From Bacteroidales bacterium (GTDB lineage Bacteria > Bacteroidota > Bacteroidia > Bacteroidales > UBA10428), in contig JAFGVA010000168.1 in NCBI GenBank assembly GCA_016938235.1, forward strand, positions 1 through 64,000: a stretch of 64,000 nt of DNA, written 5' to 3'. A program made the position numbers and the translations under genes. Numbering within the stretch: the first letter of the stretch is position 1; every line of letters begins with the position of its first letter. Shown here one piece after another: positions 1 to 64,000 of the stretch. The notes beneath the pieces were generated by a model. It did not search any database. It saw only the letters and a program-made list of their open reading frames with translations, and was not told the origin of the DNA.

Positions 1-287
1 AAAATGTCTTTTCCGAATTATGCACTACCTTTGAGGGGTATAACTTTATTACTCGCTAACTTAGCTGGTAAATAATTACGAAAAAATTTACAATCAAAGA
101 ATTATGTCAATTAATTCTTCTATGATCTTTACATCTCTATTTCTTTTCGTGGATTGGATGTCTTAAATATCTAACATTTATTCACTTACGCATCATTTGT
201 TTTAGATATAGTTTGAATTGTTATACTAATAAACCTGCTAAATAGATTACTTTAAACACTCACAATAAAACTATAAATTTTATTCTC
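1..287. other. Left-edge region without a recognisable gene
   Basis: AT-rich sequence. An open frame runs from the window edge to a TAA at 73-75 and could be the last codons of a gene outside the window, but the roughly 24 residues resemble nothing I know. The rest, up to the GH10 gene, shows no convincing promoter, hairpin or RNA gene. Confidence 0.3.
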
Positions 288-298
288 ATGAGAAAACA

Positions 299-2365
299 AT
301 GTTTTTATTATTAAGTGTAATTAACCTGACAGGTATATTTTGTCAAAACGATCCTATTGTTTATGAGGCAGAACAAGCAAGTCTCGGATCAGATTTCGAA
401 ATTGTTAGTGACGGTGAAATAGAATATATTAAACCTAAGACAGATTTTTTAAATAGCGCATTTCCCGGGAGTGATATAAAAGTTGCCTCCTTCTCTGTTT
501 CCTTTCCTGAAGCTGGTATTTATAAATTATATGCAAGGATATTTGTAGGTGAAAATGGAGCAAATGATGATAGCTTTTTCTATGGAAACGGCTTTGGCAC
601 TAAAAATCCGACCAGTGAATTTGACTGGATTATGTGCAATAACATGAATGTTGCCGGATATACTATTCTTACTGATGTTGTTGAGGAAATAGGTGATGCA
701 TCCACTGGATTATGGAAATGGGTAGCTTTATCGGATTATACGGGAGGTGAAGCTCCACTTACTTTCTCAGTTGAAATAGATGGATTAGATCAGATTTTAC
801 AATTAGGTGCTCGTGAAAATGGATTTGCAATTGATAAAATTGCCTTTGGCAAAAATGGGATCTTTTATACAGTTGATAACCTTAATAATGGAGAGGCAGG
901 CTCAAAGACCCATCCAGGAAGACCGTATAATGGGCCACCACTGGCTACTGGTCTTGATAAATTCTTGGGTTGTGTTCATTCCCGCAGTTCCAAAAGAGAT
1001 GTAACAGAATATTTCAATCAGTTAACCCCTGGTAATGCAGGAAAGTGGGGATGGGTGGAAAGCCGACGTGATACAATGGTATGGACAGAACTGGATGAAG
1101 CTTACCAGGCAGCTATGGATAATGGCTACATTTACAAGCATCATGTTATGGTTTGGGGTGCCCAGCAACCATCATGGATAGCCGAACTCGACAGCGCAGA
1201 ACAACGTGCAGAATTGGAAGAATGGTTCGCAGCAGTGGCCGAACGATATCCTGGAGCGCATCAGGTTGAGGTAGTGAACGAACCTTTGCATAATGCCCCT
1301 GATGCTTCGAATGAAGGTAACTATATAAACGCACTCGGTGGTGCCGGTGATAGTGGTTGGGATTGGATACTTGAATCTTTTCGAATGGCACGAGAAGCTT
1401 TCAGCGACACTACCGTTCTGATGATAAATGAATATAGTATAATGAACAGTAATTCCAATACTGACCAATACCTTGATATAATACATCTGTTGCAAGAGGA
1501 GGATTTAATAGATGCTATTGGTTTTCAGGCGCATGGTTTTTCACACAATGTATCGAACGAAATCTATCTCAGAAATCTAGATACATTGGCAAGTACCGGG
1601 TTACCTTTATACGCGACAGAGCTTGACATTGATGGTCCAACCGACCTTGAGCATGTGCATAATTATATGAATTTGTTTCCATTATTATGGGAACATCCTG
1701 CTATAAAGGGAATTACACTATGGGGCTTCAAACCTGCCATGTGGCGGGGCGACGAGGGCTGTTATTTGATAGATGAAGAAGGAGAAGAGCGCCCTGCTAT
1801 GAAATGGCTTAGAGCATATCTAAATAATGCATTTATTGCTAATGAATCCATAACCGTTTCATCAGTTAATGGTTTTACTACCATTGATACATTGGGCGGA
1901 ATCCTACAATTGGAAGCCCAGGTGTTTCCTGATACATCAACAATCAGTTCAGTTTATTGGAGCGTTAATAATCCTAGTATAGCTACTATAAATGAAGAAG
2001 GATTAATTACTGCCTTAAGTAATGGAACTGTAATAGCAAAAGCACAATCACTGGAACTAGATTCTGAAGTCTCTGATCAGGTAGAAATTACAATAACTAA
2101 CCAGGAAACCCTAGTGAACACAGTAAGCTGGAATGAAAAGGTAAAGATTTATCCAAATCCGGTTAAGGAGGGACAATTCACGATTAGCGGTATTAGTCAA
2201 GAGTGTACTATTGCTATTTGCGATTTACAGGGAAAAATAGTGTTTCTCCAAAGTGCGTCAAATTCGGATAGTCATGTATTCAATCTTGAAATCTCACCTG
2301 GCCTTTACTTATTTACAGTTACCAAAGGTGAAAAAATATTACGTGATAAAATAGTTGTAGAATAG
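299..2365 (+). CDS. Secreted GH10 endo-beta-1,4-xylanase with N-terminal binding module and T9SS tail; signal peptide possibly frameshifted
   Basis: GH10 enzymes cleave the xylan backbone with retention. Visible order: short hydrophobic start, a jelly-roll-like binding module (about 20-195, with the NDDSF signature), GH10 barrel (about 215-525), bacterial Ig-like domain (about 530-605), and a T9SS sorting tail beginning at KIYPNP (about 618-688). The acid/base is Glu328 in VVNEPLH and the nucleophile Glu441 in TELDIDG. The gene at 41562 is a close full-length paralogue. Oddity: the first in-frame ATG (299) gives a signal peptide with no basic residues. An ATG at 288 would encode Met-Arg-Lys-Gln but lies in another frame and stops at 312; one added base would join it to the hydrophobic stretch. 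The gene is therefore either a recent one-base deletion, a sequencing error, or starts unusually. A terminator follows, so it looks like the last gene of its own transcript. Confidence 0.9.
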   Translation: MFLLLSVINLTGIFCQNDPIVYEAEQASLGSDFEIVSDGEIEYIKPKTDFLNSAFPGSDIKVASFSVSFPEAGIYKLYARIFVGENGANDDSFFYGNGFGTKNPTSEFDWIMCNNMNVAGYTILTDVVEEIGDASTGLWKWVALSDYTGGEAPLTFSVEIDGLDQILQLGARENGFAIDKIAFGKNGIFYTVDNLNNGEAGSKTHPGRPYNGPPLATGLDKFLGCVHSRSSKRDVTEYFNQLTPGNAGKWGWVESRRDTMVWTELDEAYQAAMDNGYIYKHHVMVWGAQQPSWIAELDSAEQRAELEEWFAAVAERYPGAHQVEVVNEPLHNAPDASNEGNYINALGGAGDSGWDWILESFRMAREAFSDTTVLMINEYSIMNSNSNTDQYLDIIHLLQEEDLIDAIGFQAHGFSHNVSNEIYLRNLDTLASTGLPLYATELDIDGPTDLEHVHNYMNLFPLLWEHPAIKGITLWGFKPAMWRGDEGCYLIDEEGEERPAMKWLRAYLNNAFIANESITVSSVNGFTTIDTLGGILQLEAQVFPDTSTISSVYWSVNNPSIATINEEGLITALSNGTVIAKAQSLELDSEVSDQVEITITNQETLVNTVSWNEKVKIYPNPVKEGQFTISGISQECTIAICDLQGKIVFLQSASNSDSHVFNLEISPGLYLFTVTKGEKILRDKIVVE

Positions 2366-2407
2366 TAATTGTATTTTTTTCATAAAGATTATCAGTTTGG
2401 GTATATT

Positions 2408-2446
2408 AAAAAGCTTTCGGAAGAATAATCCGGAAGCTTTTCTTTT
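2408..2446 (+). terminator. Rho-independent terminator after GH10 gene
   Basis: The hairpin arms are AAGCTTTCGG and CCGGAAGCTT with one G-T pair, an AT-rich loop, then TTCTTTTAT. It lies 43 bases after the GH10 stop and before the regulator gene. Confidence 0.7.
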
Positions 2447-2659
2447 ATATATCTGAGCTCTAAAATGGTTATTAGATTATTTTCCAGAAATAGTAACTTA
2501 TTCAAAATTAATTGTTAAAAGCAAAATTATTTACTCTATTCAATTTTACGATTTATTTATCTAATGATTTTCGATATTTTTGTATTATTTATTATTATAT
2601 AAATAAAACAAATTATAAAAAGTTTATCGAAATATTTTTCGAAAATATAGATATTCTCT

Positions 2660-5600
2660 ATGAGAAGAATAATTGAGCTAATTGTACCAAAATTATTGAT
2701 CGCTTTTCTTATTTTTGATATTGCCCAGGCTGCAGATCTAAGTAAGGATGTTAAACAAATAGTTAATACTTCAGAAAAAAGGATTACTTTTCAAACCCTT
2801 CCTGAAAATTTTGATTACAACGGAGTGCGCGATATACTTAGCGATCATAAAGGATTTTTATGGTTTGCCACTATAGATGGGCTGATCCGCTTTGACGGGA
2901 TTAATCTTTTTTTGTACGAGCATAGCGATCTTGATTCAAACAGTCTACTTAATAATGAAGTGAATGCATTGGCAGAGGATGCATATGGAAACCTATGGAT
3001 AGGCACTTCAAAAGGATTAAATCTTTATAATCGGGAAATGGATAACTTTTCTGATGTCAGTAGACAAGCAGCACAACTCATGGAGTTGAGCGATACATAT
3101 ATCAGTGATATTTCTGTAGATAGTAATTCCATGTTATGGATTTCTACATATGGTAACAATTTTTATGTTCTAAATTCAGCAAACCATGAAATTAGATCCT
3201 ACATACCAATAAAAAACTACCCAGGAGAATTTTTATCGAAGGGAATAACCAGGATTGCAATACATAATGAGAAAGTTTGGATTGGAACCAGAGATGGATT
3301 GTTCCTTTTTCAGCCCAGTGACACAAGTTTCAAATATTTTTGTAGTAATCCTGAAGTTCCTTACAGCCTCAGTAATAATTATATATTATCCATGGCTATT
3401 AACAAACAGGGTGAGTTGTGGATTGGTACTCGGGGAGGTGGATTAAACCTACTTATTGAACAAGATGGGAAGTACAGTTTCAGAAGATATCTCAGTGACA
3501 ATAAATCAGGTAGTCTTTCAAATAACGTTATACTTTCCATAACTGAAGCGCATAATGGAGATATGTGGTTTGGAACAGAGAATGGCGGGTTAAATCGTTT
3601 AAGTCGGAAGGAAGAAAGGTTTGAAATATACCGGGTCGAAGAAGCTAGCGATAATAGTCTAAACAGCAATTCAATCTGGTCCTTATATACTGATAAGGAG
3701 GGTCGTATCTGGATAGGTACTGTAGATAAGGGTATAAATGTGATTGATGAAAAATACAATAAATTTGATTCATTTAAAAAGAATCCCATAAAACCCGGGA
3801 AGAGCCTCCCGCATAATAATGTTCGTTCATTCTCCGAAACTGAAAATGGTAAAATATGGATAGGAACAGATGGTGGAGGGGTTTGTCTTTTTGATCCGAA
3901 AACACATGAATTCTCCCAGCAGATATATAATTCAGAAAAGTATAATTGCCTTAAAAACAATGCAGTACAATCCGTACTATACGATGAGAACAAATATTTG
4001 TGGATTGCTCTTTGGGGTTCAGGTGTCGATCGTCTCGATATAAAGAATAACAAAATTGAACATTTCGTACTAAATACAGAAGAAACTGAAGCCAGCAATG
4101 TGAGAGTATTGTATAAAGATTCTCAAAACAATTTATGGGCAGGTAGTTCCGGCAAAGGCTTGTTTAAATTTAATGAGAAACAAAATGCTTTTGAAACTGT
4201 TCGTTCTTCCAATTCTTGCGATGCTATTACCGGCAAATCTTTTGTTTCCTGTATGCTGGAAGATAAAAACCATACTTATTGGGTAGGTACACTGCATGGA
4301 TTGTTTCGTATTAAATATGGTAAGAATCAAATTCTTACTTGCGAAGAAATAAATCCATCTGCAGATTCAAACAGTTATAGTCGTCATGCTTATCATGTCA
4401 TTTTTAAAGATACCAAAGAAAGAATCTGGGCTGGTACCGCTGATGATGGTATTTATTTGATTTCAGGTGACAATAATATAATTCAGTCAATTGATAAACA
4501 GGATGGGTTACTTAGTAATACCATTTTTGGGATATTGGAAGACGACAAAGGCTATTTGTGGATAACAACTAACCGAGGAATGACACGCTTCCATCCCGAT
4601 TCAATGAGTTTCAGAAGTTTTACACGGGAAGATGGTTTGAACTCTAATGAGTTTTATCCAAATTCCTGTTTGCGAACTTCATCAGGCAGATTTTTTATTG
4701 GTGGCGAAAACGGCTTCAATATGTTTTATCCCGGAGAAATAATTAAAAACAAGACAAAGCCTGTAGTGCAGCTTTCTGATTTTAAGATCGGTAACGTTTC
4801 AGCTAAAATTAATGTAAAGGGTTCTCCATTAAAGAAGCACATAACTGAAACAGATGAAATTATTTTGAATCATAAACAATCTTCATTTACTATTGAATTT
4901 GTTGCACTTAATTATACTCGACCAAAAAAAAACCAGTTTAAGTATAAATTGGAAGGACTTGAGGAAAACTGGATTAATGCCGGAAATAATCGTTCAGCTA
5001 ACTATACAAATATTGGACCGGGTAATTATGTATTCCTTATAAAGGGTTCAAATAATGATGGTGTATGGAGTGATGAACCTTTGCGCTTAAAAATTACAGT
5101 TCGTCCTCCTGTTTGGAAAACCCACTGGGCATATTTTTTCTATTTAGTACTTATTTCTTCGATTAGTATTCTAGGCTTAAAGATTTGGCAGGAACGTAGC
5201 AGAATAAAAAACCAGCTTTTGCTTGAAAAAATGGCAAAAGAACAAGAACATGAGATGAATGAAAGGAATATCCAGTACTTTACCAATATTTCTCATGAAT
5301 TCCGCACTCCGCTGAGCCTGATTATTGGTCCTTTGGAGAATCTAATTCAATCAGCGACCTTTAGTTTAAAAGATCAACTTCAGGTGATTCAGCGGAATGC
5401 AAACCGACTGATGTATCTAACTAATAACCTTATGAATTTCCGAAAATTCGAAGAGGGAGGGTTAAAATTAAATGTGCAGGAAGGAGATATTCTTAACTGT
5501 CTAAAGGATATTTCAAATTATTTTACTATCCGCATCAGACGAAGAAAACTAATTCTTAGCGTAGACTCAAACGAGAACTCCATAATTGGTTGGTTTGATC

Positions 5601-6868
5601 CGGAAAAAATGGAAACGATTTTACTAAATCTGCTGTCGAATGCCATTAAATTTAGTCATGATGGGGGACTAATTAAAATTGATATCAACGCTCATGATCA
5701 ATCATCCATGATTAAAAATTTCAATTATACCAACATAAATGAATTAGCAGCAAGCAAATATCTTGAATTAAAAATTACTGATAGCGGAACTGGTATTTCC
5801 AGTGAGGAATTACCCCATATATTTGATAAGTTTTATCAGGCAAAAAATTCTGCTAACAACAGACAAGTTGGAACCGGCATTGGGTTGAGCCTTACAAAGG
5901 GACTTGTTGAACTACATCATGGGAATATATGGGTTGATAGTGAGTTAGGTATGGGTACCTCTTTTACTGTATTCATTCCAATTGAACGTAGCTCTTACGC
6001 TGATCACGAAGTAACTGGTAATTCTATTGATAAAATTGGGAAAAGCATTATGAGTCCTCATAATGAATTGACCATTGAAGAAGCCACTGGAACAAATTCG
6101 GGAGAAAAAACTGGAGAAAGACCAGATATTTTAGTTGTAGAGGATAATGATGATCTTAGGTTATTTCTAGCAAGGGAATTAGGAAATATATACAATGTAA
6201 AACAAGCTGAAGATGGTGCTTATGGAATTGATATGGCGCTAAATTTGGTTCCCGATCTGATAATTACTGATGTGCTGATGCCACGTCTTAGCGGGTTTGA
6301 ATTATGTAAAGCGATAAAATCTGATATCAGAACATCACATATTCCAATCATTTTACTTACAGCTAAAAGTGCAATTCATGATCAAATAGAAGGTTTTGAA
6401 CAGGGCGCTGATGTCTATCTAACTAAACCATTTAGTATGGAACTTCTTCATACACAAATTAATCACCTTATTCAATCTCGCAGGAAATTATATGCTCAAT
6501 TCAGTCATGATGTTTATCTCATACCCAGTAAACTGAGTGAAAATGTGATGGATCAGCAATTTCTGCAAAGGATAATCGACTTTGTTTTGCAAAATATATA
6601 CGATGAAAAAATTAATGTAGAAGGCCTGGCTACTGAAATGAACCTCAATCGGAGTAATATATATCGCAAGATAAAAGCTCTTACCGGTGATTCAGTTGTC
6701 GAGTTTATAAGAACAATTAGACTTAAACAGGCCATAAAGTTAATGGAAACAAGAAAATTTTCACTTGCCGAAATTGCTTATCAGACGGGGTTTACGTCCC
6801 CATCTTACTTTACTAAGATGTTTAAGCGTAAATACGGGAAAACCCCCTCGGAATATATTGATTCTTAA
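2660..6868 (+). CDS. Hybrid two-component system regulator (sensor kinase/receiver/AraC) of the first xylan locus
   Basis: This is a one-protein signalling system of the kind that senses oligosaccharides in the periplasm and activates a polysaccharide locus. Order seen in 1402 residues: signal peptide (1-25), many two-component propeller repeats with the W(I/F)GT pattern (about 50-700), Y_Y_Y domain (about 730-810), one membrane helix (about 822-842), histidine kinase dimerisation domain with His879 in ISHEFRTP, ATPase domain with DSGTGIS and GTGIGLS, receiver domain with phosphoacceptor Asp1204 in ITDVLMP, and an AraC helix-turn-helix at the C-terminus (about 1295-1400). The length is normal for the family. 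A TATTTTTG element at 2575-2582 fits a Bacteroidota -7 box but lacks a clear -33 partner. By position it probably controls SusC/SusD at 7342; the ligand is inferred, not seen. Confidence 0.93.
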   Translation: MRRIIELIVPKLLIAFLIFDIAQAADLSKDVKQIVNTSEKRITFQTLPENFDYNGVRDILSDHKGFLWFATIDGLIRFDGINLFLYEHSDLDSNSLLNNEVNALAEDAYGNLWIGTSKGLNLYNREMDNFSDVSRQAAQLMELSDTYISDISVDSNSMLWISTYGNNFYVLNSANHEIRSYIPIKNYPGEFLSKGITRIAIHNEKVWIGTRDGLFLFQPSDTSFKYFCSNPEVPYSLSNNYILSMAINKQGELWIGTRGGGLNLLIEQDGKYSFRRYLSDNKSGSLSNNVILSITEAHNGDMWFGTENGGLNRLSRKEERFEIYRVEEASDNSLNSNSIWSLYTDKEGRIWIGTVDKGINVIDEKYNKFDSFKKNPIKPGKSLPHNNVRSFSETENGKIWIGTDGGGVCLFDPKTHEFSQQIYNSEKYNCLKNNAVQSVLYDENKYLWIALWGSGVDRLDIKNNKIEHFVLNTEETEASNVRVLYKDSQNNLWAGSSGKGLFKFNEKQNAFETVRSSNSCDAITGKSFVSCMLEDKNHTYWVGTLHGLFRIKYGKNQILTCEEINPSADSNSYSRHAYHVIFKDTKERIWAGTADDGIYLISGDNNIIQSIDKQDGLLSNTIFGILEDDKGYLWITTNRGMTRFHPDSMSFRSFTREDGLNSNEFYPNSCLRTSSGRFFIGGENGFNMFYPGEIIKNKTKPVVQLSDFKIGNVSAKINVKGSPLKKHITETDEIILNHKQSSFTIEFVALNYTRPKKNQFKYKLEGLEENWINAGNNRSANYTNIGPGNYVFLIKGSNNDGVWSDEPLRLKITVRPPVWKTHWAYFFYLVLISSISILGLKIWQERSRIKNQLLLEKMAKEQEHEMNERNIQYFTNISHEFRTPLSLIIGPLENLIQSATFSLKDQLQVIQRNANRLMYLTNNLMNFRKFEEGGLKLNVQEGDILNCLKDISNYFTIRIRRRKLILSVDSNENSIIGWFDPEKMETILLNLLSNAIKFSHDGGLIKIDINAHDQSSMIKNFNYTNINELAASKYLELKITDSGTGISSEELPHIFDKFYQAKNSANNRQVGTGIGLSLTKGLVELHHGNIWVDSELGMGTSFTVFIPIERSSYADHEVTGNSIDKIGKSIMSPHNELTIEEATGTNSGEKTGERPDILVVEDNDDLRLFLARELGNIYNVKQAEDGAYGIDMALNLVPDLIITDVLMPRLSGFELCKAIKSDIRTSHIPIILLTAKSAIHDQIEGFEQGADVYLTKPFSMELLHTQINHLIQSRRKLYAQFSHDVYLIPSKLSENVMDQQFLQRIIDFVLQNIYDEKINVEGLATEMNLNRSNIYRKIKALTGDSVVEFIRTIRLKQAIKLMETRKFSLAEIAYQTGFTSPSYFTKMFKRKYGKTPSEYIDS

Positions 6869-7341
6869 TATAACTATTGATTTTATCATTAGTAAACTAT
6901 TTATACTATATCTATTTCTTATTTGCAAATAGACATCAAACAAACCTTCATTTGCATTCTGAATATTATTTTGGGAATTTTTCCTATGAAGCACTGCACT
7001 AATTTTCAAATAAAGAATCCGTTTTTCTTCCTACTATACATTTTTATTGATAATTAATAGCTCAGTAGATTTAGAGGAAACAATAACTCTTCTATCAAGA
7101 TTGTTTTTCATCTAAAATCGATTTAACCATTTAAACTATTTATTAAGGTCAAGATTATTATTTTGTCTAATCACCACATTTATAGTTATATACATATCTG
7201 GAAAAAGATTTTTTACAGACGTGCACCATCTCTTTTATTTGAAGTATCAAATGTTATAGCCTGGTCATGACCCGTCTAATATCTTTAGCTGTTGGATTAT
7301 TTAGTAACCCATAAACTATTTTTAACCTAATAAAACAACAG
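6869..7341. other. 472-base intergenic region before susC
   Basis: No ORF, tRNA or clear TTTG/TAnnTTTG pair was found. The length suggests that it holds the regulated promoter and a long 5' leader of the susC-susD transcript, which is usual for hybrid-regulator-controlled loci. I see no strong hairpin or repeat in it. Confidence 0.4.
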
Positions 7342-10300
7342 ATGAAAAAAAAGTTAATTGTTAAAGTATCAACTACGTTGTTACTCATACTGTTCACTTC
7401 GATATTGGGTCTTTGTCAGGATCTGAATATCAATGGCAGGGTAACAGATGAATCGGGGGTTCCGTTACCCGGCGTTAGTATTTACATTGAAGGCACTACG
7501 CTTGGTACAATAACAGATGATGACGGAGACTATTCAATTTCTGCCCCAACAAATTCGGTTTTAGTATATACCTATCTGGGCTTTTTAACCGATAAAATTA
7601 TAGTTACAGATCAGTCTGAAATTAATATATCATTAGTTCCAGACATAGCATCTATTGATCAAATTGTAGTTGTTGGATATGGTGTTCAGCGTAAGGAGGC
7701 TATAACTGGTTCAGTAGCTTCGATTAAGGGGGATGAATTACGCGAAATACCATCCACCAATTTTACACAGGCTATACAAGGTCGAATGCCGGGGGTTCAG
7801 ATTTCGCAGACTTCAACAAAACCTGGCGAATCTATGCAAATTCGCATACGAGGCACACGCTCTCTTACAGCCAGCAACGATCCGCTCATCGTATTGGATG
7901 GCATTCCCTTTGCCGGAAATATAAGTGATATTAATCCAAACGATATTAATAGCATTGATATTCTTAAGGATGCATCAGCAACGGCTATTTATGGTTCACG
8001 AGGTGCCAATGGCGTTATTTTAATTACTACTAAAAAAGGACGACAAGGAGAAAAAGCTAAATTCGATTATAACGGATATACAGGATTTAAAAAGGCGATA
8101 CCTTATCCGATGATGGATGGGCCATCCTTTGTTGCTCTTCGCGAGGCACGCGGGCAATACGTAAATAACGATCTGGATGAGTCGAATGATGTAAATACCG
8201 ACTGGCAGGAGTTAATGTATCGAACCGGAATTGTAACAAGCCACGATATGGCGGTATCCGGTGGAACAAAACAGGGTAATTACAATTTTGGTGTTGGTTA
8301 CTACCTCGATCAGGCAGTAATACCCACTTCACAATATAGCCGTATTTCTCTTCGTGCTTCCCTTGATCAGGGCATAGGCGAATATCTTAGATTTGGATTT
8401 TCGAGCAATAATAACTCAAGTTTAACAGAAGGATCTCAGGTAGGATTATATAGTACCTTAAGTATGTCGCCAATTGCCGATCCTTATGAGGCTGACGGAT
8501 CATACAAAAGAGTAATTCATATGCCATCGGACGATTATTGGTCAATCTCCAGAGATATAGTAAACGATAATGCAGAAATATGGCTGAGAGAAAAGAGAGG
8601 ATATGGATCCTACAACAACCTGTATGCAGAAGTAATTATGCCTGGTATAAAAGGCCTTAAGTACAGAATTAATTCAGGTTTGAATTTACGGATCTACAAC
8701 GAAGGTTCATTTACAGGAAAAGGAATCGGAAATGTGAATCCTGAAACGCCATCAACTGCAGGAATAACTAATTCACAAAGAATCAATTGGGTTGTTGAAA
8801 ACCTTTTAATGTACGACCGGACATTTAATGAAAAGCACCAGATTAATTTAGTGGCCTTGTATTCTGCTGAGCAGGATAAATATAATAGCTCAAATGTATC
8901 GGCCAAAGATATTCCAAACGAAATATTCAGATATTACAATCTTGGTGCTGCCAATGGCGAAATAATTGTAAATCCCGATTACCAGAGATATGAAATGAGT
9001 GAACTACTGTCATGGATGGGACGTGCAATGTATTCTTACGACAATCGATATATGTTCACCGCAACCTTACGGTCAGATGGTTCATCCCGATTGGCGGAAG
9101 GACATAAATGGCATACATACCCTGCAGTTTCAGTAGGATGGAATATTGGTAGAGAAGCCTTTATGGAAGGAGTAACACCCGTAAATAGTTTAAAACTTCG
9201 CGCTGGTTACGGACAAACATCTAACCAGGCTGTTAGTCCATATGCTACACTTGGATTGCTGAATTCGGAGCCATATAACCATGGAGATGATATGTACGTC
9301 AATGGTTTTTACGTTTCTAAATTACCTAATACGAATTTGGGGTGGGAATATTCTGAAACAATGAATTTTGGTATTGACTATTCACTGCTTGATTATCGTT
9401 TTTATGGTACTATGGAATATTATGTTACCAATACAAAAGATATTCTTCTTAATGTTAGTATGCCAAGAACTTCGGGCGTTGAAAGCTATACAGGAAATAT
9501 CGGTGAAACTCATAATAAGGGTATCGAGTTTTCACTCAACGCTTCCATATTAAACAATCCAGATGGTTTAACCTGGGATTTAGGGGTTAATGTATACTCT
9601 AACAAGAATAAACTGGTAGCCTTAGCTTCCGGCGAAGAGGAAGACATTGCGAACTGGTGGTTTGTAGGGCATCCTATTAATGTAGTCTATGATCATATTT
9701 ATGATGGACTCTGGCAAGAAGGCGACCCTTATTTGGAAATTCTGGAACCCGGAGGAAATCCAGAGGAAAAAATTGGTATGATAAAGGTGAAATATTACGG
9801 TGATTACAATGAAGATGGTTCCCCAACCAGAGCCATTTCAGATGAAGATAAGCAGGTTATAAGTCTTGATCCCGATTTTATGGGGGGCTTTAATACCAGA
9901 CTTGCCTATAAGAGTTTTGATCTAAATATAGTGGGAACCTTTCAAAAGGGTGGTGTACTAATTAGTCAGCTACATTCTTCAAACGGCTGGCTCAATTTAC
10001 TCAGCGGACGTAGAAATAATGTCGACGTTGACTATTGGACACCAACTAATACAGGCGCAAAATATCCAAATCCGGCAGGACCAAAGAGTAGTGAAAATCC
10101 TTTATATGGTAGTACTCTGGGATATTTTGATGCAACCTATCTTAAAGTGCGTACAATTTCAATTGGTTATAATGTAAATCAAAAATGGAGTCAAAAAGCG
10201 GGTATTCAAAAGGCTCGTATTTATGCTACTGTTCAAAATCCATTAGTATTGTTTTCACCATTCCATAAAGAGTCAGGTCTAGATCCAGAAACCAATTCAT

Positions 10301-10416
10301 ACGGTAATGAGAATGCAGCAGTGGCTTATTCATATCAGCGTAGACGTATTCTAACAGTAGGTACCAACACACCTCAGACACATAATTACCTGTTCGGATT
10401 GAATATAACCTTTTAA
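7342..10416 (+). CDS. SusC-like TonB-dependent outer-membrane transporter
   Basis: It imports oligosaccharides across the outer membrane, energised by TonB, with its SusD partner as a lid. Seen: signal peptide ending near LGLCQD, a carboxypeptidase-regulatory-like N-terminal domain (about 28-105, with GVPLPGVSI), a plug domain (about 112-230, with VVVGYGVQ, RIRGTRSL and DILKDASATAIYGSRG), and a long beta-barrel to the final aromatic residue in NITF. At 1024 residues it is full length. The susD gene follows after 12 bases, so the two are cotranscribed. The neighbouring GH10 and GH115 genes suggest glucuronoxylan oligosaccharides as cargo (inference). Confidence 0.95.
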   Translation: MKKKLIVKVSTTLLLILFTSILGLCQDLNINGRVTDESGVPLPGVSIYIEGTTLGTITDDDGDYSISAPTNSVLVYTYLGFLTDKIIVTDQSEINISLVPDIASIDQIVVVGYGVQRKEAITGSVASIKGDELREIPSTNFTQAIQGRMPGVQISQTSTKPGESMQIRIRGTRSLTASNDPLIVLDGIPFAGNISDINPNDINSIDILKDASATAIYGSRGANGVILITTKKGRQGEKAKFDYNGYTGFKKAIPYPMMDGPSFVALREARGQYVNNDLDESNDVNTDWQELMYRTGIVTSHDMAVSGGTKQGNYNFGVGYYLDQAVIPTSQYSRISLRASLDQGIGEYLRFGFSSNNNSSLTEGSQVGLYSTLSMSPIADPYEADGSYKRVIHMPSDDYWSISRDIVNDNAEIWLREKRGYGSYNNLYAEVIMPGIKGLKYRINSGLNLRIYNEGSFTGKGIGNVNPETPSTAGITNSQRINWVVENLLMYDRTFNEKHQINLVALYSAEQDKYNSSNVSAKDIPNEIFRYYNLGAANGEIIVNPDYQRYEMSELLSWMGRAMYSYDNRYMFTATLRSDGSSRLAEGHKWHTYPAVSVGWNIGREAFMEGVTPVNSLKLRAGYGQTSNQAVSPYATLGLLNSEPYNHGDDMYVNGFYVSKLPNTNLGWEYSETMNFGIDYSLLDYRFYGTMEYYVTNTKDILLNVSMPRTSGVESYTGNIGETHNKGIEFSLNASILNNPDGLTWDLGVNVYSNKNKLVALASGEEEDIANWWFVGHPINVVYDHIYDGLWQEGDPYLEILEPGGNPEEKIGMIKVKYYGDYNEDGSPTRAISDEDKQVISLDPDFMGGFNTRLAYKSFDLNIVGTFQKGGVLISQLHSSNGWLNLLSGRRNNVDVDYWTPTNTGAKYPNPAGPKSSENPLYGSTLGYFDATYLKVRTISIGYNVNQKWSQKAGIQKARIYATVQNPLVLFSPFHKESGLDPETNSYGNENAAVAYSYQRRRILTVGTNTPQTHNYLFGLNITF

Positions 10417-10428
10417 ATATTGATAAGA

Positions 10429-12354
10429 ATGAAATCTATTTATATAAAAACTATTATCGGAACGGTGATACTATCACTATTCCTTTCAGCTTGTGATGAC
10501 TTTTTAGTTGAGGAACCTCGAAGTATATATACACCAGAGTATTTTAAAACTGAGCTCGGCGTGCAGGGAGGACTATCTTCGATGTATCAACATTTGCGAA
10601 AGATCTATGGCCCCCGTTTTTATTACAGTTCTACTCAGACAGGAACCGATGAAGTTACTTATGGTGAAAGTGCAAACAATGGTTTTTTTGTACATGACTT
10701 TTCGGGTATGGCAGAAATTACTGCTGAAAATAATGGAGTTGGTGGACTATGGAATGCGGCTTTCCCGAATATTAACACTGCCAGCGGGATAATTGAGAAT
10801 GCTGCTGAAGTAGGTATTTCGGAAGATTTGATCGCTGAGGCCCATTTCTTCCGTGCATTCGACTACTTTTTACTTGTACAAACATTTGGTGGTGTGCCGC
10901 TTGATTTGGGTGCAGGAGAGTTAAAGTTCAACTCTTCAACCAACAGAACATCAGTGCGGAATACAGTACCTGAAGTATATACCAAATGTATTTTCCCCGA
11001 TTTGTTGATTGCAGTAGATGATTTACCGGAAGAAGGAAGAGTTATTGGCGGAGCAACAAAAACACTTGCCAGACTATATTTGGCTAAAGCATACTTAACC
11101 TATGCATGGTGGCTTGAAAATCCTAATGATATCCCTACTTATCCGGAGACTTCAAGGACAGACCCGGACGGGCATGATGCACAGTGGTATTTTCAACAAG
11201 CTTATGACATAGCGATTGAGGGAATTGAGAATCCCGGACCCTTCGGTCTGCAGCCTACCTACTATGATGTTCATATAGCAACAAACGACCGAAACAACGA
11301 AATGCTACTGTATGCTGATCATACTGAAACCAGTGAGATTTACAATGGAAGCAGCTTAACCTATAGTGGTGGAGAAGGCACCGACAATGTTTGTTATTGG
11401 ATGATGAACTGGAATTATCCTACTATCAGAAGCAATGGTGTTAGCTCAGTTGTTCGCTGGGCTGGTCAGCATGGCGGACGACCCTGGACACGTATGTGTC
11501 CTACAATTGGGGCAATTACAAACACCTTCGCTGATAAAACGAATGATTCACGTTATGATGGTTCTTTTACTACTGTTTGGCGCGGAAACTGGCCATTAGC
11601 AGGTACACCTGATGAGACAGTTACAAATGCCAATGGTATAGAGGTTGCTCCCGGTGAGCCAATACTTACTATTCTTGATGAAGAACCCACAACAGCTATA
11701 GATTTTCCAGCTGGTGATGGTCCAAGCGCAGTGGGTGCTGGCACACTTCCTGGAAGATCAGATTATGTAATAGGACCTAGAAATATTGGCCGGAAAATAT
11801 ATCCTACATTATGGAAACTCGGAGTATACCGTACCGATAATGAAGGGGGAATTGGTCAACCGAATGCAGCCAGCACTCGTCCATATAACATAGCAAAATT
11901 TTCTGAATTGTATTTTGTTGCCGCAGAGGCTGCTGTTAAAGGAGCAACAGGCACCCAAAGTGCCCGCGAACTAATAAATGTTATTCGCGCAAGGGCAGGA
12001 GTTTGGCGATTTGATAATAATGGAAATACTATAAAGGAAGAAGATAATAGTGCTGCCATGATTGCTGCTACTCCTGAAACTATTGATATTTATTATATTC
12101 TCGCAGAACGTTCGCGTGAATATTTTGGAGAGGGATATCGCTGGTACGATCTGGTTCGAACACAAACATGGACGGAACTCGCTGCTACTTACGAAATCTG
12201 TGGGGCAAATTTTTCCGATCATGAACCAGAAAAAATAACACGTACAATCGAACCGTATCATTATCTCAGACCGATTCCAATCGATCAGCTTAATGGTATG
12301 GAGATGACAGAGGAGGACAAAGATGCCTATCAAAATCCCGGATATGTTTTCTAA
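10429..12354 (+). CDS. SusD/RagB-like outer-membrane glycan-binding lipoprotein
   Basis: It is the surface substrate-binding lid of the SusC transporter encoded just upstream. Seen: a lipoprotein signal with the lipobox SACDD, giving an acylated Cys, then an alpha-helical SusD fold with the usual TPR-like segments (EAHFFRAFDYF, LARLYLAKAYL) and the C-terminal features REYFGEGYRWYDL and HYLRPIPIDQL. I chose ATG 10429; the frame also opens at a TTG nine bases earlier, but ATG fits the lipoprotein signal better. The product is about 641 residues. It is followed by a perfect 16-bp hairpin that may set differential expression relative to downstream genes. Confidence 0.95.
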   Translation: MKSIYIKTIIGTVILSLFLSACDDFLVEEPRSIYTPEYFKTELGVQGGLSSMYQHLRKIYGPRFYYSSTQTGTDEVTYGESANNGFFVHDFSGMAEITAENNGVGGLWNAAFPNINTASGIIENAAEVGISEDLIAEAHFFRAFDYFLLVQTFGGVPLDLGAGELKFNSSTNRTSVRNTVPEVYTKCIFPDLLIAVDDLPEEGRVIGGATKTLARLYLAKAYLTYAWWLENPNDIPTYPETSRTDPDGHDAQWYFQQAYDIAIEGIENPGPFGLQPTYYDVHIATNDRNNEMLLYADHTETSEIYNGSSLTYSGGEGTDNVCYWMMNWNYPTIRSNGVSSVVRWAGQHGGRPWTRMCPTIGAITNTFADKTNDSRYDGSFTTVWRGNWPLAGTPDETVTNANGIEVAPGEPILTILDEEPTTAIDFPAGDGPSAVGAGTLPGRSDYVIGPRNIGRKIYPTLWKLGVYRTDNEGGIGQPNAASTRPYNIAKFSELYFVAAEAAVKGATGTQSARELINVIRARAGVWRFDNNGNTIKEEDNSAAMIAATPETIDIYYILAERSREYFGEGYRWYDLVRTQTWTELAATYEICGANFSDHEPEKITRTIEPYHYLRPIPIDQLNGMEMTEEDKDAYQNPGYVF

Positions 12355-12398
12355 TCGGCAAATATGATTAAAAATCATAATTCCAGTTTGTTATACAC

Positions 12399-12437
12399 AA
12401 ATTTATATATGGGGCTATTGTCCCCATATATAAATTT
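12399..12437 (+). promoter_or_regulatory. Perfect 16-bp hairpin after susD
   Basis: Arms AAATTTATATATGGGG and its exact complement are separated by a 7-base loop. No T-run follows, so it is not a classical terminator. It may stabilise the susCD part of the transcript or act as a partial terminator before the downstream genes. Confidence 0.6.
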
Positions 12438-12484
12438 AACTCTCAATAAAGTTACTAATAACTACCTTATATCTTAACTATTAA

Positions 12485-14170
12485 ATGAGTTTTCAATGCT
12501 TTAAAATAATTACTCGATTTAAGTTGAGAGATAAGCAAAAAATTAATATTTTTTTGGATTTCACGGTTGACTTCAGGAAACTACTGACATATCTATACTT
12601 TTTGTTATGTTTCCTTTTTTTTACCTTTTACTATAATTACCATTTACATTTTATCGAACAGTTACAGCTTTTTAGATTTAACTGGAATTACATAGGCCAG
12701 TATATACAAAAACCTGCTTCCATATCATGTTTAGCCGGCGATTTTTTTACTCAATTTTTTTATCTTAAAACTGTTGGCGCCATTTTAATTACTTTTAGCC
12801 TTTTTTTGTTTTGGTATCAAAGCAGCAGGGCTCTTACTGATATTGTCTCGCCGAAACTATCATATTCTATTTCTTTGCTGCTTACAATTGCTGTAACCAG
12901 TCTTCATTTCAATATTCTTTATCCACTTTCAGCAACATTTTCACTAATTGTGGCGGTCGTGACATTTCGTTTATACATTAGAATCCTACGATTGCCCTAT
13001 AGAGCCGTTTTAGGAATTATGCTCGCACTGATACTTTATTTAAGCATTGGTTTTGGAATTTACTTGTTTGTATTGCTTGTCCTGCTTTATGAAATGAAAT
13101 TGAAACAAATAAAAGGCTTTCTGAAATTGGGGTATAGCATAATACTCGTATCTACGGTATTCATTTATCCTGTTTCAATGCGTTTCTTCTATTATCTGAC
13201 ACCCCGACAGGCATACCTGTTCCCAATTACAGAACTTGCAAAACCATTACCGAATTTTATTCTTGAAACGATGTTTTCTCTTGATTATGAATGGTATTCC
13301 AATAATCCTGAAAGAACAATTGAATTAGCCAGAAAAACTAGGTTAAAAAGCAGATATGTATCTTACTATTTCAACATGGCATCGGCGAGTATAAATAAAC
13401 TACCTGAAAATCTGCTGTCATTTAATCAGTATGGGCTATATGGTATGTTTATACCTTATGACAAGGAAACAAATTTCATAAGTCTGTTATTTGGGAATGA
13501 GTTGTATTATTTAATAGGTGATATGAACGCTTCCCAGCATTTTGCATTAATGGCTAATACATTTTCACCCAAGGGGGAAAGCTCAAGAATGTTTCGCCGG
13601 CTGGTTGAAACGAATATAATTAATGGTGAATACGCTGTCGTGCGTAAATACCTGAAAATGCTTAATCAGACAATATTCTACAGGAACTGGGCAAGTGAAA
13701 TGGAACAATATCTCACGAATCAAGAGTTATGCAAAAAAACTCCATTGATAGTTCAAAAAAGGGAACTTAGACCTACTACTGATCATATTAAATCAAATCC
13801 AAATGATTTTGTTTCTTCTCTTTATTTTCTTCTGAATGATCATCCAGAAAACCAGATAGCACTGGATTATTTGCTATGTATTTGTCTATTGAACAAAGAC
13901 ATTGAAGGTTTTTACGATGCACTCGTTAAATATAATTACAACCAATCCGGAACCAATCTTCCACGTTTATATCAGGAAGCACTCATAGTTTATTCGGCAA
14001 TAAAGAGGGATAAGGAAATATTAAATACTTTTCATGTGTCCACTGAGATACTCAAACAGTCAAAACTATACGAAGAGAAATATTTTCAGGCCTATGGTAA
14101 GAAAAGCGTCCTGATGAAAGATTTCGGAAATACCTATTGGGTTTACCTGAGTTTTAGTTCTCAACCCTAA
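12485..14170 (+). CDS. Multi-pass inner-membrane protein of unknown function (DUF6057-like)
   Basis: 561 residues. The N-terminal 235 contain about six to seven hydrophobic helices (first near 33-53, a strong pair near 125-165, another near 178-205), with no cleavable signal. The rest (about 240-561) is soluble and helix-rich, resembling tetratricopeptide arrays rather than an enzyme. I see no catalytic motif. It resembles the DUF6057 proteins of Bacteroidota found next to SusC/D genes (recalled resemblance, not tested). It follows susD after the hairpin and is 36 bases from the CxxCH propeller gene, so these two probably form a pair. It is very rich in Phe, Tyr and Leu. Function unknown. Confidence 0.7.
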   Translation: MSFQCFKIITRFKLRDKQKINIFLDFTVDFRKLLTYLYFLLCFLFFTFYYNYHLHFIEQLQLFRFNWNYIGQYIQKPASISCLAGDFFTQFFYLKTVGAILITFSLFLFWYQSSRALTDIVSPKLSYSISLLLTIAVTSLHFNILYPLSATFSLIVAVVTFRLYIRILRLPYRAVLGIMLALILYLSIGFGIYLFVLLVLLYEMKLKQIKGFLKLGYSIILVSTVFIYPVSMRFFYYLTPRQAYLFPITELAKPLPNFILETMFSLDYEWYSNNPERTIELARKTRLKSRYVSYYFNMASASINKLPENLLSFNQYGLYGMFIPYDKETNFISLLFGNELYYLIGDMNASQHFALMANTFSPKGESSRMFRRLVETNIINGEYAVVRKYLKMLNQTIFYRNWASEMEQYLTNQELCKKTPLIVQKRELRPTTDHIKSNPNDFVSSLYFLLNDHPENQIALDYLLCICLLNKDIEGFYDALVKYNYNQSGTNLPRLYQEALIVYSAIKRDKEILNTFHVSTEILKQSKLYEEKYFQAYGKKSVLMKDFGNTYWVYLSFSSQP

Positions 14171-14206
14171 TATAATGGATAGTAATGTTTATACAAATAA
14201 CATAGC

Positions 14207-15670
14207 ATGCTAACAGGAAAAACTACATATTTAATATTCATATTTATGCTATTGCTTTCATGTAATCTGCATACTACAGAAAAAGTATATTTTGATGAAT
14301 ATCCCCCAATTATCCCTGATTATATAAATATAATTATACCCAATAACATTGCTCCCCTGAATTTTTCCTTTGAAAGCAAAAAAATACTGGCGGAATTTAA
14401 TTCTGACAATGGAAATTTGAAAATAGTTGGACGGAACAGGATAGTTATTCCGCAAAAAAAATTTAAAAAGTTCTTACAGCGAAATATTGGTGACACCGTA
14501 TGGATTTCAGTAAGCACTATTGAAGATAATCAAGTGATAATGTTTAGGCCGTTTTTTTGGGTAATAAAGGCAGAACAAATCGATCCCTTTCTCACATATC
14601 GATTAATTGAGCCAGGGTATGAAGTATGGAATAAAGTAAAAATAGCTCAGAGAAATGTTACTAACTTTTCTGAAACATCTATCGCCGATAATAATCTTAC
14701 AGACAATAGCTGTTTGAATTGCCATATACCAAATAAGCATAATCCTGCACAATCTTTTTTCCATATTCGTGGGAAAAGCAGCATGACCGTGATTGCTGAT
14801 GGAGAAGATTTGCAAAGTATCGATACTAAAATGGAAGGGGCATATTCCAGCATGGTTTACGGAAGCTGGCATCCTTCAGGCAAATACATAGCTTTTTCTA
14901 CAAATGCCGTATTGCCCTCAACTCATAGCATTCACAATAAAAGAGCATTTGTATACGACACCGTCTCGGATATTATACTTCTTAACATTCGTAAAAAAGA
15001 AGTAATTAAATGTGGAGAACTTATGAAGAAAAATACACTTGAAACATTCCCTGAGTTTTCGGCAGATGGAACAAAATTGTACTATTGTTCAGCAACGAAG
15101 GTAGAATTACCGGAAGAGCATAGAAACCTGCAATACAGCATCTATTCTATTGGTTTTGATACGAATGCTTTAAAATTTGGGATTCATATTGACACCCTTT
15201 TCAATGGTTCCTTAAAGCAAAAAACAGCTAGTGAATTGAAAGCTTCTCCTAATGGGAAATTTCTTGCCTTTAATTGCTTTAGTCATGGAACTTTCGCTTT
15301 ATGGCATAACGATGCAAAAATTTACCTCTTCAATCTGAATACTAGAACCATTGATTCACTGCCAGAACTGAATAATAATGTCAACTACGCGAACTCCTAT
15401 AAAAGCTGGTCGACCAACAGCCATTGGCTAGCATTTGCCAGTAAGAGGGATGATGGCCTATATAGTAAAATTTATTTTTCTTATATCGATGAAGAAGGTC
15501 ATGCTCATAAACCATTTGTATTACCTCAAAAAGATCCTAATTATTATGATAATATACTAAAGTCATATAATGTTCCGGAGTTGCTTCAAAAACCAGTATT
15601 GTTCGATGCTTTTGATATAGAAGATATCTATCATAATTCATTCACGGAAAAACTTCAATATACGAAGTGA
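14207..15670 (+). CDS. Probable lipoprotein with CxxCH motif and TolB-like (PD40) propeller
   Basis: 487 residues with a lipoprotein-type start (LLLSCNLH). An N-terminal beta-rich part (about 30-160) is followed by Cys169-Leu-Asn-Cys172-His173, a CxxCH motif of the kind that binds haem c. After it come WD40-like PD40 repeats (YGSWHPSGKYIAFST, FPEFSADGTKLYYCS, LKASPNGKFLAFNCF, KSWSTNSHWLAFAS). There is one CxxCH and no second haem motif. The protein at 27580 has the same CxxCH-then-propeller order, so the arrangement recurs in both xylan loci. Role unknown: it could be a periplasmic haem protein, or the motif could bind metal or form a disulfide. Its neighbours (membrane protein upstream, GH115 downstream) tie it to glycan use. 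Confidence 0.8.
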   Translation: MLTGKTTYLIFIFMLLLSCNLHTTEKVYFDEYPPIIPDYINIIIPNNIAPLNFSFESKKILAEFNSDNGNLKIVGRNRIVIPQKKFKKFLQRNIGDTVWISVSTIEDNQVIMFRPFFWVIKAEQIDPFLTYRLIEPGYEVWNKVKIAQRNVTNFSETSIADNNLTDNSCLNCHIPNKHNPAQSFFHIRGKSSMTVIADGEDLQSIDTKMEGAYSSMVYGSWHPSGKYIAFSTNAVLPSTHSIHNKRAFVYDTVSDIILLNIRKKEVIKCGELMKKNTLETFPEFSADGTKLYYCSATKVELPEEHRNLQYSIYSIGFDTNALKFGIHIDTLFNGSLKQKTASELKASPNGKFLAFNCFSHGTFALWHNDAKIYLFNLNTRTIDSLPELNNNVNYANSYKSWSTNSHWLAFASKRDDGLYSKIYFSYIDEEGHAHKPFVLPQKDPNYYDNILKSYNVPELLQKPVLFDAFDIEDIYHNSFTEKLQYTK

Positions 15671-15732
15671 ACAAAACATAAATATGAAATGCATTTTGTA
15701 ACTATATATCTGAATTTACTAAAAATATAAAA

Positions 15733-18630
15733 ATGAGAATATTTACAATTATTACTTTGATTTTGATAAATGCCTACACAATTAAGGCAAACTTGAATAG
15801 TAAAAGTTATATCACAACAGAGAATTCAAAAGAGAACTTTACTCTTATAGGGCCTGGAAAAATTACACCCATTTGGCTCAGTTCTTCCGATTACAAAGGA
15901 GTATTTATTGCTGCCGGAAACTTACAAAAAGATATTATGGCTGTATCTGGCAGGTTACCCGAAATGATTGTTGATACCTTTACGGCTGCGAATGAAGTAT
16001 TAATTATCGGGACACTGGGTAAAAGTAAGCTAATCGAATCACTAATTAGTCAGAATAGAATTGATACTACAGGGTTAACCGGTAGATGGGAGAAATTTTC
16101 CATTCAAACAATTAAAGAACCATTACCTGGGATAAATAAAGCAACGGTAATTATAGGTAGCGATAAACGAGGCACGATATATGGCATTTATGACCTGTCA
16201 GAACAAATTGGTGTTTCACCTTGGTATTGGTGGGCTGATGTTCCTGTTAAGAAGAAAAACGAAATTTATATTATTCCTGGAGTTTATACGGAGGGTGAAC
16301 CTGCTGTGAAATACAGGGGCATTTTTATTAATGATGAATCGCCAGCATTCAGAAACTGGGCCTTTGAAAAGTTTGGAGGTCAGAATCACGAATGTTATGA
16401 GAAAATATTTGAGTTATTACTGAGAAATAAGGCCAATTATTTATGGCCTGCCATGTGGCTTCCTACGATTTTTAATGAAGATGACACTTTAAACCCAAAG
16501 ACTGCTGATGATTATGGTATTGTAATGTCTACTAGTCATCACGAGCCACTCATGCGCTCCCATAACGAATGGTATGTATTTGGAGGTGGAGAATGGAATT
16601 ACCTTACTAACAAAGATAAGCTTCGGGAATTCTGGCGAGGAGGGGTGGAACGAATGGGTGATTACGAAAGTGTTGTAACTGTGGGAATGCGCGGAGATGG
16701 AGATGATGCCATGTCTGAAGAAACAGCCGTAGATTTATTAAAGGAAATTATTGCTGATCAGAGAAATATTATAGCTGATGTTACAGGAAAACCTGCAAAT
16801 GAGACACCCCAGGTTTGGGCAATATACAAAGAAGTGCAGGATTATTATGATAAGGGAATGCGCGTTGATGATGATATTACAGTCCTCTTCAGCGATGATA
16901 ACTGGGGCAATATCCGTTATTTGCCAAAAGAAGAAGATTTAAATCATCCAGGTGGGTATGGAATGTACTATCATTTCGATTACGTTGGGTCTCCTGTATC
17001 ATATCGTTGGTTGAATGTCACCCAGATTGAAAGAGTCTGGGAGCAAATGAATCTAACCTACGAACATGGTGTTAAAAACCTTTGGATTGCTAATGTCGGT
17101 GATATTAAACCGATGGAATTGCCTATTAGTTTCTTTTTCGATTATGCCTGGAATCCTGATGCAATTCAGGCAGATGATTTACCCTACTATTATGAAAGCT
17201 GGGCCCGGCAGCAATTTGGTGTCGCTCATTCCAATGAAATTGCAAAACTTCTCGCACTATACACGAAATATAATGCGCGACGAACGCCTGAGATGATAAC
17301 TCCTGAAACTTACAGCATTGAAAACTATCGTGAAGCAGATAGAATTGTTGAAGAATACAAAGAACTGGAAGAAAGAAGCAGAAAAATTTATGGACAACTT
17401 CCTGAGCAACAGAAATCGGCCTTTTATCAATTGGTACTATCTCCCATCGAGATGTGTGCAAATCTTAATGAAATGTACGTTGCTGCCGGAAAAAACAAAT
17501 ACTATGCAGAGCGTGGCGCAGCTTCAGCCAATTACTATGCCGATAAGGTAAAGGAGCTATTTGAAAGAGATGCTGAACTTACAAGGTATTACCATGAAGT
17601 TCTTGAAAATGGTAAATGGAACCACATGATGTCCCAGACTCACATTGGATATACTAGTTGGGCCCACCCTCCCTTAAACAAAATGCCAGCAGTTTCGTAT
17701 GTACAAATTCAAAAACCTGCAGAACTAGGTTATCTGCTCGAGTATGGGAAAACTCCCTATTGGGGTTGGCTTGATGTAGAAGCCGACTGGTCATTCAGTC
17801 ATGAATTTTTGCCTTTCGACCCTGTAAATAATCAAAACTACTATATCGATATTATTAACCGGGGCGAGGAACCCCTTTTTTATAATATTAAGGCTGTAGA
17901 TGATTGGATTATCCTATCATCAGCACAGGGTACTACCCAATACAATGAAAAAATTTATGTCAGTATCGATTGGGATAAAGCTCCCAAAGGAAATGCAGAA
18001 GGTGAGATCCTAATTTCCGGAACTATGCAGGAGTATACCGTTAAGGTACCCATAAAAAATAATCTGACTGCTACTGAAGGTTTCATTGAAAACAATGGTG
18101 TAGTATCTATTGAAGCTGAAAAGTATACAAGAAAAACAATCACGAACGATATTCGATTCACAGTGATACCTAACCTGGGACGGACAAGCTCCTCGCTTAT
18201 TATAGAACCCGTTACCACTAAAACCCTTGCCCCCGGCACAACTGCTCCCCTAGTTGAATATGATTTCACGACATTTAGTGCCGCAGAGCTGTCAATTGAG
18301 GCTTTTCTATCTCCTAGTCAGGATTTTAAAAAACAAGGAGGACTAAAATATGCGATTGCCATTGACAACGAGGAACCACAGATTATAAATATGAATGAAA
18401 GGGAGGAAAAACCGGACTGGCAATATGCTAACTGGTGGACACAATCGGTAGGCGATCACATTAAAATTAAGGTATCACAGCATAAGATTGACCAACCCGG
18501 CAAACATACTCTCAAGATTTGGATTCTTGATCCGGGGATAGTATTCCAAAAATTTGTGATTAATATGGGTGGTCTCAGACCCAGTTACCTGGGACCTCCA
18601 GAAAGTATATTTTATGAGGCTGTTCCATAA
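15733..18630 (+). CDS. GH115 xylan alpha-1,2-glucuronidase
   Basis: GH115 enzymes remove glucuronic or 4-O-methylglucuronic acid side groups from intact xylan or long oligosaccharides. Seen: signal peptide (about 1-19), then the family features GTIYGIYDLSEQIGVSPWYWW, YRGIFINDESP, NKANYLWPAMW, GMRGDGDDAM, FSDDNWGNIRYLP and GGYGMYYHFDYVG, and the C-terminal domain ending GGLRPSYLGPPES. The length (965) is full for the family, including the C-terminal beta-sandwich. There is no T9SS tail, so it is probably periplasmic. It sits 62 bases after the CxxCH propeller gene. A decayed partial copy of the same gene lies at 19790-20849. Confidence 0.95.
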   Translation: MRIFTIITLILINAYTIKANLNSKSYITTENSKENFTLIGPGKITPIWLSSSDYKGVFIAAGNLQKDIMAVSGRLPEMIVDTFTAANEVLIIGTLGKSKLIESLISQNRIDTTGLTGRWEKFSIQTIKEPLPGINKATVIIGSDKRGTIYGIYDLSEQIGVSPWYWWADVPVKKKNEIYIIPGVYTEGEPAVKYRGIFINDESPAFRNWAFEKFGGQNHECYEKIFELLLRNKANYLWPAMWLPTIFNEDDTLNPKTADDYGIVMSTSHHEPLMRSHNEWYVFGGGEWNYLTNKDKLREFWRGGVERMGDYESVVTVGMRGDGDDAMSEETAVDLLKEIIADQRNIIADVTGKPANETPQVWAIYKEVQDYYDKGMRVDDDITVLFSDDNWGNIRYLPKEEDLNHPGGYGMYYHFDYVGSPVSYRWLNVTQIERVWEQMNLTYEHGVKNLWIANVGDIKPMELPISFFFDYAWNPDAIQADDLPYYYESWARQQFGVAHSNEIAKLLALYTKYNARRTPEMITPETYSIENYREADRIVEEYKELEERSRKIYGQLPEQQKSAFYQLVLSPIEMCANLNEMYVAAGKNKYYAERGAASANYYADKVKELFERDAELTRYYHEVLENGKWNHMMSQTHIGYTSWAHPPLNKMPAVSYVQIQKPAELGYLLEYGKTPYWGWLDVEADWSFSHEFLPFDPVNNQNYYIDIINRGEEPLFYNIKAVDDWIILSSAQGTTQYNEKIYVSIDWDKAPKGNAEGEILISGTMQEYTVKVPIKNNLTATEGFIENNGVVSIEAEKYTRKTITNDIRFTVIPNLGRTSSSLIIEPVTTKTLAPGTTAPLVEYDFTTFSAAELSIEAFLSPSQDFKKQGGLKYAIAIDNEEPQIINMNEREEKPDWQYANWWTQSVGDHIKIKVSQHKIDQPGKHTLKIWILDPGIVFQKFVINMGGLRPSYLGPPESIFYEAVP

Positions 18631-18716
18631 ATCTGCCTATAAAAGAATATTTGTACATATATAAAACAAAATAATATTCTATTAACCAATAATAATAACA
18701 ACTTAACTTTTAAATT

Positions 18717-19613
18717 ATGAAACAAATCTACATTTTATTAGCATGTATATTGCTTACTAGTGTTAGCTATGCTCAAATTACTCCTATTTTATTAGAAGCT
18801 GAAGATGCATCTTTAATAGGCAGCGATTTCAACGTAATTACAGAAGGAGATACTACCTATGTGACACCCTCAACCGATCGTGCTGATGGTGATGGTCCCA
18901 TGCAGAGTGAGAAGCTTCTGACTTTCAATGTACCATTTGCTGCTGCCGGCGATTATCATCTTTATATTAAGCTTCGTGTTGGACCAGCTGGCCCAAATGA
19001 TGACAGTTTCTGGTTAGCAAATAGTCTAGGTGAGAAAGACCCCGAAGAACCGACAGATTGGATTTTGGTTAATAATATTAGCAATGGAGCTGCTTATCCT
19101 GACTCTATAGTAACAAATGCTGCAACCGGAATTGGAAATAATATTTTTAAATGGGTAAATGCCTCATTAATTGGTGGAGGTGATTCTCAGGTTGAAACTA
19201 AATTCGAAGTATCTTCTGCAGGTAGCATGATTTATGTGTATGGGTCACGTGAAGATGCCCTGGATATTGATAAAATAGCGTTTGCTGAGGCAGGAAAGCT
19301 ATATACTGTGGCTGAGCTGGAGGCTGGCACTTCTGCTTCTGGCCCAAGTATTACTTTTTCAACCGAATCAGAAACTAATGCAATACGTTTGTATCCAAAT
19401 CCTGCTGGTGAGGTTATCAATATTCAGCTAAATATTCAGCATACATCTGATGCTTTAATAAATATCTACGGATCAACCGGCAGTCTGATGAAAAGTGTTA
19501 TTATGAAAGAGCAATCTTTAAGTCTAAATGTTGATGATTTAAGCTCGGGTATTTATATTATCAATACTATTTGTAACGGTAAAAACTACTCACAAAAGTT
19601 TATTATTGATTAA
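18717..19613 (+). CDS. Free-standing secreted carbohydrate-binding module protein with T9SS tail
   Basis: 298 residues: signal peptide (1-19, ending SYAQ), one binding module (about 23-205) and a T9SS sorting tail starting at IRLYPNP (about 222-298). The module is clearly homologous to the N-terminal modules of the GH10 enzymes at 299 and 41562 (shared EAE start, YVTPSTD, NDDSFW, FKWVNAS, DIDKIAFAEAGKLYTV), but no enzyme domain is present. It is not a broken GH10, because the sorting tail follows in frame. Probable role: a surface or released xylan-binding protein, perhaps targeting substrate to the cell. It lies between the intact and the decayed GH115 genes and is closed by a terminator. 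Confidence 0.85.
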   Translation: MKQIYILLACILLTSVSYAQITPILLEAEDASLIGSDFNVITEGDTTYVTPSTDRADGDGPMQSEKLLTFNVPFAAAGDYHLYIKLRVGPAGPNDDSFWLANSLGEKDPEEPTDWILVNNISNGAAYPDSIVTNAATGIGNNIFKWVNASLIGGGDSQVETKFEVSSAGSMIYVYGSREDALDIDKIAFAEAGKLYTVAELEAGTSASGPSITFSTESETNAIRLYPNPAGEVINIQLNIQHTSDALINIYGSTGSLMKSVIMKEQSLSLNVDDLSSGIYIINTICNGKNYSQKFIID

Positions 19614-19670
19614 AGTTAGTTTTAGTAGGTATAGAATTTGATAGGTGTAGTTAAGGGAGATTTCATCCCT

Positions 19671-19716
19671 GAACAGTCAGCTTAATGTTTATATTAATAG
19701 TTGGCTGTTCTTTTTT
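19671..19716 (+). terminator. Rho-independent terminator after binding-module gene
   Basis: Arms GAACAGTCAGC and GTTGGCTGTTC (one mismatch) are followed by TTTTTT. It closes the region 1 transcript before the GH115 pseudogene. Confidence 0.75.
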
Positions 19717-19789
19717 CCTAATCTACTTGGTGGAATAAATTTTGTTTTTATCTGCATAATGAGATAGTACTAAATATCAAAAACTAAAG

Positions 19790-20849
19790 AATACAATTGC
19801 CAACACAGCGTTGCTTGCACTCTATACCAAATATAATGCACGACGAACTCCGGAAATTTTAACACCTCATACCTGTAATATTGAAAACTATCGTGAAGCG
19901 GAAAGAATTGTTTGAGAGGGATGCAATACTTACCCAACACTTTCATGAAGATCTGGAAGAAGGTAAATCGAACCACATGATGTGCCAGACGCATATAGGT
20001 TATACTTACTGGAACCATCCACCTCTGAATAAAATGCCAGCAGTATCTTATGTTCAGGTTGACAAACCAGCTGAGTTTGGATTTTTATTGGAATATGGAG
20101 AAAAGCCCAAGTGGGGTTGGCTCGATATTGAAGGTGATGGGTCTTATAGTAATAAATTTCTTCTCTTTGAATATATAAATAAACAGAATTATTATATAGA
20201 GATTATTAACAGGGGAGAAGAAAAACTACACTATAAGTATTAAGGCAAAAGAAGAATGGATCTTATTATCATCGGAACAAAGAACCATTCAGTTCGATGA
20301 TAAAGTGTTTGTAAGTATAGATTGGAATAAAGCACCTAAAGGACTTATCAAAGGGGAAATTCTTATTTCCGGTGCTGGGGAAGAGCATACTATTGAGGTT
20401 CCGATTCACAATAACCTGCTTTCTGTATCTGGTTTGTCGAGAACAACGGTGTAGTATCAATTGAGGCTAGCAATTGTACCCATATTTCAAATATCGAAGT
20501 CATACAGTTGACAACAGTACCTAACCTAGGCCGAACATATTCTTCACTCATAGTAGAAAACAATGAGGGTTGAAATTTGCAATTTCAATTGATGATGAAG
20601 ATCCACAAATTATCAACATGAACAAGGGTGTAGTTAAGCCTGACTGGGAATATGCCGAATGGTGGATGAGATCACTTGGCGATCATATTAAGATTTGTAA
20701 ATCAGAGCACATAGTTGATAGTCCAGGCCTACATAAATTAAGGATCTGGATGTTGGATCCTGGAATTGTCTTTCAAAAAAAACCTTATTAATGCAGGTGG
20801 GTTAAGACCCTGCTACCTTGGTCCTGAAAGTGCTTTTATCGAACATTAA
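19790..20849 (+). pseudogene. Decayed 5'-truncated GH115 alpha-glucuronidase copy
   Basis: Similarity to the intact GH115 begins at about its residue 500 and runs to the family C-terminus (GGLRPCYLGPES, stop at 20847). At least five lesions are visible by comparison with 15733-18630. One is an internal deletion of about 212 bases near 19913, whose junction carries the short shared sequence TTGA. Another is a deletion of about 120 bases near 20567. The others are a one-base insertion near 20236, a one-base deletion near 20434 and a shift in an A-run near 20777. Several in-frame pieces remain (19881-20243, 20570-20791). The first 500 codons are absent. The divergence (many silent and conservative changes) indicates an old duplicate rather than assembly error. 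Confidence 0.88.
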
Positions 20850-21078
20850 ATTTCTCTAAAAAGTAATAAATCAAGTATTTAAATTGATGATATTTATTAA
20901 ATACTTGATTTATTAGGTTATATATTTGTAATAATTGTACTTTTCACTATTATTGTCTGTAGTTTAAAAATTACCATGATTAATAGCAGATGAAGCTAAT
21001 AAAACATGCTGGAGAACTGTTTTTTTGCTAATTTAGGTTGAAAGTAATGTTATAAATATCGATCTCAGATTTAATGAT

Positions 21079-24000
21079 ATGAATAAACATCTCATTACTA
21101 TATTATTTATTACTGTATTGACTGTAAGATTTATGTCAGGGAATAATATTGTAATTCACGATATAAATGCAGAGTATGGTATATCTAAGAACAGGGTAAA
21201 TTGCATGCTACAGGATTCCAAAGGGTTTTTATGGTTTGGGATGGTAAACGGTCTGTATAAGTTCGATCTTAATTCATTTACTAAATACGCTACTAAGGAA
21301 TACAACAACCAGGGGTTCCCCGAGCTTGATGTTAGAGCAATATTTGAATTAAAACCCGGAAAATTATTGATTGGCTCAAGCAAAGGACTGTTTGTTTTTA
21401 ATGTTGAGAAGGAAACTTACGATACAATTACATGTAATGCTTTCGTTCCCTTGTCTGGTTTAAGCATACAGAGTATTTGTTCGGATGATCAAAACAGTAT
21501 CTGGCTGGGAACCGATGCCGGTTTGTTGAACCTGATAGTTAACAATTACGAAAATGATAAACTTGAACTGGATCTTGTACGGCAATTCGATAATTCAAAT
21601 TCAAACCTGATTTCAAGCTATATTGTTGAGGTAATTAAATCGCCCGAAAACGAGATTTGGTTTCTAACACTCGCTGATATAGGCTATTTTAGTGTTTTAA
21701 AACAGAATATTATTAGTTTTGAACTATATGGAGCAAACGCTTCAATTTTTGCCGATGGCAGGGATATTTTATACAGTAGTTTTGGAGACGGAGTTCAGGT
21801 TTTTAAAACCAGTGATTATAGTTTCGAAAGGGTAGATCACAACGAAATTCTTGAGAATTCAAAAGCAAGATATGCTTTCAAGGATAGTAAAGGAAACTAT
21901 TGGCTTAGTATATCAAATGTTGGGCTGCTTCTTATGGACTCCTTGTCACAGAAGTCGAATATAGAATTAATTTCGTACAAAAAAGATAGCTACTCAGCCT
22001 TAAATTCAAATGTAATTTACAGAATTTATGAAACCACGGATGGTGCAATCTGGTTATGTACCGAAGAAGGTATAAATATGATAGCCCTAAAAATGGCTGT
22101 ATTTAAGACAAAAGCTTGTCGGTCTGCCAATAACGAAGAATTAGCCATGGGAGTCAGGGCTCTTTCTAAATCCGAAAAGAATAATATTCTGGTTGGAACG
22201 GTGGGCGACGGACTAGTTAGATACAATACCGAATCAGATGAATTATTAAACATACCTTTTGTTAATAATGGAGACCAATATGGGAATATTGTGCAGGCAA
22301 TACTTAAAGACTCTTACGGTAATTTGTGGTTAGGAACCGAGGCTGATGGGGTAATAAGATTTAAATATGAAGATCTGAAAAAAACCCCTGCTAATATTAT
22401 TAATTACAGGGCTTTCCCTGTTTCTTTCCCACAAAATACGCTGTTTAATGATTATGTTATGTGCTTGCTTGAGGATAAGCATAAAAACATATGGGTTGGT
22501 ACATGGTATGGCTTATATTTCTTCGAGGGCAATGAAATTAACAGAAGCGATCAGCAAAACATTAATATTAAGGTTTATTTAAATAACCCTGACAATAAAC
22601 TTTCTATCTCTAACAATGTAGTGATGAGCCTAATTGAGGGAAAAGATGGTGTTATATGGGCGGGCACACATGCAGGTATTAATAAAATAACAATCACAGA
22701 TTCAGGATACAATTTTAGTAGCGATTTTTACAGTTCTGATGGGGAATCGTTAAAAAACAAAAACATATTAGACATATATCAGGATGGTAAGGGCGATATT
22801 TGGTTCTCAACTCAAGATGGTGGTATTAGTCTTTTAGATGTTGAAGATGGTATTTATAAAGAGTTTAACTCAAGCAATGGTTTCCATGATCATATTGTAA
22901 ACTCAATCTCCCAGGACTCTTTGGGAATACTGTGGCTTGGCACAAATAATGGCTTGTGTCGATACGACCCACAGACAAATACATTCAATATGTATTATAC
23001 CGAAGATGGCCTGTTATCGAATGATTTCTTTTATCGTTCGGTTTGTTGGGTTGATAATCAGCTTTTCCTTGGAGGAAACAAGGGCATCACCTATTTCAAT
23101 CCGTACGAAATTGTTCCGGGCAAGATTGAGCCTAACCTGGTTTTTACAAATTTTAAACTTTTTAATGAAGAGGTTATAATAAGTAGTAAAAAATCGCCAC
23201 TTGATAAGCACATCAGTTACTCGAAAGAATTGATTCTTAAGCATAATCAGAACTATATAACTCTTGAGTTTGCTACTTTAAATTACATGCATCAGAAAGA
23301 AATTCAGTACGAATGTGTTTTAGAAGGATTGGAAAGCTCGTGGAATAAATTAAGGCAGGAACGTAAAATTACTTATACCAGTTTAAAACCCGGTAAATAT
23401 GTTTTCAGAGTTAAATCAAATACCTATGGACAAAATGAAACCTTAGCAGAACTTTCTATACCTATAACTATAAAGCCCCCTATCTGGCTTTCCGGATTTG
23501 CTTATTCCATCTATTTTATAATTGTTATTCTAATTTTGTTTTATACCAATATTTATTTTCTAAATCAGGAAAAGAAGAAACATGCTTTTGAATTGGAAAG
23601 AATGAATGCAAAGCGACTTCATGATATGGACATGATGAAGCTGCAATTCTACACCAATGTCAGTCATGAACTGAGAACCCCGTTAACATTGATTTCTTCA
23701 CCTCTAGAATCGCTGATGAGCGAACAGGTCGATAATGAGAAAAGGCTTTCTTATTATCAACTGATGCATAAAAATGTTCAGCGTTTAAGAAGACTTATTA
23801 CCCAACTACTCGATATGAGAAAAATTGAGGAGGGGCATATTAGAATGGAGTGGTCGCAGGGCGATGTTATTGATTTTATTAAACTGGTATTGGCTAATTT
23901 CGAAACCTTTGCTGAAAGACGCAATATTTCCTATTTAGTCGATTGTCCGAAGCAATCATTATTAACCTATTTCGATGCCGATAAGCTGGAAAAGGTAATT

Positions 24001-25194
24001 TTCAATTTATTGTCAAATGCCTTTAAATACACACCGGATAAGGGTAGTGTTATTGTGAAAATTGATGTTGATACAAGCCATAAAAGAGCAGGTTTTGAAA
24101 ATGGATCTTACACTTTAAAATTTATTGATACAGGTTTTGGAATACCACAGGAATCTATTCGTAATATTTACAAACCTTTTCACCAGGTTAAAAAGAATAA
24201 ACCTATATACAGTGCCGGAAGTGGCCTGGGCCTTTCCTTAACCAAAGAACTTGTTGAGTTGCAAAAGGGAGAAATTACGGTTGAGAGCGAAGAAGGTAAA
24301 GGTTCTGAATTTACTATAGTGCTGCCTGTCGTGAAAACCATTCCGGAAAATGAATTAAACCAGGAAAAGGAAATAAATAAAGATGTTGAAGAGGATGTTG
24401 CAATCAATGAATCATTTAAAGATCCTAAAGGAAAAGGTTCGCTGGTATTGATTGTGGAAGACGATCCCGACCTAAGAAGTTTTATTTCAAGTGAACTGTC
24501 AGGTATTCACCGGGTAATTGAAGCATCCAACGGAAAGGAAGGCCTGGAAATTGCATTCGAAAGCATTCCGGATATTATAGTGAGTGATGTTATGATGGAC
24601 GAGCTCGACGGTATTGATATGTGCAAACAACTTAAAACCGATATACGAACCAGTCATATTCCTGTAATATTATTAACTGCCCGACATTCTGAAGAAATAA
24701 AGCAAAATAGTTTTGAGATTGGAGCCGACGATTATATAACAAAACCATTTAATGTTAGTTTGTTGCAAACCCGTATTTCGAATCTCATTGAGCAACGACG
24801 AAGTTTACGTAAATTGTTTGCTGCTGATGACCAGCTTGATTTCTCGAAGATAACAACAAATACGGCCGACGAAAAGTTTATTGAAAAACTAAACAGTATA
24901 ATTAATAAGAACATAGATAATCAGGATTTTAGTCCAATAAGCCTTGCCGCTGAAATGGCTATGAGCAAAATGCAGTTATACCGAAAAGTCTCGGCACTCA
25001 CTAACCAAACTGTATATAATTACATACGGACTATCAGAATGAATAAGGCTACACATTTGCTTGTTACAACTGATATGCAGATTTCTGAGATTGCATATAG
25101 TGTTGGGTTTTCAGAAGCATCAAATTTTACCAAGACTTTCTTCAAATATTATAATTGTACTCCAAGTCAGTTCTCGAAAAAACATCGTACCTAA
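21079..25194 (+). CDS. Hybrid two-component system regulator of the second xylan locus
   Basis: 1371 residues with the same plan as the regulator at 2660. They comprise a signal peptide (1-22), sensor propeller repeats (about 30-680, e.g. WFGMVNGLYKF, WLGTNNGLCRYD), a Y_Y_Y domain (about 715-785), a membrane helix (about 806-828), a histidine kinase with His863 in VSHELRTP, an ATPase domain with DTGFGIP and GSGLGLSLT, and a receiver with Asp1170 in VSDVMMDELDG. An AraC helix-turn-helix follows (about 1270-1371, SEIAYSVGFSEASNFTK). The sensor half is much diverged from the first regulator, so the two may read different xylan fragments. By position it probably activates the genes from 25463 onward. 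Confidence 0.93.
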   Translation: MNKHLITILFITVLTVRFMSGNNIVIHDINAEYGISKNRVNCMLQDSKGFLWFGMVNGLYKFDLNSFTKYATKEYNNQGFPELDVRAIFELKPGKLLIGSSKGLFVFNVEKETYDTITCNAFVPLSGLSIQSICSDDQNSIWLGTDAGLLNLIVNNYENDKLELDLVRQFDNSNSNLISSYIVEVIKSPENEIWFLTLADIGYFSVLKQNIISFELYGANASIFADGRDILYSSFGDGVQVFKTSDYSFERVDHNEILENSKARYAFKDSKGNYWLSISNVGLLLMDSLSQKSNIELISYKKDSYSALNSNVIYRIYETTDGAIWLCTEEGINMIALKMAVFKTKACRSANNEELAMGVRALSKSEKNNILVGTVGDGLVRYNTESDELLNIPFVNNGDQYGNIVQAILKDSYGNLWLGTEADGVIRFKYEDLKKTPANIINYRAFPVSFPQNTLFNDYVMCLLEDKHKNIWVGTWYGLYFFEGNEINRSDQQNINIKVYLNNPDNKLSISNNVVMSLIEGKDGVIWAGTHAGINKITITDSGYNFSSDFYSSDGESLKNKNILDIYQDGKGDIWFSTQDGGISLLDVEDGIYKEFNSSNGFHDHIVNSISQDSLGILWLGTNNGLCRYDPQTNTFNMYYTEDGLLSNDFFYRSVCWVDNQLFLGGNKGITYFNPYEIVPGKIEPNLVFTNFKLFNEEVIISSKKSPLDKHISYSKELILKHNQNYITLEFATLNYMHQKEIQYECVLEGLESSWNKLRQERKITYTSLKPGKYVFRVKSNTYGQNETLAELSIPITIKPPIWLSGFAYSIYFIIVILILFYTNIYFLNQEKKKHAFELERMNAKRLHDMDMMKLQFYTNVSHELRTPLTLISSPLESLMSEQVDNEKRLSYYQLMHKNVQRLRRLITQLLDMRKIEEGHIRMEWSQGDVIDFIKLVLANFETFAERRNISYLVDCPKQSLLTYFDADKLEKVIFNLLSNAFKYTPDKGSVIVKIDVDTSHKRAGFENGSYTLKFIDTGFGIPQESIRNIYKPFHQVKKNKPIYSAGSGLGLSLTKELVELQKGEITVESEEGKGSEFTIVLPVVKTIPENELNQEKEINKDVEEDVAINESFKDPKGKGSLVLIVEDDPDLRSFISSELSGIHRVIEASNGKEGLEIAFESIPDIIVSDVMMDELDGIDMCKQLKTDIRTSHIPVILLTARHSEEIKQNSFEIGADDYITKPFNVSLLQTRISNLIEQRRSLRKLFAADDQLDFSKITTNTADEKFIEKLNSIINKNIDNQDFSPISLAAEMAMSKMQLYRKVSALTNQTVYNYIRTIRMNKATHLLVTTDMQISEIAYSVGFSEASNFTKTFFKYYNCTPSQFSKKHRT

Positions 25195-25462
25195 TAGTAC
25201 TTGTTCTTAATGCGACTTTATTTATAGTAAAATTGCTGGTCAGTAAGGGTAAATCTAAGGTGTGTTAAAAATTTACCCCTGATATAAAGGATGTAACAGT
25301 AAGATAAACAGCGCTTTGCAAACTTGTTACTCATATACCATTTTCTGTTACTTATTCACAAGCTCTTTAGTTTACTACTGATTATTTTTGAAGCGAGTAA
25401 TTAAAAATCATTTTTAAAACGACAATTACCACGCATCATTTTTAAAACTTTCAAATCAGAAA

Positions 25463-27232
25463 ATGAATATAAAGAGGTTTAAGCGCAACATGATTCTGAA
25501 ATCTTTCCTGAAACATAAAAAATTAGTAAAAACATTACTGGTTAATACATTCCATATTGTTATTATCCTTTTTGTACTTCATTCATGTAAAATGCCTGAT
25601 AAGTGGTTTGGCAGTGAGGCTGGAAAATCTGGTTTAGCACATTTCGATTATTTTAAATATAAAGGGGCGGATGATTTCTATAGAGAAAACCCTCTTCCTG
25701 GCGATGATTATTTCTACAATCCCGTGTTGCCAGGTTGGAATTCAGACCCCAGTATATGTAAGAAAGGCGGGGACTATTTTCTGGTAACTTCAACTTTCTC
25801 GTATTTCCCGGGCGTACCCATTTTTCATTCCACAGATTTGGTTAACTGGAAACAAATAGGTTTTGTTTTAGACCGAACTTCTCAGCTTAAACTTGACGGG
25901 CAAAGCACAAGTCAGGGCATTTTTGCCCCTGCAATAAGCTATAACCCTTATAACGAAACATTTTATATGATTACCACCAACATTGGTGGAGGTAATTTTT
26001 TTGTAAAAACAAAGGATCCCTTCGGTAGCTGGTCAGAACCTGTATGGCTTCCCGAAGTTCATGGAATCGATCCTTCTTTTTTCTTTGATGATGACGGTAA
26101 AGCATATATTGTAAACAACGACGAACCTGCCGGACCAGCTAAATACGATGGTCACAGGGCTATTCGAATCAGAGAATTTGATGTGGTGAATGAAAAGGTG
26201 GTCAGTCCCGAAAAAATTCTGCTTGACGGCGGAGTAAGACCAGAAGAGAATCCCATTTGGATTGAAGGGCCACATATGTATAAAATAAATGGCACCTACT
26301 TTCTGATGGCTGCCGAGGGAGGGACAAGTACTATGCACTCCGAGGTAATTCTTAAAGGAAATTCACCCATGGGCAGGTTTATTCCATGGGAAAATAATCC
26401 TATACTCACGCAAAGGCATTTAGACCCCAATCGTGAAAATCCCGTAACCTGTGCCGGACATGCCGATTTGGTTCAGGATGAAAAAGGTGAATGGTGGTCA
26501 GTATTTCTGGCTTGCAGGCCAATTGGAAATAATTTCGAAAATCTTGGCCGCGAAACATTCCTGTTACCTGTCAGATGGAGCGAAGATAACTTTCCATACA
26601 TGACTCAGGCAGATGAATTAATACCTATGATAGTTAGAAAAGAAGGCATTAAACCTGCTTCAGGCTGCTTAAATGGAAATTTTGAATGTGTAGATGATTT
26701 TGATTCGTCAAAGTTGGGTTTTGAATGGTTTACATTAAGAACTCCGGCAACTGATTTATTTTCGCTGGTGCAAAAAACAGGTTATCTTTCACTTAATTGT
26801 TCAGATATACATGCTTCGGAAAGAAAAACTCCTGCTTTTGTAGCACGACGTATTCAGCACCATAAATTTGAGTGCGAGACCATGTTGAACCTTGCATCAC
26901 AAAATCAAACTGATGCAGCCGGCATGTTAATATACAAAGATGAAACACATCAGTATTTTCTATCGGTAAATCGCTCAGAAAAAAATTACCGGGTGAGCTT
27001 AAAGAAAATATCTGAATTTGGCACAGAAGTTATAGCAGACAAAGAAATAAAAGAAAAGAAATTTATCAGACTTAAAGTAATTTCAACAGGAGAGGAGTTT
27101 GAGTTTTATTTTGCCGGCAAAAAATCAGATTGGGAACTTCTGGCCGACAAAATTGATGCTTTTTATTTGTCTACTGCCAATTCTTTTGGTTTTACAGGAT
27201 CAACAATAGGAATGTATGCCACACAGAATTAA
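25463..27232 (+). CDS. GH43 lipoprotein, probable beta-xylosidase/alpha-L-arabinofuranosidase
   Basis: An inverting exo-enzyme that removes xylose or arabinose from xylo-oligosaccharides. Seen: a lipoprotein signal with lipobox LHSCK; an internal Met at residue 10 is an alternative start because the basic region is long. The five-bladed GH43 domain (about 80-380) carries Asp95 in NSDPSIC (general base), Asp203 in GIDPSFFFDDDG (pKa modulator) and Glu268 in WIEGPHMY (general acid). A C-terminal concanavalin-like domain (about 400-585) is typical of GH43 subfamilies 10-12. The lipid anchor places it in the periplasm or at the surface, unlike the T9SS-exported GH43 at 38839. It is the first enzyme gene after the second regulator. 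Confidence 0.9.
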   Translation: MNIKRFKRNMILKSFLKHKKLVKTLLVNTFHIVIILFVLHSCKMPDKWFGSEAGKSGLAHFDYFKYKGADDFYRENPLPGDDYFYNPVLPGWNSDPSICKKGGDYFLVTSTFSYFPGVPIFHSTDLVNWKQIGFVLDRTSQLKLDGQSTSQGIFAPAISYNPYNETFYMITTNIGGGNFFVKTKDPFGSWSEPVWLPEVHGIDPSFFFDDDGKAYIVNNDEPAGPAKYDGHRAIRIREFDVVNEKVVSPEKILLDGGVRPEENPIWIEGPHMYKINGTYFLMAAEGGTSTMHSEVILKGNSPMGRFIPWENNPILTQRHLDPNRENPVTCAGHADLVQDEKGEWWSVFLACRPIGNNFENLGRETFLLPVRWSEDNFPYMTQADELIPMIVRKEGIKPASGCLNGNFECVDDFDSSKLGFEWFTLRTPATDLFSLVQKTGYLSLNCSDIHASERKTPAFVARRIQHHKFECETMLNLASQNQTDAAGMLIYKDETHQYFLSVNRSEKNYRVSLKKISEFGTEVIADKEIKEKKFIRLKVISTGEEFEFYFAGKKSDWELLADKIDAFYLSTANSFGFTGSTIGMYATQN

Positions 27233-27579
27233 TACAAATACTGTATTTATTTAAACGCAAAAAAATAAGATATTATTAGGTTATAGTTTATGGTTTAATT
27301 TGAGGGTTAATTTTTCACTTGGTGAGAAGTGTTGATAGCAGTAAGGAGGGGTAAAACCCTCCTTATTCATTTTAGGTTTCCGGGGTTTTGAAATTTTGAG
27401 ATCAGTTTTTTTTACAATACCTGCTCAGCGATCTTTTGTTTTATTGTTTTTTAGAATTTTTCTTAATTTGACTTTTTAAAGCTTTTGGATGAAGCATTTT
27501 TAAAAAAAACATTTACTTTGATTCTGATTCTTCTATTAAGATTTGTTTAAAACAGTCATATTTTATAAATATTAAACAG
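27233..27579. other. 346-base intergenic region
   Basis: It contains one terminator hairpin (27343-27364). The rest is AT-rich with T-runs and would include the promoter of the next gene, but I could not assign a -33/-7 pair. No RNA gene was recognised. Confidence 0.4.
27343..27364 (+). terminator. Terminator-like hairpin after GH43
   Basis: Perfect 8-bp arms AAGGAGGG and CCCTCCTT with a 6-base loop, followed by ATTCATTTTA. The T-run is weak. Confidence 0.55.
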
Positions 27580-30261
27580 ATGAAAGCAGTTTTATTTTTT
27601 AGGTCAGGACTTCAACTCTTAGCATTGTTTACTATAGTTTTTATTCTGTCATCCTGCTCAAACTTTCAGACTAAGAAAGTATTTCAATCCATATATGATG
27701 GCGAAATTGAATCGAAAGGTATCAAAATAACGTATCCGTTTAATACTACAATTTTTCCTCCCGAAATATTCTCACCAAATTTTGAATGGAACGATTCAAT
27801 ATCAGGTTCAAAAGAATGGACAGTGTTTATTTCAGATACATCGGGGAATATTATAATATCGTCGAAAAGCACTGAGAATAAGTGGAAACCTGAACAGACT
27901 GATTGGGAGCAACTAAAAATAAATTCTTCTTCAAAGTATTATCAGTTTACTGTTATTGCCAACAGGGCGAAAGATGATTTCTATGCATCCGGAAGAACTC
28001 AGTTTTCAATTTCAGAAGATTCAGTGAATGCTGATATTTTTTACCGCGCAGTAACCCTGCCATTTAGTTATGCTGTGAAAAATGTTCATACTATCGAATG
28101 GTATTTAGGATCAATTGATGGCCGCAAACCTCGTAAAATGCTCGATAATCTGCCCGTTTGTGGTAATTGCCATTCTTTTGCCAGGGATCAGGCCTTATTG
28201 GCAATGGATGTGGATTACGGGAACGATAAAGGTTCATATGTAATAGCAGAATTGGAAGATACCTGCAAGCTAAAACCAGATAAAATTATCAGCTGGAGCG
28301 ATTATAAGCGCGAAGATGACGAACCTACTTTCGGGCTTTTGTCGCAAATTTCGCCCGACGGAAACCATGTTCTTTCAACAGTGAAGGATCTTTCCATTTT
28401 TGTTGCAGTTGATGATAATCTAGCCTACTCACAACTATTTTTTCCAATTAAAGGTGTTGTTGGGATATACGACAGAAAAGCAAAGACTTTTGATGTACTG
28501 AAAGGAGCCAGTGATCCAAAATTTGTTCAGAGTAATGCAACCTGGTCGCCCGATGGTAAAAAGGTTATTTTTGCAAGAACCGATGCTTATATAAATGAGA
28601 AAGTGAGAGCTGCAGGAACAGCCCTTCTAAGCCTTGATGATGTAAACGAATTTACAACCGGAGGAAAGGAGTTTAAATACGATTTATACACTGTTGATTT
28701 CAACAATGGTAAAGGAGGCGAATCGGTGCCATTGGAAGGAGCATCGCAAAACGGGAAGAGTAACTTTTTCCCAAAATTCTCTCCCGACGGCAAGTGGATA
28801 GTTTTTTGTCAGGCCGAAAACTTTATGTTATTACAGCCCGACAGCCGTTTATACATCATGCCTGCGGGTGGAGGTGAACCCCGCCTGATGAATTGTAATA
28901 TGAATCAAATGAATTCATGGCACTCCTGGTCACCTAATGGAAGGTGGCTTGTATTTTCATCAAAAAACAGGGGCTTATATACCCAGCTTTACCTTACACA
29001 CATCGATGAAAACGGTATAGATTCACCTCCCGTGCTTCTTGAAAACCTCATTTTTGATAAAAGAGCTGTGAACATTCCTGAATTCTATCCTTTTGATGGA
29101 GATCAATTAAAAACAATAATCGACGACTTTTCGAATACCGCTGATTATTATAATCGCGGCGCTTTCGATAAAATGAGCAATCAATGCTTCAGGCGTGCCA
29201 TGGATGATTTGAATATGGCTATTCATCTCGATAGTAATAATGCTGAGGCCTATTTTAACCGCATTATGCTTAATAGCCTGTTAATGCAGTCAAATTCATA
29301 CCAGGATTTGGCCGATAAGAAAAAAGCAATGCAACTGGTTCTCGATTCACTTGCTGTAGAACCAAACGACAAAGGTTTCCTGACTCTGAAAATATCTTTG
29401 CTTTCAAATATGGGGCGTGAAGATGAAGCACTTAAAGAAGCAAAAAAAGCACTTATCCAATATCCCGATTATTATAAGTTGTATGAATTATTGGGCTCAA
29501 TATACAGGAAAGAAAACCAATACGAAAATGCAATTAATTGTTACCACAAGATGATAAGGCTTTACCCCAAGAAGGAATATGCATTGAATAAATTAATAGC
29601 CGGAGCATATTTGAATTTAAATCAAAATGAGAAAGTAATACAAATTGTAAATAAATATATTAAAGATAAAGGAAACAACGAAGATTTACTGTTTCTCAGA
29701 GCCCAGGCACAGCTTAACCTGAAAAAGCACGACCTGGCATTAAAAGATATTAATCAATACCTGGAAACAGATCCCTTAAATTATAAGTTTAACGATTTAT
29801 TGGCACAGTATTACCTCAGTCAGGGAAGCAAACAATTGTACCTTGCTCAGAGCAGAAAAAACCTGGAGATACTGAATAATCTTTACAATAAGAATCCTGA
29901 AGATATCGAGATTATTTTTAAGATAGCGTCAGATTATATGACCTTAAAAGACTATAAGAATGCAGAAAAGCAATACGATCTTGTTTTACGTAGTTTTCCT
30001 TATAATTACGAATCACTGAAGGAGAAAGCTGTTATAAATCTAAACCTGCAGCAATGGAATAGGGCAATAAGCATTTATGATCAGCTTGAAAGTAGTTATC
30101 CACCCGAAGAAGGATTTTGCAACAATAAGGCTATTGCTTATATCCAAACTGGTAATTTTTCGAAAGCCCTTGAATATTTTAATGAAACATTAGAGATAAA
30201 CCCGGATAATAAGGATGCATTATTTAACAGGAATAAGCTACTCCAAGAGAGGTTTAATTAG
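27580..30261 (+). CDS. Lipoprotein with CxxCH motif, PD40 propeller and TPR array
   Basis: 893 residues. The lipobox is SSCSN (acylated Cys near residue 26). A beta-rich Ig-like segment (about 45-180) leads to Cys194-Gly-Asn-Cys197-His198, a haem-c-type CxxCH. PD40 repeats follow (ISPDGNHVLSTV, WSPDGKKVIFAR, FSPDGKWIVFCQ, WSPNGRWLVFSS, about 240-500), then a long tetratricopeptide array (about 530-890). The CxxCH and propeller order matches the protein at 14207, but the TPR array is extra. TPRs suggest a protein-protein interaction role. It lies before the second susC and could be an accessory of transport or sensing. Whether haem is attached cannot be told from one motif. Confidence 0.8.
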   Translation: MKAVLFFRSGLQLLALFTIVFILSSCSNFQTKKVFQSIYDGEIESKGIKITYPFNTTIFPPEIFSPNFEWNDSISGSKEWTVFISDTSGNIIISSKSTENKWKPEQTDWEQLKINSSSKYYQFTVIANRAKDDFYASGRTQFSISEDSVNADIFYRAVTLPFSYAVKNVHTIEWYLGSIDGRKPRKMLDNLPVCGNCHSFARDQALLAMDVDYGNDKGSYVIAELEDTCKLKPDKIISWSDYKREDDEPTFGLLSQISPDGNHVLSTVKDLSIFVAVDDNLAYSQLFFPIKGVVGIYDRKAKTFDVLKGASDPKFVQSNATWSPDGKKVIFARTDAYINEKVRAAGTALLSLDDVNEFTTGGKEFKYDLYTVDFNNGKGGESVPLEGASQNGKSNFFPKFSPDGKWIVFCQAENFMLLQPDSRLYIMPAGGGEPRLMNCNMNQMNSWHSWSPNGRWLVFSSKNRGLYTQLYLTHIDENGIDSPPVLLENLIFDKRAVNIPEFYPFDGDQLKTIIDDFSNTADYYNRGAFDKMSNQCFRRAMDDLNMAIHLDSNNAEAYFNRIMLNSLLMQSNSYQDLADKKKAMQLVLDSLAVEPNDKGFLTLKISLLSNMGREDEALKEAKKALIQYPDYYKLYELLGSIYRKENQYENAINCYHKMIRLYPKKEYALNKLIAGAYLNLNQNEKVIQIVNKYIKDKGNNEDLLFLRAQAQLNLKKHDLALKDINQYLETDPLNYKFNDLLAQYYLSQGSKQLYLAQSRKNLEILNNLYNKNPEDIEIIFKIASDYMTLKDYKNAEKQYDLVLRSFPYNYESLKEKAVINLNLQQWNRAISIYDQLESSYPPEEGFCNNKAIAYIQTGNFSKALEYFNETLEINPDNKDALFNRNKLLQERFN

Positions 30262-30608
30262 GTGCTTTTTTAAATACTGTGTTTTTGAAATTATTTTTAC
30301 CGGGCAACATATTATAAATTAAATACACACAGGCTATTTATATGATTTTAAATAAGAGCTTATTGTAAACCACAAAAACAACAATGTTACCGATGTATAA
30401 TTTTTTGTTACCCATAGATAAGTACCCCAATGTAATAATAAATACTTTTCGACCCACTTAACAATCATTAGAATCAAAAATGTATATTTACATGTTTTTT
30501 TTATATGTATGCCAAAAAGAATACAAAATGTGCATCAATATCTATTCTGTAAGTTACAGAAAGTAAAATATACTACTCAAAATTTAATATTGAATAACTA
30601 ATCTAAAA
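30262..30608. other. 346-base intergenic region before second susC
   Basis: AT-rich with several short imperfect inverted repeats around 30480-30510. No ORF, terminator or RNA gene was recognised. It probably carries the regulated promoter and leader of the susC-susD transcript. Confidence 0.35.
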
Positions 30609-33600
30609 ATGAAATCTATGTGTAAAAGACAAATTTCAAACCTTTTTTCGTTAAAGAAATTTTGTTTGCTATTTATGACAATAGCTCTTGTTTCTTTAGC
30701 CGGAGAGGTTAGTGTTTTTGCAGGCTCTCCCAAACAGGATGGCAAGCTTATTAAAGGAACTGTAAAGGAGGCCAGAACCCAGACTCCTTTGCCAGGTGTT
30801 GCAGTTGTTATTAAAGGTACAAGCGAAGGTACAATTACCGATATCGATGGTAATTTTGCCTTGGAGGCAGGTCCTGCTGATGTACTTATGTTTAGGTATA
30901 TCGGGTATATCGAAGAATCAGTTTTAGTGGGTGAACAAACCTTCATTGAAGTTGATTTAGACGAAGACCTTTACGGAATCGACGAAATTGTTGTGACCGG
31001 TTATGGTGTTCAGAAAAAAAGTGATTTAACAGGTTCTATAGCTTCTGTTTCTTCAGAAAAGCTAAATAGTGTGCCTATTCCAAGTGTTGAGCATGCTCTG
31101 CAGGGTATGGCTGCCGGTGTAAATATTATACCAAAATCGGGTAAACCTGGCGAAGGAGCAGTAATCCAGATTCGTGGGATAAGCTCTATCAATGGTTCAA
31201 GTCCTATAGTGCTTATCGATGGTGTAAGTGGCGATTTAAACAGTTTGAATCCTTCCGATATTGCCTCTATTGAGATATTGAAAGATGCTTCATCTGCTGC
31301 TATTTATGGATCTACTGGTGGTAACGGTGTAATTCTTGTTACAACAAAAGCTGGAACATCTGGTAAAATGAAAGTTAGTGCCAACGTTTATCATGGTATC
31401 GAAAATCCTGTAAATACTGTCGATATGATGAATTCGCAGCAATACCGTGAGCTTTTGGAAGAACTGGCATCTCCAAGAGCAGCGGCTATTACAACAAATC
31501 CCGACACTCTGGGAAACTACGATTGGCAGGATATTGTCTTTCAGCCGGCAATTACCGACAATTATGATGTATCTTTATCGGGTGGTAATGAGGTTTCAAC
31601 CTACCTGTTCAGTACCAGTTTGAGTCAACAGGGCGGTATTGTTAAAAACACAGATTACCAGCGTTTTACCATGAGGTTAAACTCAGAACATAAAATAAAT
31701 AAGTATATCGTATTTGACGAGAAAATAACTTTTGTTAATCAATTAACCGAAGGTTTTGATCAATGGTACTGGCATAACTTCTATAACAACCCTATTGTAG
31801 GTGTAATTTCTATGGATCCTACAGTTCCGGCTTATGATGAGAACGGTGACTGGACCATCTCTCCTTTCAATGTTGGCAACCCTATGGTAGCGCTCGACAT
31901 GAAAGATAAGTTGCAAAAAAACAATAACCTGGAGGGTAATTTTGGTTTAAAAATTAACCTGCTTAAAGGATTAAGTTACCAAAGCAGAATTACCGGAAAA
32001 TTTGGTCTTTACGATGCCAAGGAATTTCAGGATACTTATTGGGCATCACCAACCCTTTACAACAACCAGAATGAGCTTATAATGAATATGAGCAAGGGTA
32101 TGTCTTATAATTTCCAGAACTATGTAAATTATGTGGTTACTCTTGGCCAAAACCACAACATTTCGGCTATGGCCGGTATGGAAGCCAGCAAATGGTGGGG
32201 TTACGATATTAGCGGAACCAGGGTTGATTTACCAAGTTCTGACGTAAATATGCTTTATTTCACAAAATCAACCAATGGAGAAGCTGATCTTCAGAATGTA
32301 AATGGTTCTGGTTATTTGGGTGCAAACCAGGCATATTTTGGCCGTTTGAATTATGATTTTATGTCACGGTATCTTTTAACCGTAAACGTGCGTCGCGATG
32401 GTGCATATAATTTGGCTCCTGCATACCGCTGGGGTACATTCCCGTCGTTCTCTGTGGGTTGGAAATTTACCGAAGAAGCCTTTATGCAAAACATTCCGTT
32501 TATCAGTACCGGTAAGGTGCGTTTCGGTTATGGTCAAACAGGGGCAAACGGTCCTGGTGGATTCCCTTATTTATCACAAGTTATTACCCGGGCAGAATTC
32601 AGGTATACAGTTGATGGTACAACCACTCAGGTTGGTACAGCACCAAATCAAATTGCCAATCCCGATTTACACTGGGAATCAGTTAACATGTCGAACCTGG
32701 GTTTAGATATGACTTTTCTGGATAACCGTCTGACTTTAACTGCTGATGTTTTCAATAAGGTGAGCGAGGGTATGATACTGGAAAAAGAAACCAGTTCGAT
32801 TGCCGGAACATTCAATGGATCTGATCCTCAGGTTAATTTTGGAAGCGTAAGTAACAAAGGTATTGAAATAACTGCTGGTGCCCGCAAATATACAGGCGAA
32901 TTAACAGGGTCAATAGACTTCAATTTTTCTGCTGTGAAGAATGAAGTAGTTTCATTGGCTGCCGATTCAATGCAAGCTGGTGCAGTACATACTGTTTCCC
33001 CTACAAGTATTACCATGATGGGACAACCTATAGCTCAATTCTACGGCTTACAAATTGAAAGAATGTTCACAGAAAACGATCCAACTGTTACCGATGCAGA
33101 TGGAAATGTTTTTATTACAAGCCAGACCAGCTATGTTGATGAAGAAGGTAATACAGTGTATGCTCAACCCGACGCAAGACCCGGCGATGCAAAATTTGTA
33201 GATGTTAATGGTGATGGTATTATTGACAATGCTGACAAAGTTATACTTGGAAGTCCGCATCCAAAATTCACCTATGGCTTCACCTTAAACTTAGCGTATA
33301 AAGGCTTTGACTTATCTGCTTTCATTAATGGTACTTATGGAAATAAAATAATGAACGGTACAAAGCAATACCTTTATAATCCGGTTGGTTATGGTAACAG
33401 AGGCGCAGCTTTTGCTGACCGCTATCGCGATGAGGTTGTTAAAAATGGAGTAGTGGTAGTTCAGGAAAACCACAATACTGATATTTATCGTGTTTCGGCC
33501 GACACTTATACAAAAATGTCCGATTTCTTTGTTGAAGATGGTTCATTCGTTCGATTAAGAAATCTAACTCTCGGATACACAATCCCTAAATCGCTTACTG

Positions 33601-33797
33601 AAAAAGTTGGCGTTGAAAGACTAAGAGTTTATGCCGGTGGTAAAAATTTAGTAACCTTTACAAAATATACAGGATTAAATCCTGAAGTTGGAGGTCTGGA
33701 TGGAAGTGAAACTACACAAACCCTTACTATGGGTGTTGATATAGGATTGTATCCGGTTTCTAAAATGATGTACTTCGGAGCTAATCTGACTTTCTAA
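30609..33797 (+). CDS. SusC-like TonB-dependent outer-membrane transporter (second locus)
   Basis: Imports oligosaccharides with its SusD partner. Seen in 1062 residues: a long signal region (about 1-38), carboxypeptidase-regulatory-like domain (about 45-130, TPLPGVAVVIKGTSEGT), plug (about 135-250, IVVTGYGVQKKSDLTG, IQIRGISSINGSSP, EILKDASSAAIYGSTGG), and a beta-barrel ending in GANLTF. It is only distantly similar to the first SusC, so it is not a recent duplication. susD follows after 18 bases. Cargo is inferred to be arabinoxylan-type oligosaccharides from the neighbouring GH43 and GH10 genes. Confidence 0.95.
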   Translation: MKSMCKRQISNLFSLKKFCLLFMTIALVSLAGEVSVFAGSPKQDGKLIKGTVKEARTQTPLPGVAVVIKGTSEGTITDIDGNFALEAGPADVLMFRYIGYIEESVLVGEQTFIEVDLDEDLYGIDEIVVTGYGVQKKSDLTGSIASVSSEKLNSVPIPSVEHALQGMAAGVNIIPKSGKPGEGAVIQIRGISSINGSSPIVLIDGVSGDLNSLNPSDIASIEILKDASSAAIYGSTGGNGVILVTTKAGTSGKMKVSANVYHGIENPVNTVDMMNSQQYRELLEELASPRAAAITTNPDTLGNYDWQDIVFQPAITDNYDVSLSGGNEVSTYLFSTSLSQQGGIVKNTDYQRFTMRLNSEHKINKYIVFDEKITFVNQLTEGFDQWYWHNFYNNPIVGVISMDPTVPAYDENGDWTISPFNVGNPMVALDMKDKLQKNNNLEGNFGLKINLLKGLSYQSRITGKFGLYDAKEFQDTYWASPTLYNNQNELIMNMSKGMSYNFQNYVNYVVTLGQNHNISAMAGMEASKWWGYDISGTRVDLPSSDVNMLYFTKSTNGEADLQNVNGSGYLGANQAYFGRLNYDFMSRYLLTVNVRRDGAYNLAPAYRWGTFPSFSVGWKFTEEAFMQNIPFISTGKVRFGYGQTGANGPGGFPYLSQVITRAEFRYTVDGTTTQVGTAPNQIANPDLHWESVNMSNLGLDMTFLDNRLTLTADVFNKVSEGMILEKETSSIAGTFNGSDPQVNFGSVSNKGIEITAGARKYTGELTGSIDFNFSAVKNEVVSLAADSMQAGAVHTVSPTSITMMGQPIAQFYGLQIERMFTENDPTVTDADGNVFITSQTSYVDEEGNTVYAQPDARPGDAKFVDVNGDGIIDNADKVILGSPHPKFTYGFTLNLAYKGFDLSAFINGTYGNKIMNGTKQYLYNPVGYGNRGAAFADRYRDEVVKNGVVVVQENHNTDIYRVSADTYTKMSDFFVEDGSFVRLRNLTLGYTIPKSLTEKVGVERLRVYAGGKNLVTFTKYTGLNPEVGGLDGSETTQTLTMGVDIGLYPVSKMMYFGANLTF

Positions 33798-33815
33798 GAC
33801 AACAAAGTTTATCAA

Positions 33816-35513
33816 ATGAAAAAAAATAAAATTATGAATATAAGAGTATTGAAATATGTATTATTTCTGCTGTCAGGAATTGCGCTTACAGGTTGCAGCT
33901 CTGACTTTCTGGATGATATTAAGCCGCAGGCAGCAGAAAACAGTGCATCGTTCTATTTAACACAGGACCATGCCGAGCAGGCAATTATTGCAGCTTATTC
34001 CCAGTTTAATAACATTGGAATATGGGATGTTAATATATTACAACGGCTAGGTGATATTCCTTCAGATGATGCAGAACCAGGTGGAGAGGATGTAACTGAT
34101 TGTCCTAATCTGCAAGATTTTGGTCGCCTCACTCCATTAACAACTGAAGGTATTTACAATGAAGTTTTCGGAACACTTTATCGTGGAATTTACTTTAGCA
34201 ATATCGCAATAGAAGAAATTCCCGGAATTATAGAAACAGATCCGGAAGCAGATCCCGAAATAATTAACCGGAGAGTTGCTGAAGCAAAATTTCTGCGTGC
34301 AATAAATTATTTTTATCTTACAATGATTTATGGAGGAGTTCCTTTGGTTGATCATGTATTGGGTGCCAGTGAATTTCAGCAGCCACGTGCCGACATTAAG
34401 GAAATTTACAACCTGATTGAGCAGGATTTAAAAGATGCAATTGCAGTTCTTCCCGAAAGAAGTGGATATAATTCTTCATCTCCAGATGTTCCAGGTGAAT
34501 ATGGACGTGCTTCAAAAGGTGCAGCTCAGGCTTTACTTGGTCGTCTTTATCTTCATGAATCATCTTATGCCAAGAATTACGGCGGTAAAGATGCAAGATT
34601 CGATGGTATGACCCAACGTTGGGGCGAAGCTTTACAAGTTTCAGAGGAAGTAATTAACTCTGGCGAATATGAATTGCTAGGTATCAATGGTGAAACATAT
34701 AATTCCTGGAGAGGTCCTGCAACCAACGGATATCGGTACATTTTTACTTCTGATGGTGATAATAGCAAAGAAAGTGTATTTGAAATTCAGTGTGTTCAGG
34801 AGCAGCTTGGCTGGTCTGCAGCCCGTGGTAATGCTCTGGCACAATGGAGCGCTTCACGCTATTATTATGCCGATGACGGAGCAGTTACAACTACAGGTAT
34901 GTGGGGTTTTGGTGTTCCTACCCAGGCAGTTTTCGATGCATTTGAACCAGGCGATCCTCGTTTGGAATCTTCAATGGCTTGGGAAGGTGGTGCCGATTCA
35001 ATGCAAACTTCAAACGGAAAATGGGTTCCTTATTGTTTCGATCATTGTATTACTAAAATATACTCTACCAAATGGGAAGCTTCTTCAGCAGAATTTAAAG
35101 ATCTTGGTGGTCCCTGGCATGGAGCCCCACAGAATATTCCGCTTATTCGTTTTTCCGAAGTATACCTGAATGCTGCAGAAGCTGCATTTGAAAGCGGAAA
35201 TACGGCTAAAGCACTTGAATATGTGAATAAAGTTCGTGAGCGTGCCCGTATGTGTGGAACTACCGGAGTACCTGCAGCTCTTACTGCCATTACTTTGGAA
35301 GATATTCAGAACGAACGCAGGATTGAGTTCACTGCCGAAGGTAAACGTTTCTACGATATTGTAAGGTGGGGACTTGCAGCAGACTTGCTGAATAAACCCA
35401 CCCTTGATGGTTTTGATAGAAAGTTTGTTGTTGGAAAACATGAGTTTCATCCTTTACCAGAACGTGAGGTATATCTGAGCGGTGGCAAATTGGAACAATA
35501 TCCCGGCTGGTAG
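33816..35513 (+). CDS. SusD/RagB-like glycan-binding lipoprotein (second locus)
   Basis: 565 residues. Lipoprotein signal with lipobox LTGCSS, then the SusD fold: N-terminal helices, EAKFLRAINYFYLTMIYGG, a TPR-like core with AQALLGRLYLHE, and the C-terminal NERRIEFTAEGKRFYDIVRWG and HEFHPLPERE. An internal Met (MNIRV) at residue 7 is an alternative start. It is the partner of the SusC just upstream and is followed by a good terminator, so susC and susD form a unit separate from the enzyme genes behind them. Confidence 0.95.
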   Translation: MKKNKIMNIRVLKYVLFLLSGIALTGCSSDFLDDIKPQAAENSASFYLTQDHAEQAIIAAYSQFNNIGIWDVNILQRLGDIPSDDAEPGGEDVTDCPNLQDFGRLTPLTTEGIYNEVFGTLYRGIYFSNIAIEEIPGIIETDPEADPEIINRRVAEAKFLRAINYFYLTMIYGGVPLVDHVLGASEFQQPRADIKEIYNLIEQDLKDAIAVLPERSGYNSSSPDVPGEYGRASKGAAQALLGRLYLHESSYAKNYGGKDARFDGMTQRWGEALQVSEEVINSGEYELLGINGETYNSWRGPATNGYRYIFTSDGDNSKESVFEIQCVQEQLGWSAARGNALAQWSASRYYYADDGAVTTTGMWGFGVPTQAVFDAFEPGDPRLESSMAWEGGADSMQTSNGKWVPYCFDHCITKIYSTKWEASSAEFKDLGGPWHGAPQNIPLIRFSEVYLNAAEAAFESGNTAKALEYVNKVRERARMCGTTGVPAALTAITLEDIQNERRIEFTAEGKRFYDIVRWGLAADLLNKPTLDGFDRKFVVGKHEFHPLPEREVYLSGGKLEQYPGW

Positions 35514-35581
35514 AATTATTTCTGCAAAAGAACATTGAATGGATTGCTAAGACTTTTCGTTTAAATGTTAAAACATATATG

Positions 35582-35615
35582 AAAAGGAGCACCCGGGTTT
35601 TTGGGTGCCCCTTTT
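35582..35615 (+). terminator. Rho-independent terminator after second susD
   Basis: Thirteen-base arms AAAAGGAGCACCC and GGGTGCCCCTTTT with one mismatch, then CTTTATA. It separates susCD from the GH10 gene. Confidence 0.8.
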
Positions 35616-35644
35616 CTTTATAAAAAATGAAATCTGTTTTTTTT

Positions 35645-35662
35645 ACTATGTGAAAACATAGT
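35645..35662. promoter_or_regulatory. Short palindrome upstream of GH10
   Basis: ACTATGT and ACATAGT, separated by GAAA, lie about 90 bases before the GH10 start. It could be an operator, but a 7-bp arm in AT-rich DNA is weak evidence. Confidence 0.25.
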
Positions 35663-35751
35663 TAGTAGGCTGCCTGTCTGTTATTTAACAGTAAATTCAC
35701 AACCGGATTTACAAATCCATTTCAGTTAATAAATAACTAAACTAGAAACAC

Positions 35752-38670
35752 ATGAAAACAAAAGTTTTGGCTTATGCTAAAAGACACTTCCTGTTTTTAA
35801 TTTTATTTTTATTCTCAGTTTGTATAAATGCACAATACCAGGAATGGTATGAAAATGCGCAGGAGAGAATAGATACACTGCGTAAGGGAGATTTCGGAGT
35901 TAAAATTCTTGATAAAAACGGACAACCCTACCAGGGAAGCGTTAAGTTGAGTCTGTCAAAACATGAATTCCCATTTGGAATTGCCTTCGATTTATACGAA
36001 GGTGCAGTGAATAATGGTAATTCCTATACTACAACTTCTACTGTTACAGCACCAGAAGATGCAGAAATATACCAATCCGAAAGGTGGTATTCTTACATTG
36101 CCTATGCTATACCGGTCGAAGCTGGAAGGAATTATATTGTCACTCTAAAATTTGCTGAGGTTTATTTCGATAATCCAAATTCAAGAATATTAAATGCTAA
36201 CATAGAGGGTGAACCCTTTCTTACAAATTTTGATGCTCTGAATGCTGCAGGAGGCAAAAATATAGCAATAGATACTTCTTTAGCACTAACTTCGTCAGAT
36301 ACAACTATAAACATTGAATTAGTTTCCATTCTGGATAATGCTGCCATTAAGGGTATTGAAATTCAAACAGCAGAAGGCGACTGGAAATTAAAAATTAACT
36401 GCGGAGGTGGCGAACTAACCACTTCAGATGGAAACTTTTACCAGTCAGATGAAGACTATTATGATTTAAATGCTCCAAGAATTCCATCAGAAGAACAATG
36501 GATGAAAGCTGCAATGCAAAAATATTTTAACTACGGGGTTTCTGGTAACTCCTTCAAATGGAGTGGTATTCAGCCTCAACATACTACCCCCGATTATACC
36601 AATTTTGAACATGCTGTTGACTGGACACAAAGTATTGGTTGGGATTTAAGAGCGCACACACTCTTGTGGGGTGGTGATGACGATCATTCTATGCCAGGCT
36701 GGATAAGAAGCCTTCCAACACCACAACAAATAACAGATACCTGCAAAATGCGCGTGCAACGCGAGGTTTCGTGCTATAAAGGTATTGTCAAAGAATACGA
36801 TGTAATTAATGAGCCATTAACCGGTCATGCCGATTGGTTAAGAAATACAGTAGGCGATTCCATACTTTGGAATTGCTTCAAATGGGCGCGCGAAGTCGAC
36901 CCCGATGCAGAATTATACATAAACGATTATAATGTTGAATTAAACTGGGGACAAGCAGCAGAATACCGCGATCTTGTATTAAGAATACTGGAAAATGGAG
37001 GTCCTGTGACTGGTATTGGAATTCAGGCTCATTTCTGGGATTGCTGCAGACCAAATGTAAATGAAGTAGTAAATAACTTTAACATTTTAGCAGAGACCGG
37101 ATTGCCTCTTAGATTAACAGAATACGATTGGGGAACTAATTTAACGGAGGAACAGCAGGTAGATGATTTTATTATGGTTGCCACTATAGCTTATTCTCAC
37201 CCTTCGGTAAATGGAATGATTTGCTGGGGCTTAAGCGATAATGGTGCCTGGAGAGAAAATACCGGTTTTTTTGATTCTAACCACCGCCCTAAATTAGCCG
37301 CCGATACTCTTTTGTATCTTACCAAAAAATTGTGGGCGACTAATTTTGATACCACTCTTACTAACACCGATGATTTACTTTTTAATGCATATTACGGAGA
37401 TTATACCATTGAGGTAGAATATGACGATACAATAAGAGTATTCACAGTTCCTTGTTTAGAGGCAAATGCTGATTCTGTTTTTGTTCTTTCAATGAACAAT
37501 GCTGTAATTAAAGGGCCAGAACTGCTTGAAGCTAAATTATTAAGCGACACTTCTGTTTCGCTTGTTTTCGATAAACCACTTCAGGCAGAATCTATATTCG
37601 GAGGCAACTTTAAATTCTTTTCAAATAACTTACTAAAAATAGAGCGTGTTAAAAGGGATACTGAAAATGAAAATACCCTGATATTAACACTTCAAAATTC
37701 TATTACACCCGAGGATTATCTTAGTGTTTCTTATTTTCCGGGATTTTTGAAAGCAACAGATGGTTCAACTGCAAATGCTTTTGGTCCCGATCCTGTAGAA
37801 AACCTTACCCGTGGTATAATAGCTGCCGAAGTTATTAATGATGGACTTGAAATCGAACTTACTTTCAATGAAGATGTTGAAAATCTCTCAGAAAATGGAG
37901 CCTCATTTACAGTTGCTGACAATGGTACACCTGTAGAGGTTGTTGCTGTGGGCGACGATGGAGTTAATTTTTCAAAAGCAGTAGTTACACTTTCAGAAGC
38001 TCTGACAAGCACCAGCAAACCTGTGGTTAAATATACTAAGGGTAACCTGAAACCTGTTACTGGTTTTGATTTTCAATCTACACAGCTTTCGGTAACCAAT
38101 CTTTGGCCAAAAGTAGTTCGTGCTGAGCTGTCAACCAACGGCAATAAGCTTGATGTTTTGTTTAATACTTTACTGATTAATCTTGAGGAAAATATCGATG
38201 CTTTTGTAATACTGGCAAATGATGAACCAATAGAAATAAGCAGCATATCAGAGACAGGTAAAGATTCAAGCATCGTTAGCTTTAACCTGAATTCAAGCAT
38301 TAGCTCTTCTTCAACGGTGACTATATCTTATACCAAAGGTACGGTTAAAGGCCAAAATGGTAACAGTCTGGCAAACATCGAGGCTAAAGCTGTAGTCAAT
38401 AACTCAAACTACACAAGTATAATTCAGAGTCTGTCAGATAAGATAAAAATATTCCCTAATCCGGCTTCGAACCAAATAACAATTACTTCAGATGAGTTTA
38501 TTAATGAAGTGTTGGTGTTCGATATGACCGGTAAATGTATGGTTCATGAAAATCTTGGCTCAACAGTTAAGTCATACAATTTATCAGTAGAACTTGAATC
38601 TGGTTTATACTATGTTGAAGTAAAAGGAAACTCAGGATCAGATTTAACAAAACTAATAATCAGGAATTAA
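35752..38670 (+). CDS. Secreted GH10 xylanase with malectin-like insertion, adhesion-type repeats and T9SS tail
   Basis: 972 residues: signal peptide (1-25), the first GH10 strands (about 44-84, HEFPFGIAFDLY), an inserted malectin-like binding domain (about 86-240), then the rest of the GH10 barrel (about 246-540) with acid/base Glu354 in DVINEPLT and nucleophile Glu457 in LTEYDWG. After it come two or three SwmB/Ig-like beta domains (about 595-885) and a T9SS tail from KIFPNP. Within the insert the usual first malectin strand (KINCGGGE, 214-221) comes after the rest of the domain, so the insert appears circularly permuted. An insertion at this point of GH10 is known for some gut Bacteroides xylanases. 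The sorting tail is very like that of the next gene. A strong terminator follows. Confidence 0.9.
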   Translation: MKTKVLAYAKRHFLFLILFLFSVCINAQYQEWYENAQERIDTLRKGDFGVKILDKNGQPYQGSVKLSLSKHEFPFGIAFDLYEGAVNNGNSYTTTSTVTAPEDAEIYQSERWYSYIAYAIPVEAGRNYIVTLKFAEVYFDNPNSRILNANIEGEPFLTNFDALNAAGGKNIAIDTSLALTSSDTTINIELVSILDNAAIKGIEIQTAEGDWKLKINCGGGELTTSDGNFYQSDEDYYDLNAPRIPSEEQWMKAAMQKYFNYGVSGNSFKWSGIQPQHTTPDYTNFEHAVDWTQSIGWDLRAHTLLWGGDDDHSMPGWIRSLPTPQQITDTCKMRVQREVSCYKGIVKEYDVINEPLTGHADWLRNTVGDSILWNCFKWAREVDPDAELYINDYNVELNWGQAAEYRDLVLRILENGGPVTGIGIQAHFWDCCRPNVNEVVNNFNILAETGLPLRLTEYDWGTNLTEEQQVDDFIMVATIAYSHPSVNGMICWGLSDNGAWRENTGFFDSNHRPKLAADTLLYLTKKLWATNFDTTLTNTDDLLFNAYYGDYTIEVEYDDTIRVFTVPCLEANADSVFVLSMNNAVIKGPELLEAKLLSDTSVSLVFDKPLQAESIFGGNFKFFSNNLLKIERVKRDTENENTLILTLQNSITPEDYLSVSYFPGFLKATDGSTANAFGPDPVENLTRGIIAAEVINDGLEIELTFNEDVENLSENGASFTVADNGTPVEVVAVGDDGVNFSKAVVTLSEALTSTSKPVVKYTKGNLKPVTGFDFQSTQLSVTNLWPKVVRAELSTNGNKLDVLFNTLLINLEENIDAFVILANDEPIEISSISETGKDSSIVSFNLNSSISSSSTVTISYTKGTVKGQNGNSLANIEAKAVVNNSNYTSIIQSLSDKIKIFPNPASNQITITSDEFINEVLVFDMTGKCMVHENLGSTVKSYNLSVELESGLYYVEVKGNSGSDLTKLIIRN

Positions 38671-38699
38671 TAAAATAATTTTATTGATTGTTGAGAGGA

Positions 38700-38737
38700 A
38701 CAAAGCGATCTGTTTAAAAAAAATCAGATCGCTTTGT
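38700..38737 (+). terminator. Rho-independent terminator after GH10
   Basis: Perfect 13-bp arms ACAAAGCGATCTG and CAGATCGCTTTGT around an A-rich loop, followed by CATTTTC. Confidence 0.8.
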
Positions 38738-38838
38738 CATTTTCTCCACGCGATTACACAAAAATAATCTGTGTAGTTCATTATGCATGAATAAGAAGAA
38801 TTGAATAGAAAGAAAAATTGAAAGAAAAATTCGAACTG

Positions 38839-41505
38839 ATGAAACAAAAAATTAAAATCTTGATTTACCTGATTCTATCAGGAATAACGAATCATATTTT
38901 AGCAGATATTCCAATAGTTTCGCACAGGTATTTGGCCGATCCGGGGGCCTTGGTATACAACGATCGTGTGTATTTATACTGTTCAAACGACGATGAAAAC
39001 CCCGCAACGGATGATGGAGGTTATCAAATGCAATCAATCGTATGTGTGTCGAGCAGCGATCTGAAAAACTGGACCGATCATGGTATTGTTTTTCAGGTAC
39101 CCCGCGATGCAGCCTGGTCTGGAAAGAGTTGGGCGCCTTCGCCTGTCGAACGTAATGGCAAATTCTATTTATACTTCGGTAATGGAGGAAGTGCAATAGG
39201 CGTTGCTACTTCCGATAGTCCAACTGGTCCCTTTGTCGACCCGCTTGACGGAAGTCTTGTGAGTTCTGGTACTCCGGGGGTATTACCTGCAGATAACATC
39301 TGGATATTCGACCCCATGACTTTTGTCGATGACGATGGGCAGGCCTACATGTATTTTGGTGGTAATGGAGAAGATAACTTACGGGTTATTAAGCTAAATG
39401 ACGATATGATTAGTATTGATGGTTCTGCAACCCGGTTTCATGTTCCGTATTTTTTCGAAGCTGCCTGGATGCACAAACACAATGGCATCTATTATTTCAC
39501 CTATTCTACCAATCCGGATAACGGAATGCGTATTGATTATTTAACGAGTGACAATCCGATTTCGGGCTTTACATATGGTGGAATAGTGTCACCTCAGCCT
39601 CCCGATAATAACAATAACAATCACCAGGCGATTTTCGAATTTAAGGGAACGTGGTACGAAGTTTATCACAACCGGACTGTGGCAACGCAAAACAAAATCC
39701 CCAGAACATACAGGCGCAATCTTTGCCTTGACAGTATTTATCACAATGCGGACGGTTCAATCGTAACCATGGTGAATACTGCTGATGGATTACCACAGCT
39801 TGGGTACATGAATCCATTTGTGCGTGTCGAGGCAGAAACAATGGACGATCAAAGTGGCATATATACTGAAGTTTGTAGTCAAGGCGGAATGAATGTTTCA
39901 AACATTGATAGTGGAGACTGGATAAAAGCCCGTGGCGTTGATTTTGGTACATCAGGACCTTGTTCTTTTACTGCCGGCGTTGCATGCGATACAAAATACG
40001 GCTCAACCCAGGGAGGATACATCGAAATTCATTTAGATGAGGTTGATGGTTCTTTGATTGGCACTGTGCCGGTTTCGTACACCGGTGGGCCAGATAGCTG
40101 GAAAAACGAAACCATAGCTGTTGAGGAGGTTACAGGTGTACACGATCTGTTTTTTGTTTTCAAAGGTGAAGACAACGAAGAGATTTTCAGCTTTGATTTT
40201 TGGTATTTTAATGAAAAAACAGCTTCACACGATCTGCTTGGAATTAATGTCTCTGTTGAGCAACATAAAATTGATATTCATTCTGGCTACGACAGTACTA
40301 TAATAAAGGTAGAAGCCATTTATACTGATGGAACCACCGAAGATGTTACCACAGCGTCAGCATTTACTTTTGATATTGAAAACATAGTTTCTGTTTCTGA
40401 TAGTATTTTAAAAGGAATAGGCTTTGGAACTGTTACTGTAACTGCTGATTTTAATGGAACGACCGATAGCGTTAAAATTTTAGTGAAAGACCTCGTTAGT
40501 GAAATGACAGTGTCCAACCTTTCAGCTGATGAAAGCAATATTCAACTAATCGCAGGTAGTTCTGCATCAATTGTTATTTCAGCAGTATATGAAGACGGAC
40601 ATATTGAAAATATTACGGGCACTGCAACCTACACAAATCCACACCCTGAGATTGCAACAATTTCAAACGGAGTGATAAAGGGAGTAAGCGAAGGTGAAGT
40701 TGATATTACGATTAGTTTTCAGGGTAAACTTGGCGAAGCCCAAACCACGGTGATACATATCACTGTCAATGCAGCTTATGGGGTATGGCTTGAAGCAGAG
40801 TGTGGTACTGTAGGTTCGCTCTGGGACATAAATACAGATAATAGTGCTTCGCATACAGAATATGTAACTATACAATCGGGAAATAATAGTACAGATGCAG
40901 CCTCTGCTGATGCATCCGGATTATTGAGCTACACATTTGATATTCCTGCAAGTGGTATCTATTATATCTATGCACGGGTAATTTGTCCATCAGCAAATGA
41001 TGATTCTTTCTGGCTTAAAATGGATAATGGTTCTTTTCTTATGTGGAATGGCGTGGCGGGTTCTTCTTCATGGGTATGGACTTATTTTCCTACATCATTT
41101 GACTTAAGTCAGGGAAGTCATACCTTAACAATTTCATATCGTGAAGATGGTGCCAGACTTGATAAACTATGGATTACCAACGCCGGAACAGAACTTGTAA
41201 ATGCTGGTTCTGAAGCTGATAATTGTACTTCCATCAAGACTTACGAGGTAAAGAAACAAAATAACATCAGTTTGTCACCCAATCCGGCCGAAAGCTATGT
41301 TACCATTTCATCAAATGAGTTTATAGATGAAGTACTGGTATATGATTTAACCGGAAAATGTATTATACATGAAGCTGTTGGTTCTGATGTAAAAAAATAT
41401 ATTTTATCCCTGGAACTTGAACCAGGTGTGTTCTTTGTTGAAGTTAAAAATAATATCGATTCCGAAATTACCAAATTGGTTGTAAGGAAAAATATAAGAT
41501 ATTGA
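38839..41505 (+). CDS. Secreted multidomain GH43 (probable arabinoxylan arabinofuranosidase) with two binding modules and T9SS tail
   Basis: Seen in 888 residues from ATG 38839 (the frame opens at a TTG 21 bases earlier, but the signal peptide starts at this ATG): signal peptide (1-23), then the GH43 domain (about 28-320) with Asp34 in LADPGAL, Asp158 in WIFDPMTFVDDDG and Glu207 in YFFEAAWMHK. A CBM6-like domain follows (about 330-455, RVEAETMDDQSG), then two bacterial Ig-like domains (about 470-640), a second module (about 650-790) with the NDDSFW signature shared with the GH10 modules, and a T9SS tail. The start of the catalytic domain resembles the AXH-m2,3 arabinoxylan arabinofuranohydrolases (subfamily 29), so arabinose removal is the best guess; xylosidase activity is not excluded. 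Confidence 0.88.
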   Translation: MKQKIKILIYLILSGITNHILADIPIVSHRYLADPGALVYNDRVYLYCSNDDENPATDDGGYQMQSIVCVSSSDLKNWTDHGIVFQVPRDAAWSGKSWAPSPVERNGKFYLYFGNGGSAIGVATSDSPTGPFVDPLDGSLVSSGTPGVLPADNIWIFDPMTFVDDDGQAYMYFGGNGEDNLRVIKLNDDMISIDGSATRFHVPYFFEAAWMHKHNGIYYFTYSTNPDNGMRIDYLTSDNPISGFTYGGIVSPQPPDNNNNNHQAIFEFKGTWYEVYHNRTVATQNKIPRTYRRNLCLDSIYHNADGSIVTMVNTADGLPQLGYMNPFVRVEAETMDDQSGIYTEVCSQGGMNVSNIDSGDWIKARGVDFGTSGPCSFTAGVACDTKYGSTQGGYIEIHLDEVDGSLIGTVPVSYTGGPDSWKNETIAVEEVTGVHDLFFVFKGEDNEEIFSFDFWYFNEKTASHDLLGINVSVEQHKIDIHSGYDSTIIKVEAIYTDGTTEDVTTASAFTFDIENIVSVSDSILKGIGFGTVTVTADFNGTTDSVKILVKDLVSEMTVSNLSADESNIQLIAGSSASIVISAVYEDGHIENITGTATYTNPHPEIATISNGVIKGVSEGEVDITISFQGKLGEAQTTVIHITVNAAYGVWLEAECGTVGSLWDINTDNSASHTEYVTIQSGNNSTDAASADASGLLSYTFDIPASGIYYIYARVICPSANDDSFWLKMDNGSFLMWNGVAGSSSWVWTYFPTSFDLSQGSHTLTISYREDGARLDKLWITNAGTELVNAGSEADNCTSIKTYEVKKQNNISLSPNPAESYVTISSNEFIDEVLVYDLTGKCIIHEAVGSDVKKYILSLELEPGVFFVEVKNNIDSEITKLVVRKNIRY

Positions 41506-41561
41506 TGTGCAACAATAATTAATCTTTTATAAGTTTATATTCAAAATTAAATATACAGGAT

Positions 41562-43646
41562 ATGAAGAAAATTAAAACCATTTTATTTCTCATGCTTCTT
41601 GCCATAAGTTATAGTTCATTTTGTCAGAATGAAGCTATCGTATTGGAAGCTGAATCAGCTGCGTTAGGAGCCGATTACCAGACACTAACAGATGAGGGGA
41701 TTACATACATAACACCCCAAACCGATCTTATTGACGGTAATTTTCCGGCAAGTGCCGATAAGGTTGTTACATTTTCTGTAACTTTCCCCGATTCAGGTAC
41801 TTACAAATTCTTTGCCCGTGTGAGGGTTGGTTCGGGAACCTGGAACGATGACAGTTACTTTTACGGAAATGGCTTTGGCACAAAGGATCCCGGCAATGGC
41901 GATGACTGGATTATGTGTAACGGACTTGCCTCGGCCGGACAAACCTATCCATACCTGGTTGTCGAAAACCAGGGAGACGCCGGTGCAGAAATATTTAAAT
42001 GGGTTGCATTTTCTGATTTTACCGGTGGCGAAGCTCCTGTCACCTTCAGGGTTGAGCTTGGAGAACTGACCAAAACCTTCGAAATTGGGGCCCGCGAAAA
42101 TGGATTGGATTTTGATAAAATTGCCTTCGGAAGAGCAGGTCTCTATTATACAGTAGAAAATCTTAACAATGGCGAAGCAGGCTCAGTAACACCTCCGGAA
42201 GGTCCTGAGTATGGTTTACCCTTAGCCCATGGACTTGATAAATTTTTAGGTTGCGGATATACTCCGGGTGAAAAAGAGATATTCAAAGCATACTGGAATC
42301 AGGTTACTCCCGGGAATGCAGGAAAATGGGGCTCTGTTGAATCAACCCGTGATGTGATGAACTGGGGTCCACTGGACGAAACTTACAATTTTGCTTTGGA
42401 AAACAATTTTGTTTATAAACACCATGTTTTAGTATGGGGTGCTCAGCAACCTGGTTGGATTGCAGAGCTTGATTCTGCTGAACAAAGAGCCGAAATAGAG
42501 GAATGGTTCGACACTGTTGCTAAACGCTACCCTGATATGGATCAGATTGAGGTTGTAAACGAACCTTTACATCAGGCACCCGACAGCGAACATGAAGGTA
42601 ATTATATTAAGGCTTTGGGTGGTGCCGGTGAAACCGGTTGGGATTGGATTATTGAGTCTTTCCGCCTGGCACGCGAGAAGTTTGCTGATACCATTGACCT
42701 TCTGATAAATGAGTATGGAATAATGGATAATACTACAAATACAGACAGATACCTTGAGATTATTAAACTTTTACAAGAAGAGGATTTAATTGATGGTATT
42801 GGTTTTCAGGGGCATGGTTTTTCGCATAATGGTACAAATGCAACCTACCTGAGGAATATCGATACCCTGGCTAGCACTGGTTTACCGGTTTATGTTACTG
42901 AACTTGATATTGATGGTAACACCGATCTTGAACAAGTTCACAATTACATGAATTTATTCCCCTTGTTATGGGAACATCCGAATATTCACGGTATTACTTT
43001 ATGGGGCTATGAATATGGGCTTTGGAGACAGGATGCCGGTGCTAACCTTGTTGACCAGTATGGTGTTGACAGGCCTGCATTTACCTGGTTAAAGGCTTAT
43101 ATGAAAGATGAGTTTGTTGCTAATGAATCGGTAATAGTTTCTACTCAAAGTGGCGAATCTACCATAGAAACCGAAGGAGGAACCTTGCAGATGGTTGCTA
43201 CTTTTGCACCTGAAAATACCACCCTTACAACAGCCAAATGGTCTGTTAACGATAATAATATTGCTACAATTAGCGAAGATGGTTTGCTTACAGCAGTTGC
43301 CAATGGTACTATAACAGTAAAAGCAATTTCACTGGAATTAGGCAGTTCGGTTCAGGATGAGATGGAGATTACAATTTCCGGTCAGCCGGTAAGTGTTGCA
43401 AATTTTACCGAAAACAGCGAAATAAAATTGTTTCCTAATCCGGTAAAAGATGGAAACTTTACCATTTCCGGAATGCAAAACATTGAATTAATTGAAATAA
43501 TTGATTTAAACGGAAGCACAGTTAAATCATTCAGGATTTATAATGAGTCATCTGTTGATGTAAACCTGGATTCAAAAACCGGAATATATTTTGTGCGATT
43601 GTATGGAAATGATAAATACTATTATCAAAAGATAATTGTTAAGTAA
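41562..43646 (+). CDS. Secreted GH10 endo-xylanase, paralogue of the gene at 299
   Basis: 694 residues, with the same domain order as 299-2365: intact signal peptide with basic start (MKKIKTILFLML, ending SSFCQN), binding module (about 24-200, NDDSYFYGNGFG), GH10 barrel (about 222-530) with acid/base Glu334 in VVNEPLH and nucleophile Glu447 in TELDIDG, bacterial Ig-like domain (about 535-612), and T9SS tail from KLFPNP. It is the reference copy that exposes the damaged start of the first gene. It lies 56 bases after the GH43 and is followed by a terminator, so GH43 and GH10 may be cotranscribed. Confidence 0.94.
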   Translation: MKKIKTILFLMLLAISYSSFCQNEAIVLEAESAALGADYQTLTDEGITYITPQTDLIDGNFPASADKVVTFSVTFPDSGTYKFFARVRVGSGTWNDDSYFYGNGFGTKDPGNGDDWIMCNGLASAGQTYPYLVVENQGDAGAEIFKWVAFSDFTGGEAPVTFRVELGELTKTFEIGARENGLDFDKIAFGRAGLYYTVENLNNGEAGSVTPPEGPEYGLPLAHGLDKFLGCGYTPGEKEIFKAYWNQVTPGNAGKWGSVESTRDVMNWGPLDETYNFALENNFVYKHHVLVWGAQQPGWIAELDSAEQRAEIEEWFDTVAKRYPDMDQIEVVNEPLHQAPDSEHEGNYIKALGGAGETGWDWIIESFRLAREKFADTIDLLINEYGIMDNTTNTDRYLEIIKLLQEEDLIDGIGFQGHGFSHNGTNATYLRNIDTLASTGLPVYVTELDIDGNTDLEQVHNYMNLFPLLWEHPNIHGITLWGYEYGLWRQDAGANLVDQYGVDRPAFTWLKAYMKDEFVANESVIVSTQSGESTIETEGGTLQMVATFAPENTTLTTAKWSVNDNNIATISEDGLLTAVANGTITVKAISLELGSSVQDEMEITISGQPVSVANFTENSEIKLFPNPVKDGNFTISGMQNIELIEIIDLNGSTVKSFRIYNESSVDVNLDSKTGIYFVRLYGNDKYYYQKIIVK

Positions 43647-43677
43647 TTAGCTGTTAATCCATGAAAAACTTTAATAG

Positions 43678-43706
43678 AAAAGGTCAGTGAGAGCTGGCCT
43701 TTTTTT
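43678..43706 (+). terminator. Rho-independent terminator after GH10
   Basis: Arms AAAAGGTCAG and CTGGCCTTTT (one G-T pair) followed by a run of T. Confidence 0.8.
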
Positions 43707-43746
43707 TGTTCTCAAAAAAAAATATATTTATATTCTGAACTAATCT

Positions 43747-45183
43747 ATGAATAATGCCATGAGAACCTTAACGCTTTGCCTCCTTTTATTTCTGATAATC
43801 TCTGTTTATGGACAGGAGTATAAAAATAACAGGGTGATTATACTTACTGATATTGAAGCTGATCCCGATGATACACAATCATTGGTACGCTTGTTTTTGT
43901 ATTCCAATCAGATTGATATTAAAGGACTGGTAGCTACCACTTCGTGTTGGATGACAGACAGGGTAAATCCTCAGTCCATTCAAAGGGTAATTGATGCCTA
44001 CGCTGAAGTTCGTGATAATTTATTATTGCATGAACCGGGTTTTCCTGAAGCGCAAACATTATCGGAACTTATAAAATCGGGTTTACCCAAATACGGTATG
44101 AAAGGAGTTGGCGAGGGCATGGACTCGGAAGGTTCTGACTGGATAATTGCAGAACTTGAAAAAGACAATGAACGCCCTTTATGGATTTCAACCTGGGGAG
44201 GGGTTAACACCCTGGCTCAGGCTTTATATAAAATCGATAAAACCAAAAGCAAAAAAGAAGCTCAAAGATTGTTCGCGAAACTAAGAGTTTATACTATATC
44301 CGATCAGGATGACAGTGGAATATGGATTCGGAATAATTTTCCAGACCTGTTTTACATCGTAAGCCCGGGAGATGATTATGGTACTGCCACATGGACTGGC
44401 ATAAATATGTTTGTTCAAGGTACAGACAATACTACCATTAGCAATTCCTGGTTAGCTCAAAATATTCAGCAGGGGCATGGCCCTTTAGGTGCCGCATACC
44501 CCGATGTAGCCTGGGGAATGGAAGGTGATACACCTGCTTTCCTTTCATTAATAAACAATGGTTTGAACTATGCCGAACATCCTGAATGGGGAGGCTGGGG
44601 AGGCCGTTACGAATGGTATAAACCTGACTTTACGAACAGGAAAGATGGTTCGTCAATTGTTACCATAGAGCCCGAAACGAGGGCTTTCTGGACAAATGCA
44701 CAAGATAGCTATACACCCTATACTGCAAATGAGTATGGGCGATCTGTAGAATCAACCGGGAATAGTTTTACAAGTGATAAAGTAACGCTTTGGCGCTGGA
44801 GAGACGATTTTCAGAATGATTTTGCAGCAAGGATGGATTGGTGCTCAAAAACATATGAAGAGGCGAATCATCCGCCTGTACCAGCTCTTATGCACCCCGA
44901 TAAAATTACCGTAAAATCAGGTCAGGGTTTTACCCTTGATGCCTTGAATACCATAGATCCAGATGGTGATAGTTTTAGTTTTTTGTGGTTTAATTACCCC
45001 GAAGCCGGAAGCTGCAAACAACCAATAAAGGTAAATGGTGCAGAAAATGTACACATGGTTTATTACACTGCACCAAAAGTTGAAAAAGAAGAAACGGCTC
45101 ATTTTATTCTAAAGGTTACAGACAGGGGAGAGCCGGTATTAACCCGATATAAAAGGATAATCGTTACAATAGTTCCGGAATAA
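43747..45183 (+). CDS. DUF1593 / Sde0182-like secreted protein (nucleoside-hydrolase-like fold)
   Basis: 478 residues with a signal peptide (about 1-22). The N-terminal domain (about 28-320) has the acidic signature LTDIEADPDDTQSLVR, the counterpart of the calcium-binding Asp cluster of nucleoside hydrolases. The C-terminal part (about 375-478) is a beta-sandwich with DPDGDSFSFLWFNYPEAG, as in the Sde0182 C-terminal domain. The family was named from a Saccharophagus protein reported to bind cellulose; its reaction is unclear to me. Position at the end of the xylan locus suggests that it acts on a plant-wall component. An alternative Met is at residue 5. There is no T9SS tail. Confidence 0.85.
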   Translation: MNNAMRTLTLCLLLFLIISVYGQEYKNNRVIILTDIEADPDDTQSLVRLFLYSNQIDIKGLVATTSCWMTDRVNPQSIQRVIDAYAEVRDNLLLHEPGFPEAQTLSELIKSGLPKYGMKGVGEGMDSEGSDWIIAELEKDNERPLWISTWGGVNTLAQALYKIDKTKSKKEAQRLFAKLRVYTISDQDDSGIWIRNNFPDLFYIVSPGDDYGTATWTGINMFVQGTDNTTISNSWLAQNIQQGHGPLGAAYPDVAWGMEGDTPAFLSLINNGLNYAEHPEWGGWGGRYEWYKPDFTNRKDGSSIVTIEPETRAFWTNAQDSYTPYTANEYGRSVESTGNSFTSDKVTLWRWRDDFQNDFAARMDWCSKTYEEANHPPVPALMHPDKITVKSGQGFTLDALNTIDPDGDSFSFLWFNYPEAGSCKQPIKVNGAENVHMVYYTAPKVEKEETAHFILKVTDRGEPVLTRYKRIIVTIVPE

Positions 45184-45263
45184 TTATGAATTACGGATAC
45201 GGATCTTCTTTTTTAGTTTTTTTTGTACTTTAATAGAATGGTTTTAACCTATTCCTTTTTATT

Positions 45264-46082
45264 ATGAGCGACCACAAATATATTGAACCTGAAAAGCGTG
45301 ACAAAAGAAAAATAAAAAATAAGATCTATGAAGAAGAACTTTTGAAGCTTCAGATAGAACTGGTTAAACTCCAAAAATGGATTAAACACGAGGGCTTACG
45401 GGTGGTTGTTATTTTCGAGGGCAGAGATGCTGCCGGAAAAGGCGGGGTAATAAAACGAATATCTCAAAGCCTGAATCCCAGAATATGCAAAGTGGTTGCG
45501 CTTGGCACGCCAACAGAAAGAGAAAAAACACAATGGTATTTTCAACGCTATGTTAACAGCCTGCCCGCAGCAGGAGAAATGATACTTTTTGATCGCAGCT
45601 GGTACAACCGTGCTGGCGTTGAACGCGTGATGGGCTTTTGCACCGATGATGAATACCAGGAATTCATGCGCTCGTGTCCAGAGTTTGAACGAATGCTCAT
45701 TCGCTCGGGTATCATTCTAATAAAATACTGGTTCTCGGTTTCTGACGAAGAACAGGAAGACCGGTTCCAGGCACGTCTTGATGATCCAACAAAACGTTGG
45801 AAATTAAGTCCAATGGATATTGCTTCCCGCGAAAAATGGATCGATTATTCTAAAGCAAAAGATGAAATGTTTAAATATACCGACACCAAACAGTCGCCCT
45901 GGTTTGTCGTTCCTGCAGATAATAAAAAGCTTGCAAGACTTAACTGTATTCATCATTTGCTGAGTTTAATTCCTTACAATGAATTGCCCATAGAGAAATT
46001 AAAACTTCCACCACGCCAGGATAGCCAGGGTTATATAAGGCCTCCGTTTACAGATCAGACTTTTATACCGGAGGTATATTGA
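45264..46082 (+). CDS. ppk2: Polyphosphate kinase 2 (PPK2 family)
   Basis: PPK2 enzymes transfer phosphate between polyphosphate and nucleotides (normally making GTP, ATP or ADP from polyP). Seen in 272 residues: Walker A GRDAAGKGG (53-61), Walker B and lid DRSWYNRAGVERVMGF (from Asp110), then KYWFSVSDEEQEDRFQARLDDP and the typical PWFVVPADNKKLARLN. Length and motifs are those of a single-domain PPK2. Class I versus II or III cannot be decided by eye. It begins after the xylan locus, lies convergent to the AraC gene with a 19-base gap, and appears to be housekeeping or stress metabolism unrelated to its neighbours. Confidence 0.93.
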   Translation: MSDHKYIEPEKRDKRKIKNKIYEEELLKLQIELVKLQKWIKHEGLRVVVIFEGRDAAGKGGVIKRISQSLNPRICKVVALGTPTEREKTQWYFQRYVNSLPAAGEMILFDRSWYNRAGVERVMGFCTDDEYQEFMRSCPEFERMLIRSGIILIKYWFSVSDEEQEDRFQARLDDPTKRWKLSPMDIASREKWIDYSKAKDEMFKYTDTKQSPWFVVPADNKKLARLNCIHHLLSLIPYNELPIEKLKLPPRQDSQGYIRPPFTDQTFIPEVY

Positions 46083-46101
46083 TTTAGACAGTTTTCAAAG
46101 A

Positions 46102-47217
46102 TTAACCGGTACTTTTTGATCTTTCCAGCTGCTTTTTGAACTCTGCAGGTGTTAACATACAAACTTTTTTAAACTCAGTATAAAAGCTTGATCGGGAGCC
46201 AAAACCGCATTCTTTGGCAAAGAAATCGAACTTGATAAATTCGCCCGAAGAGTTTTCGAGTCTTTTACATGCATATTCGATACGCAGCATATTTATAAAT
46301 TCAGGAAACGAAGATTTGTGTATTTGCCTGATACTGGAAGATATCTTCTGAATTGGTATTTTTGTTTCTTCAGATAATAGTTTTATTGTCAGTGACGAGT
46401 TTAAAAAACTATTGTTGCTTTGCATAAAACAAAGTATCTGGTTGTAAATGTCATTATGCTTTAGGCTTTCATTTTGGCTGTTTGCTTTTCTTTTTTTTTC
46501 GGTTCTTTCTGTAATTTGCGATAAGTCATCTGTTTTTTGGATATAAGTAAGAAAGTAAACTATAAAAAACACCAGGCATAACATAAACATATTAACCTGA
46601 TGGATGGTTTCGACCCGTGGAAGCAGAACAACAATAACTGAAACAGTGATACCAAAAATAATAAACAAGTACATCAGCCAAATAATTTGTTGCAGCATGG
46701 TTTGCGCTTTTTGTGACAGTTTACTATCGTTCTTTTGCATATACTTGCTTATAGCTACAATTATTAAAATTATATAAAAAAGTTGACTCATAAGTCCGAT
46801 AATATAAAGCCAATTGTCGTTTAATACTCCACAGTGCTTTTCAATTAAACAGTGTTCCTGTTCTGCCCTTGAAAGCGAATTGAAATAAATCACATATGTA
46901 AAACCGGGTGTCGATGGTAAAATGTTAATCCCGTTGCGGGCCGATAAAACTGGTCGATCAGAAATAAGCTTCATTACATAAATAAATATCAGCGGCATGA
47001 CCAGGTAAAACAGCATGGCATCGGAATAGGTCAGGAATTTTAGTTTTTTATAAATTGGAAAAGAATGCATCAGCATTACAAATTGGGCGTAAACAACAAC
47101 AAACAAAGCAAGCTGGAGGGTACTTCTCGACTTGATTTTTTCCTTGTCGGCAAAGAATGGCGATCCAATAAACAAAACAACACATAATATAGATAGACTC
47201 TCTAAAGCACCAGGCAT
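46102..47217 (-). CDS. Membrane-anchored AraC-family transcriptional regulator
   Basis: 371 residues. The N-terminal half (about 1-225) has six to seven hydrophobic helices; the C-terminal 100 residues carry an AraC helix-turn-helix (SLTIKLLSEETKIPIQKIS, then FFAKECGFGSRSSFYTEFKK and LTPAEFKKQLE). This layout is common in Bacteroidota, where a membrane domain is thought to sense a signal directly. A periplasmic or loop segment near residues 115-135 has two Cys (HCLIEKHCG) that could pair. Targets are unknown; the divergent PQQ-type propeller gene at 47627 is a candidate because the two share a 409-base intergenic region. Confidence 0.85.
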   Translation of the reverse strand: MPGALESLSILCVVLFIGSPFFADKEKIKSRSTLQLALFVVVYAQFVMLMHSFPIYKKLKFLTYSDAMLFYLVMPLIFIYVMKLISDRPVLSARNGINILPSTPGFTYVIYFNSLSRAEQEHCLIEKHCGVLNDNWLYIIGLMSQLFYIILIIVAISKYMQKNDSKLSQKAQTMLQQIIWLMYLFIIFGITVSVIVVLLPRVETIHQVNMFMLCLVFFIVYFLTYIQKTDDLSQITERTEKKRKANSQNESLKHNDIYNQILCFMQSNNSFLNSSLTIKLLSEETKIPIQKISSSIRQIHKSSFPEFINMLRIEYACKRLENSSGEFIKFDFFAKECGFGSRSSFYTEFKKVCMLTPAEFKKQLERSKSTG

Positions 47218-47626
47218 CGGGTTTGAATTAGAACTGTCTAAAAATAATAAAATTATTGATTTTTAATACGCGAAATCTAAACTTATAAAAACTTTAAATT
47301 CAACACGTTAACTGTATGGCATTTTAATCGGGTCGTTTTTTGTACCCATTTCCTATTTTTTTCTTTAGTAATATCTTCTTTCCATTTTATGTTTGTGGTA
47401 ATATTTCAACCATATCATAAAAATCTATCTCATAAAACAAACTCAATATTCATGTTAATTTTTTTTTGATTGTGTTGTATACCTTCATTTTGAAAAGTTC
47501 TCAGGATATACGGCGCAATATTGCTTTAAAGTGCGTTAATGATAATGATAATGATAATGATAAAAGTAAGTTCTCAATAAGATCTATCCATACAAATTTT
47601 AATATTAACCTAAAATACAATTGACT
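47218..47626. other. Divergent intergenic region between AraC and propeller genes
   Basis: AT-rich region that must hold both promoters. It contains a short tandem repeat (47537-47563) near the propeller gene. No clear TTTG/TAnnTTTG pair or RNA gene was recognised. Confidence 0.4.
47537..47563. repeat. Six-base tandem repeat TAATGA x4.5
   Basis: Four exact copies of TAATGA plus TAA, 64 bases before the start of the propeller gene. A six-base unit can vary in copy number by slippage and would then change promoter spacing. Confidence 0.8.
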
Positions 47627-49597
47627 ATGAAAAGGAATGTTTTATGTCTGCTTATTGCAGTAATTACAATGTTTGACTTGTCAGCAGGTAATTATGAGCC
47701 CAAATACACAATTGATTTGCCCTTTACCCCCACAGTATTGGTACAGGAGCATACCGACTGTTTCAAATATTTTCTTAACTCAACCGAAAAAGATATGGCT
47801 ATGGTTGATGGACTTGAAGGAAAAATATTATGGCACATAAACCTAACAGAACTTACTGGCAACAAAAAGACTGTAAACCAAATATGGAACCAGAAAGCTA
47901 ATGTAATTCTAGTATATAACGAGGATACCAAAAAAGGAGTAGCCGTAAAGTACTTTATCGATGGTAAAACGGGTAAACTGTTATGGAAATCAGAAAAGTA
48001 CATGTCGGAATATGGAGGGTTTAGCCTTAATTCGAATTTTCGTCTCGATTACGATGAGGCCACTAATGGTGTGGTATTACCAACTACCGAAAGTATTGAT
48101 TTAATTAATGTTAACACAGGTGAAATTATTTGGTCAAAGCCATATACACTGACAGACAAAATTAAAGAATTTAATTGCTTTATCATGGCCAATTATCACC
48201 TTGTACGCGTTATGACCGGGAACGACAGCGAATTCTATCTTAGTGTAGATTCTGGTGAGGAAGTTAGTGATATAGAATCGCATTACGACAAGAAGAAGGC
48301 TCTGGAGTATGATAAAAGAAATACCATTGTTACTATCCCGGAGAAAGGAATGTATGTGGTTATGAGAGCCAGCAATAATTCATTGTCATCCTTATTGGGT
48401 ATTGGTGGATTGGCTTCATGGAAAATGGATTTTCTTGCCTATCGCGAAGGTACTAATGAATTGCTTTGGCATAAAAATTACCTGGTAGCACACTCCTATG
48501 ATTTTATCTCGAAAAAGTCGTTTGTCCGCATGATTTATCTCGATGGTAAAGTATTTATAGAGCATATGCCCAATATGAAAGGAAATTCGGGGCTGACTGT
48601 GTTGAATGCCGATAACGGTGATAAAATATGGGAGTGCTATTATACAACTCTCGAAGATAAGGGCGGTCCTAATAATAAGGTATACACACCATTCCCGGCT
48701 CCTGACCCAATAGCCCTTAACAACAACATTTATGTAGTTGATAAAATTAAAAATAAGATGTATTGTTACTCAGGAGCCGATGGTAACCTGAAATGGGAAA
48801 CTGAAAAATTTCCTGATGCACAAAAAATACCCACCCTTATCGGGTACGACAAGGTGGTAATACTTGGATATGGAGGTCCTGAAAAGAAGATTTCATGTAT
48901 AATTGAAGAAGTTTCGAATTTTGTGTTTGAATACAGCAACAATTATAAGGCTGTATACAAATCAGGTAATAAAAAATACACCTATAAGTACATTTTTAAC
49001 GATGAAGATAAATTTGGTCTGACAGCCTATGATGCAGCTTCCGGAGAAATATTATGGTCGCATGAAAGTATCTCAAAAGCACTGAAAGATAAGTTTAGTT
49101 ACATTGCCGGAACCTTGCTTTTTGATGGCAAACTTTTGGTAGCAACCGATAAAAACCTGTTTGTGTTAAATCCTGGAGATGGAAGTTTAATTTCGTCATA
49201 TGCTATAAAGGAACAAAAGCTTGGAGACATCTGGAAACTTCATTACGTGCCGGAAAAAGATGAGGTACTGTTGAACTGTAACGGTGGCATAGTAAAAATA
49301 GACCTGAAGGAACAAAAGTTAGTCGGGTCGATAAAAGTATCGAATGTTCAGGGTCCTGTAGTTAGCGAAATTATAGGAGCAGATGATCCCTACTCCGATT
49401 ATGCAGTTTTTACTTCTGGAGATGTTAAAAAGATGGAATATAAAAGTTTTGCCTCAATCGATTTGGAACAAATGAAAGTCAGGGGTTCCGAAAGTGCAGA
49501 AATTATTTTCAGCGATGAAAAACACTTTTCTGAAGGAGCGGAATACTATTACAAGAACGATGGTAAAACACTGTCTATCTACAAGATCAAGAATTAA
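47627..49597 (+). CDS. Secreted PQQ-type beta-propeller protein of unknown function
   Basis: 656 residues from ATG 47627; the frame opens at a TTG six bases earlier, but Met-Lys-Arg gives the expected signal peptide (about 1-20, ending LSAG). The rest shows repeated propeller blades of the PQQ-like type (LEGKILWHINLTEL, KTGKLLWKSEKY, NTGEIIWSKPYTL, DNGDKIWECYYTT, ADGNLKWETEKF, ASGEILWSHESI, GDGSLISSYAI). I see no quinoprotein dehydrogenase motifs, so PQQ binding is not implied. Possible roles are a periplasmic or surface scaffold or sensor. It is monocistronic, with a terminator behind it. Confidence 0.8.
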   Translation: MKRNVLCLLIAVITMFDLSAGNYEPKYTIDLPFTPTVLVQEHTDCFKYFLNSTEKDMAMVDGLEGKILWHINLTELTGNKKTVNQIWNQKANVILVYNEDTKKGVAVKYFIDGKTGKLLWKSEKYMSEYGGFSLNSNFRLDYDEATNGVVLPTTESIDLINVNTGEIIWSKPYTLTDKIKEFNCFIMANYHLVRVMTGNDSEFYLSVDSGEEVSDIESHYDKKKALEYDKRNTIVTIPEKGMYVVMRASNNSLSSLLGIGGLASWKMDFLAYREGTNELLWHKNYLVAHSYDFISKKSFVRMIYLDGKVFIEHMPNMKGNSGLTVLNADNGDKIWECYYTTLEDKGGPNNKVYTPFPAPDPIALNNNIYVVDKIKNKMYCYSGADGNLKWETEKFPDAQKIPTLIGYDKVVILGYGGPEKKISCIIEEVSNFVFEYSNNYKAVYKSGNKKYTYKYIFNDEDKFGLTAYDAASGEILWSHESISKALKDKFSYIAGTLLFDGKLLVATDKNLFVLNPGDGSLISSYAIKEQKLGDIWKLHYVPEKDEVLLNCNGGIVKIDLKEQKLVGSIKVSNVQGPVVSEIIGADDPYSDYAVFTSGDVKKMEYKSFASIDLEQMKVRGSESAEIIFSDEKHFSEGAEYYYKNDGKTLSIYKIKN

Positions 49598-49617
49598 TAA
49601 AATTATTACACTCAGAT

Positions 49618-49653
49618 AACCGGGGCGGTTTATAATTCCGTCCTGGTTTTGTT
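49618..49653 (+). terminator. Rho-independent terminator after propeller gene
   Basis: Arms AACCGGGGCGG and CCGTCCTGGTT with two imperfect pairs, then TTTTGTTGTTT. Confidence 0.65.
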
Positions 49654-49751
49654 GTTTATTATTCAAGATTTATACATCACAGTGCCACATCTTACTTAAA
49701 AATTGTTTTCCGGCTTGCCGGATGACTTAGGCTGAAATATGGGCTTTTTTC

Positions 49752-50129
49752 TTACTCCTTCGATTTCTTCTCAGCAAGTTTGTGCATATCTTCAAAAGTC
49801 TTGGTCAGGTAATCTTCGTATTTATTTACCATGTCAATGGTAAGATCGTTTGCGGCCATCCAAACCAGCTTGTTTTCTTCATCGGGTTTTGTTTCAAAGG
49901 TCAGGTTTTTAATTTGTCCTTTATGTTTAATCCTGAGAACAATTTTATTCTCATTAACCACACGTATTGATGTCTCACCTTTTTGAAGAGAATTACCACT
50001 TGTAATGGTCTCAAAAAAAGTAACTATTTCACTCAACATGGGTTGGTATGAAGGTGGCAGGTATTGGCTAAAAGCGTCTTTTGAAAATAAAATAATTCCG
50101 AGAAAAAAAACAGTTTTAAGTACTTTCAT
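49752..50129 (-). CDS. Small secreted protein of unknown function
   Basis: 125 residues. Signal peptide (about 1-21, ending DAFSQ), then a mixed alpha/beta domain with no Cys and no motif that I recognise, ending in a charged helix (HKLAEKKSKE). Alone on the minus strand, convergent with the propeller gene. Two adjacent palindromes lie 75-108 bases upstream of its start. It is probably real: the signal peptide is clear and no longer frame competes on the other strand. Confidence 0.65.
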   Translation of the reverse strand: MKVLKTVFFLGIILFSKDAFSQYLPPSYQPMLSEIVTFFETITSGNSLQKGETSIRVVNENKIVLRIKHKGQIKNLTFETKPDEENKLVWMAANDLTIDMVNKYEDYLTKTFEDMHKLAEKKSKE

Positions 50130-50203
50130 GGTTTTATGCTTTTCGAATTAGTTTCTAAACCTGAAATTAGAAAACTTTATGGAAAAAGTAAAATTTATTG
50201 TGA

Positions 50204-50237
50204 ATGGTATTTTTACCATATGATACATTATGTATCA
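50204..50237. promoter_or_regulatory. Two adjacent palindromes in intergenic region
   Basis: ATGGTA-TTTT-TACCAT (50204-50219) is followed one base later by the perfect TGATACAT-T-ATGTATCA (50221-50237). They stand in the upstream region of the 125-residue secreted protein gene (minus strand) and could be tandem operators. The 340-base intergenic region (50130-50469) otherwise holds only a terminator at its right end. Confidence 0.45.
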
Positions 50238-50423
50238 ATATTAATATTTCGTTGGTAATCTGTTCTAATTTAGTTTACGAAAAAATTAATCAATCAACCA
50301 AATCCCGGAAAATTTAATTTGTTAGTGCTTTTTAAGGTAATAACTTAAGAACAGGTTGATTATTAGAATAGAACAAATAAGGCTAGGTTAATATATTTAA
50401 TGTGGTTGTTAATTAGATTGACA

Positions 50424-50465
50424 AATTTGGACCGTCTGCAATCATTGAAACAGACAGTCCAAATT
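50424..50465 (-). terminator. Terminator hairpin after the vWA-like lipoprotein gene
   Basis: Fifteen-base arms AATTTGGACCGTCTG and CAGACAGTCCAAATT with one mismatch. Read on the minus strand it directly follows the stop of the gene at 50470, but the T-run after it is poor. Confidence 0.65.
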
Positions 50466-50469
50466 CTTT

Positions 50470-51240
50470 TTAAGAAGCTGAAATAATATCTTTAATTTCT
50501 TCAATTTCTTTTGATATTGCCTTACGTTTAATCAGTGTGTAGTCTTCAACGCCAATTTCTTTAAACCATTCCGACCACATATTCATAATCGAGTCCCATT
50601 CCATATCTTTTTCGCGGGGGGCAGCTTCAACTAATACAACATGAAGACCAGGGAAACGGTTTAATACCGGTTCAAGTTTCTGCTTGTTTTTACCTACAAT
50701 AGGGTAACCATCGGTTAATATAAACAAGAAGTTTTTGGTTAAAGTGTCTGTAATATAATCAGTTTTGAGATCCTCATAAACATATTTCCATATATCGGCA
50801 CCGTTGTAGTCGGTTGGTGTTTCGCTAAATCTTGCTTTTTGGTACAAAGTATCAAGATATGCATTAAATTGTTCTGTTCTTAAGGGTTCATTTTTACGTT
50901 TAAGGTGGTGCGGTATATTCTCCATGTTGAAATAGAGCTTGTCCTCAAACAATTCTGTTCTAAGATTATCACCTTTTTGAGGAGCAATAACAACCTTAAT
51001 TTCATCGCGCGATTTGATATAGAACTCATTTTTCACTTTTTCTTTAAACATTTTGTAAATGTTTTGAATGATTTCTGTATCCCTGGAGGGTTGATTATCC
51101 TGAATAATAAGCCGGTCGGATAAATCAAGAAGAATAATGTAGTTGTGTTTTACAGCCAGTGTTTTTGTTTCTGGCTTTGGCGGATGGCACGAGAATAGCA
51201 ATACCATACCAAGCATGATAGTTAATAGTCTGATTTTCAT
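50470..51240 (-). CDS. Lipoprotein with von Willebrand factor A-like fold
   Basis: 256 residues. Lipobox LLFSCHPP, then a vWA-like order: a strand with Asp-Leu-Ser-Asp-Arg in IILLDLSDRL (MIDAS-like first motif), a helix, TPTDYNGADIWKYV (second motif position), and FLFILTDGYPIVG with the third acidic position. The MIDAS is degenerate (DxSD rather than DxSxS), so metal binding is uncertain. It starts 10 bases after the stop of the membrane coiled-coil gene, so the two are cotranscribed and probably work together. I do not recognise a described system with this pair. Confidence 0.7.
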   Translation of the reverse strand: MKIRLLTIMLGMVLLFSCHPPKPETKTLAVKHNYIILLDLSDRLIIQDNQPSRDTEIIQNIYKMFKEKVKNEFYIKSRDEIKVVIAPQKGDNLRTELFEDKLYFNMENIPHHLKRKNEPLRTEQFNAYLDTLYQKARFSETPTDYNGADIWKYVYEDLKTDYITDTLTKNFLFILTDGYPIVGKNKQKLEPVLNRFPGLHVVLVEAAPREKDMEWDSIMNMWSEWFKEIGVEDYTLIKRKAISKEIEEIKDIISAS

Positions 51241-51250
51241 TGCTGTGGTT

Positions 51251-52447
51251 TTATTTGTTTCGTTTGCTGATTACTTTAATTATTCCGGGCCTGATCCCCA
51301 TTTTATCTTCATATTCTTTCTTTACCTGAAGACAGCTGGCTTTTATGCCTTTCATATTTTCCGGTGCCAGGTACGAGACCCAACCATTAGTGAACTGGTC
51401 GACGTAGCGTTTTAGATTACCAACCATTACTGTGCTGATATCTTCCCGGTATTGTGCCAGCGCAGCCTCAATGCCCGAAGTGTCGGTAATTTTTGACTGA
51501 AGAACTTTTATGTCCTTTCTGAGGTGCTTAATAATTCTTTTAAGGTTTACTGTTATGCCTCTTTTTTCCCATTCTCTAATCATTGAATCAAGCAAAATAC
51601 TCCATACCATGTAAACCAGGAATCCAAGGAACAGAATAATATAAAATGTTGGGTTTGCGCTCCATTTTACAGCAGTGAGTCCCATAAATTCTTTAGCCGA
51701 TTCTGTATTGGTATGAATAATAATCGCTAGCAAGAAATCAACAGTAAAAGTAACTGCTATCAATAAACCGATATAGAGAAATTTTATTTTCTTTTCAATT
51801 TCGAGCATGATATGAAATGCCCAGCCAAAAGCATAAAAAACAAAAGGAACAAGGAATAACAGAAAATTATACCTTATGGCTTCCGATAGTTCGTAGGGTT
51901 GTGGCATGATGCTGCCAATACTTCCTGTTTCTATAAGTTGTTCGGCAATGCCTTCCAAATCGGTATATAAAGCTTTATAGGCAGCAGAAACATAAAAGAA
52001 AAACAGGTAGCAGCTTAGAAAAAGAAGGATGAACAGGTTTACACCAAATTTCAGCGGGCTGAAGCTTTCTTTTTTTAGTGCCTTGAAATCTTTTTTGTGC
52101 TTCTCACTGATGTTTAAGAGCTCGTTTCTGTGATCCTCAATTTGCTTTTCTTTTTCTTTAACCTCTTTTTCAAATTTTTCGTTTAGTTTTTTTGTGTCGG
52201 AATGTAAAGATTCAAGTTCCCTGATTTGATTTTTCCGTTCATTTTTTTCTTCGTCAGACAGACCAATATAGGCTTCTTCTACTAAGTCACCGTTACCAAT
52301 CCGATCGAGATATGTTTTAAAAATTTGCGGATCTCCTTTAACGCTTCCAGATTTTTCATAACCGAAATCATAGAGATTAACCCTGTCGATATGATGATAG
52401 GTTTTTTCGCTGCCTGAAGCAGCTTTTTGAGCAGTTTCTTTTTCCAT
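51251..52447 (-). CDS. Membrane protein with long coiled coil, partner of vWA-like lipoprotein
   Basis: 398 residues. A cytosolic N-terminus is followed by a strong coiled coil (about 75-130, rich in Glu and Lys), then four to five membrane helices (about 138-158, 190-215, 222-245, 263-290), then a second helical stretch (about 295-330) and a basic C-terminus. No enzyme motif is visible. It is the first gene of a two-gene unit with the vWA-like lipoprotein. The arrangement (coil, membrane core, extracytoplasmic vWA partner) looks like an envelope complex. Function unknown. Confidence 0.7.
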   Translation of the reverse strand: MEKETAQKAASGSEKTYHHIDRVNLYDFGYEKSGSVKGDPQIFKTYLDRIGNGDLVEEAYIGLSDEEKNERKNQIRELESLHSDTKKLNEKFEKEVKEKEKQIEDHRNELLNISEKHKKDFKALKKESFSPLKFGVNLFILLFLSCYLFFFYVSAAYKALYTDLEGIAEQLIETGSIGSIMPQPYELSEAIRYNFLLFLVPFVFYAFGWAFHIMLEIEKKIKFLYIGLLIAVTFTVDFLLAIIIHTNTESAKEFMGLTAVKWSANPTFYIILFLGFLVYMVWSILLDSMIREWEKRGITVNLKRIIKHLRKDIKVLQSKITDTSGIEAALAQYREDISTVMVGNLKRYVDQFTNGWVSYLAPENMKGIKASCLQVKKEYEDKMGIRPGIIKVISKRNK

Positions 52448-52651
52448 TTGTGTTGTTTTGTGGTTTTATTTGGGATACAATTTAAAAAAAACATGCATAA
52501 CAGACAAAATATATAACGTCAATTTAGTAAGTGTAGTATGTAAAGCTTATAAAATTCATGTTTGATTTCAATTAGTTAGGCAAAATTGAGTGAATACGCA
52601 ACCATTGATCGTATTATCTAATATTAGGCAGGTATTAAAGTATATTAAACA

Positions 52652-53326
52652 ATGAAGAAAAATATTATTTTACTTGGCATGTTGATAGTTATTTCATGGA
52701 TATCTTGCGAAAAAGAGAAAGAAAATGAAGATAAAATCATTACAGATTCTTCGTTTTATGCAATAAAAAATGATAGCGAATGGATTTCAACATCTTGTTG
52801 GTCAAACTATTCATTAAATGATAAAAATAGTTTGATTGTTGGGGCAAAACGAGATGCTGAGTTCTATCAGGACGAGCAGTTGCATTTTTCCTTTAAAACT
52901 GCAGATATTTCAAAATCAAATACAGTGACAAATTTTTACTCTGAATGGAATTTCATAGTTGGTGGAGATGCAATCTCAGACACCTACATTATTGATTCAT
53001 ACTATAACAATGTAATTGTAATTGATTTATTTGATAAAATAGCTAAACAAGTTACTGGGAGTTTTGAAATTAAATTGGTTAGAGATAAATTCAGGTCCGA
53101 TTTAGGAGAAACAATGCTTTGTGAAAAGCTTTCGGATAGCAGAACTGGAAATCGTCCGCAATCTGAAACTTTTCATTATGCCAAGGGTAATCAATGGTTT
53201 AGCAAGCTCGTTGTAAATCAGACTTTCGGTATGCCTTGTCTTTTCTTATTAAGATTGTCTATAAATATTAGGTTAATTAATATAATTATCAGTCGATTGC
53301 ACCCTCTTTTATTAATAATCATTTAA
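52652..53326 (+). CDS. Small lipoprotein of unknown function; C-terminal third doubtful
   Basis: 224 residues in the open frame. Lipobox WISCEK, then a beta-rich domain (about 30-155) resembling Bacteroidota lipoproteins of the DUF6252 type, ending around GSFEIKLVRDKF. From about residue 158 (near base 53125) the sequence changes character: basic and aromatic residues without pattern, then a hydrophobic run ending in LHPLLLIII. This tail looks like translated intergenic DNA, so the original gene may have ended earlier and been joined to foreign sequence by an indel or recombination. It lies 32 bases before the DUF362 gene but need not be cotranscribed with it. Confidence 0.5.
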   Translation: MKKNIILLGMLIVISWISCEKEKENEDKIITDSSFYAIKNDSEWISTSCWSNYSLNDKNSLIVGAKRDAEFYQDEQLHFSFKTADISKSNTVTNFYSEWNFIVGGDAISDTYIIDSYYNNVIVIDLFDKIAKQVTGSFEIKLVRDKFRSDLGETMLCEKLSDSRTGNRPQSETFHYAKGNQWFSKLVVNQTFGMPCLFLLRLSINIRLINIIISRLHPLLLIII

Positions 53327-53358
53327 ATTTAGTTCGACATACACAAACTTTTTAAACC

Positions 53359-55278
53359 ATGAAGAATTTATTTAAGAAAATTGATTTTAGTAAAGGTTTT
53401 AGGGACAAACAACCTAAAAAAGGATTTTATGGCAAGATTTCATTTATTATTCTTGGAATACTTGCAACCATTTGGTTCTTAATAAGGGTAATCCCAAAAC
53501 CCAGCAGGGCTGCTTATCCATGTATGAGAGCTGCTGCTCCGATTGTTTCTTCCTTTGTAGTTTATTTACTTGGAGTAATCGGATTTAGCTTATTTTTAAA
53601 GAAGGTAAGGTATAATTTGTTAAAATCGAAATATGCCTACACTTTATTATTCGTATTTGGTATGATTGTAACAGGAACCCTTACAATCGTATTTACTAAT
53701 TCAACAGTAAAAGCAATTGAGCTGGCCGATGAACAAGTGGCAAATGATCCGGTTGGAGATGCAAAGGGAGTTTTTCCCGGACGTGTTGTCTGGTTGCATG
53801 ATACAGACGCTACCGACGCTAATTGTTCCAATTCTGAAGACGACTATTGGTCGAATAATGCAAATACCAATCAGGATGTTGTTAGTGCAATGGTTTCTGA
53901 AGGTTTAAGAAAACTAACCGGGGCTGCTAACGATGCTGCTGCCTGGGATTCAATTTTTACATACTATAACAGAACCCACGGTAAAGGTAGTGTAGGATAT
54001 ACTTCGGGCGAAAAAATAGCCATAAAGATAAATCTTAACGGATTAAACAATGGCTGGGGAGGAAGTGAAAAAATGAATATTAATACTTCACCTCAGGTAT
54101 CGTATGCTATTTTAGATCAGTTAGTTAATAAAGCAGGTGTAGCACAGGCCAATATTCATCTTGGAGATCCCAATGTTCCAATGCAATCTACAAGCTTTGA
54201 CCATTTGGCCGGAGACTTTCCTAATGTAAAATACTGGGGATACGAAGTAGATATGGTTATGGCTGAAGCATCAGCAAAAGTTTTTAAAGCCAGCGATGGT
54301 CACAGACAATATGCTATACCTCAATCATATATTGAGGCATCTTATCTGATTAATATTCCTGTATTGAAAAAACACCACAGAGCAGGAATCTCGGTTTGTT
54401 CGAAAAATCATTTTGGTTCATTGGGTGCATTCGATGGTGGTGCATGGAATTTGCATCCTTCACTGCCTAGTCCCGATGCCAGCGGAACAGCTACTAACGG
54501 CGATTATGGTGTTTACAGGTGTTTTGTTGATATTATGGGCCATGAACATATGGGAGGAAAAACAGTTCTGTATTTAGTTGATGGTCTGTGGGGATCAACA
54601 AACTGGGGCCACCCGCCTGTAAAATGGGAGATGACTCCGTTTAACAACGATTATCCAAATTCATTATTCCTTTCTTTAGACCCTGTGGCTATAGAGTCGG
54701 TTTGTTACGATTTCTTAGCCTTTGAATTCGATAATGATCATCCGACTGAAGGACTTGATGTAATGAGTGATGATAAAGGACCATTTCCGCAATTTGCAGG
54801 AACCGACGATTTTCTAATCCAGGCAGCCGATGTTTCAGCTCGTCCGGCTTCCATTACTTATGATCCGGAAGACGATGGAACCGAACTCGGATCGCTTGGT
54901 ACACATGAACACTGGAACAATGCAACGGATAAAAAATACAGTCGTAACCTCGATCCTGTATCCGGAACAGGTATAGAACTTAATTATGTGAATGGTGTTG
55001 TTTCGAATAAGGAAGTATTTAATGAAAATAGCTTAAGGGTTTACCCGAATCCGGTAAGCGATATGCTAAACATTTCCTGCCAGGTATTTACAGCCGGAAC
55101 TATTGATGTTCAGATCTTAAGTATTGATGGTAAGTTATTATATGAAAACAGATTTGAAGCATCAGGAGATTCATTCAGACAAAGTATTCCTGTTAGTAAT
55201 CTGAATTCAAATATGTATGTTCTTACTCTTAAAACGAATGAGGGAATTTACTCAAGGTCATTCGTTAAGTCGGAATAA
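53359..55278 (+). CDS. DUF362-domain protein with N-terminal membrane helices and T9SS tail
   Basis: 639 residues. Three hydrophobic helices (about 28-46, 60-82, 92-114) precede a DUF362 domain (about 140-500: GEKIAIKINLNG, LDQLVNKAGV, INIPVLKKHHRAGISVCSKN, LDPVAIESVCYDFLA). A T9SS sorting tail starts at RVYPNPVS (about 567-639). DUF362 proteins are often linked with iron-sulfur proteins, but no ferredoxin Cys motif is present here. A polytopic start combined with an outer-membrane sorting tail is contradictory unless the third helix is cleaved (a candidate site follows STVKA). Its function is unknown. Confidence 0.75.
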   Translation: MKNLFKKIDFSKGFRDKQPKKGFYGKISFIILGILATIWFLIRVIPKPSRAAYPCMRAAAPIVSSFVVYLLGVIGFSLFLKKVRYNLLKSKYAYTLLFVFGMIVTGTLTIVFTNSTVKAIELADEQVANDPVGDAKGVFPGRVVWLHDTDATDANCSNSEDDYWSNNANTNQDVVSAMVSEGLRKLTGAANDAAAWDSIFTYYNRTHGKGSVGYTSGEKIAIKINLNGLNNGWGGSEKMNINTSPQVSYAILDQLVNKAGVAQANIHLGDPNVPMQSTSFDHLAGDFPNVKYWGYEVDMVMAEASAKVFKASDGHRQYAIPQSYIEASYLINIPVLKKHHRAGISVCSKNHFGSLGAFDGGAWNLHPSLPSPDASGTATNGDYGVYRCFVDIMGHEHMGGKTVLYLVDGLWGSTNWGHPPVKWEMTPFNNDYPNSLFLSLDPVAIESVCYDFLAFEFDNDHPTEGLDVMSDDKGPFPQFAGTDDFLIQAADVSARPASITYDPEDDGTELGSLGTHEHWNNATDKKYSRNLDPVSGTGIELNYVNGVVSNKEVFNENSLRVYPNPVSDMLNISCQVFTAGTIDVQILSIDGKLLYENRFEASGDSFRQSIPVSNLNSNMYVLTLKTNEGIYSRSFVKSE

Positions 55279-55310
55279 AGATTCTGGGAATAACTAAATA
55301 TTAATAAGTA

Positions 55311-55465
55311 GCTGTCTCAAAAGTCTCTGTGTTACTCTTTTTTCTCTTTGTGAATCTCTGTGTAATTTTCTTAGAGTATTATTACACAGAGATTCACAGA
55401 GTTCTAAGAAAGAGTTGCACAGAGGGAGAATTAAAATTCTCTATCACTTATGCTTTTGAGACAGC
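55311..55465. mobile_element. 155-bp MITE-like element with 13-bp terminal inverted repeats
   Basis: Perfect terminal repeats GCTGTCTCAAAAG (55311-55323) and CTTTTGAGACAGC (55453-55465) enclose a second, imperfect hairpin of about 43-bp arms (55325-55366 with 55381-55424) made of CTCTGTG/CACAGAG units. It has no coding capacity. It inserted between two convergent genes, three bases from the stop of the minus-strand gene. No target duplication is evident. Termini of this sequence recall Bacteroidota insertion sequences, which could mobilise it in trans (inference). Confidence 0.75.
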
Positions 55466-55468
55466 ATC

Positions 55469-55969
55469 TTATTTTTTTTGAAATAATTGTTCGGCAGGGC
55501 ATCCTAATTCTTTTTGTTTGCAATACTTACAGGTTAATGAACCCCTTATAAAGCTATTGCCAACTGTTGTGGTCAGTATAATTACTAAAAGGGCAGCTAG
55601 TATAAAAACATTGAACTCTAAAATAAGCAGAACAATTCCTGTAACAAAAGGTATCAATGAAAGCAGCATATCAGGAATCATATCTTTCCACCCCAATTCT
55701 TTTGAACAAAAGTCGGATGTTTTTCCTTTTTTGAAAAATAACGCACTTAGCCTTCCTTTGCCAAATCCGCAAACTTTGCCGTAATAAAAACAATTTACAC
55801 AATGATACCGGATTAATCTGATTTCAAGAATGATAACAAATGCAACATAGATTAGCAATACGATTATACCTAGCTGATTAATAATAAGAAATCCAGCTAC
55901 ATAAAGAAGGATCGCATTGAGATTAGAAACACCAGCAATCCATAACGGAAATTTATTATATGTTTTCAT
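55469..55969 (-). CDS. Cys-rich four-helix membrane protein of unknown function
   Basis: About 166 residues from ATG 55969; the frame is open to 55993, with further Met codons. Two membrane helix pairs (about 10-55 and 100-150) are separated by a Cys-rich loop HCVNCFYYGKVCGFGKG with a further Cys in DFCSKELGW, and the C-terminus carries CKYCKQKELGC. The paired CxxC motifs suggest metal or redox chemistry. It is the last gene of the minus-strand unit that starts at 60129. I recall similar unnamed proteins but no function. Confidence 0.65.
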   Translation of the reverse strand: MKTYNKFPLWIAGVSNLNAILLYVAGFLIINQLGIIVLLIYVAFVIILEIRLIRYHCVNCFYYGKVCGFGKGRLSALFFKKGKTSDFCSKELGWKDMIPDMLLSLIPFVTGIVLLILEFNVFILAALLVIILTTTVGNSFIRGSLTCKYCKQKELGCPAEQLFQKK

Positions 55970-56006
55970 AGTTTCCATAGCATATAAAAGCAAGAAAGCT
56001 CCATTT

Positions 56007-56939
56007 CTATATTACAGTTATAGCAACGCCACCTTTCTTATGTCCTTTTTCTACATACCTGTGGGCTTCCACAATTTCTTCGAGCTTGTAGCATTTATCT
56101 AGCACCGGTTTAATATAACCTGATTCTACATACTCTTTTATTTCATTCAATCGCTCAGAATCTAATTTCAAATCACCATCATCTATGGAAATATATTTAG
56201 CTTTTGGCGATAAAGCTTTTTTGCCTGCTTTTTTAAGTTTTGATGTTTTTGCTTTTCCAACTGCATCTAACATAAAATCATAATTCACTCCCTCCGGAAT
56301 TTCATTTTGTTTTGTATAGTCCATTACAAAGTCGGCTCCAAGCTTTTTTACCATTTCAAGGTTTGAAGTGCTGCATACTCCTGTTACTTCTGCACCTAAT
56401 TGTTTTGCAATTTGCACTGCAATTGTTCCGGTTGTTCCGGAGGCTCCGTAAATCAGTACTTTTTGCCCTTTCTCGATCTTTCCTTTTTCGAGGTATTGAA
56501 AGGCTAAAATTCCTCCGTATGCTACCATAGTTGCTTCTTCGTGGCTTATATTGTCTGGTTTAAAAGAAATTGATCCTTTCTTTGAGTCATTTTCTTTCAT
56601 ACACATATATTCTGCGTATGTTCCAAGATTAAAACCTGTTAATCCGTATACTTTATCGCCGGGTTTAAACCGCTTTGTATTTTCACCAATAGATTCAATT
56701 TCACCAGAAAACACCAAGCCTATAATTGATTTTCGTGGCTTGAAAAACCCAATCATTAACCGAAAAGGGATTATTATAGGAAAGGGTAATTTTGAACTTC
56801 TGATAAAAATGTCACTGTTTGTAACAGCGGTTGCATGAATTTTTACGCAGACCTCATTGTCTTTAGGGCTTGGTTTTTCAACTTCCATTAGTTTTAAAAC
56901 TTCAGGACTGCCATATTTTTTACATATTACTGCTTTCAT
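56007..56939 (-). CDS. NAD(P)H-dependent MDR oxidoreductase (quinone reductase-like), copy 1
   Basis: About 310 residues from ATG 56939 (MKAVICKKYGSP); the frame is open to 56993, but the family starts here and the paralogue at 59146 begins the same way. Medium-chain dehydrogenase/reductase fold: N-terminal GroES-like domain (about 5-115), Rossmann domain with YGASGTTGTIAVQIAKQLGA (the nucleotide motif), C-terminal GHKKGGVAITV. The catalytic-zinc Cys/His set of alcohol dehydrogenases is absent, so it is a zinc-less quinone or enone reductase type. It follows the tiny membrane protein with a one-base gap. Substrate unknown. Confidence 0.88.
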   Translation of the reverse strand: MKAVICKKYGSPEVLKLMEVEKPSPKDNEVCVKIHATAVTNSDIFIRSSKLPFPIIIPFRLMIGFFKPRKSIIGLVFSGEIESIGENTKRFKPGDKVYGLTGFNLGTYAEYMCMKENDSKKGSISFKPDNISHEEATMVAYGGILAFQYLEKGKIEKGQKVLIYGASGTTGTIAVQIAKQLGAEVTGVCSTSNLEMVKKLGADFVMDYTKQNEIPEGVNYDFMLDAVGKAKTSKLKKAGKKALSPKAKYISIDDGDLKLDSERLNEIKEYVESGYIKPVLDKCYKLEEIVEAHRYVEKGHKKGGVAITVI

Positions 56940-56940
56940 A

Positions 56941-57162
56941 TTATTTATATTTAATTGTTTTAAATCTGGTAAATAAATCGGTGGGAGATACACTGATTTT
57001 CTCGTTGAACAATAGTGCCATAGTAACTATAAATGCTGCAAAGGCAAGAACTATTATGAGTTGAATCAGGCTTATTTGCTGAAGATTATGTCTCGATTTT
57101 ACATCGTACACTTGTATTGAATAACCTTCAGGCTTTTCGGCAAATTGAAACAGTTTGCTCAT
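56941..57162 (-). CDS. Single-helix small membrane protein
   Basis: 73 residues from ATG 57162 (MSKLFQFAEKPEGYS); the frame is open 30 bases further upstream but would then overlap the aminotransferase gene. One membrane helix (about 35-57, LIQLIIVLAFAAFIVTMALLF), a polar N-terminus with a SIQVYDVKSRHNLQQ segment, and a short C-terminus. It is packed between the aminotransferase (13-base gap) and the MDR oxidoreductase (one-base gap), which argues that it is expressed. Function unknown. Confidence 0.6.
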   Translation of the reverse strand: MSKLFQFAEKPEGYSIQVYDVKSRHNLQQISLIQLIIVLAFAAFIVTMALLFNEKISVSPTDLFTRFKTIKYK

Positions 57163-57175
57163 TTTTTTTGGAATG

Positions 57176-59110
57176 TTATTTATTGGTTTCAAATAGTTTG
57201 TTCGATATACTTTTTATCATAAACTGAATCTCTCTTTTAGTTTCAGTATATGACACAACTTTTTTCTTATTTTGTTTTGAAGCCATATCATTTAATATCA
57301 AGGCCAGCCTGTCAATTTCTTTATGAGTATTTTGTATTCCGAGACTTACACGAGAAACTCCAGGCAATTCCATGCCTGGAACAACTTTTACCATAAATTT
57401 CTGAATTTTTTCTGCAAAAGGAGGAATGCCTTCAATGTGTTTCACAGTAAGGTGAGAGCAATGACAACCTGCCCGGATACCTATTCCGCTGTTCAGGGCA
57501 AGCTTTTTTGCTATGCCGGGAGCCATTGTTCCTTTTAAGCTGAAGGCTAAAACTCCTCCTCTGTTTTTAATGTGTTCTGAATTTGTGTCAGTAATTCCAT
57601 AAAGTTTAATGCCGGGTATTGTCCTTAGTTTCCCGATGGTATACTTTATAAGGTTTTGCTCCTCATAAAAGATTGTTTCCATGCCAATTCTCTGAAGAAT
57701 ATCCAGGGCTTTACCCATTGCAGCTATTCCACCAGGATTTTCGTATCCTGAGAATTCAATTTCACTGATAAATTCATGAGGAAGGTTCAAAAGACCTTTT
57801 CTGGCTATAAGTGCTCCACTACCAAATGGTGCGTATGTTTTGTGAGACGAAAAGGCCAGAAAATCTATATCTAAAGCAGCTATGTTTATGCTTTTATGAG
57901 CGGCAATTTGTGCTCCGTCAACCAGTAATTTTGCTCCGTATTTATGACATAATTTACTTATAGTTCCGATATCATTAAACACTCCAAGTACATTTGAGGC
58001 TGCCGTAATGCAAACCAGCTTAATTTGTTTGGTGCCATAAGATTGTTTGCTGTTGTATGTTTCAAGCAGGTGCTTAAGTTGCCCGCTATCAATAAAGCCA
58101 AAGGTATCAAAGGGTAAGCGCAGCAAGGAAAGTTTTTTAGATGCCTGCCAGGGTATTTCATTCGAATTGTGTTCTAAAAGCGTATTTACAATTACGGTAT
58201 CGTTTTCAGAAAAATTCTCAAATCCTTTGGCTATAATATTTATTGCTTCTGTAGTATTCTGGGTAAAGAAAATATCATATTTGTCCTGTGGCACATTAAA
58301 AAACTCCGAACAAATTGACCTAACCTTTCGGTGAATTTCATCTTGTTTTTGCCGGGGTATCAACAATGCTTTTTGAAAAACATTCCAAACAGGTTTAAAG
58401 CTTGGAGTGCTTGCAGCATTGTCGAGATTTATATAATCAGTCTGACCATTTGTTGTGGGAACCAAAACAGATTTACCAATTAATTCCATACGTAAACCAG
58501 ACAACAATTCTTTGCCAGATAAGGAATCTAATTCATCCTTAAACAGCTCATCCAGGGTTATTTTCTGCAGATTATCCGGATCATTAAAAACATCTTCACC
58601 AAATTGTTTTATAAGTTGCAAAGCTTTTGCAAACATGATAATATTTATGATTGCAGGTGTTCCGGCCTCAAATTTATCCGGCAACTTCGACCAGATAATC
58701 CATTCTCTTGATACTAGTCTGGCAGTGCCTCCTCCGGTGAAGGGTGCTTTAATTTTCTTTAAGATTCGTTTTCTTACTGCCAGGGCAACAACTCCCAAAG
58801 AGATTCCAATTTCATAACCTGATATTTTTTTATAATCTTTTTGGTTCAGCTGTTTTTCGATATGTGAAGTTTGTAGCTTTGAGCCAAACACAACACTGTA
58901 ATCAGATGGATTCAGATTAAGGTGTTTTAAGACAATTTTTCGCGATTCTTCAAATAAAAAGGTTGTTATCATGGAAAAATGACCACTGCCTCTGTGCACA
59001 TTTGAGTATGTTTCAAGAACTTTTCCGCCGCTTTTAATCAATTCCTTAAACACAGACTCAGAAAGACCAACTGTCTTATAATTTTTTTCTATGCTGTATG
59101 TTTGATTCAT
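57176..59110 (-). CDS. Class V aminotransferase / cysteine-desulfurase-like protein with a degenerate duplicate N-terminal half
   Basis: 644 residues in two related parts. The C-terminal part (about 235-620) is a complete PLP-dependent class V fold: INLDNAASTP, TQNTTEAIN, LVDGAQIAAHKS, and the PLP lysine Lys424 in SSHKTYAPFGSG. GCHCSHL near 558-564 supplies Cys at the position where desulfurases bear the catalytic Cys. The N-terminal part (about 15-200) repeats fold pieces (YSNVHRGSGHFS and FGSKLQT, then KIKAPFTGGGTARLVSREW and FEAGTPAI). The middle, including the PLP-lysine segment, is missing, so that half cannot be catalytic. It may be a fused remnant or a structural/dimerisation domain. 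It is central in the five-gene unit between two MDR oxidoreductases. The substrate could be cysteine, selenocysteine or another amino acid. Confidence 0.85.
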   Translation of the reverse strand: MNQTYSIEKNYKTVGLSESVFKELIKSGGKVLETYSNVHRGSGHFSMITTFLFEESRKIVLKHLNLNPSDYSVVFGSKLQTSHIEKQLNQKDYKKISGYEIGISLGVVALAVRKRILKKIKAPFTGGGTARLVSREWIIWSKLPDKFEAGTPAIINIIMFAKALQLIKQFGEDVFNDPDNLQKITLDELFKDELDSLSGKELLSGLRMELIGKSVLVPTTNGQTDYINLDNAASTPSFKPVWNVFQKALLIPRQKQDEIHRKVRSICSEFFNVPQDKYDIFFTQNTTEAINIIAKGFENFSENDTVIVNTLLEHNSNEIPWQASKKLSLLRLPFDTFGFIDSGQLKHLLETYNSKQSYGTKQIKLVCITAASNVLGVFNDIGTISKLCHKYGAKLLVDGAQIAAHKSINIAALDIDFLAFSSHKTYAPFGSGALIARKGLLNLPHEFISEIEFSGYENPGGIAAMGKALDILQRIGMETIFYEEQNLIKYTIGKLRTIPGIKLYGITDTNSEHIKNRGGVLAFSLKGTMAPGIAKKLALNSGIGIRAGCHCSHLTVKHIEGIPPFAEKIQKFMVKVVPGMELPGVSRVSLGIQNTHKEIDRLALILNDMASKQNKKKVVSYTETKREIQFMIKSISNKLFETNK

Positions 59111-59145
59111 GGATTCAGGGTTTTAAAGTTTATTTTGTTTTTACA

Positions 59146-60129
59146 TTAGCAAATGCTGATAGCTACATTGCCAACTTTATGGCCTTGAGCAACATATTTA
59201 TGCGCATCAATAATTCCTGATAACGGAAATATTTTATCTATAACCGGCTTTACAATTTCCTTTTCAGATAATTGTTTAATTAATTCCAAGGCTTCTTTCT
59301 TGTTAACAGACATTCCGCAAATAACTCTTTTGCCTGAAGCAGAAAGTGATAATTTTTTCAGAACAGTCGTCCATAGCATAAGTAAGTTATTAAGTAAGCC
59401 TGCTGTGGGAAGATAAATGCCATTCTCATTTAGAACTTTTTTTGATTTGATGTAGGAACTCTTACCAACTGTGTCAAATATTATATCGTATTTATTTGTT
59501 CCTTTCGTGAAGTCTTCGCAGGTATAGTCAATAATGTGATTTGCTCCCAGTTCCTTAACTAATTCAACATTTTTAGAACTACATAAACCGGTAACTTCAG
59601 CCTTAAAATATTTTGAGAGTTGAATTGCAAAGGTTCCAATACTTCCTGAAGCACCAATGACGAGAATTTTTTGACCAGCCTGTATATTTGCTTTTTCCTT
59701 TAAAAAGAAAAGGGCGGTGGTGGCTCCATCAACGCTTGCGGCTGATTCTGACCAATTTAAATTCTTCGGTTTTAAAGCAATGGATGCGTTTTCTGATAAA
59801 CATTTATATTCGGCACATGCACCAGGATTAAAACCACAGAAGCCAAATATTTTATCGCCGGTTTTAAACTTTGTTACTTTTGAACCTTTTTCTATAATTT
59901 CACCGGCTATTTCTAAACCAGGAATTCTGTATTTCTTTTTTGGCTTAACAAGTCCCAGTATAAGTCTTCCCCAATAGGGTTTGCCGGTTCTCATAAGTTT
60001 TTCGGCCGAAGTGGCAGTAGATGCATGAACTTTTATAAGTACTTCGTTTTGTTTTGGAACCGGTTTTTTAATCCGGGTTAGGCGATAAACATCGGGTGGG
60101 CCGTACTTTGAAAACATGGCGGCTTTCAT
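59146..60129 (-). CDS. NAD(P)H-dependent MDR oxidoreductase (quinone reductase-like), copy 2
   Basis: About 327 residues from ATG 60129 (MKAAMFSKYGPPDV), an alternative start being 60144. A paralogue of the gene at 56007 with the same plan: GroES-like domain, Rossmann domain with IGASGSIGTFAIQLSKYFKA, C-terminal GHKVGNVAISI. No zinc ligands. It is the first gene of the minus-strand unit; the aminotransferase starts 35 bases after its stop. The upstream region (60130-60288) has a repetitive stretch and no clear promoter. Two MDR copies flanking an aminotransferase suggests that they act on successive or alternative intermediates (inference). Confidence 0.88.
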   Translation of the reverse strand: MKAAMFSKYGPPDVYRLTRIKKPVPKQNEVLIKVHASTATSAEKLMRTGKPYWGRLILGLVKPKKKYRIPGLEIAGEIIEKGSKVTKFKTGDKIFGFCGFNPGACAEYKCLSENASIALKPKNLNWSESAASVDGATTALFFLKEKANIQAGQKILVIGASGSIGTFAIQLSKYFKAEVTGLCSSKNVELVKELGANHIIDYTCEDFTKGTNKYDIIFDTVGKSSYIKSKKVLNENGIYLPTAGLLNNLLMLWTTVLKKLSLSASGKRVICGMSVNKKEALELIKQLSEKEIVKPVIDKIFPLSGIIDAHKYVAQGHKVGNVAISIC

Positions 60130-60192
60130 TGAATTGTTCTTCATGGTATTGGTTTTATTGTCGGGTTACTGGTTATTGGGTGCTGTTTGCTA

Positions 60193-60230
60193 TTCACTAT
60201 TCACTCTTCACAATTCACTCTTCACAGTTC
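60193..60230. repeat. Short intergenic direct repeat (TTCACTCTTCACA)
   Basis: TTCACTCTTCACA occurs at 60200-60212 and 60214-60226, with degenerate copies on either side, giving a period of about 14 bases. It lies between the MDR gene and the XRE gene. Confidence 0.6.
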
Positions 60231-60288
60231 ACCGTCTCCCGTGCTTCTTTTAGCCTGTATCGTTTTAATATAGGGTGGTTTAGTTTTT

Positions 60289-60525
60289 TTACTTCTTTTT
60301 TAGTACCAGGTCATCCGGATCAACCGAAAAAACATCCTGTAGCGGAGTATTAAAAATATGAGCGATTCTGAAAGCTAATTCCAGGGTAGGAGAGTACTTC
60401 CCGTTTTCTATAGCGACAATAGTCTGTCGGGTTACTCCTGTTCGCTCAGCTAGTTCCTGTTGAGTCATTTCGTTGGCCATAAAACGAAGCGTACGAATGT
60501 TGTTTTTTATTTTACAATTTCCCAT
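60289..60525 (-). CDS. XRE-family helix-turn-helix regulator
   Basis: 78 residues from ATG 60525; the frame opens 36 bases earlier but would overlap the upstream gene. A compact Cro/CI-type DNA-binding domain: MTQQELAERTGVTRQTIVAIENGKYSPTL with the recognition helix in the middle, then a short tail (DVFSVDPDDLVLKKK). Small regulators of this YozG type are commonly paired with a membrane protein of the kind encoded one base upstream. Likely role: repressor of its own small operon. Confidence 0.88.
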   Translation of the reverse strand: MGNCKIKNNIRTLRFMANEMTQQELAERTGVTRQTIVAIENGKYSPTLELAFRIAHIFNTPLQDVFSVDPDDLVLKKK

Positions 60526-60526
60526 T

Positions 60527-60985
60527 TTACACTCCCTTCTTGTAATAGTATATTTTTGCAATGGCTTCTACAATTGCTCCTGCAAAGCATGATATAACTA
60601 ATACAGCCATCATAACCCAGGGTTCTTTACCTATGGCCTGAGAGCCTATTGCAAGCAGGAAACATATATTTGTTGACCACCTTGAAATTTTTAAAGCTTT
60701 CAGTTCGATAAGTTTATCCATTTCGTCTGTCATGGTTTCCATATCCTGGTTGGTTAATATTTTATTTACTATGGCGAAAATGATCATTAGTATAATAAGC
60801 GAGCCTATCATTATGGGGATCATTAAGAAGAACTTTCTTCCCCAGAATTCAAGGTTATAAACTAGTTCGGGATTCTCCAGGATATATTTTTTGTATATAA
60901 TATATCCGTAAATGAAGACTACCGCTAACAGCGTTATGGTGGTAGCTATTATCTGTCTCTCTTTTCTTGGCATTTTTGGTTCCAT
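60527..60985 (-). CDS. Four-helix membrane protein paired with XRE regulator
   Basis: 152 residues from ATG 60985 (MEPKMPRKERQ). The frame is open to 61090, but a promoter at 61027-61057 lies inside that extension and supports the shorter form. Helices near 12-30, 46-75, 98-115 and 118-140; no catalytic motif. It resembles DUF2178-type membrane proteins that travel with small XRE regulators (inference). The pair is divergent from hgcA with a 221-base intergenic region, so the two transcription units may influence each other. Confidence 0.75.
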   Translation of the reverse strand: MEPKMPRKERQIIATTITLLAVVFIYGYIIYKKYILENPELVYNLEFWGRKFFLMIPIMIGSLIILMIIFAIVNKILTNQDMETMTDEMDKLIELKALKISRWSTNICFLLAIGSQAIGKEPWVMMAVLVISCFAGAIVEAIAKIYYYKKGV

Positions 60986-61026
60986 GATGTAATTTATTTT
61001 ATACATAGTGTTAAATATATTCGATA

Positions 61027-61057
61027 CAAAGATAAATAAAATATACAAAAAGACAAA
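61027..61057 (-). promoter_or_regulatory. Bacteroidota-type promoter for the membrane protein/XRE pair
   Basis: On the minus strand: TTTG (61054-61057), exactly 19 bases, then TATCTTTG (61027-61034), matching the -33 TTTG / -7 TAnnTTTG consensus. It ends 41 bases before the ATG at 60985. Confidence 0.7.
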
Positions 61058-61170
61058 AAAAGCATACACAAAGTATAAAAAAACATACATAAAATTATAT
61101 AATGTATTATTATCCAGAAGGTTAGATTAGTACTACTTTTGATTGAAAAAATTATGATGTTTTTTACAAA

Positions 61171-61203
61171 AGTTGTATATTGCAACAGTTATAATATGCA
61201 ACT
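61171..61203. promoter_or_regulatory. Inverted repeat immediately before hgcA (candidate operator)
   Basis: AGTTGTATATT (61171-61181) and AATATGCAACT (61193-61203) pair at 10 of 11 positions around an 11-base spacer. The repeat ends three bases before the hgcA ATG. TGCAAC also recurs directly at 61181 and 61197, 16 bases apart, so a dimeric regulator could bind one face of the helix. The MarR-type regulator at 62534 is the obvious candidate (inference). Confidence 0.5.
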
Positions 61204-61206
61204 ATA

Positions 61207-62220
61207 ATGAATTTTGCGAATATTAGTTTTGATAACCAGCTCATAGTAAACTCAACCTGGACCATGTCTGATTATATCGGGGCGTTGCGCGTTCGCTCTT
61301 CCATTGGTAGAAATAAGTATGTTATTAGTCCTGGTTTATACAGGTTGGGTAATCCCGGAAAGGAGGATAGAATATTTGTATCGGCTAATTACAAGTTGAG
61401 TTTTGATGTTTTACGCAGAAGTCTAACGGGTATGAATGCATGGATTCTTGTGCTGGATACAAAAGGAATTAATGTTTGGTGTGCAGCAGGTAAAGGAACC
61501 TTTGGAACAGAAGAACTTATTAAGCAAATCAGGGAGGCCGGTCTCGAACATTTGGTATCAAATAGAGAGCTTATAGTTCCTCAGCTTGGTGCTCCAGGTG
61601 TTTCAGGATTTAAAGTGAAAAATGCAACAGGCTTTAATGTTGAGTTTGGTCCTGTCAGGTCTGACGATATTATGGAATACATTGCTGCCGGCAGAAAGAA
61701 GACTCAGGCTATGCGTACAGTACGGTTTAATCTGAAAGACAGGTTAATTCTGACAATGGTTGAAATTGTGAATTCATTAAAGTATCTAGGTATTGCAATG
61801 ATATTGGTGCTTCTGCTTTCGGGCATAACAAGCGGGGGCTTTAGTTTTTCAACAATGATAAATAAAGGGCTAACAGAAATAGTATTATTGATTCTGTCGT
61901 ATTTAACCGGATGCTTTATCACCCCAATACTTTTACCATGGCTACCTACAAGGTATTTTGCTGCAAAAGGTCTGTTTGCAGGGTTCCTGATTTTCATGAT
62001 GGTTTTTTTTCTGCGAGTTGTACCGTTTTCTGGCTGGTCTCTTGCTGGCTGGTTATTATTGTTTAGTGTAGTATCCTCTTTTCTGGCAATGAATTTTACT
62101 GGTGCCAGTACCTATACCTCATTAAGTGGAGTAAAGAAGGAAATGAGAATTTTTGTTCCCGTTCAAATTGTGATGGTGCTTACAGGATTGGCTTTAATAA
62201 TAGTTTCAAAATTTGTTTAA
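61207..62220 (+). CDS. hgcA: HgcA, membrane corrinoid protein for mercury methylation
   Basis: HgcA transfers a methyl group from its cobalamin to Hg(II), giving methylmercury, and needs HgcB. Seen in 337 residues: an N-terminal corrinoid-binding domain (about 1-165) with YVISPGLYRLGNP, SANYKLSFDVLRR, AWILVLDTKGINVWCAAGKGTFGT and LIVPQLGAPGVSG. It contains the family's signature NVWCAAGK, with Cys92 as the expected cobalt ligand. A membrane domain of about five helices follows (about 180-335), as in known HgcA. Length is normal. hgcB begins on the base after the stop. The signature separates HgcA from the carbonyl-branch corrinoid protein CdhD, which lacks this membrane domain. The methylation role is family knowledge; activity here is inferred. 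Confidence 0.95.
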   Translation: MNFANISFDNQLIVNSTWTMSDYIGALRVRSSIGRNKYVISPGLYRLGNPGKEDRIFVSANYKLSFDVLRRSLTGMNAWILVLDTKGINVWCAAGKGTFGTEELIKQIREAGLEHLVSNRELIVPQLGAPGVSGFKVKNATGFNVEFGPVRSDDIMEYIAAGRKKTQAMRTVRFNLKDRLILTMVEIVNSLKYLGIAMILVLLLSGITSGGFSFSTMINKGLTEIVLLILSYLTGCFITPILLPWLPTRYFAAKGLFAGFLIFMMVFFLRVVPFSGWSLAGWLLLFSVVSSFLAMNFTGASTYTSLSGVKKEMRIFVPVQIVMVLTGLALIIVSKFV

Positions 62221-62514
62221 ATGGATAATCAGAAATATTTAAGGAATGTTTCAACACTTGCCTATGATGCTTCAAAATGCATTGGTTGCCGGGTGTGTAT
62301 TGATGTTTGTCCCCACAATGTATTCAGAATGGAAAAAAAGAAAGCTGAAATTATTGACCGGGACAAATGTATGGAGTGTGGAGCCTGCACAACTAATTGC
62401 ATTACTGGTGCTCTGCAGGTAAATAAAGGGGTGGGCTGTGCAACAGCTGTAATCTATAGTTTCTTCAGTGGCGGCGAAGCAACCTGTGGATGCAGTGATA
62501 CAAGTTGTTGTTAA
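62221..62514 (+). CDS. hgcB: HgcB, 2[4Fe-4S] ferredoxin partner of HgcA
   Basis: HgcB is thought to reduce the HgcA corrinoid and to hand over Hg(II). Seen in 97 residues: two 4Fe-4S motifs, CIGCRVCIDVCP (Cys20, 23, 26, 30) and CMECGACTTNC (Cys50, 53, 56, 60), an isolated Cys73, and a C-terminal pair Cys96-Cys97. Cys73 and the terminal pair sit where HgcB has its conserved extra cysteines. This protein has two additional cysteines (Cys89, Cys91) in CGCSDTSCC. It starts directly after hgcA with no gap, so the two are translationally coupled. Confidence 0.95.
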   Translation: MDNQKYLRNVSTLAYDASKCIGCRVCIDVCPHNVFRMEKKKAEIIDRDKCMECGACTTNCITGALQVNKGVGCATAVIYSFFSGGEATCGCSDTSCC

Positions 62515-62533
62515 TTTTTAAAATTTACAAATT

Positions 62534-62983
62534 ATGAATGATGAGTTTATTCAGCATTTCAGGGAAATTATAAGAATTCTTGACAGGGAAATATTCTATC
62601 AGAATCAATCTTCGTGTTGTAATGGCATAAGTGTGGCACAATGTCATACCCTGCTCGAAATTGAAAAGAAAAAAGAGATTTCTGTTTCGGAACTGGCAGA
62701 TTGCCTTTCACTTGACAAAAGTACGGTTAGCAGAACAATTGAAGGGCTTGTCAATATTAATCTTGTTGACAGAATTATTCCAAAGAGAAACAGGCGTATG
62801 GCGCTTGTAAGTTTAACGAGCGGTGGTAAAAAAGTGTGCGATAATATTAATTACACGAACAATAAATATATCAAACGGCTTTTGGATAATTTTTCGGAAA
62901 GCGAACGAGAAGAATTCCTTCGTTTATTAAGAAATTTTACCTGTAATATGGCTGAAGCCAGAAAAGGCAATTCATGCTGCTAA
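62534..62983 (+). CDS. MarR-type regulator rich in cysteines
   Basis: 149 residues with a winged helix-turn-helix (about 30-110): VSELADCLSLDKSTVSRTIE (recognition helix) and the wing IPKRNRRMALVSLT. Cysteines stand at 28-29 (SSCCNG), 37, 56, 137 and 148-149 (NSCC at the C-terminus). Such clusters suggest sensing of thiophilic metals or arsenic, though MarR proteins also sense phenolics. It begins 20 bases after hgcB and is probably cotranscribed with it. By position and by the inverted repeat before hgcA, it may regulate the hgcAB unit. Confidence 0.85.
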   Translation: MNDEFIQHFREIIRILDREIFYQNQSSCCNGISVAQCHTLLEIEKKKEISVSELADCLSLDKSTVSRTIEGLVNINLVDRIIPKRNRRMALVSLTSGGKKVCDNINYTNNKYIKRLLDNFSESEREEFLRLLRNFTCNMAEARKGNSCC

Positions 62984-63017
62984 GCAATTTTAACTTTTAG
63001 TACTAAAAAATAAAACA

Positions 63018-63042
63018 TATCTTTGCATCTATATAAATAGAT
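63018..63042 (+). promoter_or_regulatory. Promoter -7 box with downstream palindrome
   Basis: TATCTTTG (63018-63025) fits the TAnnTTTG -7 box; the -33 position has TTTT rather than TTTG. Directly behind it stands the perfect palindrome ATCTAT-ATAA-ATAGAT (63027-63042), which ends at the start codon. A repressor bound there would block this promoter. Confidence 0.5.
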
Positions 63043-63297
63043 ATGTATATGGAATTCAAAAAACTTGAAATAGAGCCGGAATCGAATTGGATAAAAAGAG
63101 CAATTAAGACACCCCATATTCGTAAAACCTTAGTTTATATTTTGATTGGAGCAGTTGCCGGTTTCGGATATTTCTATCTTACCGAAGGGCAGCATATGGA
63201 TGAGCTTAGTGGACGACTGGTATTAAAGAGTATGCTGATAGGCGGTTTTTTTGGCTTTTTTATCACAAACAGTCCTTGTGCGCGTGGACGATGCTAA
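63043..63297 (+). CDS. Small two-helix membrane protein ending in a Cys pair
   Basis: 84 residues (alternative Met at residue 3). Polar N-terminus, one helix near 29-46 (LVYILIGAVAGFGYFYL), a second near 62-76 (LIGGFFGFFI), and a C-terminus NSPCARGRC with two Cys four residues apart. It is reminiscent of the DUF6132 proteins of Bacteroidota but differs in the Cys positions, so I leave it unnamed. It lies behind the MarR gene with its own promoter and palindrome, and ends in a terminator. The Cys tail hints at a link with the thiol-rich genes upstream. Confidence 0.7.
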   Translation: MYMEFKKLEIEPESNWIKRAIKTPHIRKTLVYILIGAVAGFGYFYLTEGQHMDELSGRLVLKSMLIGGFFGFFITNSPCARGRC

Positions 63298-63327
63298 AAA
63301 TTGAATTAACATAGATACTTCAAAAAA

Positions 63328-63360
63328 AAACTGCGATTGGATGAACTCAAATCGCAGTTT
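63328..63360. terminator. Bidirectional terminator between convergent genes
   Basis: Perfect 11-bp arms AAACTGCGATT and AATCGCAGTTT, with an A-run before and a T-run after, so it can serve the small membrane protein gene and the isomerase gene. Confidence 0.88.
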
Positions 63361-63383
63361 GTATTTTTTTTGGAAATCTATTT

Positions 63384-63809
63384 TTAACTAATTCCAACTA
63401 GTGTTACTTCGAATGTCAAATCTTTTCCAGCCAGGGGGTGGTTTGCATCAACAGTAATGCTCTCATCATTCACTTCTTTTACGATTAATGGAATTTGTTG
63501 TCCGTCAGGAGTGTTTGAAACAAGCTGCATCCCAACCTCAGGTTTAATTTCTTCTGGCAAATTCGATTTTGGTACTTCCTGTATTAAATCTTCTCTTACT
63601 TCGCCATATGCTTCATTCGAGGGAATGCTGATGGTTTTCGATTCATTAACTGCCATACCTTCAACACCTTTATCGAAACCGGGAATTACCTGTCCTGTAC
63701 CTACAATAAACTCAAGGGGATTCCTGCCTTCTGAAGAGTCAAATATTTCACCGTTACTTAATGTTCCTTTGTAATGTACTTTTACTTTGTCGTTTACTTT
63801 TGCAGTCAT
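63384..63809 (-). CDS. FKBP-type peptidyl-prolyl cis-trans isomerase (SlyD-like)
   Basis: 141 residues from ATG 63809 (MTAKVNDKVKVHYKG); a Met two codons upstream is possible. It is a folding helper with an inserted chaperone flap. Seen: FKBP strands VHYKGTLSNGEIFDSS, FIVGTGQVIPGFDKGVEGM, the flap insertion (about 70-120, EAYGEVREDLIQEVPKSNLP) and the return DANHPLAGKDLTFEVTLV. The His/Cys-rich metal tail of Escherichia coli SlyD is absent, so nickel handling is not implied. No signal peptide, hence cytoplasmic. Confidence 0.92.
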   Translation of the reverse strand: MTAKVNDKVKVHYKGTLSNGEIFDSSEGRNPLEFIVGTGQVIPGFDKGVEGMAVNESKTISIPSNEAYGEVREDLIQEVPKSNLPEEIKPEVGMQLVSNTPDGQQIPLIVKEVNDESITVDANHPLAGKDLTFEVTLVGIS

Positions 63810-63919
63810 ACGCATATATTTAATTTATAAGATATTGCGAAGTAACAATACTTTGCACAGGTATACAAACTTATGCCAAATTGATTTTGAAAAACTTTGT
63901 TGGCTTTCAAAATAAATAG

Positions 63920-63942
63920 ACCCCGGAAGTGAAATCCGGGGT
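63920..63942. terminator. Terminator-like hairpin near the right edge
   Basis: Perfect arms ACCCCGGA and TCCGGGGT with a 7-base loop, followed by TTATTG. It could end a gene beyond the right edge on the minus strand; the rest of 63810-64000 shows no gene. Confidence 0.6.
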
Positions 63943-64000
63943 TTATTGCTTGGGTATTAGAATCAGAACTATTCTGTAAAATTTTTATCTTTTTTTAATA

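Follow-up and report, generated by a model that had tools for sequence, protein, structure and literature searches.

A cysteine-rich MarR-family regulator and a conserved putative operator accompany the mercury methylation genes hgcAB in Bacteroidota and other phyla

What triggers hgcAB and which purpose HgcAB serves are key questions for environmental methylmercury. In known methylators, HgcAB transfers a corrinoid-bound methyl group to Hg(II). The window, i.e. the whole stretch of 64,000 nt of Bacteroidales DNA analysed here, contains an hgcA-hgcB pair placed between an inverted repeat and a marR gene. This arrangement raises the question of what controls the pair. Judged from sequence comparison, hgcAB is probably controlled by a thiol-switch repressor of the MarR family whose signal is a thiophilic metal(loid) or thiol stress, a reading to which we assign a probability of about 0.7.

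The hgcA-hgcB pair is real and is located exactly where an earlier note on this DNA had placed it. HgcA (61207..62220, + strand, 337 aa) is a corrinoid protein with a membrane domain, and the signature NVWCAAGK with Cys92 and the corrinoid domain are present as the note had described. The cap-helix motif of HgcA is N(V/I)WCA(A/G)GK, its cysteine being the cobalt ligand. Among 12 aligned HgcA proteins the respective columns are invariant or nearly so. HgcA reaches 416.7 bits with the curated NCBIfam equivalog HgcA_corrinoid (NF040863, cut-off 275). HgcB (62221..62514, + strand, 97 aa) is a 2x[4Fe-4S] ferredoxin with a Cys pair at its C-terminus and reaches 122.1 bits with HgcB_ferredoxin (NF040864, cut-off 99). 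Its cysteines are located at 20, 23, 26, 30 and 50, 53, 56, 60 as well as at 73, 89, 91, 96 and 97, in agreement with the two 4Fe-4S motifs, Cys73 and terminal Cys-Cys noted before.

The five-helix membrane domain reported earlier is found again in the AlphaFold model of HgcA as five long C-terminal helices in residues 176-336, and among PDB folds it matches the HgcAB model 9a0b best. Residues 86-97 including Cys92 have a pLDDT < 50 in this cofactor-free model. A CdhD/ACS gamma identity of hgcA, which the earlier note had named as the competing assignment, was rejected: the HgcA model scores far above CdhD-type models (62.9 bits with PRK04165, cut-off 306). Moreover, no full-length CdhD-type match is obtained, as only residues 41-157 align, to PF03599 positions 269-385. 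An HgcAB-like fusion model was likewise rejected (192.8 bits, cut-off 285). HgcA is the single PF03599 match at E ≤ 0.001 in the window's assembly (5.2 Mb, 239 contigs). Since HgcA exceeds its cut-off in 23 of 392 genomes of the order and Bacteroidetes mercury methylators are already in print (PMC7438021), the pair as such is of an ordinary, known kind.

The earlier note had also proposed that the organism makes methylmercury while living on plant polysaccharide, which would link biomass decay to mercury transformation. The first part holds insofar as mercury methylation by the window organism is predicted from its hgcAB equivalogs. The second part is not borne out, because the xylan-type genes share only the window with hgcAB. 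Ten window ORFs were scanned and comprise two of GH10, one of GH115, one of SusD and two of TonB-receptor type (299-2365, 15733-18630, 35752-38670 and neighbours), a set that fits xylan use. The note missed the regulator that follows hgcB and the inverted repeat that precedes hgcA; these two suggest metal(loid)/thiol control instead. Elsewhere in the window, a protein of 644 aa (57176-59110, - strand) consists of ~220 residues free of Pfam matches followed by a cysteine-desulfurase-like domain, and it matches the family 2A encapsulin cargo desulfurase model in part, well below threshold (203, cut-off 800).

The marR gene (62534..62983, + strand, 149 aa) starts 19 bp after hgcB and is the last gene of the proposed operon. 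Its product passes the Pfam models MarR_2 (41.6, cut-off 27) and MarR (40.2, cut-off 24.6), and the predicted structure is a MarR winged-helix fold with a mean pLDDT of 90.6 and 50 fold matches among those listed (E 3.8e-9 to 4.9e-7). An ArsR/SmtB identity was rejected (21.9 bits with the metalloregulator model, cut-off 55). The protein contains eight cysteines (28-29, 37, 57, 102, 137, 148-149). Cys29 is the sole cysteine that is invariant in 22 aligned MarR proteins, the other 21 being 18-69% identical to the window MarR. The C-terminal CC is absent from L031, L032 and G402 and present in only 9 of 15 hgc-linked MarRs, and hence is not essential. These 15 proteins contain 4-9 cysteines and a CC in 14 cases, compared to 0-3 cysteines and no CC in 11 further MarRs encoded in the family genomes.

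A gene of 84 aa further downstream (63043-63297, + strand) was considered as fourth member of the operon. It is left out because neither Pfam nor NCBIfam gives a match at E ≤ 0.001 and because a stretch resembling a Bacteroidota -7 box, TATCTTTG, precedes it. The encoded protein ends in SPCARGRC, and a weak relative (20 bits) is found ~5 kb from hgcAB in L049.

The proposed operator is an imperfect 33-bp inverted repeat, AGTTGTATATTGCAACAGTTATAATATGCAACT, at 61171..61203, i.e. -36 to -4 relative to the hgcA start. Its first half is AGTTGTATATTGCAAC (61171-61186) with the core TTGTATATTGCAA. The second half, an imperfect inverted site with 3 mismatches (61188-61203), ends 3 bp ahead of the hgcA start codon. 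This operator site is the single copy with ≤1 mismatch in the window's assembly. The site is placed ahead of hgcA and not ahead of marR. If it represents the MarR operator, hgcAB would be under the same control, because both genes lie between the site and the regulator gene.

The order hgcA-hgcB-marR with orthologous marR is also found in two named MAGs of Bacteroidales/Bacteroidota (L031 and L032, with 59% and 58% HgcA identity to the window), in G402 of the same genus and in G395 of the same family. AGTTGTATATTGCAAC is present at the equivalent place before hgcA in all four, and the 15-mer core is exact in all five Bacteroidota loci of this order found, window included. The hgcAB of G392 has no adjoining marR, and the site is absent before its hgcA, as judged by reading the upstream sequence and scoring the 15-mer; the same genome carries the site with one mismatch in the 16-mer before a marR located elsewhere. 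Across 23 family genomes the 16-mer at ≤1 mismatch yields 8 sites, compared to 1 for the reversed-pattern control. Three of them precede hgcA-hgcB-marR (G000, G402, G395) and three a stand-alone marR (G401, G247, G392). The two remaining ones (G395 C139, G399 C51) were rejected as operators and set aside as chance matches since both are located inside long ORFs.

A profile of the Bacteroidota MarRs detects orthologues (E ≤ 1e-18) in 6 of the 392 genomes of the order. Among 395 genomes sampled from the phylum, the window's own is the one with an orthologue. A 20-mer at ≤2 mismatches matches 27 of the 392 order genomes (control ~10), where the surroundings of five MarR-linked matches and, by ORF list, of four others (L166, L169, L171, L173) were inspected. 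Five of the six MarR genomes have such a match just before marR or before the hgcA-hgcB-marR unit, and all three zero-mismatch matches belong to such units. The MarR orthologue of G117 has just a one-mismatch core.

The stand-alone marR genes belong to other operons. G129 and G262 show the order marR-GNAT-MATE-gshF, G401 marR-cysK-GNAT-MATE-gshF and G247 marR-MATE-gshF. The operon of G381, marR-cysK-MATE-gshF, is followed by an ArsR-like gene (Pfam HTH_5 37.7, cut-off 22; NCBIfam ArsR 50.7, just below 55) and a cluster that encodes, among others, a DsbD_2 protein and a permease of Pfam ArsP_1. In G117 marR is transcribed divergently from a further acetyltransferase-like gene, MATE and gshF, and G392 has marR-C_GCAxxG protein-methyltransferase. 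Families were scored on selected members, the remaining genes being named by sequence reading. The GNAT of G262 is ArsN2 (144.7, cut-off 125), and GshF (900.1, cut-off 425) and MATE (221.9, cut-off 147.4) of this genome also pass, as do the GshF of G401 and G247 and the cysteine synthase of G401 (364.1, cut-off 344.2). No gshF over cut-off is found in the window genome, which has a partial match (E 5.5e-4). The joint link to gsh genes hence runs via orthologues in other genomes. An operon of the type marR - arsN2-like/cysK - MATE - gshF is seen in scattered Bacteroidales (L140, L142, L193, L194, L195, L196) and apparently represents a glutathione-based metal(loid) or electrophile response; we know of no such gene order for glutathione.

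The linkage extends to other phyla. We compared 80 named hgcA loci, which are biased to the kin of the window, being the best-scoring 80 of at least 575 confirmed ones. A related MarR in the same direction is found in 12 of them, twice after hgcB (Bacteroidota) and ten times before hgcA. The latter loci belong to KSB1 (two), Aminicenantes (one), Smithella/Syntrophales/'Deltaproteobacteria' (six) and one further bacterium. Their MarRs share 18-26% identity with the window MarR and keep Cys29. The gene order thus differs by group, with site-hgcA-hgcB-marR in Bacteroidota and site-marR-hgcA in the other phyla. A looser site, TTGYA-N3-TRCAA, is common to these loci: the strict 13-mer TTGYANNNTRCAA is located near the start of the unit in 11 of 12, and L082 has TTGTATGACACAA with one mismatch. 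In total the 80 loci contain 15 copies in 804.6 kb. The strict 13-mer occurs before hgcA in none of the 68 loci without MarR, searched between 200 bp upstream and 60 bp downstream of the called start of the hgcA ORF; 73 of the 80 loci have at least 600 bp upstream and a few are short of upstream sequence.

As the pattern was generalised from the 12 loci themselves, it was tested on further ones. In 155 genomes of the Smithella class, 54 MarRs of at least 150 bits are recovered with a profile built on the upstream MarRs. This line was set at the observed score gap, the next hit being G943 (102 bits, internal stop, left out), followed by 78 and lower. 53 of these 54 genes lie upstream of hgcA on the same strand, and the 54th is located at a contig end. 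The spacing between MarR and HgcA matches amounts to 157-472 bp, N-terminal extension of HgcA included. Leaving out six discovery loci and one without upstream sequence from 30 loci, 23 that had no part in defining the pattern remain, from related genomes that were not thinned. Within 150 bp, 19 of the 23 contain the strict 13-mer, compared to 0.027 expected from dinucleotide shuffles, and all 23 contain it at ≤1 mismatch (1.0 expected). Genome-wide, the loose 13-mer is by no means rare (191 copies in 12 genomes vs 145 for the reversed pattern). Hence the weight of this evidence lies on position. As far as these comparisons reach, the conservation of site and MarR is far beyond chance.

Of 154 Smithella-class genomes, 75 have an HgcA above its cut-off, so that the upstream MarR is common but not universal there. 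Several Syntrophales-type loci show a TTGACA-like element beginning ~20 bp before the site, a position that would fit repression by occlusion. A Cys-rich N-terminal extension is frequent in HgcA of the Smithella class (L262-L291, 26 of 30 MarR-linked). It contains a CC in 20 of these 30 according to a crude test, in which bases ahead of the start codon were counted too; Aminicenantes L085 shows the same feature. The extension is absent from four Bacteroidota proteins examined.

MarR is not the only presumed regulator next to hgcA. In 27 of the 80 named loci, ArsR-like genes are found at up to ~2 kb from hgcA, and a single one of these loci carries the MarR as well, on the opposite strand; the profile was built from five genes of these loci and scores range from 23 to 168 bits, so the weak ones may be other winged-helix proteins. 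The window's own family also has hgcA in ars-type clusters with arsR-, arsC- or acr3-like genes (L144, L148-L151), most of these genes being named from their sequence. Of those scored, the L148 ArsR exceeds the threshold of its model (61.3, cut-off 55) and the ArsN2-like protein of L149 is just short (119.6, cut-off 125). Within one bacterial family hgcAB thus adjoins two different kinds of presumed thiol regulator, and MarR control would be one solution among several, because several hgcA loci of this family sit in ars-type clusters. The hgcAB of G392 (L143) has a divergent neighbour cluster whose genes read as ArsR / thioredoxin-like / CcdA-like / permease. Judged from broken matches and from two of the sequences, the ars-type HgcA of L144, L150 and L151 (G401, G322, G403) has an apparent insertion of ~30 residues in its corrinoid part which the window HgcA lacks. 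Apparently broken hgcA genes are seen in L148 (G400), L149 (G409) and L134/L147 (G398), either cut after ~41 residues, split near the Cys motif or left as a stop-containing remnant, which may reflect gene loss or assembly error.

Phylogenetic trees were built for both proteins. The HgcA tree, a quick one, comprises 55 sequences (the window, 34 of the 80 named loci, 14 order loci and 6 family loci). In this tree the window HgcA clusters with four other marR-followed HgcA and that of G392 (SH-aLRT 91). Neighbours of this group are a KSB1 and a Thermodesulfovibrionales sequence (SH-aLRT 89), and most Bacteroidales HgcA are placed elsewhere. A horizontal origin of the lineage was considered; a single clade of the 22 Bacteroidota rows is acceptable in a 36-row test (p-AU 0.301) and hence no transfer is claimed. 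The MarR tree splits 12 Bacteroidota MarRs from 10 upstream MarRs by a supported branch (100/99). It does not separate hgc-linked from gsh-linked members and is mostly unresolved among them, so that we claim no order of events.

How could such a switch operate? We assume that 61171-62983 forms one transcription unit in the order operator-hgcA-hgcB-marR. A dimeric MarR repressor would bind the TTGYA-N3-TRCAA palindrome at the hgcA promoter, whereby hgcAB and marR would be switched together by negative feedback. Cys29, joined by further cysteines in most members, may react with or coordinate As(III), Hg(II) or a similar thiophilic metal(loid); alternatively an oxidant or electrophile may be the trigger at this residue. 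MarR with a reacted cysteine would then leave the DNA and hgcAB would be expressed as part of a thiol/metal(loid) response. The strongest argument that the control of hgcAB matters is the recurrence of the MarR pairing with opposite gene order. As to the signal, the invariant cysteine, the high cysteine content and the arsN2/gshF/cysK/MATE neighbours together suggest thiophilic metal(loid)s or thiol stress, while an oxidant or electrophile fits almost as well.

The most serious competitor holds that the ligand of MarR is a small organic molecule, or its signal oxidative/redox in general, with no role for metals, the cysteines being structural or redox-active. MarR regulators with many other ligands exist, the listed fold matches are MarR proteins of drug, organic-ligand and redox types, and the gshF/cysK/MATE operons would suit electrophile or oxidant stress as well. 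However, metal(loid)s are favoured by ArsN2 in the G262 operon, by the ArsR-like gene and ArsP_1 permease close behind the G381 operon and by the ars-type surroundings of other hgcA of the same family. We therefore regard this explanation, which overlaps with the oxidant/electrophile branch of the thiol switch, as possible though less probable. It is improbable that MarR controls itself only, with hgcAB in the operon by chance and a signal irrelevant to HgcAB function: orthologous marR without hgcAB does head other operons and the hgcAB of G392 does without marR, but the pairing recurs in opposite order and in 53 of the 54 Smithella-class MarRs, and the window site is placed before hgcA instead of marR. 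Equally improbable is an ordinary hgcAB pair in one more Bacteroidota with nothing special in its control, for which the spread of hgcA in the order and the published Bacteroidetes methylators could be cited but which does not account for a conservation of site and MarR far beyond chance.

With the thiol-switch repressor as preferred reading, the window can be set against known systems. Its gene pair shares equivalog pass, gene order and Cys motifs with known hgcAB (NF040863, NF040864) and differs by the Cys-rich marR that follows and the proposed operator that precedes it. ArsR-like control of hgcAB in Pseudodesulfovibrio mercurii ND132, as cited in PMC10349881, is similar in that the regulator is a winged-helix protein, adjoins hgcAB and has a link to arsenic. 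It belongs to another protein family, however, whereas the window regulator passes MarR_2, is located after hgcB and has a conserved site. One sentence of PMC10349881 mentions that in Dethiobacter alkaliphilus and Geobacter daltonii a MarR-family gene precedes hgcA. This is again a MarR beside hgcA, possibly of the same subfamily, and the relevant section of that paper gives no analysis of cysteines, site or regulon. Moreover, a putative transcriptional regulator immediately upstream of hgcAB is reported for 112 genomes of several phyla (PMC7438021) and may include the upstream MarRs found here. Its family is unstated in the part of that report concerned with it, which likewise contains no site, arrangement after hgcB or arsN2/gshF link. 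Our searches of open-access papers yielded no description of the site, the conserved cysteine, the Bacteroidota arrangement with marR after hgcB or the sharing of the site with gshF-type operons. While hgcAB itself is ordinary and metal(loid)-linked regulators beside it are already known, the regulator with its site is the new element.

A defined site and regulator can be tested in vitro or in a reporter strain, with no handling of a methylator, and the link to arsN2, glutathione synthesis and efflux provides a concrete list of inducers to try. In metagenomes, site and MarR may serve as a sequence signature separating MarR-linked from ArsR-linked hgcAB. Tentatively, HgcAB may even be part of a widespread thiol/metal(loid) response, in which a Cys-rich MarR family with the TTGYA-N3-TRCAA site would control hgcAB in several phyla and alternate with the arsN2/MATE/gshF/cysK operon in Bacteroidota; the natural function of HgcAB would then lie in dealing with thiophilic metal(loid)s or thiol stress and not in accidental methylation. 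Taken together, regulator and site allow a testable proposal on the conditions under which the mercury genes are expressed and on the reason for it.
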